A DNA stretch of 36,883 nucleotides from positions 1-36,883 of the forward strand of contig JAIPBJ010000022.1 of NCBI GenBank assembly GCA_021739625.1. The letters are read 5' to 3'. Origin of the DNA: Flavobacteriales bacterium (GTDB taxonomy: Bacteria; Bacteroidota; Bacteroidia; UBA10329). The translations under genes and the position numbers were made by a program. Of this stretch, positions 1 through 36,883 are shown piece after piece. The notes beneath the pieces are model-generated. The model saw only the letters and a program-made list of their open reading frames with translations, searched no databases and was not told the DNA's origin. Every line of letters starts with the position of its first letter. The stretch's first letter is position 1.

Positions 1-7
1 GAACGGT

Positions 8-17
8 GGGGGGGGGG
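8..17. repeat. Poly-G tract (10 G)
   Basis: Ten consecutive G residues at the left edge of the window, directly before the first 9-bp-period repeat. Long homopolymers of this kind are prone to slippage. No gene can be tied to it here because the upstream side is cut by the window edge. Confidence 0.6.
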
Positions 18-47
18 ACGATTGGGACAATAGGGACGGTTGGGACG
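17..47. repeat. 9-bp-period G-rich repeat, copy 1
   Basis: Units resembling ACGATTGGG, ACAATAGGG and ACGGTTGGG follow each other with a 9-bp period. The first 22 bp are identical to positions 121-142. Together the two copies bracket an intervening segment that carries a copy of the ATTACGAAT repeat family. The DNA is non-coding as far as can be seen. Confidence 0.75.
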
Positions 48-82
48 TGGGTTGCGAACCCGAAGGCTCATTGCGGAGCAAT

Positions 83-112
83 AATTACGAATGGGTGCGA
101 ATATGCGAACGG
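83..112 (+). repeat. ATTACGAAT-family dispersed repeat, copy E
   Basis: The segment reads attacgaatgggtgcgaata and continues with tgcgaacggg. It is closely similar to positions 33007-33040 and related to the copies at 31480-31512, 32048-32082 and 33081-33115. It lies in non-coding DNA about 31 kb from the other copies, so the family is dispersed and not a local tandem. Confidence 0.7.
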
Positions 113-120
113 GGGTGAGG

Positions 121-151
121 GACGATTGGGACAATAGGGACGTTAGGGACG
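121..151. repeat. 9-bp-period G-rich repeat, copy 2
   Basis: Second copy of the G-rich 9-bp-period repeat: a 22-bp exact match to 17-38, followed by a diverged third unit (ttagggacg). No open reading frame of interest covers it. Confidence 0.75.
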
Positions 152-160
152 GGCTGAATC

Positions 161-198
161 GGAGACGCGATGAATTGGAGACGCGATGAATCGCGTCT
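161..198. repeat. Palindromic GACGCGAT element with duplicated left half
   Basis: The 15-mer ggagacgcgatgaat occurs twice with a 16-bp period (161-175 and 177-191). The second copy continues into a perfect 9-bp inverted repeat, AGACGCGAT / ATCGCGTCT (179-187 and 190-198), separated by GA. Palindromes of this type are common interspersed intergenic elements. It lies about 100 bp upstream of the first gene and could form a hairpin, but there is no T-tract to make it a terminator. Confidence 0.7.
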
Positions 199-294
199 GT
201 ACGGGGCGGAAATGTCAGTGAATGAAAAAAATATGTGGGCCGTGCAATAATTCTTGAAAATCGCGTTTTATAGGTGCAACTAAATGCAAAGGCC

Positions 295-1215
295 ATGAAA
301 AATTCACAGGAGAACAAATTGAGCATGTACGAAACTGTAGGCGAGCTGCTGGACGCGAACGGCACGTTGGTATCGACCGTTCCGGCATTGGTGACCGCGA
401 AATCGGCATTGGTGAACAAGACGCTGGAGATACGCGCGATGAACATGGTGCAGAAGAAGTCGACCAAGGGGAAGACCCTGGACAAGACGGCCCGGAAGAA
501 TCTGCTGGCGGACACGAGCTATGGTGTGGCGGCAGCGGTGCAGGCATATGCTGCGGAGACGGAGAACAATGACCTGTACAATCTGGTGAACTTCACCCGG
601 TCAGCGCTCCGTGAAACGGAGGATGAGGAGCTGGCGCAGGTGTGCCAACTGATCCATGACCAGGCGAACGGTGTGGTGACGAGTCTGGGCGACTATGGTG
701 TTGCGGTGACGGATCTGGTGCTGCTGCAAGGGCTGATAACCGCATGGGGCACACAGAGCCAGGCGCCAAGGATGGCGATCTCGGAACGGAAGGCGGCCAC
801 GCACACGCTGCCATCGCTGTTCAAGGCAGCGGACGCGATACTGAAGACGCGGATGGACAAGCTGATGGAGAATTTCAGGGCGAATGAACGGACGTTCTAC
901 GACACGTATCATGTGGCACGGAAGATCGTGGACGCGGGCCACGGGCCGAAGAAGGTGGCGAAGCTTGGGGGGGTGGTGTTGGACAATCCGATGGGGATGC
1001 CGATAAAGGGAGCCACGGTCCAGATCGGTGATGTGGTGGTGACGACCGGTGCGGATGGCCGGTTCGTAGCGGAGAAGGTGCCATTCGGAGAAAGGACGGT
1101 CGTTGTGAAGGCACTGGGGTTCATAGAGCTGACGGAGACAGGGACAGTGGACGGTGACAGGGACGATCTGGTGTTCCGTCTGGATCCGATGGTGCCGCCA
1201 CCGCCCATGCCATAA
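295..1215 (+). CDS. Two-domain protein: alpha-helical N-terminus plus carboxypeptidase-regulatory-like C-terminus
   Basis: 306 residues if translation starts at ATG 295. An in-frame GTG at 274 and an ATG at 325 (with AGGAG 12 nt upstream) are alternatives. Residues ~10-215 look all-helical, with no signal peptide and no transmembrane segment. Residues ~222-300 read as a CarboxypepD_reg-type beta-sandwich: a GxVxDxxxxxPIxGAxV-like opening, a TGADGRF turn and an FGERTVVVKALGF strand pair. The protein ends in a PPPPMP tail. Such beta domains are frequent in Bacteroidota, usually on exported proteins, so their presence here without a signal peptide is unusual. It is a single gene between repeat-rich intergenic regions. 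No function can be assigned. The coding strand is strongly G-rich. Confidence 0.8.
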   Translation: MKNSQENKLSMYETVGELLDANGTLVSTVPALVTAKSALVNKTLEIRAMNMVQKKSTKGKTLDKTARKNLLADTSYGVAAAVQAYAAETENNDLYNLVNFTRSALRETEDEELAQVCQLIHDQANGVVTSLGDYGVAVTDLVLLQGLITAWGTQSQAPRMAISERKAATHTLPSLFKAADAILKTRMDKLMENFRANERTFYDTYHVARKIVDAGHGPKKVAKLGGVVLDNPMGMPIKGATVQIGDVVVTTGADGRFVAEKVPFGERTVVVKALGFIELTETGTVDGDRDDLVFRLDPMVPPPPMP

Positions 1216-1276
1216 GGGGTTTTTGCTTCGCAACGAGGCCCGCTGCACTCCGGTTCACGCGGAGCACGGTGAATCA

Positions 1277-1312
1277 CCCCTTCCCCAACCCCTCCCCAAA
1301 AGAGAGGGGAGT
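1277..1312. repeat. C-rich/G-rich inverted dispersed-type repeat
   Basis: A C-rich run (ccccttccccaacccc) is followed by tccccaaaagagaggggagt, giving a hairpin CCCCT (1289-1293) / AGGGG (1305-1309). The sequence resembles a C-rich intergenic repeat I associate with Bacteroidota genomes, but only one copy is present here, so dispersal cannot be shown from this window. Confidence 0.45.
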
Positions 1313-1355
1313 TGGCCGCAGTGGAACGCTGATCCATTACTTCTTACCCTGCCCA

Positions 1356-1370
1356 TCCGCCTGAGGCGGA
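1356..1370. repeat. Perfect palindrome TCCGCCT-G-AGGCGGA
   Basis: A 7-bp perfect inverted repeat with a 1-bp centre. It lies between the first gene and the exbD end, 11 bp before the likely terminator at 1382. It is probably a small interspersed palindrome or part of the transcription stop region. Confidence 0.5.
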
Positions 1371-1381
1371 GCGGGAAAAAG

Positions 1382-1414
1382 AAAGGGCCGTCTCGACATG
1401 CGAGACGTCCCTTT
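1382..1414. terminator. Bidirectional intrinsic terminator
   Basis: AAAGGGCCGTCTCG is followed by ACATG and then CGAGACGTCCCTTTT. This gives a long stem (CGTCTCG/CGAGACG extended by GGG/CCC and AAA/TTT with one mismatch). Read on the minus strand the stem is followed by CTTTCTTTTT, a good T-tract for the exbB-exbD operon ending at 1436. On the plus strand it could also stop the gene ending at 1215. Confidence 0.75.
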
Positions 1415-1435
1415 TCAATGTCAGTCGTTGAAATT

Positions 1436-1915
1436 TCAGATGCGACCCTTCTTCTTCTCCTTCTTACCGGTCGAGTAGTTGATCTTGAGTGCGTTCACTT
1501 TGCGAAGCTCCTGCTTCACATCGGTGACGATGCCCATCTTGGCCTCGCTGTCCACTTTGAGTGAATAGGTGAGCAGTGGCACCTCGGCCTCGTTGGTCTC
1601 GGATTTCACTTTCTCGACAAAGGAGGGAATATCCTTGGGTGTTGCAAAGGCATCGTCCAGCTGGACACGGGGCTCGGTTCCATAGATCGACTGGAGTGCT
1701 TTGATCGGTGGGCCGATATGGATGTATCCGACCAGCGACTTGCGCTCCAACTTGGCCACCTCCTGGGCTTTGGGGAGCACGTGAACCACTTTGAGCGATG
1801 TCTCGCGCATCACGGTGGTGACCATGAAGAAGAAAAGCAGCATGAACACGATGTCGGGCAGGGATGCCGTGGACACCGGTGGCAACGTTCTCTTCTTATC
1901 CTTTCTGATTTTCAT
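1436..1915 (-). CDS. exbD: ExbD/TolR-family biopolymer transport protein (second copy)
   Basis: 159 residues. ExbD/TolR proteins sit in the inner membrane with one transmembrane helix and a periplasmic domain. With ExbB they harvest proton-motive force to drive TonB-dependent outer-membrane transport or Tol-type envelope work. Here a basic cytoplasmic start (KIRKDKKR) precedes a single helix at ~19-38 (SLPDIVFMLLFFFMVTTVM). The conserved helix Asp is at residue 21. The periplasmic part is ~120 residues and ends in a basic KKEKKKGRI tail. It is the last gene of the four-gene minus-strand operon, 31 bp after the first exbD and just ahead of the terminator at 1382-1414. Two dissimilar ExbD proteins beside one ExbB is a common Bacteroidota arrangement. 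Which TonB they serve cannot be told from this window. Confidence 0.93.
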   Translation of the reverse strand: MKIRKDKKRTLPPVSTASLPDIVFMLLFFFMVTTVMRETSLKVVHVLPKAQEVAKLERKSLVGYIHIGPPIKALQSIYGTEPRVQLDDAFATPKDIPSFVEKVKSETNEAEVPLLTYSLKVDSEAKMGIVTDVKQELRKVNALKINYSTGKKEKKKGRI

Positions 1916-1946
1916 GATTCAAAATCGTTTTCAGTGCCTACATCCA

Positions 1947-2600
1947 CTAATTGCTGCGCCCGGCAGCCACTCTGGCCTGGTCAATATCCTTAGGCTCGGC
2001 CTCGGATATGCGCTGTGGCACCAGTTTCTTGATGGCGTTGGCCTTATCCTTGTCTGATTCCTTATTGCTGGCGGCCAACTGGGTATATGTCATCCCGAAC
2101 TTTTCCATTCCCACCTCGTCACGGACCTCACGATAGGCCGCAGCAAGCTGATCCTGAATCTGAATGTAGAGATCATAGGATGTTCCCCGGTCGTTCTGGA
2201 GGGAGATGATCTGCTTGGAGATGAGCTGGTTTGCACCGAAGACCTGAATCAGCTCAGGGTCTTCCACCTTTTTGAATTCAGGGAACCGCATATCGTCCGG
2301 GTTCGATGGACTACCGATGATGAATTCCTTGGCAGCGTCCTTAAGGTCATCGATGACCATGTACTCATCCTCTACCAACATGTTGTCGTTGGCATTGGCA
2401 AGCACCACGAACACGTTCCTTGCGTTGACCGGTGGGGGTGGATCAAGCGGATCCTCCTCCACGAATGGGGGTAGCACCCTCACCAGACCGGTATCGGTGT
2501 CCATGGTGGTGGTGACGAGGAAGAATATGAGCAGCAGGAAGGCTATGTCGGCCATAGAGCCGGCATTGATCTCCTGCAGTTCTCTTTTGGATCGGGCCAT
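1947..2600 (-). CDS. exbD: ExbD/TolR-family biopolymer transport protein (first copy, long form)
   Basis: 217 residues, longer than a typical ExbD of ~140. The N-terminus is basic (ARSKRELQEINAGS). A single transmembrane helix spans ~17-36 (ADIAFLLLIFFLVTTTM) with the conserved Asp at residue 18. The periplasmic domain is large and rich in acidic and Asn residues, and the C-terminal third is highly charged (KESDKDKANAIKK). The start overlaps the stop of the upstream 106-residue gene by one base (TAATG), implying translational coupling. Expected role: proton-channel partner of the ExbB encoded two genes upstream. The extra C-terminal length is not explained by known ExbD function and may contact another envelope partner. 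Confidence 0.93.
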   Translation of the reverse strand: MARSKRELQEINAGSMADIAFLLLIFFLVTTTMDTDTGLVRVLPPFVEEDPLDPPPPVNARNVFVVLANANDNMLVEDEYMVIDDLKDAAKEFIIGSPSNPDDMRFPEFKKVEDPELIQVFGANQLISKQIISLQNDRGTSYDLYIQIQDQLAAAYREVRDEVGMEKFGMTYTQLAASNKESDKDKANAIKKLVPQRISEAEPKDIDQARVAAGRSN

Positions 2601-2920
2601 TACTTGAACAGTTTAGATACCTCGGCATAAACCGTGACAACAACAGCAACGGCTGCGAGCATATAGAATGCATAAAGACCTGTATCCACCTGCTTTGCTC
2701 CCTCGGGAGAAATGTTGATGTTGGACGGATTGTCAGGTGAAGAAAGGGCGTAAGAGATACCCACCACCACCACCAGCAAGCCTGCACCGATAAGGGCACC
2801 TTTCGCTCCCTTAGGATTCTTAGCAAGCTGAATCAGTGGGAATCCTACGGCAGTCACCACGGCCACAGCCAGTAGGATATAGGTTAGAATGATGCCGTAA
2901 TTGGTTATGAAATCTACCAT
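2600..2920 (-). CDS. Small three-helix membrane protein of the ExbB/ExbD operon
   Basis: 106 residues with three hydrophobic stretches at about 8-28, 42-59 and 84-103, and a short polar loop (SSPDNPSNINISPEGAKQ) between the second and third. There is no signal peptide and no known catalytic motif. It lies between exbB (43 bp upstream) and exbD (one-base overlap), so it is co-expressed with them and probably part of, or an assembly factor for, the same inner-membrane complex. I do not recognise a characterised family. Its position, size and topology are the only basis for the call. Confidence 0.85.
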   Translation of the reverse strand: MVDFITNYGIILTYILLAVAVVTAVGFPLIQLAKNPKGAKGALIGAGLLVVVVGISYALSSPDNPSNINISPEGAKQVDTGLYAFYMLAAVAVVVTVYAEVSKLFK

Positions 2921-2963
2921 GGTCGTTCAGTTCAATGGGTTAAGGAAACGGTCCAGGCGAAAA

Positions 2964-3770
2964 TTACTTGGAGGTCTTGACGAGGATGTCGATGAAAGTG
3001 ATGGATGAATCCTCCATGTCGTTCACCAGGCTGTCCACCTTAGCGAGGATGTAGTTGTAGAACACTTGCAGGATCATGGCCACGATAAGACCGAACACAG
3101 TGGTCAACAGGGCCACCTTGATACCACCGGCAACAAGGGATGGAGAGATATCGCCTGCTGCTTCGATTGCATCGAACGCATCGATCATACCGATAACCGT
3201 ACCCATGAATCCGAGCATCGGTGCGAGTGCGATGCAGAGGGAGATCCACGAAAGACCTTTCTCCATCAGACCCATCTGCACAGAGCCATAGGAAACGATC
3301 GATTTCTCAACGATGTCGAGACCTTCATTCTTGCGACTCAGGCCCTGATAGAAGATGCTGGCAATAGGGCCACGCGTGTTGCGGCACAGCTCCTTGGCAC
3401 CTTCCACATTGCCACTGCTCAGGTTGGACTCAATGCCCTTGAGAAGCTTGTCGGTGTTGGTGGTGGCCATGCTGAGATAGATGATGCGCTCGATGGCCAA
3501 TGCAAGGCCCAGAATGAGCACGAGAAGCACTACGGCCATGAAGCCGGCACCTCCTTCGATGAACTTGGTCTTCAGGGTCTGATGGAAACTCTGCTCCACC
3601 TCGGGTTCTTCGCTCAGTGTGGATTTTGCTGCGGGGGCGGGTGTTGCTGCGGGGGCAGGTTCCACCTGCTCGGTGGCCGGTTCTGATGTTCCGTCCTGAG
3701 CAAACGCAACATGCTGGTGACCGAAGTTCAGCACTGCGGCAAAGGTGATGAGGGCAAACAGCTTTTTCAT
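2964..3770 (-). CDS. exbB: ExbB/TolQ/MotA-family proton channel protein with signal peptide
   Basis: 268 residues from ATG 3770. This start is chosen over an in-frame ATG at 3791 because it opens directly with a signal peptide (KKLFALITFAAVLNF..., cut near AFA-Q, residue 24). A Pro/Ala/Glu-rich linker (~27-50) follows, then transmembrane helix 1 (~68-93, ending in AIERIIYL). The MotA/TolQ domain carries the family segments GLSWISLCIALAPMLGFMGT and VALLTTVFGLIVAMILQVFYN. ExbB pentamers enclose ExbD helices and convert proton flow into mechanical work. An ExbB with a cleavable signal and a PA-rich linker is an elaborated version compared with the enteric protein. It is the first gene of the operon. 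No clear TAnnTTTG box lies in the 71 bp between it and tRNA-Ser, so read-through from the tRNA promoter is possible. Confidence 0.94.
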   Translation of the reverse strand: MKKLFALITFAAVLNFGHQHVAFAQDGTSEPATEQVEPAPAATPAPAAKSTLSEEPEVEQSFHQTLKTKFIEGGAGFMAVVLLVLILGLALAIERIIYLSMATTNTDKLLKGIESNLSSGNVEGAKELCRNTRGPIASIFYQGLSRKNEGLDIVEKSIVSYGSVQMGLMEKGLSWISLCIALAPMLGFMGTVIGMIDAFDAIEAAGDISPSLVAGGIKVALLTTVFGLIVAMILQVFYNYILAKVDSLVNDMEDSSITFIDILVKTSK

Positions 3771-3841
3771 GATCTGGTTATGGTTAGTCAATGGTGGTTT
3801 GGTTATTCTTGATTGTATTGAACGTTAACATTAGAATCACG

Positions 3842-3929
3842 CGGAGAGAGAGGGATTCGAACCCTCGAAACCCTTGTGGGGTTTACACACTTTCCAGGCG
3901 TGCGCCTTCGACCACTCGGCCATCTCTCC
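3842..3929 (-). tRNA. tRNA-Ser (anticodon GGA)
   Basis: 88 nt. The acceptor stem is GGAGAGA/TCTCTCC with discriminator G, and CCA is not encoded. The T arm is GAGGGTTCGAATCCCTC. The anticodon stem CACGC/GTGTG carries the 7-base loop CTGGAAA, giving anticodon GGA (reads UCC and UCU). A long variable arm (AACCCCACAAGGGTTT) is typical of tRNA-Ser. It lies upstream of and collinear with exbB. A short GC-rich inverted repeat (CCCC-aaaagt-GGGG, 3945-3958) lies upstream. Confidence 0.95.
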
Positions 3930-3996
3930 AGTACTTGGGCACTCCCCCAAAAGTGGGGCGCAAAATACAAAAATTCAGATTCGGCCAAGGTCTGCT

Positions 3997-5022
3997 TCAA
4001 TCGGTCATTTCACCTCTCTGCGAATGTTTCACAAAGTGCTCGCAGGTGGCCTTTGAATCACTGTAAGCAAGCGCATGCATCAATTTTGTGATGGCGGCCT
4101 CCACCGTCATGTCGCTCCCGCTGATGACACCGGCATCGAGCAGCTGCCGGCCGGTGGCATACTTCTCCATCTGCACCTTGCCACCTCTGCATTGGCTGAC
4201 GTTGACAACCACGGCCCCATTGTCCACAATGTGTCTGAGCGACCGGAGAAACCCGTTGTCCTCTGGGCCGTTCCCCGCTCCGAAAGTCTCCAACACCAGT
4301 CCACGGAGTCCTCTGGATTGGAACATTTCCGAGTATGGAATCAGATCGATCCCCGGATAGAGGGGCAGCACCGCGATGTTGTTCTCCAGTTCCGGTCGGG
4401 TCTGGAAGGGTGCGGACGGAACAGAGAGCAGATGCTCCTCATGGACTTTGAGATGCACACCAGCATCGGCCAGCACAGGATAATTCGCAGACCTGAAGGC
4501 GTCAAAATTCTCCGCATTGGACTTATGGGTGCGGTTGCCACGGAACAGACGGTCCTCAAAATAGATGCAAACCTCATTGATCATCGGCCTCCCGTCCTTT
4601 TGCATCGCAGCAAGCATGAGTGAAGTGATGATGTTCTCGCGCGCATCGGTGCGCACCAGCCCTATAGGCAGTTGGCTCCCTGTTAGGATTACGGGTTTGG
4701 CAAGCCCCGAAAGCATGAAGCTGAGGGCCGAGGCGGTGTAGGCCATGGTATCCGACCCGTGAAGAATCACAAAACCGTCATAGTGATGGTAGTTGTCGGA
4801 GATGATCGCTGTCAATTCCTGCCAGACCATCGGGCTCATGTTTGATGAGTCGATGACCTTTCGCAGCGAGACGGAACTCAAGTTCAACTCAAGTTCTGGA
4901 ATCGCAGGCAATCTGCGCAACATGGCCTCCAAAGTGAAGGGCACAAGGGTGCCACTTCCCACATCGTGGATCATGCCGATGGTGCCCCCAGTATATATGA
5001 TAAGGATGCGTGGTCTTTGCAT
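3997..5022 (-). CDS. ansA: Type I (cytoplasmic) L-asparaginase
   Basis: 341 residues, the usual length for bacterial type I asparaginases. It hydrolyses L-asparagine to aspartate and ammonia. The N-terminal nucleophile motif TGGTIG is at residues 11-16, the second active-site motif HGSDTM at 88-93, and LTGSQLP at 113-119. There is no signal peptide, in keeping with the cytoplasmic form. Its start is only 3 nt after the tatD stop, so the two form a minus-strand operon driven from the box at 5801-5808. An archaeal-type Glu-tRNA(Gln) amidotransferase subunit (GatD) shares this fold but has extra N-terminal sequence that is absent here. Confidence 0.95.
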   Translation of the reverse strand: MQRPRILIIYTGGTIGMIHDVGSGTLVPFTLEAMLRRLPAIPELELNLSSVSLRKVIDSSNMSPMVWQELTAIISDNYHHYDGFVILHGSDTMAYTASALSFMLSGLAKPVILTGSQLPIGLVRTDARENIITSLMLAAMQKDGRPMINEVCIYFEDRLFRGNRTHKSNAENFDAFRSANYPVLADAGVHLKVHEEHLLSVPSAPFQTRPELENNIAVLPLYPGIDLIPYSEMFQSRGLRGLVLETFGAGNGPEDNGFLRSLRHIVDNGAVVVNVSQCRGGKVQMEKYATGRQLLDAGVISGSDMTVEAAITKLMHALAYSDSKATCEHFVKHSQRGEMTD

Positions 5023-5025
5023 GGC

Positions 5026-5796
5026 TCAAAGATGGAACAGACGCGCGGCATTCGCTGAGGTGATGCGGGCCACTTCGTCCACATCCATTCCCTTGATATC
5101 GGCCACCTTCTCGGCCACCAGACGCACGAATGCCGTCTCGTTCCTTTTGCCCCGGTGCGGGATGGGCGCGAGATAGGGCGCATCGGTCTCCAACAGCAGG
5201 TGCTCCATCCCGATGTCGGCAATGGCCTCGGCCACGCCTCCGTTCTTAAAGGTCGCCACACCCCCGATGCCCAGAAGCATCCCCAACGCGATGCAGCGTT
5301 CGGCCTGCGCAGCACTTCCGGTGAAACAATGCAGCACACCTGTCAGCGTGCCGTCCTGTTCCCTTTCCAACGAGGTGAATATCTGTTCGAAAGCATCGCG
5401 GCAATGGATGGCGATGGGCAGCTTCAGTTCCTTGGCCCAGCGCATCTGCTGCTCGAAGGCTTCCACCTGCTGCGCGATGAAGTCCTTTTCCCAATAGAGG
5501 TCGATGCCGATCTCGCCCACCGCGATGTAGCGACCTGTGCGCAGTTCCGACTCCACATGGGCCAGCTCTTGCTCATAGTCCTCTTTCACATGGCACGGAT
5601 GCACACCCATCATTGGGAGGAACAGTTCGGGGTCCATTTCCACAGTGCGCCATAAGGCATCGGTACTGGCCCTGTCGATGTTGGGAAGGAGGATGCGCCC
5701 CACGCCTGCATCCCTCGCCCGCTGCACCATCGCCTCGCGGTCGCTGTCGAACTGCTTGGAATAGAGATGGGCGTGGGTGTCGGTGAGGAAGGGCAT
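5026..5796 (-). CDS. tatD: TatD-family metal-dependent hydrolase/DNase
   Basis: 256 residues from ATG 5796. An upstream in-frame ATG (5832) is rejected because a -7 promoter box overlaps it and the family start is MxxxDTHAHL. TatD proteins are TIM-barrel metallohydrolases with 3'-5' exonuclease or DNA-repair roles. Metal-ligand motifs seen: DTHAHLY at 6-12, VGEIGID, the HC of AIHCRDA, HCFTGSA, and ETDAPYLAP with the last Asp ligand. It is the first gene of a pair with ansA. The leader appears almost absent: TACTTTTG ends 4 nt before the ATG. Confidence 0.95.
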   Translation of the reverse strand: MPFLTDTHAHLYSKQFDSDREAMVQRARDAGVGRILLPNIDRASTDALWRTVEMDPELFLPMMGVHPCHVKEDYEQELAHVESELRTGRYIAVGEIGIDLYWEKDFIAQQVEAFEQQMRWAKELKLPIAIHCRDAFEQIFTSLEREQDGTLTGVLHCFTGSAAQAERCIALGMLLGIGGVATFKNGGVAEAIADIGMEHLLLETDAPYLAPIPHRGKRNETAFVRLVAEKVADIKGMDVDEVARITSANAARLFHL

Positions 5797-5800
5797 GCGG

Positions 5801-5808
5801 CAAAAGTA
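5801..5808 (-). promoter_or_regulatory. Bacteroidota-type -7 box for tatD-ansA
   Basis: Read on the minus strand this is TACTTTTG (consensus TAnnTTTG). A TTTG -33 element (5830-5833) lies 21 nt upstream. The sequence between the box and the ATG is only CCGC, so transcription would begin at or next to the start codon. Confidence 0.7.
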
Positions 5809-5835
5809 GGAGCGAGCGGCATCGTTGACCAAAAC

Positions 5836-5843
5836 TACCTTTA
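5836..5843 (+). promoter_or_regulatory. Probable -7 box for the GT9 gene
   Basis: TACCTTTA (one mismatch to TAnnTTTG) ends 6 nt before the GTG start at 5850. It lies back-to-back with the tatD promoter in a 53-nt divergent gap, so the two polymerase sites overlap and probably compete. No convincing -33 element is visible. Confidence 0.45.
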
Positions 5844-5849
5844 CCCTCC

Positions 5850-6824
5850 GTGCAACGCATCCTTATCGTCCGTTTCAGTTCCATTGGTGATATCGTGCTC
5901 ACCTCGCCCGTGATGCGCGCCCTGCGTGCCCGGTTCCCTGATGCGGACATCCGCTTTTTGACCAAGCGGGCCTACGCGGAGCTGGTGCAGCCCAATCCAT
6001 ACTTGAACAACATTTTCCTGTTCGATGGCAAACTGCGCGATACCATTGACGAGGTGCGCGCCTTTCGACCTGATGTGATCATCGATTTGCACCACAATCT
6101 TCGCACTGCCATACTGAAGGCAGCTGTGGGCTGCAAAGCGTATTCGTTTCCAAAGCTGAATCTGGAGAAGTGGCTGCATGTCAAGCTGAGGCTGGACACC
6201 TTGCCCGACCTCCATATCGTTGACCGCTATTTCACTTCGGTGGAGACATTGGGCGTGGTGAATGATGGGCAGGGATTGGATTTCTTTATCCGAGAGGATG
6301 TGAAGCTTCCGCAACTTCCAGCCGTGTTCTCAGAGGGATATGTGGCCGTGGTGGTGGGTGCCAAATTCGCCACCAAGCGCATTCCGGAGGAAAAACTCAC
6401 AACCATCATTAAAGGTCTGAAGCGACCTGTGGTGCTGGTCGGAGGGCCAGAGGATGCGGAAGTGGGAGAGCGGTTGGCGAACAGTGAACAAGTGTTCAAC
6501 GCCTGCGGCCGCACCTCACTTCAAGAATCTGCGCGGATAATTGAAAGGGCGACCGTGGTCATCACCCCCGACACTGGCATGATGCACATCGCGGCAGCAT
6601 ACGACCGTCCGACCATCTCTATTTGGGGAAACACCGTCCCGGCATTCGGCATGACGCCCTACATGCCACAGCACCCAGAACAGTCACACCTCATCGAACA
6701 GAAAGGTCTTTCCTGCCGCCCGTGCAGTAAGATCGGATTCGGGAAATGTCCGAAGAAACATTTCGACTGCATGATGCTTCTGGACACAGGCACCGTCATT
6801 TCCATCGCTCACAGATATATTTGA
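5850..6824 (+). CDS. Glycosyltransferase family 9, LPS heptosyltransferase-like
   Basis: 324 residues from a GTG start. GT9 enzymes transfer heptose from ADP-heptose to the LPS inner core at the cytoplasmic face of the inner membrane. Seen: the N-terminal RFSSIGDIVLTSPVMRAL motif that defines the family, DVIIDLHHNLRT, the donor-site segment VLVGGPEDAEVGERL, and TPDTGMMHIAAAYDRPTISIWG, the C-terminal signature. A C-terminal GFGKCPKKHFDCM Cys segment is also present. HldE, which makes the activated heptose, is encoded at 28.8-30.2 kb, so the organism plausibly uses ADP-heptose. A DoxX gene follows after 3 nt. Acceptor position cannot be predicted. Confidence 0.92.
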   Translation: MQRILIVRFSSIGDIVLTSPVMRALRARFPDADIRFLTKRAYAELVQPNPYLNNIFLFDGKLRDTIDEVRAFRPDVIIDLHHNLRTAILKAAVGCKAYSFPKLNLEKWLHVKLRLDTLPDLHIVDRYFTSVETLGVVNDGQGLDFFIREDVKLPQLPAVFSEGYVAVVVGAKFATKRIPEEKLTTIIKGLKRPVVLVGGPEDAEVGERLANSEQVFNACGRTSLQESARIIERATVVITPDTGMMHIAAAYDRPTISIWGNTVPAFGMTPYMPQHPEQSHLIEQKGLSCRPCSKIGFGKCPKKHFDCMMLLDTGTVISIAHRYI

Positions 6825-6827
6825 ACC

Positions 6828-7232
6828 ATGAAAAAATACCTGTTCAGCATTCGTCCATTTGGCCAAGACTTCGCTCTTCTGCTCCTGCGCGCTGCAAGCG
6901 GTGGCATGATGGCCTATTCGCACGGTTGGCCCAAGGCGCAGAATATACTTGCGGGGGATTTCGGTTTCGGTGATCCTATAGGCATCGGTGAGGGGCCTTC
7001 ACTTGTTCTGGCGGTATTCGCTGAGCTGGTGTGCGGCATTCTGCTGGTTTTGGGCCTTTTCACCCGTGCGGCCCTCATTCCGCTCATCATCACCATGGGG
7101 GTGGCAGTGTTCATCGTCCATGCCGATGACCCGTTCAGCAAGCAGGAATTCGGGCTGCTCTTCTTGGTTCCTTATATTGTGCTGATGCTGAAAGGGCCGG
7201 GCAACTGGTCACTCGACAGCAAGTTGAAGTAG
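6828..7232 (+). CDS. DoxX-family small membrane protein
   Basis: 134 residues. DoxX-like proteins are four-helix inner-membrane proteins of loosely defined redox or respiratory function. Here the segments are: an RPFGQDFALLLLRAASGGMM start containing the family Arg, PSLVLAVFAELVCGILLVLGLFTR, AALIPLIITMGVAVFIVHADD, and FGLLFLVPYIVLMLKGPG, which ends in the family-typical GxGxWSLD segment. It starts 3 nt after the GT9 stop, so the two are co-transcribed. It converges on murQ with a 6-bp gap and no visible terminator between them. Confidence 0.88.
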   Translation: MKKYLFSIRPFGQDFALLLLRAASGGMMAYSHGWPKAQNILAGDFGFGDPIGIGEGPSLVLAVFAELVCGILLVLGLFTRAALIPLIITMGVAVFIVHADDPFSKQEFGLLFLVPYIVLMLKGPGNWSLDSKLK

Positions 7233-7238
7233 TTCGCC

Positions 7239-8048
7239 TTAACGGGCGTAGGCTTCGACCGCCTTACGCACACTGCCATACGTGAGCAAGAGCTGGCGCG
7301 CATCACATTCATCTATTCCAAGTTCGGCAGCTACCATGCGTGTGCCACGATCGATGAGCTTGTCGTTGCTCAGTTGCATGTCCACCATCCGGTTGCCCCG
7401 CACTCTGCCCAAGCGGACCATTGTAGCGGTTGTGAGCATGTTCAGCACCAACTTCTGTGCTGTGCCTGATTTCATTCGGGTGCTTCCGGTAACGAACTCT
7501 GGCCCGACCACCACTTCGACCGGGAAATCGGAGAGTGCAGCCATGGGCGAACCGGGATTGCAGGCCACACATCCTGTGGCGATCCCCTCATCGCGACATC
7601 TGCGGAGCGCTCCCACAACATAAGGCGCAGTGCCCGATGCGCTCAGGCCCACAACAATATCATCTGGGCCGATATGGTGCGCAGAAAGGTCTTCCCAGCC
7701 TTGCGTAAGGCTGTCTTCGGCAAACTCGACCGCCTTTCGGATGGCAGTATCGCCCCCGGCAATGATGCCGACCACAAGGCCGTGTTCCACTCCATAGGTG
7801 GGCGGACATTCGGACGCATCCACAATCCCAAGACGCCCGCTGGTGCCAGCTCCGAGGTAGAAAAGCCGACCTCCGGACCCCAGGCGTAGCACAGTGGCAT
7901 CCACCAGAAGTTCCAATTGCGGCAGTGCCCGCTCCACGGCAAAAGGAACGGTCTTGTCCTCACGGTTGATGCCCGCAAGAAGTGCCCCTGTGGACATCTT
8001 CTCAAGGTCATTGTAGGCCGATGGTGATTCTGTGATGCGCTTTTCCAT
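7239..8048 (-). CDS. murQ: N-acetylmuramic acid 6-phosphate etherase
   Basis: 269 residues from ATG 8048. The upstream ATG at 8093 would add 15 residues not seen in the family. MurQ cleaves the lactyl ether of MurNAc-6-P to give GlcNAc-6-P and lactate during cell-wall recycling. Seen: the N-terminal TESPSAYNDLEKMSTGALLAGIN substrate region, the SIS-domain motif LGAGTSGRLGIVDASECPPTYG, VGLSASGTAPYV, and TGSTRMKSGTAQKLVLNML near the C-terminus. Slightly shorter than the ~298-residue enteric enzyme. There are no neighbouring recycling genes (anmK, nagZ) in the window. Confidence 0.95.
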   Translation of the reverse strand: MEKRITESPSAYNDLEKMSTGALLAGINREDKTVPFAVERALPQLELLVDATVLRLGSGGRLFYLGAGTSGRLGIVDASECPPTYGVEHGLVVGIIAGGDTAIRKAVEFAEDSLTQGWEDLSAHHIGPDDIVVGLSASGTAPYVVGALRRCRDEGIATGCVACNPGSPMAALSDFPVEVVVGPEFVTGSTRMKSGTAQKLVLNMLTTATMVRLGRVRGNRMVDMQLSNDKLIDRGTRMVAAELGIDECDARQLLLTYGSVRKAVEAYAR

Positions 8049-8137
8049 GTGTTGGTGGTCATCTGCAAAGAACGCAAACTGACCTGCTCGCAAAGCAGCC
8101 TGTGATTGTTGTCACAACCAGCGGATATGTAGGCCAC

Positions 8138-8145
8138 TACCTTTG
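8138..8145 (+). promoter_or_regulatory. -7 box candidate upstream of the barrel-like protein
   Basis: TACCTTTG is a perfect match to TAnnTTTG and lies in the 159-nt divergent gap between murQ and the gene at 8208. The nearest TTG (8109-8111) is too far away (26 nt), so the -33 element is uncertain. This start would leave a leader of about 55-60 nt. Confidence 0.45.
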
Positions 8146-8207
8146 CCAATGACGGAAATTGCGGAACAAATGCATTTCTCGCATGTTACCCATCCAAACA
8201 CATCATC

Positions 8208-9071
8208 ATGAAGAATCTGAAAAGGATACTGATCGGCATCGCGCTCATCCTCTCGCCTGTCATACTCATGGCGCAGACGGGCATGGAAGATGTAGTCTAT
8301 CTCAAGAATGGCAGCATCTATCGGGGCATCATCATTGAACAGGTTCCCAACGTCAGTTTGAAGATTGAGACAGCGGGCGGCAATGTATTTGCCGTGCAGA
8401 TGAGTGAGGTGGAGAAGATTGCCAAGGAAAGACTGGCAGTCCATTCCGCTGAACAGCACACTCCCCAGTGCGGCCACGGAATGCCGACATGGGGCCAGCG
8501 CGACACCACCTTCGTTGCAAGGCGCAGAGGGTTCTTCTTCCAGTCGCAGATATTGGTGGAGAACACGCAGGGCGGGGTGAGGCTCATTGGCGGTTACAAG
8601 CTGGGCCGTTTCGGCCAGCTGGGCATCGGGGTCGGATTTGACCGCGTTTTCTCCTCTCCTGCCAACGAAAAGCTGAACGGCCTTAACGAGAAGAGTCTGG
8701 CCGGGCTTTATCTTCCGCTTTACCTCTATCATAGCCGTGACATGTTCAGCAATCGCAGGTTCACGCCCACTATGGCGGCCGAAGTCGGCTATGCAATGGC
8801 TGTGGAAGGAATGAATGGTGAATTCAGGCAGGATGATTTCGGCTATCGCCCGAAAGGAGGTGTGATGGCGGGCATCGGTCTCGGATTCAAGATGTATTCG
8901 AAGCGGCATAAAGGCCACGCAAGCATCATCTTCAACCTTAGCTACAAGCAAGTGAATTATGAGCGTGATGTCAACGTCTTCAACAGTTCTGGACAGGTGA
9001 CCGGCACATTCCCCGTTGAGGGCAAGGCCGACCTTTTATTCCCTGGCATTCGCTTCGGATTCGGTTTCTGA
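8208..9071 (+). CDS. Exported protein, probable outer-membrane beta-barrel
   Basis: 287 residues. A clear signal peptide (KNLKRILIGIALILSPVILMA, cut near residue 21) is followed by a segment EDVVYLKNGSIYRGIIIEQV and NVFAVQMSEVEKIAKE, a beta-rich N-terminal domain seen in many Bacteroidota exported proteins. The rest (~100-287) alternates short amphipathic strands (GGVRLIGGYKLGRFGQLGIGVGF, RFTPTMAAEVGYAMAV, GGVMAGIGLGFKMYS, ASIIFNLSYKQVNYE) and ends with FGFGF, a terminal aromatic typical of barrels recognised by the BAM complex. No ligand or enzyme activity can be inferred. It stands alone between murQ and aspS. Confidence 0.85.
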   Translation: MKNLKRILIGIALILSPVILMAQTGMEDVVYLKNGSIYRGIIIEQVPNVSLKIETAGGNVFAVQMSEVEKIAKERLAVHSAEQHTPQCGHGMPTWGQRDTTFVARRRGFFFQSQILVENTQGGVRLIGGYKLGRFGQLGIGVGFDRVFSSPANEKLNGLNEKSLAGLYLPLYLYHSRDMFSNRRFTPTMAAEVGYAMAVEGMNGEFRQDDFGYRPKGGVMAGIGLGFKMYSKRHKGHASIIFNLSYKQVNYERDVNVFNSSGQVTGTFPVEGKADLLFPGIRFGFGF

Positions 9072-9125
9072 CCATCTGTTCTGTGGGCAGATCGGACTAT
9101 CGGAAGAATCTCTGCGGGTGCCCGA

Positions 9126-9163
9126 ATTTTGGGAACGTATTGTGCGGTTGAAACCCCCAAAAT
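9126..9163. repeat. 8-bp inverted repeat ATTTTGGG/CCCAAAAT
   Basis: Perfect arms at 9126-9133 and 9156-9163 with a 22-nt loop, in the 156-nt gap between the barrel gene and aspS. It could be a weak stop for the upstream gene or an operator. There is no T-tract. Confidence 0.3.
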
Positions 9164-9193
9164 CGTAGGGTTCACCTGCATCGGGCATTTACC

Positions 9194-9201
9194 TACCTTC
9201 G
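9194..9201 (+). promoter_or_regulatory. Probable -7 box for aspS
   Basis: TACCTTCG (one mismatch to TAnnTTTG) with TTC at 9171-9173, 20 nt upstream, as a partial -33 element. It lies 26 nt before the aspS ATG. Confidence 0.45.
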
Positions 9202-9227
9202 CGCCCCTCTAAAATAGACGGTCTGCC

Positions 9228-10982
9228 ATGCACAGGACGCACAATTGCGGTGAGTTGCGCGAGTCGCACATAGGTCAAACAATAACGCTTGCGGGTTGGA
9301 TGGCGCGCAGCCGCGACCTCGGTGGCATGACATTCATCGACCTGCGCGACCGATATGGCATCACGCAGTTGGCCTTCAACATGGACACTGATGCCGGTCT
9401 TTGCACACAGGCGAGGAAGATCGGGCGAGAGTTCGTGCTCAAAGTGACCGGTTCTGTAAAGGAGCGCGAGAACAAGAACAAGAACATCGCTACGGGCAAT
9501 ATCGAGATCATCGTCTCGAAACTGGAGATTCTGAATCCTGCCAAACTACCTCCTTTCACCATTGAGGATGAAACGGACGGAGGCGAGGAGATTCGGATGA
9601 AGTACCGCTATCTCGATCTGCGCAGGAATGTGATGCGCCAGCACATGGAACTGCGTCACCGCATTGCCATTGAAACGCGGAACTATCTCGACAAGCAGGA
9701 TTTCTTGGAGGTTGAAACGCCTTATCTCATCAAAAGCACACCCGAAGGCGCCCGGGACTTTGTGGTTCCATCGCGCATGAATGCAGGTGAGTTCTATGCC
9801 TTGCCCCAGAGTCCGCAGACTTTCAAGCAACTGCTGATGGTGGCAGGATTTGACAAGTACTATCAGATAGTACGTTGCTTCCGCGATGAGGATCTGCGTG
9901 CCGACCGCCAACCCGAATTCACACAGCTCGACTGTGAGATGAGTTTTGTGGAACAGGAGGACATTCTCAACACGTTCGAAGGGCTGACCAAGCACCTTTT
10001 TCAGAACATCAAGGGTGTCACTCTGAATGATTTTCCTCGCATGCCCTACTCAGAGGCGATGCGCCTCTATGGTTCGGACAAGCCCGACATCCGTTTCGGA
10101 ATGCAGTTTGTGGAGATGAACGGACTGGTGAAGGACAGCGGTTTCAAGGTGTTTGATGATGCAGAACTGGTCGTGGGCATCTGTGTGAAAGGTGGAGCCG
10201 CCTATACTCGGAAGCAGCTTGACGAATTCACCGATTTTGTGAAGCGTCCACAGTTGGGTGCCACAGGTCTCATCTATTGCCGTGTGAACGAGAATGGCAC
10301 GCTCAAAAGTTCGGTCGATAAGTTCTTTTCAGAGGATAACCTGAAGGGCTGGGCCGAGGCGTTGGGCGCAGCGGCCAACGACCTGATGTTGGTGATGGCC
10401 GGACAGACCGACAAGGTGAGGAAGCAATTGAGTGCGCTACGCCTGCATGTGGCTGCGCTGCAAGGGCTGACCGACCCGAATGTTTTCGCACCGCTCTGGG
10501 TGGTGGATTTTCCGCTGCTGGAATGGGACGAGGATTCGGCACGGTTCCACGCCATGCACCATCCGTTCACATCTTCGAAGCCTGAGGACATCTCGTTGCT
10601 GAGCACCGATCCTGGAAAGGTGCGTGCCAATGCTTATGACCTGGTCATCAACGGGGTGGAAATCGGAGGCGGATCGATTCGTATTCATGACCGGACACAA
10701 CAGGCCCGGATGTTCGAGCTGTTGGGTTTCACCGATGAGGAGGCCCGCAACCAGTTCGGGTTCCTGATGAATGCTTTCGAGTTCGGTGCACCACCGCACG
10801 GAGGCATCGCCTTCGGATTCGACCGCTTCACCGCCATGTTCGGTGGTCAGAACGACATCCGTGACTTCATCGCCTTTCCAAAGAACAACTCTGGAAGAGA
10901 CATTATGATCGATTCTCCGTCCATCATTTCTGACGTTCAACTGCAGGAATTGTCCATCAGAACCGCGATGCCGGAGGCCTGA
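9228..10982 (+). CDS. aspS: Aspartyl-tRNA synthetase
   Basis: 584 residues, the bacterial length. Class II synthetase charging tRNA-Asp. The N-terminal OB-fold anticodon-binding domain includes [26 protein letters not shown]. Class II motif 2 is present as [24 protein letters not shown]. The central bacterial GAD insertion domain follows (about residues 290-420). Motif 3 is [16 protein letters not shown] near the C-terminus. The ATG at 9228 begins the typical RTHNCGELR start. It is monocistronic as far as can be seen, with 44 nt to the wza start, where a new promoter box lies. Confidence 0.97.
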
Positions 10983-11014
10983 GGTGCCGTTAATCCAACT
11001 CATTACCACAGAAC

Positions 11015-11022
11015 TATATTTG
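11015..11022 (+). promoter_or_regulatory. -7 box for the wza-wzc pair
   Basis: TATATTTG, a perfect TAnnTTTG match, ends 4 nt (TCGC) before the ATG at 11027. TTAA at 10990-10993 lies 21 nt upstream as a weak -33 element. The export genes would therefore start from a leaderless or near-leaderless transcript. Confidence 0.6.
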
Positions 11023-11026
11023 TCGC

Positions 11027-11794
11027 ATGAGATTACGCCCCTTTGCGCTACTGACATCGTTGATGTTGTCAGTAGTGCTTTTCTCTCCATCCTGCATCAC
11101 CCGGAAGGACATTTCCTATTTTCAGGATATCTCGGACACATTGACAGTTGGCAAGATATCGCAGAGTTACGAAGCTTTCATTCAGCCTGGTGATATCATC
11201 AGTGTCCACGTTTCAAGTCTCAGTCAGGAGTCGAATACATTCTTCAATTCCATTGATGAGGAAAGTGGCCGTCTGATGGCCAACACTTATCTGGTGGATG
11301 CCAGTGGCGCCATCGATATGCCGTTGATCGGCAGTGTCAAAGTATCGGAGAGCACCACTCAGGTGGCCAAATTCCTTATCCGCAATAAACTTGACAAGTA
11401 TCTGGTCGAGCCTACAGTTCGGGTACGCATCAAGAACTTCAAGGTGACCGTATTGGGCGAAGTGACCACACCGGGTGTTTACAACATCCCAGACGAGAAG
11501 ATAACTCTGGTCGAAGCATTGGGCCTTGCAGGGGATCTGACCATTTTCGCACAGCGTAACAATGTATTGCTTATCAGGGAGAAGGATGGGAATCGGCAAT
11601 TCGTCAAGGTCGATCTCCGCTCCAAGGAATTCTTCGAGTCTGAGTATTACTACTTGCACAGTAACGACATACTATATGTAGAACCCGGAAAAGGCAAGAT
11701 TGCATCTGCTGATGCATGGTATAGAATTCTGCCCATTGTTTTCAGTGGCATTACTGCTGTTGCACTGTTCCTTACCAGGATTCCTTTTAATTGA
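11027..11794 (+). CDS. wza: Polysaccharide export outer-membrane lipoprotein, Wza/BexD-like
   Basis: 255 residues. Wza-family lipoproteins form the periplasmic/outer-membrane conduit through which capsule or exopolysaccharide leaves the cell. A lipoprotein signal ends at LFSPSC with the lipidated Cys at 23. The Poly_export domain begins with IQPGDIISVHVSSLSQES. An SLBB-like domain follows (TVLGEVTTPGVYNIPDEKITLVEALGLAGDLT). A C-terminal hydrophobic segment (ILPIVFSGITAVALFLTRI) ends the protein. It is shorter than E. coli Wza (379) and has the hydrophobic tail common in Bacteroidota versions. It is followed closely by the co-polymerase/kinase gene, the usual pairing. Confidence 0.94.
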   Translation: MRLRPFALLTSLMLSVVLFSPSCITRKDISYFQDISDTLTVGKISQSYEAFIQPGDIISVHVSSLSQESNTFFNSIDEESGRLMANTYLVDASGAIDMPLIGSVKVSESTTQVAKFLIRNKLDKYLVEPTVRVRIKNFKVTVLGEVTTPGVYNIPDEKITLVEALGLAGDLTIFAQRNNVLLIREKDGNRQFVKVDLRSKEFFESEYYYLHSNDILYVEPGKGKIASADAWYRILPIVFSGITAVALFLTRIPFN

Positions 11795-11799
11795 ACAGT

Positions 11800-14220
11800 A
11801 TGAGTGATCAGCACAGGCCCGTGGTGGCAGAAAATGATGAGATAGACCTTAGCCGTCTATTGAGAATGGCACTCGAGCACTGGATGTTGTTCGCGGTGTT
11901 CATTGTTCTTTCCCTGTCAATAGCATACGCTTACAACTGGTACACGCATCCGGTCTATGAGATGAAGGCCACGGTGCTTGTGGATGATGAGACCAGCGAC
12001 ATCTCCAAATCCATTCTTGAGGAGGTAGGTGTTTCTGGAAAGAGCCGGAACATTGAGAATGAGATTGCGGTTCTGCAGTCGCGAAGTTTGATGACCAAAG
12101 CCGTCCGCTCTCTCGGCATCAACGTTTCGTACTTCTCAAATCTGGGTCTCCGTTCCCGTGAACTTTATCATCTTTCACCAATCAAACTGGAGTTCATTCC
12201 CTCTGAAGATTCCCCAGAATCCTTTGCTGCAGAGATCACAGTGCAGGACAATGACCTTTTCTCCATTTCTCTCATGGCAAGTGAGGGTGGAAAGCATTCA
12301 GAAGCAACGTACTCTGGTGCATTTGGTGAGAGCATTGAGACGCGGTTCGGCCTGATCCGATTGACCAAGGCACCGAATTTTCAGGAAGCAGTGGTCGACC
12401 CTAAAACCGGAATAAAGAATTTTTCCCTTGTGTATGCCAGCGATGAGCGACTGGTCTCTCATTATCAGCAATCGCTGAAAGTTGACATTGCAAGGGCCAA
12501 AGCCTCTATCATACAACTGAAGCTGCAGGAGAATGTGCCTCAAAAGGGGGTTGACCTACTGAACGCACTGCTTGATGTTTATGTGCAGGCCAGCATTGAG
12601 AAGAAAAATCAACTTGCCTCAAACTCCCTCAAGTTCATCGACCTCCAGTTGGGAGGTATCACAGGTGAACTCTCAGCCATAGAGTCTGAGATTCAGGCTT
12701 TCAAAACCGATAACAGTATCACAGATATCGGAGCGGAAGCGAATTTTTTTCTGGGTCAGGTCGGAGGTTTGGACAAGACAGTGTCAGAGATTGATGTTCA
12801 GCTCAGCTTCATCGCGTACTTGGAAGAGTATGTTCGCAGCGGCAAGGATCTGAACAATGCCTCACCATCCAGTCTTGGTATCGATGACCCACTACTGAAT
12901 CGGCTCATTGGCCGTCTGAGCGAACTGAATTCCGAGCGCGAAAGCATGCTCAAGTTCACCAAGGCCGACAACCCGATCATATCATCGGTTGATAGCAAAA
13001 TTGAGGAGACCAAGAAGGCATTGCTTGAGAATATCGCCAGCATCAAGAGCGGTCTTCAGGCCTCCAAGGCAGAAGTGCAGAAGCAACTGGGCAAGGTAGA
13101 GCGCAAAGTGAAGAACCTTCCAAGGGCTGAATACGAACTGCTTGCCCTTCAGCGCAAATACAGCATTAAGGAGAGTCTCTATCTTCTTCTTTTGGAGAAG
13201 AAATCGGAGAATTCCATTCTTTTGGCATCAACCGTTTCGGACAATGTGGTGATTGATGCTGCGCGAAGTTCCGATCTGCCGGTTGCGCCAAAGAAATCTC
13301 TCATCTATCTGTTGGGCCTGCTTGCCGGATTAGGCATCCCCATGTTGTATGTCGGGTACGTGATGGTCTTTGACGACCGAATCCGTGACAAGGACGACCT
13401 CAGGTCGGCAACTTCGATTCCGCTTTTGGGCATCATTCCCCATAATCCTGAGGAGAAACTCATTGTGGTTACGGACAATTCCAACTCGCCAATTGCCGAG
13501 GCATTCAGGTCAGTGCGCACCAATCTTGCATTCCTGATACGGGAAGACTCGCTTGGTCCCAAAGCGATATCCAAAGTGATACAAGTAACTTCATCTGTTG
13601 GAGGTGAAGGAAAGTCGTTCTGTTCGGTCAATCTTGCTGCCTCACTCGCCATCGGAGGCTCCAGAACAGTGGTCATCGGTCTCGATCTCCGCAAACCAAA
13701 GCTGGCCCAGTATTTTGGAATATCCAATGAAACTGGAATGAGCTCGGTTCTTGCAGGTCACTGCGAAGTTGAAACAGCCATTGCCAGATCGCCAATAGCG
13801 AACCTTGACATCATCGTAGGCGGCCCAATACCGCCCAATCCGTCAGAACTTCTGATGGGTGGACGATTGGGAGCGGTGCTTCATGAACTGGCCCAGACCT
13901 ACGATTTCATTGTTCTTGACACTCCTCCGATCGCCTTGGTGACGGACAGTCTCATTCTTTCGGAATATGCTGCGACCACAGTTTATCTGGTGCGCCACAA
14001 TCTGAGCAGAAGAAACACGCTTGACTATATGAATGACCTGTACCGTTCCGGTAAGATTGCCAGCGCATCCATCCTTTTTAATGACGTGAAGCGTTCACGG
14101 TTCGGCTACGGATATGGTTATGGCTACGGTTACGGGTATGGCTACGGGTATGGCTATTATGGCGAAGTCAACAAACCCACTGGGCCATTTGGAAGACTCA
14201 AAGCACTTTTTCAGAAGTGA
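11800..14220 (+). CDS. wzc: Wzc-like polysaccharide co-polymerase with BY-kinase domain
   Basis: 806 residues from ATG 11800. An in-frame TTG at 11791 would overlap the wza stop and is less likely. It controls chain length and export of capsule or exopolysaccharide through cycles of tyrosine autophosphorylation. Domains: Wzz with transmembrane helix 1 (~24-46), a long periplasmic coiled-coil/GNVR region (~230-490), helix 2 (~505-527), and a cytoplasmic kinase with Walker A SSVGGEGKS at 598-606, Walker A' VVIGLDLRKPK and Walker B DFIVLDTPP near 702. The tail at 769-787 is (Gly-Tyr)x9-Tyr, an extreme Tyr cluster of the kind that is autophosphorylated in this family. No Wzb-like phosphatase gene is in the window. 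It converges with pglF across 34 bp. Confidence 0.95.
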   Translation: MSDQHRPVVAENDEIDLSRLLRMALEHWMLFAVFIVLSLSIAYAYNWYTHPVYEMKATVLVDDETSDISKSILEEVGVSGKSRNIENEIAVLQSRSLMTKAVRSLGINVSYFSNLGLRSRELYHLSPIKLEFIPSEDSPESFAAEITVQDNDLFSISLMASEGGKHSEATYSGAFGESIETRFGLIRLTKAPNFQEAVVDPKTGIKNFSLVYASDERLVSHYQQSLKVDIARAKASIIQLKLQENVPQKGVDLLNALLDVYVQASIEKKNQLASNSLKFIDLQLGGITGELSAIESEIQAFKTDNSITDIGAEANFFLGQVGGLDKTVSEIDVQLSFIAYLEEYVRSGKDLNNASPSSLGIDDPLLNRLIGRLSELNSERESMLKFTKADNPIISSVDSKIEETKKALLENIASIKSGLQASKAEVQKQLGKVERKVKNLPRAEYELLALQRKYSIKESLYLLLLEKKSENSILLASTVSDNVVIDAARSSDLPVAPKKSLIYLLGLLAGLGIPMLYVGYVMVFDDRIRDKDDLRSATSIPLLGIIPHNPEEKLIVVTDNSNSPIAEAFRSVRTNLAFLIREDSLGPKAISKVIQVTSSVGGEGKSFCSVNLAASLAIGGSRTVVIGLDLRKPKLAQYFGISNETGMSSVLAGHCEVETAIARSPIANLDIIVGGPIPPNPSELLMGGRLGAVLHELAQTYDFIVLDTPPIALVTDSLILSEYAATTVYLVRHNLSRRNTLDYMNDLYRSGKIASASILFNDVKRSRFGYGYGYGYGYGYGYGYGYYGEVNKPTGPFGRLKALFQK
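14104..14160 (+). repeat. Gly-Tyr codon repeat in the wzc tail
   Basis: Nine consecutive GGN-TAY dicodons plus a final TAT. Gly codons vary between GGC, GGA, GGT and GGG, and Tyr codons between TAC and TAT. The protein repeat is thus preserved despite silent divergence, which argues for selection on the Tyr tail and not fresh slippage. Confidence 0.9.
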
Positions 14221-14254
14221 GTTGAATTCTTATCTGGAGCGGTTTTCCTCAGTT

Positions 14255-16174
14255 TTACAGGTTCACCCGCTCTTTGTCAAGCGACACGAACTCTGAGTTG
14301 TTGCTCACGAACTCGGGAACACATTTTTTCAAGAATCGGACGACCTCGGTGGGATTTCCGTGCTTGAGAATGGTCTCCAATTCACCCATCATCCCAACCA
14401 CTTCATCTTCGGCCACAGCCCGAACTGACGCTATCATAATCTTCGGATGATGTGTTGGTTTGGTGCTTTCCTTGTCAGCCAACAATTCCTCATAAAGCTT
14501 CTCTCCAGGACGAAGTCCGGTCACCTTGATCTCGATGTCGATGTCCGGTTGTAGTCCGGAAAGGCGGATCATCTTCCTTGCGAGATCGATCACTTTCACC
14601 GATTCGCCCATGTCAAATACCAGAATTTCTCCACCCTTCCCCATCGCCCCGGCCTCCAGCACAAGATTGCAGGCCTCTGGGATGGTCATGAAATAGCGCG
14701 TGATATCCTCGTGCGTCACCGTAAGCGGCCCACCAGACTCTATCTGTCGCTTGAAAAGAGGAATCACTGAGCCATTGGATCCAAGAACATTCCCGAATCG
14801 GGTGGTGATGAAATCTGTCGATTGCCCATTGGCATTCAGAGACTGGGCGTACATCTCTGCCATACGTTTGCTAGCACCCATCACGTTGGTGGGATTCACC
14901 GCTTTGTCTGTAGAGACCATCACGAATCGACAGACTCCGAATTCCACACTCAGATTCGCAAGGCATCGGGTTCCCCAGACATTGACGCGCACGGCCTCGA
15001 ACGGATATGCCTCCATCATTGGAACATGTTTGTAGGCCGCAGCATGGAACACAGTGTCGGGCTTGTATTTCGCAAACAACTGTCTCATGCGGACTTCATG
15101 GGTAATATCGGCTATGACAAATTCTGCGCTTTCCGAAAGCCTTGGATGTGAAGCACGGATACTTACTTCCAGATCATGCAACGGGCTTTCAGCCTGATCG
15201 ATGAATACCACCCGTTTAGGGCTATAGTGCATGATCTGTCGCGCTATTTCACTACCTATCGAACCCGCAGCTCCTGTCACGAAAACGGATCTGCCTTGTA
15301 AGTAATTGCGCACATTTTCATTGTCAAGTCTGATAGGCTCCCGTTCCAGTAGATCCTCAATCCGCACTTTCTTAATCTGGCTTATGGTCAGATTGCCCTG
15401 AATCCAGTTTCGGATGGCAGGCACCACCTTGACCTTCATTCCCAACTCGATCCCCAACTCGATGATGTCCTTCTTCTTGATGCCCTCCAAGCGCTGAATG
15501 GCAATGATCAACTGATGCACACGCAAGTCTGCAATCTTCTCCTCATTGAGAATGGTGGGCGGGAAAACCGGGATGCCATCCACCCGCTTGCCCCATTTCT
15601 GGGCATGATCATCAATGAAACCGACCACGTCATAGACGCGTGTCATATCCTGACTGAGCGTATTTCTGGTGATAATTCCAGAGGCACCTGCCCCATAGAT
15701 CAACACCCTTGTACGTCCAAGTTTACGGCCTTGAAGAACCTGTTGGAAAATTGTCTTGACCGTGAATCTGAAACCGACAAGAGCAACAAGGGCAAGGAAA
15801 ATGTTGATGACCAGAATTGAGAGTGACAACGTGAAACCTCCTGTATCTACAAATCGGAAAACAACAACCGTTGCCACCCCTATGAGGAACGCAATGGCAG
15901 AGGCCCCAAGAATTCGGAGCGCATCCTGTGCGCCAGTGTGCCTGATGATGCCGGAATAGGATTTTGTCAGTAGAAATCCAATCAAGTAAAGCCCCATTGT
16001 CAGCAACAGCTGAGAAATCAGCAGACGCCACGACAGATTCTCAAGTTCAAAGTTCAGGCGCAGTATGGTAGCAATGGGGACGGTTGCTCCCACAATGGCA
16101 AGGTCAATTGACAGAACGGCCCATCGCGATAGAAATCGGTCTGAGAAACGTGAAATAAAAGCGGCAAGCATCAT
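14255..16174 (-). CDS. pglF: UDP-GlcNAc 4,6-dehydratase, PglF/WbpM-type membrane SDR
   Basis: 639 residues. First step of bacillosamine synthesis: UDP-GlcNAc to UDP-4-keto-6-deoxy-GlcNAc. The N-terminus has four transmembrane helices (~20-145). A CoA-binding-like Rossmann domain starts at VLIYGAGASG (~163). The catalytic SDR domain starts at VFVTGAAGSIGSEIA (~293). The active-site stretch VMVSTDKAV ... NVMGASKR has Met where short SDRs have Tyr, as in the long WbpM/PglF class. Last gene of the glycan operon, 83 nt after pglE, with its own -7 box (16190-16197). WbpM-type enzymes also feed FucNAc or QuiNAc pathways, but the adjacent PglE, PglD and PglC homologues favour bacillosamine. Confidence 0.93.
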   Translation of the reverse strand: MMLAAFISRFSDRFLSRWAVLSIDLAIVGATVPIATILRLNFELENLSWRLLISQLLLTMGLYLIGFLLTKSYSGIIRHTGAQDALRILGASAIAFLIGVATVVVFRFVDTGGFTLSLSILVINIFLALVALVGFRFTVKTIFQQVLQGRKLGRTRVLIYGAGASGIITRNTLSQDMTRVYDVVGFIDDHAQKWGKRVDGIPVFPPTILNEEKIADLRVHQLIIAIQRLEGIKKKDIIELGIELGMKVKVVPAIRNWIQGNLTISQIKKVRIEDLLEREPIRLDNENVRNYLQGRSVFVTGAAGSIGSEIARQIMHYSPKRVVFIDQAESPLHDLEVSIRASHPRLSESAEFVIADITHEVRMRQLFAKYKPDTVFHAAAYKHVPMMEAYPFEAVRVNVWGTRCLANLSVEFGVCRFVMVSTDKAVNPTNVMGASKRMAEMYAQSLNANGQSTDFITTRFGNVLGSNGSVIPLFKRQIESGGPLTVTHEDITRYFMTIPEACNLVLEAGAMGKGGEILVFDMGESVKVIDLARKMIRLSGLQPDIDIEIKVTGLRPGEKLYEELLADKESTKPTHHPKIMIASVRAVAEDEVVGMMGELETILKHGNPTEVVRFLKKCVPEFVSNNSEFVSLDKERVNL

Positions 16175-16189
16175 ATTGTATTTAGACCC

Positions 16190-16197
16190 AAAGGTAT
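16190..16197 (-). promoter_or_regulatory. Internal -7 box for pglF
   Basis: TACCTTTG on the minus strand, a perfect TAnnTTTG, lies 15 nt before the pglF ATG in the only sizeable gap (83 nt) of the pgl part of the operon. The -33 element is not clear. It suggests separate expression of the dehydratase. Confidence 0.5.
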
Positions 16198-16257
16198 TGA
16201 CCCTTCAGTTACGAAATGTACGTGAACCACCGCAATGTCACTACAGCTGATTTGGGC

Positions 16258-17433
16258 TCAAGTAGTGCGGAACACTGACCGAAGCACCTTGAAAATACGG
16301 TCGAAATCAGCATCCAACAGATTTGACCCCGATGGCAGGCAGAGACCGTCTGTGAACAGCTGCTCTGAGCTGCTTTCTCCAAAATATGGGAACTTCTCAA
16401 AAACAGGTTGCTTATGCATGGGCTTCCAAAGCGGCCGGGCCTCAATGTTCTCGGCCTCCAATGCCATTCGAACCGTCTCGCAGGTCAATCCTCGATTCTG
16501 CGGAGGATTTATCAGAATACACGACAACCATCTGTTGCTGAAAGCCCCGACCGGTTCTTCTTGAAGGTGTACATTGAATCCGTCTGCCTTCAATTCATCA
16601 AAGAACTTTCTATAACGCACAAAATTTGCCCTGCGTTGGGCGACCCGTCTTTCAAGTACCTCCATCTGCCCCCTTCCAATGCCGGCCAGCACGTTGCTCA
16701 TGCGGTAGTTGTAGCCAATGTGACTGTGCTGATAGTGCGGGGCATTGTCACGAGCTTGAGTCGCAAGAAAACGCGCCTTCAAAATCAAATCAGCATTATT
16801 ACCCAACAAAGCCCCTCCACCGCTGGTGGTGATGATCTTATTGCCATTGAAACTAAGAGCCGCCAGTTGACCGAATGCACCACAGGCCACTCCATTGAGC
16901 GTTGAACCCAGGGCCTCAGCAGCATCTTCAAGCACGGGTATGTCATACTTGGCCGCCACAGCCATTATCTCCTTCATCTTAGCAGGCATTCCATACAAGT
17001 GGACCGGAATAATGGCCTTGGGCTTCCGAGGATCCAATTTTTTTCCATTAGAATCAGTCCCGCCATTGATGCAGGCAACAATGGCCACTTCAAGCTGTAC
17101 GGGACACATGTTCCAAGTATCCAGTTCAGAATCAACAAATACGGGAATCGCCCCCTGATAGCGTATCGGGTTGGCCGAGGCCGAGAAAGTCATGCTTTGG
17201 CAGATGACATAATCTCCACATTCCACTCCCAAGAGTATCAGTCCGAGGTGGAGCGCTGCGGTTCCAGAACTCAGTGTAGCAGCATGACCTGAACCAGTGA
17301 ATCTGCAAAGGTCTTCCTCAAATCCGTTGACGTGCGGACCCAACGGTGCTATCCAATTGGTAGCAAAAGCCTCGGCAACATACTTTTCCTCTGTGCCACC
17401 CATGTGTGGTGACGAAAGCCAAATTTTACTCAT
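16258..17433 (-). CDS. pglE: DegT/DnrJ/EryC1-family sugar aminotransferase, PglE-like
   Basis: 391 residues. PLP-dependent, glutamate-using aminotransferase predicted to aminate the 4-keto sugar made by PglF to UDP-4-amino-4,6-dideoxy-GlcNAc. Seen: the family start NWIAPLGPHVNGFEEDLCRF, phosphate-binding SSGTAALHLGL (~55-65), EDAAEALGS (Asp at 170), and SFNGNKIITTSGGGALL with the PLP lysine at 199. Its start overlaps the pglD stop by 4 nt (ATGA), so the two are translationally coupled. Other members of this family make different 3- or 4-amino sugars. The PglE call rests on the neighbours and on the NGNK/SSGTAA context. Confidence 0.9.
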   Translation of the reverse strand: MSKIWLSSPHMGGTEEKYVAEAFATNWIAPLGPHVNGFEEDLCRFTGSGHAATLSSGTAALHLGLILLGVECGDYVICQSMTFSASANPIRYQGAIPVFVDSELDTWNMCPVQLEVAIVACINGGTDSNGKKLDPRKPKAIIPVHLYGMPAKMKEIMAVAAKYDIPVLEDAAEALGSTLNGVACGAFGQLAALSFNGNKIITTSGGGALLGNNADLILKARFLATQARDNAPHYQHSHIGYNYRMSNVLAGIGRGQMEVLERRVAQRRANFVRYRKFFDELKADGFNVHLQEEPVGAFSNRWLSCILINPPQNRGLTCETVRMALEAENIEARPLWKPMHKQPVFEKFPYFGESSSEQLFTDGLCLPSGSNLLDADFDRIFKVLRSVFRTT

Positions 17434-18044
17434 TTGATATCTGTTCTAAATTTCACAACTCTTCCTGGATTTCCAACGACCACTGCGAAATCAGGGACAT
17501 CCTGTATAATGACAGAACCAGCACCAATGATTACCCATTTACCGATTCTTATTCCCTGAATAACACAGGCACCAATGCCAACATGCGTTCCTTCACCAAC
17601 GTGAACGCCACCTGCCAGCGCCACATTGGGGGAAATGTGCACAAAATCTTCAATGACACAATCGTGATCCACAGACGCATTGGTGTTGATAATGCAATGC
17701 CTACCAACCACTGAACCTGCATTTACCGTACTGTGCGCCATTACCACGGTTCCATCGCCAACCTTAGCGCTTTGTGACAGCATGGCTGACGTATGGATCC
17801 CTATTCCGAAGCTGACATCAAGTTGACCTACTAACCGCTTGCGCGTCAAATTGTTCCCCACTGAGATGATAAGTCTGTCAACTGACACATTGAAATCTGA
17901 CTCTGCCAAAGAATGATAGACCGGCTTGTCTGAAAATCGAGAAAGCAACCTGTCATCGTCAATAAAGCCCTTCGTAACAATGCCGTTGCCGGATAGAATG
18001 TCCTCTATCACCTTCCCATGCCCACTTGCGCCATACAGGAACAT
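17430..18044 (-). CDS. pglD: PglD/NeuD-type sugar N-acetyltransferase
   Basis: 204 residues, close to C. jejuni PglD (~195). Predicted to acetylate the 4-amino group, giving UDP-N,N'-diacetylbacillosamine. An N-terminal Rossmann-like substrate domain starts FLYGASGHGKVIEDIL. A left-handed beta-helix of hexapeptide repeats covers ~85-195, with the catalytic-region His in NASVDHDCVIEDFVHISP and a closing VVGNPGRVV motif. It overlaps pglC by 1 nt and pglE by 4 nt. Confidence 0.92.
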   Translation of the reverse strand: MFLYGASGHGKVIEDILSGNGIVTKGFIDDDRLLSRFSDKPVYHSLAESDFNVSVDRLIISVGNNLTRKRLVGQLDVSFGIGIHTSAMLSQSAKVGDGTVVMAHSTVNAGSVVGRHCIINTNASVDHDCVIEDFVHISPNVALAGGVHVGEGTHVGIGACVIQGIRIGKWVIIGAGSVIIQDVPDFAVVVGNPGRVVKFRTDIK

Positions 18045-18649
18045 CAGCTATTTCCCTTGAATTTCTGCATTGTGGCCTGACCATCCTGACTAATGCCCTC
18101 AGAATGCAGCACCTTCTTTACCGTCAGCAAAAGTATGCGCAGATCGAGTGCTAACGTGATGTTATCCACATACCAGACGTCCAGTTTGAACCTCTCGTCC
18201 CAAGCGATGGCATTACGCCCATTGACCTGCGCCCATCCGGTTATTCCTGGACGCACCTCATGCCTTCTGGTCTGCTCTACGGAATAAAGCGGGAGATATT
18301 CAACTAATAAGGGTCTCGGTCCAACAAGGCTCATGTCTCCTTTGATGACATTGACAAGTTGAGGCAGTTCGTCCAAAGATGTTCTACGTACTATTTTTCC
18401 CACTGTTGTCAGGCGTTCAGCATCGGGCAGAAGTTCCCCGTCAAAACCTTGTTTATCATTCATCGTCTTGAATTTGATGACTTTGAATATACGGCCACGA
18501 AGACCTGGGCGATCTTGTGTAAAGAACGGCTGCCCACGATTGGCAATTGCAAGCAGTAACATCACCATCATAAAGACGGGCGTGAGCAGCATGAAGGCCA
18601 TGCTCGACAGAGAAAATTCTATCAAACGCTTGAAACAAGATCTATACAT
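18044..18649 (-). CDS. pglC: PglC-type phosphoglycosyl transferase (initiating sugar transferase)
   Basis: 201 residues, the minimal monotopic phosphoglycosyl transferase size. Predicted to move phospho-diNAcBac from UDP to undecaprenyl phosphate, the first membrane step. An N-terminal re-entrant hydrophobic segment (SLSSMAFMLLTPVFMMVMLL) precedes FFTQDRPGLRG and FKVIKFKTM. The catalytic Asp-Glu dyad lies in TSLDELPQL. GDMSLVGPRPLL and RPGITGWAQVNGRNAI complete the family signature. The start overlaps the preceding glycosyltransferase by 8 nt. Other enzymes of this fold use other UDP-sugars, so the substrate is inferred from pglD, pglE and pglF. Confidence 0.93.
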   Translation of the reverse strand: MYRSCFKRLIEFSLSSMAFMLLTPVFMMVMLLLAIANRGQPFFTQDRPGLRGRIFKVIKFKTMNDKQGFDGELLPDAERLTTVGKIVRRTSLDELPQLVNVIKGDMSLVGPRPLLVEYLPLYSVEQTRRHEVRPGITGWAQVNGRNAIAWDERFKLDVWYVDNITLALDLRILLLTVKKVLHSEGISQDGQATMQKFKGNS

Positions 18650-19865
18650 CTACTAACCTGCCAAACAATTTCCTGTAGCGACTCAAAGCTGATTCAAGCG
18701 AATAATCTTCGGATGCCATAGCCAACGCGTTTCGCTGCTGCTCCTTCTGAAGCTGCTCTTTGCAAGTATACTCTGCGAACTTACGCACTGCCTCCTCTGA
18801 AAGAACGGGGGGCAGCACGAATCCTATGTTCTTCAATTGAATGACTTCATTTTGCCAGCCACCATAGTTTATGAGAATCGGCTTTCCTGCCGCCAGAGTG
18901 TCGAAAAATTTGTTTGCTGAGTTATACCACAGCTCCTTTACCGGTATCACAAAAGAACTGCCAATGTCTGCCTCTCTATAAAGGGACGGAAGTCGGTCTT
19001 TGCTCACCGGTTCTGCGATAAAGATGTTCTTCCCCAAGACCCCTTTCTGTTCCGCTTCATTCCTACAGTTCTCCAGTTCCGCTCCATCACCGACCAACAA
19101 CAACACCACGCTTGGGTCAATCGGCAAAAGCAATTCGGCAAGATGAATCGCGTAACCGATTCCATTCACCTTGCCAAACGAACCCGCATAAAGCACTGTA
19201 TATCTAGGTCTGGAACCCACCAGATTTTCGATCAGATTCTCTCCCTCTGCACTCTCTGCCTGAAACCGCTGTACCTCTGAGATGTTTTCAATGACCTCAA
19301 TAGTATGATTTTCTAAAAATGGATATCGGGTAATGATAGATCTGCGCATGTCTGAAGACAAGGGTACGATGGCAAATGAATATCTGTAGATGCTTCTTTC
19401 CAAATGAAGCAACAACCAGCGCAACAATGGATTACTTATGGCACCTATGACGAAAACGGCCTCTGGCCAAACGTCCCGAACCTCGAAAATATATGGAGTC
19501 CGGTGGAAGAACTTCTTGACCATGGCCGGAATTCCGATGGTGAGCGGAGTAGAACTAGCCAGTACGAGGTCCACCTGTAGTCCCAGAAGCCTTCTGGAAG
19601 CAGCCCTCATGAACGAGAGAAAAACCAGTATCCTCCTATAATAGGACAATTTCGATTCGTATGGCAGATAGAGGTAATGCACTCTGATGCCATCGTGAAC
19701 TTCGACCGCCCACTGCTCCGACCCAAATTTCTTTGGGTCAGAAGTGGTCGTCAGCATTTCCACCTGATACCCCATCCGCACAAAACCCTTGGCAAGGTCA
19801 TAGGACCTTGTTCCACCAGACTCTGTAGGCAATTTGAAGTACTGATGCAGATAGGCTATTCGCAA
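18642..19865 (-). CDS. Glycosyltransferase family 4 (WbuB/WcaL-like)
   Basis: 407 residues. GT-B fold enzyme. N-terminal acceptor domain starts IAYLHQYFKLPTESGGTRSYDLAKGF, with a VRDVWPEA segment typical of the WbuB-like amino-sugar transferases. C-terminal donor domain includes YAGSFGKVNGIGYAIHLAELL, VLLLVGDGAE, and PVKELWYNSANKFFDTLAAGKPILINYGG, in which the nucleotide-sugar-binding Glu is replaced by the NKFFDTLAAGKP segment. Predicted to add an early residue after the bacillosamine unit. An 86-nt gap separates it from the upstream capK-like gene. Confidence 0.88.
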   Translation of the reverse strand: MRIAYLHQYFKLPTESGGTRSYDLAKGFVRMGYQVEMLTTTSDPKKFGSEQWAVEVHDGIRVHYLYLPYESKLSYYRRILVFLSFMRAASRRLLGLQVDLVLASSTPLTIGIPAMVKKFFHRTPYIFEVRDVWPEAVFVIGAISNPLLRWLLLHLERSIYRYSFAIVPLSSDMRRSIITRYPFLENHTIEVIENISEVQRFQAESAEGENLIENLVGSRPRYTVLYAGSFGKVNGIGYAIHLAELLLPIDPSVVLLLVGDGAELENCRNEAEQKGVLGKNIFIAEPVSKDRLPSLYREADIGSSFVIPVKELWYNSANKFFDTLAAGKPILINYGGWQNEVIQLKNIGFVLPPVLSEEAVRKFAEYTCKEQLQKEQQRNALAMASEDYSLESALSRYRKLFGRLVDV

Positions 19866-19886
19866 GAGCCGTCAGTTTTGGTTAAA

Positions 19887-19955
19887 TCAATTTGGGCAAT
19901 TCTGATTGGCATCTTCCCAGATTGGCCATTTCATCCCGACTACCATGGGTCTCAT
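19887..19955 (-). CDS. Possible 22-residue ORF coupled to the capK-like gene
   Basis: An ATG overlaps the capK-like stop (ATGA) and opens 22 codons to a TGA, ending before the next glycosyltransferase start. It has no recognisable motif (Trp-rich, KWPIWEDANQN in the middle). The overlap is of the type that couples genes elsewhere in this operon, but so short a frame may be chance. Reported for completeness. Confidence 0.15.
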   Translation of the reverse strand: MRPMVVGMKWPIWEDANQNCPN

Positions 19956-21319
19956 GTCATTTTACCAATGTCATTGACGACATTTCGAACCTTTCCTCCT
20001 GATGACATTATGCTGTCCATTCTCAGCACTTCAATTCTGATATCGCTACCAAGAATTCTATATAGCTCCGCTACCATGGCAGGCTCATCAAGTTGGAGTT
20101 CGGGATCTTGCAGCTTCAGCTCAAACTCCTTGGGCCCTGTCTGCACGAGCTGATAATTGGTAAACTCCTTGAGCATCGGTTTTATCCCCATCCTCACTGT
20201 CACGGGTAGAATCATGTCCCCTGTGGAGGAATAGATGCAGTCATCAATTCGTCCAATTACCTGATCGAAAAGAATGGGCAGCGGAATGGAAGTCTTCGCT
20301 GAATGCACTACAGGCCTTACTAAATCACATAGACGGTATCTGATGAAAGGCATTACTGGATTTTGAAAAGATGTGACTATTACATCACGGAAATCACCCG
20401 TTCCTTCCAGTTCTACCAGTCCATGTTCATAATTGAGGGCATACCCAGCCCTATCTGGGGTCTCCTGTGCAGAAAAGCAACTTTCACCGCTACCATATTG
20501 CTGATATACTGGTGCCAAGAATGCCTCTTGGATAATGAGCCTGTTCTCTTCAGTAAGCGTCTCCCCAGTGGTGAAAATGGCCTTCAGTCCTTTCGGGGCT
20601 TTTAGCCCTAGCCTAAGAAGGTGATCTGCCATGTAATAAATAGCACTTGGATGACCTTGAATGAAAACAGGAGAAAACCTACTAATCTGCGCCAAATATC
20701 CATCAATCGTTCTCTGCGAAAGATGGTGAGCCGACATTAGTAATTGATTCTCCGCCCTGTTATAAGTCCAATAGGGGGGCTTATGAGTGAACCTCCTTCC
20801 ACCTATCGTAACCCTTCTGTCCATAGGCATCACCCCTGCCATGGCATAAAAACGATAGGTGAAGGCAGTATTCTTGGCATACAGAAGCTCGGTCGGAAGC
20901 AGAAAATTCAGCTTCTGACCAGTTGACCCACTGGTGGTGTGTAACCTGTAGGTGCGCTCAGACGCACTTTTATCGTATAGAAGATCGAAGTTTTCACGGA
21001 TGACATCCTTGGTGAGAACAGGGAGCGCTGATAGCTGTGATAGGGATGTCAGATCGCTTGGATAAAACCCAATGGTTCGGAACATCTCCCGGTAGTACGG
21101 AATCTTATCGTTCGCATGGATAAGATTGCCCTTCAGGAGCGTCAGTTGTTCTTGACGAATCTCATCAGGGGTCTTGATCAGATTGCGCATCACCTGTTCA
21201 AAGAACTCATTGTATTTGGCGCTGAACCGCTGTCTGCGTAACCAATAACCATAGACATTGATAAAGGCATCACGCGCAAATGCCGGAGCACTGGCCACTA
21301 TGGATTCCAGTCTGCTCAT
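19952..21319 (-). CDS. CapK-like adenylate-forming enzyme (phenylacetate-CoA ligase fold)
   Basis: 455 residues. Members of this branch lie in polysaccharide loci and are thought to activate a carboxylic acid, possibly for acylating or linking sugar units. None has a firmly settled reaction that I can name. Seen: the ATP-binding P-loop LHTTSGSTGQKLNFLLP near residue 130, TGETL, the adenine-site segment YQQYGSGESCFSAQE, NPVMPFIRYRLCDLV, and a C-terminal lid with GRIDDCIYSSTGDMILP. All core ANL-fold motifs appear intact. No thiolation domain is present. It overlaps the capA-like start-stop by 4 nt. Confidence 0.88.
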   Translation of the reverse strand: MSRLESIVASAPAFARDAFINVYGYWLRRQRFSAKYNEFFEQVMRNLIKTPDEIRQEQLTLLKGNLIHANDKIPYYREMFRTIGFYPSDLTSLSQLSALPVLTKDVIRENFDLLYDKSASERTYRLHTTSGSTGQKLNFLLPTELLYAKNTAFTYRFYAMAGVMPMDRRVTIGGRRFTHKPPYWTYNRAENQLLMSAHHLSQRTIDGYLAQISRFSPVFIQGHPSAIYYMADHLLRLGLKAPKGLKAIFTTGETLTEENRLIIQEAFLAPVYQQYGSGESCFSAQETPDRAGYALNYEHGLVELEGTGDFRDVIVTSFQNPVMPFIRYRLCDLVRPVVHSAKTSIPLPILFDQVIGRIDDCIYSSTGDMILPVTVRMGIKPMLKEFTNYQLVQTGPKEFELKLQDPELQLDEPAMVAELYRILGSDIRIEVLRMDSIMSSGGKVRNVVNDIGKMT

Positions 21320-22386
21320 CGGTGCAGTCTATTCAATACACTGTTGAAATAATACGGGATGAGCTTCATCCGCGAAAGGCCGAAGGACAGCACGAAGGTG
21401 ATGCCTCTGTTCCTCAACAAAAAAAAGAGACGGTCAATCTGAAATCGCATCATTGATGTGCGATACAATCTATCGTATCGACCTTCATATCCCTTCGAAA
21501 CAATTTCCCGTGAAACGCGCTCAAACTCCTTTTTTGCTTTTCCAGCAGAAACAGAATTCGCTAGGTCAACCGTCAAATCAGATTGAATTGTGGTATGTGT
21601 CATTTCCCAATTAGTCTGACTCTGTCCAAAAGTGATTGTAAGCACAGCTCCTCGCCTTCTGAGATTACTTTGTCCGTCAAAGATAAAATCACCGAGGCTG
21701 TAGAATATCAACCCGTCATTATAAGATTCCATTCCACCGAGCACATGTGGATGATGGGTGACAACGATATCAGTACCAGCATCCACTAAATCATGCGCAA
21801 GGCTTACTAAGGTTGGTGACGGCTCAGGTATCATCTCGTTTCCACCGTGTATAATTGTAACTAACTTATCGTGTGTCTGACGTTTTTCAGCAATCAGGTC
21901 CATAATTCCGACCGCATCTGTGCGATTGACGCTCCGGCGACCAGATTCTGATACGGGGATACATTCTGGCCGTGCCATGGCTAAAATAGCAATGCGCATA
22001 CCTTTTATGGTGCATGTGAACCAGCTTTGTTGACCGTTCGCATTACAGAGCCCAGTATGGGCATATCCCCCCGCTTCCAATGCGGCAACCGTATCGTCAA
22101 CACCCTGTCGACCGCAATCATGAGTATGGTTGTTTGCTAGCGTCAATAGGTCGAACTGCCTCAACTGAACCAAAGTTGCTGGATCTGCACGAAAAAGCAC
22201 CTCTCTTAGCACAGCACCACTAGCGGAAATTGGACATTCCAAATTGCCGATTCGGTAATCCGCTCTGGCCAGAAGTTCAGTCACACCTGGAGCCAGAATT
22301 GAGGTGTCTGGGTGCTCAGCCAACCGAGCACCCACCCCTCTTGATAACATGATGTCGCCAACAAAAGCTAGGCTGGGCTCTTCCAT
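21316..22386 (-). CDS. CapA-family metallophosphatase-like protein
   Basis: 356 residues. CapA-family proteins share a calcineurin-like metallophosphoesterase fold and are best known from poly-gamma-glutamate capsule export. Many others sit in ordinary glycan loci with unknown substrates. Seen: FVGDIMLSRGVG (metal Asp at 11), GNLECPIS, LANNHTHDCG, VTHHPHVLGG and YSLGDFIFD, covering all five metal-site blocks. There is no signal peptide or transmembrane helix, so this version is probably cytoplasmic, unlike the anchored Bacillus CapA. The C-terminal ~70 residues are basic (YRTSMMRFQIDRLFFLLRNRG) and may bind membrane. It overlaps the upstream glycosyltransferase by 19 nt. Confidence 0.88.
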   Translation of the reverse strand: MEEPSLAFVGDIMLSRGVGARLAEHPDTSILAPGVTELLARADYRIGNLECPISASGAVLREVLFRADPATLVQLRQFDLLTLANNHTHDCGRQGVDDTVAALEAGGYAHTGLCNANGQQSWFTCTIKGMRIAILAMARPECIPVSESGRRSVNRTDAVGIMDLIAEKRQTHDKLVTIIHGGNEMIPEPSPTLVSLAHDLVDAGTDIVVTHHPHVLGGMESYNDGLIFYSLGDFIFDGQSNLRRRGAVLTITFGQSQTNWEMTHTTIQSDLTVDLANSVSAGKAKKEFERVSREIVSKGYEGRYDRLYRTSMMRFQIDRLFFLLRNRGITFVLSFGLSRMKLIPYYFNSVLNRLHR

Positions 22387-23570
22387 TCTATTTGCGCTGG
22401 CAACTGCGACTCCTCATATGGTCGGCCTTCAAGCCGTGCATTCATGAACTCCACATACTTCCGCTGCTGAAACTCCGCATTCCATTCGTCTGTCACCTTA
22501 AGGAGTGCATTTCTTCCAAGCTCAGAAGCAAGTACAGGGTCATCTATGAGACGCGCAATTACCGATGCTAATTTGTCTGCGTCTCCTGGAGGATAGAAAA
22601 GACCATTGAATCCCTCCTTGATGAAAAAGCGTTGCGGAGGAAGATCACTACTGATAATCGGGATTCCGGACATCATATACTCGAATTGCTTGGTAGCAAT
22701 GTTGTTCTCAAACTTGGCAAATTGAAGCAATGGAATAATGCCCACCTTACAATCGCTCAACTCAGAAGGGATTTCTCCGTAAGGCCGCCTTCCTGTGATG
22801 GTAACCTGACCCAATGTACCGTCTTGCTCCATCTGAACCTCCATTCTATCCAATAGCTCCTTGTCCACCCCTGGGTGGCCAATAAGTTTCAACGACAGAA
22901 CCCTACCTTGTTTTCGGAGTATGCCTAGGGCTTCCATCACCGTAAGTACACCTGTGCGAATACTCATGGATCCTAGCACCACCAAATCATATTTGCGCTG
23001 TGGTAATGGTTGCAGTTCCACCTTGGAGAATTGCTTTTTCAACGCCATATTATAGTAGATCATAAGCCGTTCGGTAGGCATAGGGGCGTGCATGTCATAG
23101 ATGGCCGGGTCTGAAGTGATGATACCATCAAAAAGCTTATCGGCAGCGTATTCGGCATATTTCACACCATAGGCCATTATAACACGCTTCCACTTTGGGA
23201 ACCAAGGCTTGTGATGCATCATTGCGTTAAAATGATCCTCTCTACAATCATAGAACACCTTTATCCGAGTAGTTAGCGCAATCAACACACCTAAGGGCAA
23301 CAATTCCACATTGCACAACTGTATAGCATCAGGAGCGTCTTTCAACACTTGTCGGTAAAGATTGATCCCTCCTAAGACCCGCGCCAAACGGGCTGCATTT
23401 TGGGTCATAGGTATCAACCTGATGCCGTGCTCCGCATTGACACTTTCTCCGTTGGTAATGACCAAATACGAAAGAATATGTCCAGCTTCTGCCAACGCAG
23501 GCATCTGCTTGAAGTAGTATCGATGATCCCACCAATTGCCAGCGGACGCAATGAATAGTATATTGCTCAT
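22368..23570 (-). CDS. Glycosyltransferase family 4-like
   Basis: 400 residues. Short GT-B N-domain ([21 protein letters not shown]) and C-domain with VVLGSMSIRTGVLTVMEAL, ITGRRPYGEIPSELSDCKVGIIPL, then ATKQFEYMMSGIPIISSDLPP, where the Glu of KQFEYMMSG is the expected nucleotide-contact residue of GT4. The predicted role is adding one sugar to the lipid-linked repeat unit. Its ATG overlaps the deacetylase stop by 4 nt. Confidence 0.88.
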   Translation of the reverse strand: MSNILFIASAGNWWDHRYYFKQMPALAEAGHILSYLVITNGESVNAEHGIRLIPMTQNAARLARVLGGINLYRQVLKDAPDAIQLCNVELLPLGVLIALTTRIKVFYDCREDHFNAMMHHKPWFPKWKRVIMAYGVKYAEYAADKLFDGIITSDPAIYDMHAPMPTERLMIYYNMALKKQFSKVELQPLPQRKYDLVVLGSMSIRTGVLTVMEALGILRKQGRVLSLKLIGHPGVDKELLDRMEVQMEQDGTLGQVTITGRRPYGEIPSELSDCKVGIIPLLQFAKFENNIATKQFEYMMSGIPIISSDLPPQRFFIKEGFNGLFYPPGDADKLASVIARLIDDPVLASELGRNALLKVTDEWNAEFQQRKYVEFMNARLEGRPYEESQLPAQIEWKSPA

Positions 23571-24445
23571 TTGAATGCGGTCTGGAAGCTTACTAATTTA
23601 ATCCCATGCGTTTCAATGAATCTTAGCACTTTAGTGTCAGTTGATACTCGGTAATCACGAACTCTGAGTTCTGCCGTCTTCGCGGAGTCGTTGGGAACTG
23701 AATCCATATATCCTGGATGAAAACTAATCTCGGTAACTCCCGGCCGCAGGCAAGAAAGAGCTCTAATGAATTGTTCGACAGGGTCTTGTACGAAAGGGAT
23801 TACTCTTCCCGGAAGGATTTTGTCATCAGGTGTTTGGAAACCCAAGGTTCTAAGCCGGTACTTATTCCATTGGTGTATAGCTGACTTAGGTGCCCCTGCT
23901 ACAGAGCCAATGGCATACTTCGTCCTTTCGTGAAGTCCTGTTCCACCTGTCAATCTGTGAGAAACCGATGTAATGCGCGCTTTATTGATACCCATTTCTT
24001 TCGCGACCTCAGCTGAGGCCAAAAACGCACATGGAACCCCCGTTATATGATGGTGACTGTCAAAATGAGTAGGGGTCAGACCTAAATCCAAGAGCTTGGT
24101 CATCTGCGCCTTGATCTCAATCTTAGCCTGCTCGGTCTTCTCTCGTCCGAACAACAGATTCCTGCGCTGTCGAGCGTTGTTCAGAAAGCTTCCGTGGTCA
24201 TCCAGCAGCAACGGTACACTGTCCGCAGATGATACAGGCCTCCCTTCAGTTAGGTTCAGATGGATGCCGACACCAAGCTCAGGATAATTAGTGGCCATTG
24301 AGATAGCATAATCACAGGCAGGCATGTTCATCATAATAGTGGTACTAGTCATAATGCCCATTGTGTGGGTGGCCACTATGGCATCAGTAACGCTCTCGGT
24401 GATGCCGAAGTCGTCCGAATTGGCAATCAAAAGTCTTTCAGTCAT
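23567..24445 (-). CDS. YdjC/ChbG-family carbohydrate deacetylase
   Basis: 292 residues. YdjC/ChbG/HpnK proteins remove N-acetyl or similar groups from sugars using a divalent metal. Metal and catalytic motifs are present: [15 protein letters not shown] (Asp pair at 11-12), [14 protein letters not shown], and [12 protein letters not shown]. The C-terminal segment [14 protein letters not shown] is also family-typical. In this operon it is likely to act on a UDP-linked or lipid-linked N-acetyl sugar, not in chitin catabolism. A free amino sugar could then be re-acylated by the acyltransferase that starts upstream and overlaps by 8 nt. Confidence 0.9.
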
Positions 24446-24974
24446 TGCGGTCGGACTCGTTCCTGTACTTAATTACTCTTGCTGGATTTCCACCGACAAC
24501 GGCAAAGCTTGGGACATTCTTTGTTACAACAGCACCAGCAGCCACCACTGAACCATCACCTATATTGACTCCAGGCAAAATAATAGCCCTTTGACCTATC
24601 CACACATCATTACCGATGGTCACCGGTGGATAGTTCTTATACCCCTGAAGCCGCATCGGCACGTCCAATCTTTCCATATTATGGTTTGAACCAAAAATGA
24701 CGACTTCTGGCCCCATCATCACATTATCTCCCAAAACCAAATTGTACGGCACAACACAACGGAAACCTAATCCTGAGTTACTGCCCATTACAATCTGTGA
24801 CCCGTTTTTAAAATCAACCCCGCTTTCTACATTGACCGATTTGCCGACTGATTTGAAGATAATACGAGCGAAACCAACCCTGATTGTTCGTGATAACGCA
24901 CCGAAAATGGGATGCGCGCTACGAAACAAAAAGAAATCAACCAATCTATACAACACAAACAACTTCATCACCAT
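24438..24974 (-). CDS. Left-handed beta-helix acyltransferase (WcaF/LacA-like)
   Basis: 178 residues. Hexapeptide-repeat O- or N-acetyltransferase. Repeats run from ~55 to 165. The acceptor-site region [22 protein letters not shown] contains the catalytic His. The closing segment is [47 protein letters not shown], the family hallmark. The N-terminal ~50 residues are hydrophobic/basic and may touch the membrane. A 9-nt gap follows the wzy-like gene. Target sugar unknown. Confidence 0.9.
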
Positions 24975-24983
24975 GCAAAGGTA

Positions 24984-26246
24984 TTACTCAAACTTGGCAC
25001 TGTCATCAGCCCTTGTAATTGACCTATGACTCGAACTATACTTTTCAATACTATCTAAACGATTCATGTAGGCCACAACTAGAAGAAAGTATGAAAAAGA
25101 TACCTGAAAATTAGTATAGAACACATTTGTTGCCATAATAACAAATGAGAATACTGTTAGCCCCAATAACCAAAACCGATACTTCCTAAGCACACTGGGG
25201 TACTCAGAGCCAATGGACTTTACAAATTTCCTTAATCCGAAAATCAAGATGAGAATCAGTATCAATATCCCTACCACGCCAAATCTCGTCAAAAGCAATA
25301 CATATTCATTATCAAAATCATGCACGAAATATCCGATTGCCGGGCCAAAACCAAAGAACCACATTCCTGACTCACTAATTGCATTAATCATCATTATCCA
25401 TACATCTCCACGAGCAGACATAGAAGTAGAGCCTTCATCAAATACAAGAAGAAGCTTCTCCACATACTCAAAATAGGGAAGGACATTTACCAGAATCGCA
25501 GCTCCCATCACGGTAATTACAAATGACCTTAAACCCATCATTCCAGCCATAAAAAGGATGACTGGCGTCAGTCCAAGACATACAAAGGCAGTACGTGAAG
25601 AGGTAAGAAACAGCAAAAAAATGTTTGCCAACACCAGCAATCCTGTACGGAAGTCAAAACGCCTACTGGTTATCACTGACGAAAATTCATTCATAAAACA
25701 GAACAATATAAGAACCGCAGCCGCGTTAGGATTAATCGAGGTCAAGGTGACTCGTGTATACTTACCATGCAGCATAGCTTCCAAATGCCCTTGATTGGCA
25801 TACATTGAGGAAATCCTTTCTACTACACCATCCAACATAAAATACTGGGCAATGCCGAAAAGAATCAATAAAATATTAAAAATCCTAAATGTATTCTGAA
25901 AGTAAATGAGATTCTCATCACGAAAATTGATTTGGTAGACGTAAACCACAAATATCAGCAATTTGACATATCTAAGTATAACCATATACTGAGATAAATC
26001 CATTTCATAATACCCAAAAACACCAATAAGCAATGACAAATGCATGAAAACAATCCACAACCCGATTGCTTTAATGATAAATCCTAATTTAAGTCTAGAT
26101 GACTTTATCAGCAAAACAGGGATGACGACAAATATCAATACGTCATCAAGTTTAAAGGTCGTACTTCCTGAAAGTAAAATCGGAGGCATGAGCCACTGAC
26201 TTAGGAGGCAGAGCGTAATTATGATAACATGGATCTTGCCATTCAT
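24984..26246 (-). CDS. wzy: O-antigen polymerase (Wzy)-like membrane protein
   Basis: 420 residues, strongly hydrophobic, about 10-12 predicted membrane helices (for example FIIKAIGLWIVFMHLSLLIGVFGYY and GILILILILIFGLRKF). A larger periplasmic loop near residues 255-310 carries STSMSARGDVWIMMINAISESGMWFFGFGPAIG, resembling the Wzy_C/O-antigen-ligase loop with an Arg and a GxG segment. Wzy joins flipped repeat units in the periplasm. Sequence identity among these proteins is low, so the call rests on topology, the R-G-W loop and its place between wzx and glycan-modifying genes. AT-rich compared with the flanks, as is usual for wzx/wzy. Confidence 0.85.
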   Translation of the reverse strand: MNGKIHVIIITLCLLSQWLMPPILLSGSTTFKLDDVLIFVVIPVLLIKSSRLKLGFIIKAIGLWIVFMHLSLLIGVFGYYEMDLSQYMVILRYVKLLIFVVYVYQINFRDENLIYFQNTFRIFNILLILFGIAQYFMLDGVVERISSMYANQGHLEAMLHGKYTRVTLTSINPNAAAVLILFCFMNEFSSVITSRRFDFRTGLLVLANIFLLFLTSSRTAFVCLGLTPVILFMAGMMGLRSFVITVMGAAILVNVLPYFEYVEKLLLVFDEGSTSMSARGDVWIMMINAISESGMWFFGFGPAIGYFVHDFDNEYVLLLTRFGVVGILILILILIFGLRKFVKSIGSEYPSVLRKYRFWLLGLTVFSFVIMATNVFYTNFQVSFSYFLLVVAYMNRLDSIEKYSSSHRSITRADDSAKFE

Positions 26247-27556
26247 ATCTTCACACTAATCATTTGCTCATATGAGCGATACAAAGACAACAGCCACCAC
26301 CCAGTAACAAAAAAACATATTGCCTGTAATATTCCGTAAACGTAAATAAAGCACTTGAAATCACACAAGAATGAGGCGATGATACAGCCCAGAACAATTA
26401 ATGACCCGTTAAAAATTGACACCATGAAAAATGTCTTGTTCCTTTTCAACGAGTATGCCAGATTTGTAAACGGAAGAACCATGAGATTTATAAGCATGGC
26501 AGGCATGAGTACGATAGTTAACTCAGCAGCCTTGCTCCACTGTTCACCAAACACTACTACGAATAGATTTTCGATAAAAGGATAAACGAAAAAAGCCGGA
26601 ACAATACAAACAGTCAACAGCTTCATGGCCGCCTTCACCTCTGCACTGATTGATTCCCTGCGAGCAATCTTTTCACTTAACGATTGAAATAGCACGCTGC
26701 CAACAACACTTCCAATCAATGATGCCGGGATTCTAATCAGTCTATTAACAAAACCTAGATTCCCCACATCCTCTGTAGAGTAAAACATAGAGACCAATAT
26801 GATTAGGCCATGCAACAACATCATGTCTACAAGTATATGGGGTGCATTGTATGCGGCAAACCGGCTATTTGCCACAACCAATGCACGTGCAAACCTTTCG
26901 TGAAACGACTGGAAGCTTAACAACCCGCGTCTTTTCACCTTCCTTATCAAAAAAATAAATGAGCTTAACATGCCGAACGTTAAACCCCATAATAGTCCAA
27001 GTCCCCCAACTGCAAAAAATGAGGTTATAATCTGACCTATGCTGGTAGTCACTGCCCTTACGGTTTTATTGCTAGCGATGGCTTTGTAATCCTTCAGATT
27101 GTTCAGATAGTACGTCAAATTATTAATGAAGCTCCAAGATAATAACGAAATCACAAAAAGAAATATATACACAATCTGCTCAATTAAATTCGTGCCATCA
27201 ACACCAAGCCATTGAGGAGAACTTGTGACTACGGAGGTCAAAACAATGAAGGCGACCACCGCAGTTGCGATGGCAACAAGGCAGGAAACAACTAACAGAT
27301 GAAAGGCCCTCGACCTGTTTTTCTGCATGACAATTGCGTAGTCTAGCCTCAAACTGGCTATAGTAGAAACTGAGGCCACAATACCATAGAAAATTGAATA
27401 CACGCCAAAATCTGAAGGGGTATAAACCCGTGATAGGATTGGGGTTGCCAAAACAGGGATAATTTGTGCAAACACGGCTCCTGAAAGCAAAACACCAATG
27501 TTTCGAACAAAATCTGTTCTGAAATATCTGCTAAAGTTCGTAACCATTCCCATCAA
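26243..27556 (-). CDS. wzx: Wzx-like oligosaccharide flippase
   Basis: 437 residues, about 12 transmembrane helices. The MOP/PST start is typical: FVRNIGVLLSGAVFAQIIPVLATPILSRVYTPSDFGVYSIFYG. Internal SLRLDYAIVMQKNRSRAFHL also matches the polysaccharide transport branch. Predicted to flip the undecaprenyl-linked repeat unit to the periplasm. The start overlaps the upstream glycosyltransferase by 4 nt (ATGA), and its stop overlaps wzy by 4 nt. An ATG at 27547 is an alternative start. AT-rich region. Confidence 0.92.
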   Translation of the reverse strand: MMGMVTNFSRYFRTDFVRNIGVLLSGAVFAQIIPVLATPILSRVYTPSDFGVYSIFYGIVASVSTIASLRLDYAIVMQKNRSRAFHLLVVSCLVAIATAVVAFIVLTSVVTSSPQWLGVDGTNLIEQIVYIFLFVISLLSWSFINNLTYYLNNLKDYKAIASNKTVRAVTTSIGQIITSFFAVGGLGLLWGLTFGMLSSFIFLIRKVKRRGLLSFQSFHERFARALVVANSRFAAYNAPHILVDMMLLHGLIILVSMFYSTEDVGNLGFVNRLIRIPASLIGSVVGSVLFQSLSEKIARRESISAEVKAAMKLLTVCIVPAFFVYPFIENLFVVVFGEQWSKAAELTIVLMPAMLINLMVLPFTNLAYSLKRNKTFFMVSIFNGSLIVLGCIIASFLCDFKCFIYVYGILQAICFFVTGWWLLSLYRSYEQMISVKI

Positions 27557-28656
27557 ACAAAAAGAGCAATCCAGTCCTCAACTTGGCTGCTCCATGTATA
27601 ATTGTTCAGGACATAACTCCGGTTTCTCTGAAGTCTCCCATTATTCTTCGGGCCAACCTTGAAACCCTCAAGCACTGAATCACCCAAATCCTCAAAATTT
27701 GAGTACATAAGATATACATCATTGACATCCAAAACCGAATAATTGAGCCATGAACCCGCAATCACGACATTTCCACAGGCTATGTTCTCAAACATCGACC
27801 CTGACAATTGGTCAGTGGTTTGCATATGAACAAACATATCGACAGCGTACCAATACTCTGCCATCTGATCCGGCTGTAAGAAATTGTCAAGAAATTTGTA
27901 CGTGAGACTTGAATCCAACAGCTTACGTTCTATTGTAGCCCTATAGCCGGCCTCAATCTTATATGTAAAGGGCAATAGTATCAAGTAGTTTGCAGGCAAT
28001 TTCTCCCGAATAGCGATCATGGCATCAATCATCTTCTCATGTTGTTGCGCAACATCACCATTGTAACCAAGGGCAACGATATACGAATATGAACCGAGGT
28101 GCAGTTTCTGCTTTACCGTATCCTGATCATGCGGATAGAGCCTGCTAACGTGGTCAAGTGCTTCCAACCCAAATCTCACTACCCTCACCTTGTCTTTATT
28201 CAATGAAAATAAATCCTTCAATAGTGGCAAGGAGTCCTCAGAAGTTACAGTGAACTCATCCGCATTTCTGTTGATTAACTGGACAAACGGCCTATGATAT
28301 CTGTTCATTCTCATGAAATCACTTCCCCAGTATGACACTATCAACTTCTTTCCCTTTAACTTAGTATAAACCGCACACAAGACATATAAGTACCTGTTAA
28401 ACTGGATATTTACGATGTCGTAATCTCCTGCGGTTCTTAGGAAACACATAAAAACCGCGAACAGATTAAAAATCTTAACAACTCCTGTGAACATATGAGG
28501 ACAATAGATGGCATCAAAATGTTTCTCAACACTCTGATTTTCTGGCTTCTGAATGGATAGAATCTCCAGTTGCCATTCCGGGCAGCTGTTTTTGATATTC
28601 TTGGCCAATCCCTGAACAAAGACACTGTTAACAGGGGCAAGAAAAAGTACTCTCAT
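27553..28656 (-). CDS. Glycosyltransferase, GT-B fold (GT4/GT56-like)
   Basis: 367 residues. N-domain starts VLFLAPVNSVFVQGLAKNI and contains KKLIVSYWGSDFMRMN. The C-domain starts IVALGYNGDVAQQHEKMIDAM with YLILLPFTYK. The NGD...H spacing and LP..Y motif recall the Fuc4NAc transferase (GT56) family, but GT4 is also possible. QLSGSMFENIACGNVVIAGSW is the donor-site segment, with Glu in the expected position. First gene of the 13-gene glycan operon. Its start is 12 nt after a plausible -7 box (28669-28676). AT-rich. Confidence 0.82.
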   Translation of the reverse strand: MRVLFLAPVNSVFVQGLAKNIKNSCPEWQLEILSIQKPENQSVEKHFDAIYCPHMFTGVVKIFNLFAVFMCFLRTAGDYDIVNIQFNRYLYVLCAVYTKLKGKKLIVSYWGSDFMRMNRYHRPFVQLINRNADEFTVTSEDSLPLLKDLFSLNKDKVRVVRFGLEALDHVSRLYPHDQDTVKQKLHLGSYSYIVALGYNGDVAQQHEKMIDAMIAIREKLPANYLILLPFTYKIEAGYRATIERKLLDSSLTYKFLDNFLQPDQMAEYWYAVDMFVHMQTTDQLSGSMFENIACGNVVIAGSWLNYSVLDVNDVYLMYSNFEDLGDSVLEGFKVGPKNNGRLQRNRSYVLNNYTWSSQVEDWIALFV

Positions 28657-28668
28657 TACCTATTATTC

Positions 28669-28700
28669 CAAATTAATGTACGATGCGACCTATCTACAAA
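28669..28700 (-). promoter_or_regulatory. Probable promoter of the glycan operon
   Basis: Minus strand: TTTG at 28697-28700 as -33 element, 20 nt spacer, then TTAATTTG at 28669-28676 (one mismatch to TAnnTTTG), then 12 nt to the ATG at 28656. It is the only sizeable gap ahead of thirteen tightly packed genes. Confidence 0.5.
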
Positions 28701-28733
28701 GGAATCATGCTTGCATTCAGCGCTCCTACCACA

Positions 28734-28789
28734 ATGAAAGTATGTTTGACAGAAGCGTTCTGCGAAAGACACTTTCATAGTGCAAACAT
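28734..28789 (-). ncRNA. Candidate structured RNA element with two competing folds
   Basis: On the minus-strand RNA, AUGUUUG (28783-28789) and CAAACAU (28742-28748) can close a stem around two perfect 5-bp hairpins, GAAAG-UGU-CUUUC and CAGAA-CGC-UUCUG, giving a three-way junction. Directly after it, ACUUUCAU (28734-28741) can instead pair over 8 bp with AUGAAAGU (28771-28778), which would break the first fold. It starts 7 nt after the hldE stop and lies upstream of the glycan-operon promoter candidate. It could be an hldE 3' element, an attenuator or an operator. No T-tract follows, so it is not a plain terminator. Confidence 0.4.
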
Positions 28790-28796
28790 GATGCTG

Positions 28797-30170
28797 TTAA
28801 CCAAGTATCAAAGTGGTGGACACCCCCTCCACCAACCCAACTATCTTCACCTCCCCCACCAGCTCCTTCCCAACCACATCCTCCACCTTGTAATCCCCTC
28901 CCTTCACCAGCACATCAGGCCGTAGTTCATCTAGAAGCTCGTAAGGAGTGTCTTCTTCAAATGCGACCACATAATTCACTGCATCGTTGGAGGCTAGCGT
29001 ACTTGCGCGGGCAGCCTCGCTGTTCACCGGTCTTTCCAGACCCTTGAGGCGTTTCACCGAGCTGTCACTGTTCAATCCCACCACCAGTACATCCCCGAAC
29101 GACCGCGCTTCTTCCAATAGTTTGCGGTGGCCTTTGTGCAGCACATCGAAGCATCCGTTGGTGAACACGACCTTCTTGCCTTTCAGCGATTCGCGCAGTT
29201 GAGCGATGCTTTCGCGGCTGACCACTTTGGAGGTGGCCAATGCCAGCACGGTTTCCAACTCGTTCCGAAGAACAGTGGCAGTCCCTCGCTTGCCGATGGC
29301 GATGCCTGCTGCTGTATTGGCTGCAAGAACGCTTTCTTTCAATGACTTTCCTTCGGACAGCCAAACACCAACGCTCGCAAGCACGGTATCCCCGGCTCCG
29401 CTCACATCAAAAATCTCCTGCGCCACGGCAGGGACGTTGAACACTGAGCCTTCGCCTATGAGGGTCATACCTTCGAAGGAACGGGTGATGAGGACGTTCT
29501 GTGCGTTTCCTTGCGCAAATGATACTCTTGCTGCCTTCACCACTTCGTTGTCATCATTGGCAACCGGATACCCAGCGGCCAATTGAAGTTCCTTGAGATT
29601 CGGTGTGATGAGAAAGGGGTTGTGGTAGGCTTCCCAATCGCTGCGCTTCGGATCGACTATCACCCGCAATGCATTTTTTTTAGCCCATGAAAACAGCAGA
29701 TCCAGAACTTCGTTACTCAGTGTGCCTTTGGCGTAATCTGAAACAAGCACCACTGAGACTTCTGCAGAAATCACTGTCAGACGATCTTTGAGGGATTGCA
29801 ATTGCTCGGAATTCCAAACATGCGGCTCTTCACGGTCTATGCGGACAATCTGCTGACCTGAAATAATGCGGGTCTTGGTAATTGTGGGAGCAGAGGAGCG
29901 GAACAGGTTTGATTCAATGCCCTGTTGCTTACACGCACTGGAAAGTTCCTCTCCTGCCGTGTCATTGCCAACAAGTCCAATAAGAATGGGAGTTGCTCCA
30001 AGACTCGCCACGTTGGCCGCAACATTGGCCGCTCCGCCAAGGGTGCTCCATTCGCTTTGCACCTTGACAACAGGAACAGGCGCTTCGGGGCTTACCCGCT
30101 CAACGGTGCCCGACACGTAACGGTCAAGCATCACATCACCGATCACGAGAATTTTCGGGGTCGAATTCAC
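28797..30170 (-). CDS. hldE: Bifunctional heptose-7-phosphate kinase / heptose-1-phosphate adenylyltransferase
   Basis: 457 residues from a GTG start. Makes ADP-heptose for the LPS core through two reactions: phosphorylation of D-glycero-D-manno-heptose-7-P, then adenylylation of the 1-phosphate. The kinase domain (PfkB/ribokinase fold, ~1-310) shows GDVMLDRYVSGTVERVSPEAPVPVV, TLGGAANVAANVASLGA and FDVSGAGDTVLASVG. The nucleotidyltransferase domain (~330-457) shows TNGCFDVLHKGHRKLLEEA. The C-terminus (EGVSTTLILG) ends a few residues earlier than usual. GmhA, GmhB and HldD are not in the window. A -33 TTG and a GACTTTTG box lie 4 nt before the GTG, inside the end of cysN. Confidence 0.95.
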   Translation of the reverse strand: MNSTPKILVIGDVMLDRYVSGTVERVSPEAPVPVVKVQSEWSTLGGAANVAANVASLGATPILIGLVGNDTAGEELSSACKQQGIESNLFRSSAPTITKTRIISGQQIVRIDREEPHVWNSEQLQSLKDRLTVISAEVSVVLVSDYAKGTLSNEVLDLLFSWAKKNALRVIVDPKRSDWEAYHNPFLITPNLKELQLAAGYPVANDDNEVVKAARVSFAQGNAQNVLITRSFEGMTLIGEGSVFNVPAVAQEIFDVSGAGDTVLASVGVWLSEGKSLKESVLAANTAAGIAIGKRGTATVLRNELETVLALATSKVVSRESIAQLRESLKGKKVVFTNGCFDVLHKGHRKLLEEARSFGDVLVVGLNSDSSVKRLKGLERPVNSEAARASTLASNDAVNYVVAFEEDTPYELLDELRPDVLVKGGDYKVEDVVGKELVGEVKIVGLVEGVSTTLILG

Positions 30171-30174
30171 GCGG

Positions 30175-30205
30175 CAAAAGTCAGCATAAAACCGTGGTCA
30201 GACAA
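30175..30205 (-). promoter_or_regulatory. Promoter of hldE
   Basis: Minus strand: TTG at 30203-30205, 20 nt spacer, GACTTTTG at 30175-30182 (one mismatch to TAnnTTTG), then CCGC and the GTG start. The 11-mer ACTTTTGCCGC is also found at the tatD start and ahead of trpS. Confidence 0.6.
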
Positions 30206-31439
30206 TCATTCCGGCCCCAACAGTTCTATTGGTCGCCTCGTCAATGATAATTAGGCTGCCTGTTGCGCGATTTTTCCTATAACTGTCGAAGCACAGCGGT
30301 CCGGTGGCGCGGATACGGACACGTCCGATGTCGTTGAGACCGATACTTCTGCCCTCTTCCAACCGCTGAAGCGTGTTGATGTCCATCGTATAGGTCACCT
30401 CAAGGATGATACAGCGAACATCGCTGGTGGTGTGACGAACGACATATCTGCCTCCGACCTGCAACGGACGTTCGTCCATCCAACAGACCATTAGGTCGAT
30501 GTCCTGCCCGGTCTGAGGGCGGTTGTTCACGCGCACCAACATATCACCACGGCTTATGCCGATGTCATCCTCCAGAGTCAATGCGACCGACATTGGTGCG
30601 AAAGCCTCACTCAGTTCCCTTTCGCCCAGATGAATGCCCTTTACACGGGTGGTGAATCCAGACGGCAGCACTGCGACCTTATCGCCCACCCTGAAGATGC
30701 CTCCTGCCACACGGCCAGCATAGCCCCGATAGTCGTGGTGGGCGGTGTTCATGGGGCGGAGGACATACTGCACAGGGAACCGCGCATCTATGTGATTGTG
30801 GTCACTGCCGATATGGACGTTCTCCAGTATGTGCATCAGTGTCGATCCACCGTACCATTTCATTCGCTCTGAGCGGTTCACCACATTGTCGCCCTCCAAT
30901 GCGCATATTGGCACGAAATGCACATCATTGATGGCCAACTTGGAGGCGAAATTCTCAAAATCGTGCTTTACCTGCTGGTAGGTCTGCTCTGCAAAATCCA
31001 CCAGATCCATCTTGTTGATGCACACCACCAAGTGCGGAATCTGAAGCAATGATGCGATATAGGCGTGTCGCTTGGTCTGCTCGACCACACCCTTGCGGGC
31101 ATCCACGAGAACAATGGCGAGGTTGGCAGTGCTGGCGCCCGTCACCATGTTGCGCGTGTACTGAATGTGGCCGGGGGTGTCGGCAATGATGAATTTGCGC
31201 TTGGGTGTGGCGAAGTAGCGGTAGGCCACATCGATAGTAATGCCCTGCTCGCGTTCTGCCCGCAGCCCATCGGTGAGCAGCGCGAGGTTCACATGCTCCT
31301 CGCCCTTGCGGAAACTGGCCAGCTCTATGGCCTCCATCTGATCAGCAAAGATGGATTTGCTGTCATACAGCAGTCTTCCAATGAGTGTGCTCTTCCCGTC
31401 ATCCACACTTCCTGCGGTAATGAACCTGAGCAATTCCAT
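30198..31439 (-). CDS. cysN: Sulfate adenylyltransferase subunit 1 (GTPase)
   Basis: 413 residues from ATG 31439. The longer frame to 31481 would be encoded by repeat DNA and lacks family similarity. CysN is the GTPase partner that drives CysD to make APS from sulfate and ATP. EF-Tu-like motifs: G1 AGSVDDGKSTLIGRLLYD near the N-terminus, DTPGHIQYTRNM (G3), NKMDLVDF (G4), and CALEGDNV near G5. Domains II and III follow. No CysC domain is fused, fitting the separate cysC upstream. Shorter than E. coli CysN (475). It is separated from cysD by a GxxExxY gene and two copies of a dispersed repeat, and is followed by hldE after 27 nt. Confidence 0.95.
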   Translation of the reverse strand: MELLRFITAGSVDDGKSTLIGRLLYDSKSIFADQMEAIELASFRKGEEHVNLALLTDGLRAEREQGITIDVAYRYFATPKRKFIIADTPGHIQYTRNMVTGASTANLAIVLVDARKGVVEQTKRHAYIASLLQIPHLVVCINKMDLVDFAEQTYQQVKHDFENFASKLAINDVHFVPICALEGDNVVNRSERMKWYGGSTLMHILENVHIGSDHNHIDARFPVQYVLRPMNTAHHDYRGYAGRVAGGIFRVGDKVAVLPSGFTTRVKGIHLGERELSEAFAPMSVALTLEDDIGISRGDMLVRVNNRPQTGQDIDLMVCWMDERPLQVGGRYVVRHTTSDVRCIILEVTYTMDINTLQRLEEGRSIGLNDIGRVRIRATGPLCFDSYRKNRATGSLIIIDEATNRTVGAGMIV

Positions 31440-31479
31440 GTTGAGATACCCTTGGTGGACGGAGGTCATTGTTTGCATC

Positions 31480-31512
31480 AACGAATTACGAATGGTACGA
31501 ACATACGAATGG
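31480..31512 (+). repeat. ATTACGAAT-family dispersed repeat, copy A
   Basis: Plus-strand orientation: acgaattacgaatggtacga followed by acatacgaatgg. It lies between cysN and the GxxExxY gene and is inverted relative to copy B on the other side of that gene. Confidence 0.75.
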
Positions 31513-31576
31513 TGGAGAATGACGGGTCGTTAGTCTGCTTTCAATATTTGCCTTCAACTGAACGACTTACAAATTT

Positions 31577-31996
31577 TCAAATATTCTCGGTCTCTGGAGG
31601 ATTGTGGATGTTTATCACCCGCTTTGATCTCACGCCTTCATATCCGAAGTTGATGATGATACCGAGCTTCTTCTCACCCCAGACCAGATACTTCAGTACC
31701 TGATCTATATTGGCTTTGGAAAAGTGATTCGCCTTCTTGAGTTCTACAACAACCTTGTCCTCCACAAGAAAATCCATATAGCCTTTGCCGATGATCTCAC
31801 CTTCAAACTTCAATGGATAATAATCCTGCTCCTTGAAGGCAATATCTCTCTTCCGCAACGCTATCGCAAATGCCTTTTGATAAACCGCTTCTGGATGACC
31901 CCCACCAAGTTGGCCATGGACATCAAAAGCACACCCGATCAGCTCATAGCTGAGTTCAGGATACAGTAGGTCATCCCGCTTGATTATTCCGGCCAT
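31577..31996 (-). CDS. GxxExxY-family protein (PD-(D/E)XK nuclease-like fold)
   Basis: 139 residues. The family is named after the motif seen here as GHPEAVYQKAF (G-x-x-E-x-x-Y). Further family blocks: ELIGCAFDVHGQLG, an LKFEGEIIGKGYMDFLVEDKVVVELKK core in which Asp and E-x-K sit like a PD-(D/E)XK site, LKYLVWGEKKLGIIINFG and the terminal KRVINIHNP. Its biochemical role is not established, and a nuclease-like fold is an inference from the motif spacing. It is inserted between cysD and cysN, which are normally adjacent, and is flanked by inverted copies of a dispersed repeat, so it is probably a later insertion with no role in sulfate activation. Confidence 0.92.
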   Translation of the reverse strand: MAGIIKRDDLLYPELSYELIGCAFDVHGQLGGGHPEAVYQKAFAIALRKRDIAFKEQDYYPLKFEGEIIGKGYMDFLVEDKVVVELKKANHFSKANIDQVLKYLVWGEKKLGIIINFGYEGVRSKRVINIHNPPETENI

Positions 31997-32047
31997 GTCG
32001 GTTATTCTATAAAAATCGACAGGATACCATACTTCCGCTCAACGTCC

Positions 32048-32082
32048 CGCCTTCGTAGATTCGTACCATTCGTAATTCGCTG
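32048..32082 (-). repeat. ATTACGAAT-family dispersed repeat, copy B
   Basis: Minus-strand orientation: cagcgaattacgaatggtac followed by gaatctacgaaggcg. It differs from copy C (33081-33115) at one position in 35. Located between the GxxExxY gene and cysD, 6 nt beyond the cysD stop. Confidence 0.8.
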
Positions 32083-32087
32083 ATTGC

Positions 32088-32999
32088 TCAAAAATACCCC
32101 AGTTTCTTCCTGTCCTCCATGGCCGCCTCGCCTCTCTTGTCGTCCTGACGGCTTCCTCTTTCCGTAACACGGGATGAGGCGATTTCTTCGATGATCTCCA
32201 CCACAGTTGAGGCATTGGAAACCGTTGCCCCGGTGCAGGTCATATCGCCAATGGTGCGGAAGCGAACTTGCATTTCGCGGAGCGTCTCCTTCTCGCTGTC
32301 GCGGAGGTTCATGAATTCTGAGTAGGAGTAGAGTGCGCCAGAGCGCTCGAAACACAGCCTTCTATGTGTGAAATAAATGCTGGGCATGGGTATCTCCTCC
32401 ATAAGGATGTACTGCCAAACATCCATCTCGGTCCAGTTGCTGATGGGGAACACACGAAAGTGCTCGCCCTGATGCTTGCGACCGTTGTAGAGGTCCCACA
32501 GCTCGGGCCTTTGATTCTTTGGATCCCACTGGCCGAATTCGTCACGGTGCGAGAAGAAACGCTCCTTGGCCCGAGACTTCTCCTCGTCCCTTCGGCCACC
32601 TCCCAGAGCGGCATCATATTTCCCATGCGCAATCGACTCCAGCAGCGTCACGCTCTGTAGTGCGTTGCGGCTGGCGTTGTAGCCTTTCTCTTCCACAGCG
32701 GTTCCTCGGTCGATGGAGTCCTGAACATGTCCGATCACCAGCTTGGCCCCTGTGCGTGCCACAAGTCGGTCACGATAGACGATGGTCTCGGGGAAATTGT
32801 GTCCGGTGTCAATGTGCAACAGCGGAAACGGGATGCTGGCAGGATAGAATGCCTTCATCGCCAAGTGGGTCATCACAATTGAATCCTTGCCACCTGAGAA
32901 TAGCAGCACGGGATTCTCAAACTGTGCCGCCACCTCGCGCATCACATGTATGGCTTCGGCCTCTAGCCCCTGAAGGTGATTGAGCTTATAGGTTGCCAT
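32088..32999 (-). CDS. cysD: Sulfate adenylyltransferase subunit 2
   Basis: 303 residues, the normal length. CysD carries the ATP sulfurylase active site and makes APS. The PP-loop ATP-binding motif is VLLFSGGKDSIVMTHLAMKAF at about residue 32. Further family segments: LHIDTGHNFPETIVYRD, GGRRDEEKSRAKER, HFRVFPISNWTEMDVWQYI and the C-terminal GDMTCTGA and KKLGYF. It lies between cysC (upstream) and the GxxExxY gene, with dispersed-repeat copies on both sides (32048-32082 and 33007-33040). Confidence 0.97.
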   Translation of the reverse strand: MATYKLNHLQGLEAEAIHVMREVAAQFENPVLLFSGGKDSIVMTHLAMKAFYPASIPFPLLHIDTGHNFPETIVYRDRLVARTGAKLVIGHVQDSIDRGTAVEEKGYNASRNALQSVTLLESIAHGKYDAALGGGRRDEEKSRAKERFFSHRDEFGQWDPKNQRPELWDLYNGRKHQGEHFRVFPISNWTEMDVWQYILMEEIPMPSIYFTHRRLCFERSGALYSYSEFMNLRDSEKETLREMQVRFRTIGDMTCTGATVSNASTVVEIIEEIASSRVTERGSRQDDKRGEAAMEDRKKLGYF

Positions 33000-33006
33000 T
33001 GAGGTT

Positions 33007-33040
33007 GCGAATTACGAATTGGTGCGAATATGCGAATGGT
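33007..33040 (+). repeat. ATTACGAAT-family dispersed repeat, copy D
   Basis: Plus-strand orientation: gcgaattacgaattggtgcg followed by aatatgcgaatggt, just upstream of the cysD start codon. It is most similar to copy E at 83-112, not to its neighbour C, so the family has at least two subtypes. Confidence 0.75.
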
Positions 33041-33080
33041 CTGAGAGGCTCGTGTGGTCTGCTGATCGGATTGTGTTGTT

Positions 33081-33115
33081 CAGCGAATTACGAATTGTAC
33101 GAATCTACGAAGGCG
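33081..33115 (+). repeat. ATTACGAAT-family dispersed repeat, copy C
   Basis: Plus-strand orientation: cagcgaattacgaattgtac followed by gaatctacgaaggcg. The cysC stop codon (33088-33090) lies inside it, so the last eight or so CysC residues are encoded by the repeat. Confidence 0.8.
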
Positions 33116-33711
33116 ATGCGCTGGCGGATGGCATCCAGAATCTGCGTGGCGCACTCCTCCACGCTCCGGTCAGGGGTCGGCACATCTATGAAATCTGAGG
33201 CAGGCGGCTCGAAGGGGGCATCCAGACCGGTGAAATTCTTGATCTCGCCAGCCCGCGCCTTCCTGTAAAGTCCTTTCACATCGCGCTGCTCACAGACAGA
33301 CAATGGAGTGCTGATGAACACCTCTAAATAATCTTCTTCACCAATAATGGCTTTCGCCAGTTGGCGAATGATCTGCGTGGGGCTTATAAAACAGCAGATG
33401 GTGACGATCCCACAGTTGACGAACAGCCTGGTCACTTCGGCAATCCTCCGAACATTCTCGGTGCGATGTTCTTCGGTGAAACCAAGATCGGAATTGATGC
33501 CCATGCGCACATTGTCCCCGTCAAGCACTTGTGTGAGACGTCCTGAATCAATCAGCATCCGCTCCAACTCAATGGCGATGGCGGTCTTCCCCGAACCGCT
33601 GAGGCCCGTCATCCAGACGCACAGGCCACGTTGGTGCAGCAACTTCTCCTTGTCGCTCCTTGGCAAGATGCGATGCAAGGTGGGATGAATGTTCTGTGGC
33701 TGTGAGGTCAT
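33088..33711 (-). CDS. cysC: Adenylylsulfate kinase
   Basis: 207 residues from ATG 33711. The upstream ATG 33726 is covered by the -7 box and is rejected. CysC phosphorylates APS to PAPS, the donor for sulfotransferases or for PAPS reduction. Walker A is GLSGSGKT (about residue 36). LDGDNVRMGINSDLGFTEEHRTENVRRIAEVTRLF binds APS. VFISTPLSVCEQRDVKGLYRKARAGEIKNFTGLDAPFEPP contains the lid and the typical FTG. The C-terminal end (AFVDSYNS) is encoded by dispersed-repeat copy C, so the native tail has been altered. First gene of the cys operon. No sulfotransferase or PAPS reductase gene is in the window. Confidence 0.96.
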   Translation of the reverse strand: MTSQPQNIHPTLHRILPRSDKEKLLHQRGLCVWMTGLSGSGKTAIAIELERMLIDSGRLTQVLDGDNVRMGINSDLGFTEEHRTENVRRIAEVTRLFVNCGIVTICCFISPTQIIRQLAKAIIGEEDYLEVFISTPLSVCEQRDVKGLYRKARAGEIKNFTGLDAPFEPPASDFIDVPTPDRSVEECATQILDAIRQRIAFVDSYNS

Positions 33712-33723
33712 TGGTCTGCGTGT

Positions 33724-33731
33724 CAAAAGTA
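33724..33731 (-). promoter_or_regulatory. -7 box for cysC and the cys operon
   Basis: TACTTTTG on the minus strand, a perfect TAnnTTTG, 12 nt before the ATG at 33711. No clear -33 element. No recognisable SAM or other riboswitch precedes the operon. Confidence 0.55.
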
Positions 33732-33829
33732 GCTGACATAGAAATGGCCGGTACCGGGTTTCACCGGCAAGGAAGGCAGATCCCGATCATCGGGTACTCA
33801 CTCCGAAGGAACAGGGGGTGCAGATTCTC

Positions 33830-33837
33830 TACTTTTG
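33830..33837 (+). promoter_or_regulatory. -7 box for trpS
   Basis: TACTTTTG followed by CCGC, the same 12-mer as at tatD, but here 17 nt before the ATG. The leader would be ~13 nt and contains AGGA just before the start. The -33 element is not evident. Confidence 0.5.
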
Positions 33838-33854
33838 CCGCTCATCCACAGGAA

Positions 33855-34832
33855 ATGGCACGTATTCTCACCGGCATCCAGAGTTCGGGCAGGCAGCATC
33901 TCGGCAACATCCTTGGGGCGATCCGCCCGGCCATAGCGTTGGCGAACGACCCGAAGAATGAGTCGTTCCTGTTCATTGCAGACCTGCATTCGCTGACCAC
34001 CATCAAAGACAGTACACAGCGCAGACAGAATGTGCTGGCCACCGCTGCGGCCTGGCTGGCGTGCGGGTTGGACACCGACCGCACGGTCTTCTACCGCCAG
34101 TCTGACATCCCAGAGGTGTGCGAAATGACCTGGTATCTCAGCTGTTTCGCGCCTTTTCCAATGCTGACCAATGCGCACAGTTTCAAGGACAAGCAGGAGC
34201 ATCTGGCCGATGTGAATGCGGGACTGTTCACCTATCCTGTGCTGATGGCGTGCGACATTCTGATGTATGATGCCGAGATCGTGCCTGTGGGCAAGGATCA
34301 GAAGCAGCATCTGGAAATGACACGCGACATGGCCCGCTCGGTGAATCATCATTTCGACAGAGAACTTTTTGTCATTCCCGAATCGAGGATCAGTGAAGAA
34401 GTAATGGTGATTCCCGGAACGGACGGACGCAAGATGAGCAAGTCGTATGGCAATGTCATTGATGTGTTCCTTCCCGAAAAAGAGCTGCGAAAACAGGTGA
34501 TGGCGATTGTGACCGACAGCACTCCGCTGGAAGACCCCAAGAATCCGGAAACCTGCAATGTATTTGCGCTCTACCGTCTTTTGGGCGATGAAATGCAGGT
34601 GCAGGAGATGCGCAACAGATACCTGACCGGAGGCTTCGGTTATGGACACGCGAAGCAGGCGCTTTTTGAGGTCATCATGGACGGGTTTGCGGAGGAACGT
34701 GGGCGTTTCATTGAATTGATGGAAAACCCTGACCGGATCGAGCAATTGCTGAAACAGGGCGCAGAGAAGGCCCGGCCCACGGCATACGCTACATTGGAGC
34801 GGCTGCGCGAGGCCTTGGGCTACGGCAGGTGA
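33855..34832 (+). CDS. trpS: Tryptophanyl-tRNA synthetase
   Basis: 325 residues from ATG 33855. The open frame extends 65 codons upstream, but that part overlaps cysC and the promoter and is unlike the family. Class I synthetase. The HIGH-like motif appears as SSGRQHLGNILGAI near the N-terminus, and the KMSKS motif is present as RKMSKSYGN. YPVLMACDILMYDAEIVPVGKDQKQHLEMTRD is the Trp-site region. The usual small bacterial TrpRS length. Its stop region overlaps the convergent membrane-protein gene by 13 nt. Confidence 0.97.
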   Translation: MARILTGIQSSGRQHLGNILGAIRPAIALANDPKNESFLFIADLHSLTTIKDSTQRRQNVLATAAAWLACGLDTDRTVFYRQSDIPEVCEMTWYLSCFAPFPMLTNAHSFKDKQEHLADVNAGLFTYPVLMACDILMYDAEIVPVGKDQKQHLEMTRDMARSVNHHFDRELFVIPESRISEEVMVIPGTDGRKMSKSYGNVIDVFLPEKELRKQVMAIVTDSTPLEDPKNPETCNVFALYRLLGDEMQVQEMRNRYLTGGFGYGHAKQALFEVIMDGFAEERGRFIELMENPDRIEQLLKQGAEKARPTAYATLERLREALGYGR

Positions 34833-35779
34833 CCGAGGAGCACTGCCGCAATGAGGGCCAGCACCAACAGGTCGGCCCACCACCATCTTACCGCCCGTTC
34901 AATTAGAACAGAGACTGTTATGGCCAATGGGAATGCTGCCCAGGCCGGGGCAGCTGTGAGACCGACAGGCAAGAACAAGGCCATGACCACAGCCACAATG
35001 ATCAACGAGAGCATCACCAACATCCCGTTCCTCGTCTGCACAGCGCCCGAAGCAATGTCCTGAAGCATTGTGGGCAGGGCGAGGCCCAACAGCACGAGCA
35101 TCACCACATGGCCCACATGTGGCTGCGGTCCAGAGACACTCAACACCCAAGCAGACAGAAGTGTCGTTCTGAGCGCTTCAAAGGGAACCGGCCGCCAAAC
35201 AAGGACAAGCATTACAAATACAAGTAGCATCATCAGACCCATGAAGGGCATGAGCCATTCGCGCCAAGCACCGGGCCTGAGGATGAAAATGCTGAACAGC
35301 ACGACCGCCAACATGAGCACGCTCGGACCATGGAAGAGGACGGCAACTCCTGTCAACATGCCCACATGGAACAGGGAGGTCAGCACGGAATCCTTCCTAT
35401 AGGTGGAGAGAATGAGCACCACAATAAGTTGAGAGATGAGCGCACCCACCAGAATATCCGGTCGCAAGAGGGCATGTCCGTAGAGTAGTCCGATGCACAC
35501 CGTTGCCAGCACGGGCATCCATCCCTTGGTGGACAGCAGCCGGAAACGGATTCCAGCCTCGCGTGTGACGAATCCGGACAGCAGCAACATCGTTCCACAG
35601 GCCATTTGGGTAACGATAGGGCTTCGACTGCACCAGCCGAAGGCCCAATGCATCGACAGGCTGTCGGCCACCATGGCGCTACCTTCCGCAGTTGCCTGTA
35701 ACAGGATCAGCACAATAGATGCCGTGCCTGTCAAAAGCAGGGAAAGCAATCCATGGTCCTTGAGTATCCGGGCGAGCAT
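34820..35779 (-). CDS. Polytopic membrane protein, possibly DUF6427-like
   Basis: 319 residues, about ten hydrophobic helices through the whole length, no signal peptide. It contains the segment IFILRPGAWREWLMPFMGL, which I associate with a Bacteroidota-specific family of unknown function (DUF6427). No catalytic or transport motif is visible. The N-terminus ARILKDHGLLSLLL begins 5 nt after a CATCTTTG box on the minus strand (35785-35792), again a very short leader. The 3' end overlaps trpS by 13 nt in convergent orientation, so both transcripts would be antisense to each other there. The assignment to DUF6427 is tentative. Confidence 0.8.
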   Translation of the reverse strand: MLARILKDHGLLSLLLTGTASIVLILLQATAEGSAMVADSLSMHWAFGWCSRSPIVTQMACGTMLLLSGFVTREAGIRFRLLSTKGWMPVLATVCIGLLYGHALLRPDILVGALISQLIVVLILSTYRKDSVLTSLFHVGMLTGVAVLFHGPSVLMLAVVLFSIFILRPGAWREWLMPFMGLMMLLVFVMLVLVWRPVPFEALRTTLLSAWVLSVSGPQPHVGHVVMLVLLGLALPTMLQDIASGAVQTRNGMLVMLSLIIVAVVMALFLPVGLTAAPAWAAFPLAITVSVLIERAVRWWWADLLVLALIAAVLLGHLP

Positions 35780-35784
35780 GGGGA

Positions 35785-35792
35785 CAAAGATG
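35785..35792 (-). promoter_or_regulatory. Possible -7 box of the membrane protein gene
   Basis: CATCTTTG on the minus strand (one mismatch to TAnnTTTG), 5 nt before the ATG. The -33 element is not clear. Confidence 0.35.
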
Positions 35793-35941
35793 CCACAGGT
35801 TTCGACTTGCTGGATGAACCGTGGCCCAAGTCAGGACAGACGATGATAAGAACTGCCGCGTCCTTCAACCGGACATCCAGCATGTCGGTTTTGCTCAACA
35901 ATCTGTGCAAATAGACCGGGGACGGTCCCAGGAACAGGAGA
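35793..35941. other. Gene-free intergenic DNA left of the 21-bp array
   Basis: No gene is supported. The only structure noted is GGGGACGGTCCC (35919-35930), a near-palindrome of a kind often found between genes. The full gene-free gap runs from 35780 to 36293. Confidence 0.5.
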
Positions 35942-35942
35942 T

Positions 35943-36138
35943 TTCATGTGAAACACGAGAAAGCTCATGAACAATGCAAGAAACCTCATGAAGAATGGAA
36001 GAATACTCATGAGCTGTTCATGTAAATTCATGAACGTCTTCACCATCAATCATGAAGAATACAAGAATACTCATGAAGAACACAAGGAAGCTCATGAAGA
36101 ATACAAGGAAACTCATGTAGAATACAGGGAAACTCATG
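35943..36138. repeat. 21-bp tandem array with CATG every two helical turns
   Basis: Units resemble CTCATGAAGAATACAAGGAAA. CATG starts at 35945, 35966, 35987, 36008, 36019, 36029, 36051, 36072, 36093, 36114 and 36135, giving steps of 21, 21, 21, 11, 10, 22, 21, 21, 21 and 21. Three or four units on the left and four on the right flank a degenerate 43-bp centre that contains two further CATG sites at half-step spacing. The array is intergenic, between divergent genes. It can be translated as seven-residue repeats (HEEYKET on the plus strand, FMSFLVF on the minus strand), but the 43-bp centre breaks any single frame, so it is more likely non-coding. Confidence 0.85.
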
Positions 36139-36263
36139 CATTCACGATCGTCTGGACGGGGACCATCGGGCGGGCGAGACAAAGACCGGGATAGACCCTG
36201 CCGGGTTCGAGAGGCAGACGATGGAAGCATTCAGCGATGGATGGCTATCTGCCATAACAGCCG
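36139..36263. other. Gene-free intergenic DNA right of the 21-bp array
   Basis: No gene is supported between the array and the promoter box of the ABC ATPase. The short frames crossing it have no family signal. Confidence 0.4.
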
Positions 36264-36271
36264 TATGTTTG
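36264..36271 (+). promoter_or_regulatory. -7 box for the ABC transporter ATPase
   Basis: TATGTTTG, a perfect TAnnTTTG match, 22 nt before the ATG at 36294. No clear -33 element. Confidence 0.45.
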
Positions 36272-36293
36272 GACTTTGACTCAGAGCCATCCC

Positions 36294-36883
36294 ATGGAAG
36301 ACCGCAAACTGCTGGAGATAAAGAACCTCGTCACCGAATTCCGCACCGAGGGACAGGTGCTGAGGGCTGTGGACGATGTGAGTTTCACGCTGAACAGGGG
36401 TGAGACCATCGGCATTGTGGGCGAGAGCGGATCCGGCAAATCGGTGACATCCCTTTCGGTGATGCGGTTGATTCCCAATCCTCCGGGGCGCATCGCCAGC
36501 GGGGAGATCATCTTCCACAGCGACACCTTCGGCCCGCGCGACCTGACCAAGCTTTCCGAAAAGGAGATGCGCTCCATCCGTGGCAACGACATCGCCATGA
36601 TCTTTCAGGAGCCGATGACCTCGCTGAACCCCGTGTTCACCTGTGGCGATCAGGTGATGGAGGCCATCCTGCTGCATCAGAAAGTGAACAAGCAGCAGGC
36701 GAAACAACAGACCATCGAGCTGTTCAAGCGGGTGGAGCTGCCAAGGCCCGAAGCCATTTTCAGTTCCTATCCGCACCAGATATCGGGCGGGCAGAAACAG
36801 CGGGTGATGATCGCCATGGCCATGAGCTGCAACCCCAGCATCCTGATTGCCGATGAGCCGACCACCGCACTCGATGTGACGGT
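36294..36883 (+). CDS. Oligopeptide/dipeptide ABC transporter ATP-binding protein (partial, DppD/OppD-like)
   Basis: 196 complete codons, then cut by the window edge. ATPase subunit of a peptide-type importer: Walker [12 protein letters not shown] (about residue 40), Q-loop [12 protein letters not shown], which is the peptide-importer signature, ABC signature [11 protein letters not shown], and Walker [15 protein letters not shown]-terminus [15 protein letters not shown]. In Bacteroidota this gene is often a fusion of two such domains (DppD-DppF). The sequence here ends before that could be seen. It is separated from the divergent membrane gene by the 21-bp array. Confidence 0.93.

Follow-up and report, generated by a model that had tools for sequence, protein, structure and literature searches.

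We found that arrays of 21-bp units stand upstream of genes for small, putatively DNA-binding proteins in a Flavobacteriales bacterium and its relatives, and that one such array, near the end of the 36,883-nucleotide stretch of DNA analysed here (the window), has a sister copy upstream of one of these genes elsewhere in the same genome. Judging from the sequences, we propose that the arrays are putative binding platforms for the small proteins of the adjacent genes, and that the array in the window is an orphan platform for the protein encoded beside the sister copy on contig C164; we estimate the probability of this reading at about two in three. The repeat class itself is already known; its linkage to small putative DNA-binding genes was not found described in the literature searched, which leaves out most subscription papers.

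Subirana and Messeguer described in 2021 a class of bacterial tandem repeats that are constant in size, at 20-21 nt, and variable in sequence (PMC8161180). These constant-size repeats have a length of two helical turns and carry short conserved signals in each species, and their function is not known (PMC8161180). The authors propose a polymerising protein or small RNAs, and they discuss transcription of the repeats; the species they name include Bacillus weihaiensis and B. simplex, whose genomes are rich in 21-nt repeats (PMC8161180). The arrays studied here resemble these repeats in their constant unit of about 21 nt, in a unit sequence that differs from locus to locus, in being non-coding, in forming families within a species, and in having a short signal in each unit, which is TCATG in the regular units of the array in the window. 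They differ from them in two respects: no partner gene is named for the published repeats, whereas the present arrays are linked to genes for small, putatively DNA-binding proteins, and a half-step centre kept in two copies is a feature of the present case.

The features around the array are listed in Table 1. The eleven CATG sites of the array start at positions 35945, 35966, 35987, 36008, 36019, 36029, 36051, 36072, 36093, 36114, and 36135. The resulting spacings of 21, 21, 21, 11, 10, 22, 21, 21, 21, and 21 bp are exactly those given by the first-pass annotation, and they recur in the C164 copy. A 21-bp array was called by TRF at 35958-36138, and the self-match of the array at a lag of 21 has a z of 11.1. 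The array is also the densest CATG cluster of the window, with 11 sites in 200 bp (the runner-up has 6; the average over the window is 5.04 per kb).

Table 1. Array in the window, its flanks, and its neighbouring genes (positions in the window)
Feature	Position	Strand	Basis or remark
319-aa membrane protein gene, weakly DUF6427-like	34820..35779	-	Neighbour of the array
Left flank resembling the C164 copy (TTTGCTCAA ... CAGGAACAnGAG)	35890..35942		Alignment, sequence
21-bp-unit array (consensus TCATGAAGAATACAAGGAAAC) with eleven CATG sites	35943..36138		Sequence, TRF, second copy
Half-step centre of the array	36008..36050		CATG at 36008, 36019, 36029, then 36051 (11, 10, 22 bp)
Right flank, weakly like the C164 copy (ACGnTCGTCT)	36139..36154		Alignment
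ATPase gene of a peptide ABC transporter, truncated at the contig end	36294..36883	+	Neighbour, outside the element

A search of the bacterium's own genome gave one relative of the array (G000:C164:6676-6870). The two copies are identical at 155 of 195 bases, with zero indels. The C164 copy has the same spacing, including the half-step centre (CATG at 6740, 6751, 6761, and 6783), and the eleventh CATG is the only site that has decayed there. The spacing is identical between the two copies, in which about 20% of the bases have changed. Mismatches between the copies fall on 2 of the 44 CATG positions and on 38 of the 151 other positions (Fisher p=0.0024), and TCATG is invariant throughout the 14 regular units of the two copies. 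Permutation over the unit positions gave p=0.00055 for the uneven placing of the changes; for a run of five consecutive phases free of changes, p was 0.003. These statistics on the placing of substitutions rest on one pair of copies and have modest numbers. The sparing of the CATG sites, together with the absence of indels, argues against free decay of the array. The similarity between the copies extends into the flanks, over about 50 bp on the left side and some 15 bp on the right, and the counterpart of the left flank in the C164 copy is the stretch from the array to the start codon of a small gene, which we call gene B.

A DNA search of 58 relatives with the array matched the own genome only. 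A search based on spacing only (TCATG at 11, 10, and 22 bp) in the GTDB contigs and IMG/VR gave 5 and 2 matches, respectively, all of which are unrelated; several of them are 10-11-bp CATG series of other sequence. Two viral contigs from IMG/VR with similar flanks (L055 832-879 and L056 14043-14090) carry an 11-bp array (TCATGACTAGG/TCATGACCTAG) in which CATG sites lie one turn apart, and a Methanimicrococcus sequence (L054 6355-6402) carries a long TTTTCATG series with sites at 10, 11, and 22-23 bp.

Gene B (81 aa) starts 63 bp downstream of the C164 array. Searches against Pfam, NCBIfam, PHROGs, and PDB gave no match above the cutoff; the best hints, both below the cutoff, were helix-turn-helix (HTH) families (PF19575, E=0.013; PHROG 4629, E=0.24). 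The gene has paralogues in its own genome and relatives in the genus. A class-wide search of 395 genomes detected B in 33 genomes from 9 genera, and no B was found in viral contigs, phages, or plasmids, or in a sample of 394 further genomes of the phylum. All the short forms of B for which enough upstream sequence was available (46/46) have an array with a 21-bp period within 600 bp upstream. Within the genus, a 21-bp array was observed within about 400 bp upstream at 14 of 14 loci, a count that excludes three B loci without an array that stand at contig ends. In the rest of the class, 23 B loci were read; arrays were present at 12/12 short forms (z 5.7-12.5) and at 0/11 long forms. After this rule had been stated, 20 more short-form loci were fetched as a later check, and all of them have an array (20/20), with a period of 21 bp at 19 loci and 42 bp at one. 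As controls, arrays were detected in 0.8% of random 600-bp stretches, in 7/665 regions upstream of long ORFs, and in 1/63 regions upstream of small coding ORFs. The long homologues without an array (L183, L184, L186-L190, L193-L195, and L197) have about 170-209 aa and an extra conserved C-terminal domain that ends in HIVIENxKTYIPL, and in nearly all cases there is one per genome.

At C164 and its kin, the order of the elements is gene A, often a terminator, the 21-bp array, and gene B. Gene A (about 165 aa, helical) precedes the array on the same strand in many loci, including those of other families of the class; it has no match in viral contigs and nothing significant in PDB. A PADLOC search of A and B also gave nothing significant, and neither protein could be matched to a family. 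A terminator lies between gene A and the array at 13 of the 46 loci, compared with 2% in controls, which assigns the array to the 5' side of B. The -7 box of Bacteroidota was found between the array and B at 10/46 loci, compared with 4.8 expected, an excess that is too weak to use. The similarity of the array units tracks the identity of the B proteins (Mantel rho 0.265, p=0.0006; opposite-strand control, p=0.26). For B pairs with 60-80% identity, the unit similarity is above the 99% null in 65% of the pairs, and for those below 40% identity, in 1-2%. As unit identity is not clearly above the identity at third codon positions, part of this co-variation is due to common inheritance of the cassette.

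The arrangement is common to a second, unrelated family of small proteins. Orphan arrays led us to families F (fn3) and G (a helical part plus CarboxypepD_reg), both of which mostly have upstream arrays; the arrays are thus not confined to a single gene. Several of the G arrays are adjoined by small Cro/C1-type HTH proteins that match PF13443 above the cutoff (E 8.5e-8 and 2e-7). For the HTH_26 subfamily A9, which is of this Cro/C1 type, an array was present upstream at 13/13 loci in the genus; 7 of these 13 are G loci, the type of locus that led to the discovery of the family, and the other 6 are independent and also positive. The array peaks at these loci lie 120-320 bp ahead of the start. 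With this result beside that for B, the same layout is seen in two unrelated small-protein families, one of which is a recognised DNA-binding family. At one F-family locus (L245 near 138, genome G002), the period is 20 bp rather than 21 bp (z 13.5). In the window itself, a member of family G lies at the contig start (289-1125, + strand; CarboxypepD_reg, Pfam E 7.9e-8). Its relatives mostly have an upstream 21-bp array, and here such an array would fall off the contig; the region before the gene (15-193) contains short tandem repeats of 9 and 16 bp (GGGACGATT and TGAATCGGAGACGCGA).

We also examined 21-bp arrays as a class. A profile search of 118 genomes gave many weak matches, among which other 21-bp arrays were the useful ones. 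In the genus, further 21-bp arrays were detected with patterns and profiles; the unit sequence is particular to each array, and the stacked units of 14 arrays differ from one another. In the sampled stretches, non-coding tandem arrays mostly have a period of 21 bp or its multiples, with a few at 7/14, 22/36, and 100 bp. The autocorrelation over the arrays peaks at exactly 21, 42, and 63. Lags 10, 11, 31, 32, 52, and 53 are the highest among the non-multiples of 21; this is one statistic and the arrays differ, so it was not used as evidence. About 20 arrays, targeted loci included, were counted in 652 kb of sampled stretches of the own genome, compared with about 12 B genes genome-wide, and the majority of these arrays have no B neighbour. 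Such orphan arrays mostly fail to match B-linked arrays beyond the null; among ten own-genome orphans compared, the array in the window was the one that matched a B-linked array (that of C164) beyond the null. On account of this match, we regard it as an orphan platform that may be used in trans by the C164 B protein. In a Bacteroidales contig without a B gene, the 21-bp array (L052 106-252) clearly shows a substructure of 10/11 bp. In genome G004, a recently duplicated pair of arrays with their flanks (L080 3391-3624 and L084 3285-3523) has eleven units in each array, and the inner units differ.

Based on these observations, the small protein would bind one short motif per unit (TCATG in this case), always on the same face of the DNA, and its copies would be arranged in a row on one side of the helix, unit by unit, each unit corresponding to two helical turns. 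Where the array lies by its own gene, this binding may lead to autoregulation of the small protein; at orphan arrays such as that of the window, the same nucleoprotein filament would form at a second chromosomal site. The half-step centre retains sites at 11 and 21 bp, which is compatible with binding on one face. The first-pass annotation had suggested a platform for a protein that needs helical phasing. The phased layout is supported by the spacing without indels, the sparing of CATG, and the position of the sister copy upstream of an array-linked gene, and binding is made plausible by them rather than proven. Physical binding, cooperativity, autoregulation, and the role of the complex are all what we infer from sequence comparison.

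Other explanations of the array were also considered. A neutral minisatellite, in which a 21-bp tandem duplication was copied once and has been decaying without function, would account for units that are tandem and degenerate, and for a genome with many arrays of differing units, most of which have no special neighbour. However, unit number and spacing are kept in both copies despite 40 substitutions, with zero indels; the substitutions avoid TCATG; the period is fixed at 21 with no spread of sizes; and the linkage to two small-gene families is constant. We consider this origin quite unlikely. It is unlikely, too, that the array functions as RNA, either in the leader of the B transcript or as a small RNA, with some resemblance to the repeat RNAs of type III toxin-antitoxin systems. 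Such a role would fit the single orientation in which the array precedes B, the folding of the strand in the B orientation, which is better than that of shuffled sequences (z -3.04), and the discussion of repeat transcription by Subirana and Messeguer (PMC8161180). Yet compensatory pairs number 0 among 41 predicted, with 40 substitutions and in a comparison of two sequences only; there is no Rfam family at gathering strength; and the CATG core is a DNA palindrome, which is able to explain the folding. Moreover, the other linked family consists of Cro/C1 HTH proteins, and no B gene lies downstream of the window copy. Type III toxin-antitoxin systems likewise have a repeat array directly ahead of a small gene, but the present arrays differ from them in the 21-bp unit, the absence of an Rfam match and of covariation, and the lack of a toxin family detectable by sequence.

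A role of the array in replication or partition, whether of the chromosome or of an integrated plasmid (through iterons, parS, or DnaA boxes), appears very unlikely, even though tandem repeats of about 21 bp ahead of a small gene form an iteron-like layout. One genome contains many different arrays, and B has neither a Rep-type domain nor a plasmid or phage match. The first-pass annotation had called the platform iteron- or operator-like and had pointed to possible dnaA/parS-like positions; the iteron part was not upheld, as no Rep family was found for B in Pfam, PHROGs, or NCBIfam and no match to plasmids was obtained. As for the latter positions, a single parS-like site (13/16) is present and is not conserved in the C164 copy, an equally good site with 3 mismatches occurred in 15/100 shuffles, and there is no DnaA-box cluster at the array. 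Compared with plasmid iterons and their Rep proteins, the C164 locus and all the B loci are similar in having tandem two-turn repeats in front of the gene for the protein presumed to bind them, and they differ in the missing Rep domain and plasmid match, in the many arrays per genome, and in a window copy without the gene. The chance that the array encodes a peptide is practically nil. The period of 21 bp would correspond to seven codons of a repetitive peptide, and HEEYKET-like heptads are readable in one frame. However, the centre shifts the frame, as the first-pass annotation had correctly noted, and stops are present in all six frames of both copies, so a coding heptad repeat was ruled out for the array in the window.

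The binding-platform reading can be compared with two other known systems. Cro/C1-type operators are similar in that the second linked family is a Cro/C1-type HTH with repeats ahead of its own gene. Unlike these operators, which are two or three in number, each array has about ten phased sites, and gene B at C164 belongs to a different family that is weakly HTH-like. The REP/RAYT system shares the linkage of a gene to repeat DNA and the presence of orphan repeat copies elsewhere, but B is of the order of 80 aa and has no transposase match, and the repeats here are tandem arrays.

In a wider form, which we offer tentatively as having slightly less than even odds, the 21-bp arrays would be the DNA half of a modular two-part system, the other half being a small HTH protein from one of several unrelated families. 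Each array would consist of about ten two-turn-phased sites coated as a one-sided filament, orphan arrays would be further docking sites, and the proteins of A, F, and G would be accessory. The linkage to B and Cro/C1 proteins, together with the co-variation, names candidate partners for repeats that have been called enigmatic (PMC8161180). If the arrays are indeed coated by these proteins, phased nucleoprotein structures would be built on bacterial chromosomes by an undescribed route, and the arrays and the proteins that read them would evolve in pairs.

With regard to the surroundings of the array, the first-pass annotation had placed the putative platform between two divergent genes. A special tie to these genes was not supported: arrays occupy divergent, convergent, and co-directional intergenic regions alike, and the window copy has no small gene, neither gene A nor gene B adjoining it. 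Both neighbouring genes are of ordinary kinds. In five relatives, the region upstream of the DUF6427-like gene has no array and a different neighbour gene. As this gene is conserved in the genus without an adjoining array, we regard it as lying outside the element. Elsewhere in the window, a GxxExxY-type gene (31577-31996, - strand; PF13366 PDDEXK_3, E 1.4e-29) is inserted between cysN- and cysD-like genes.
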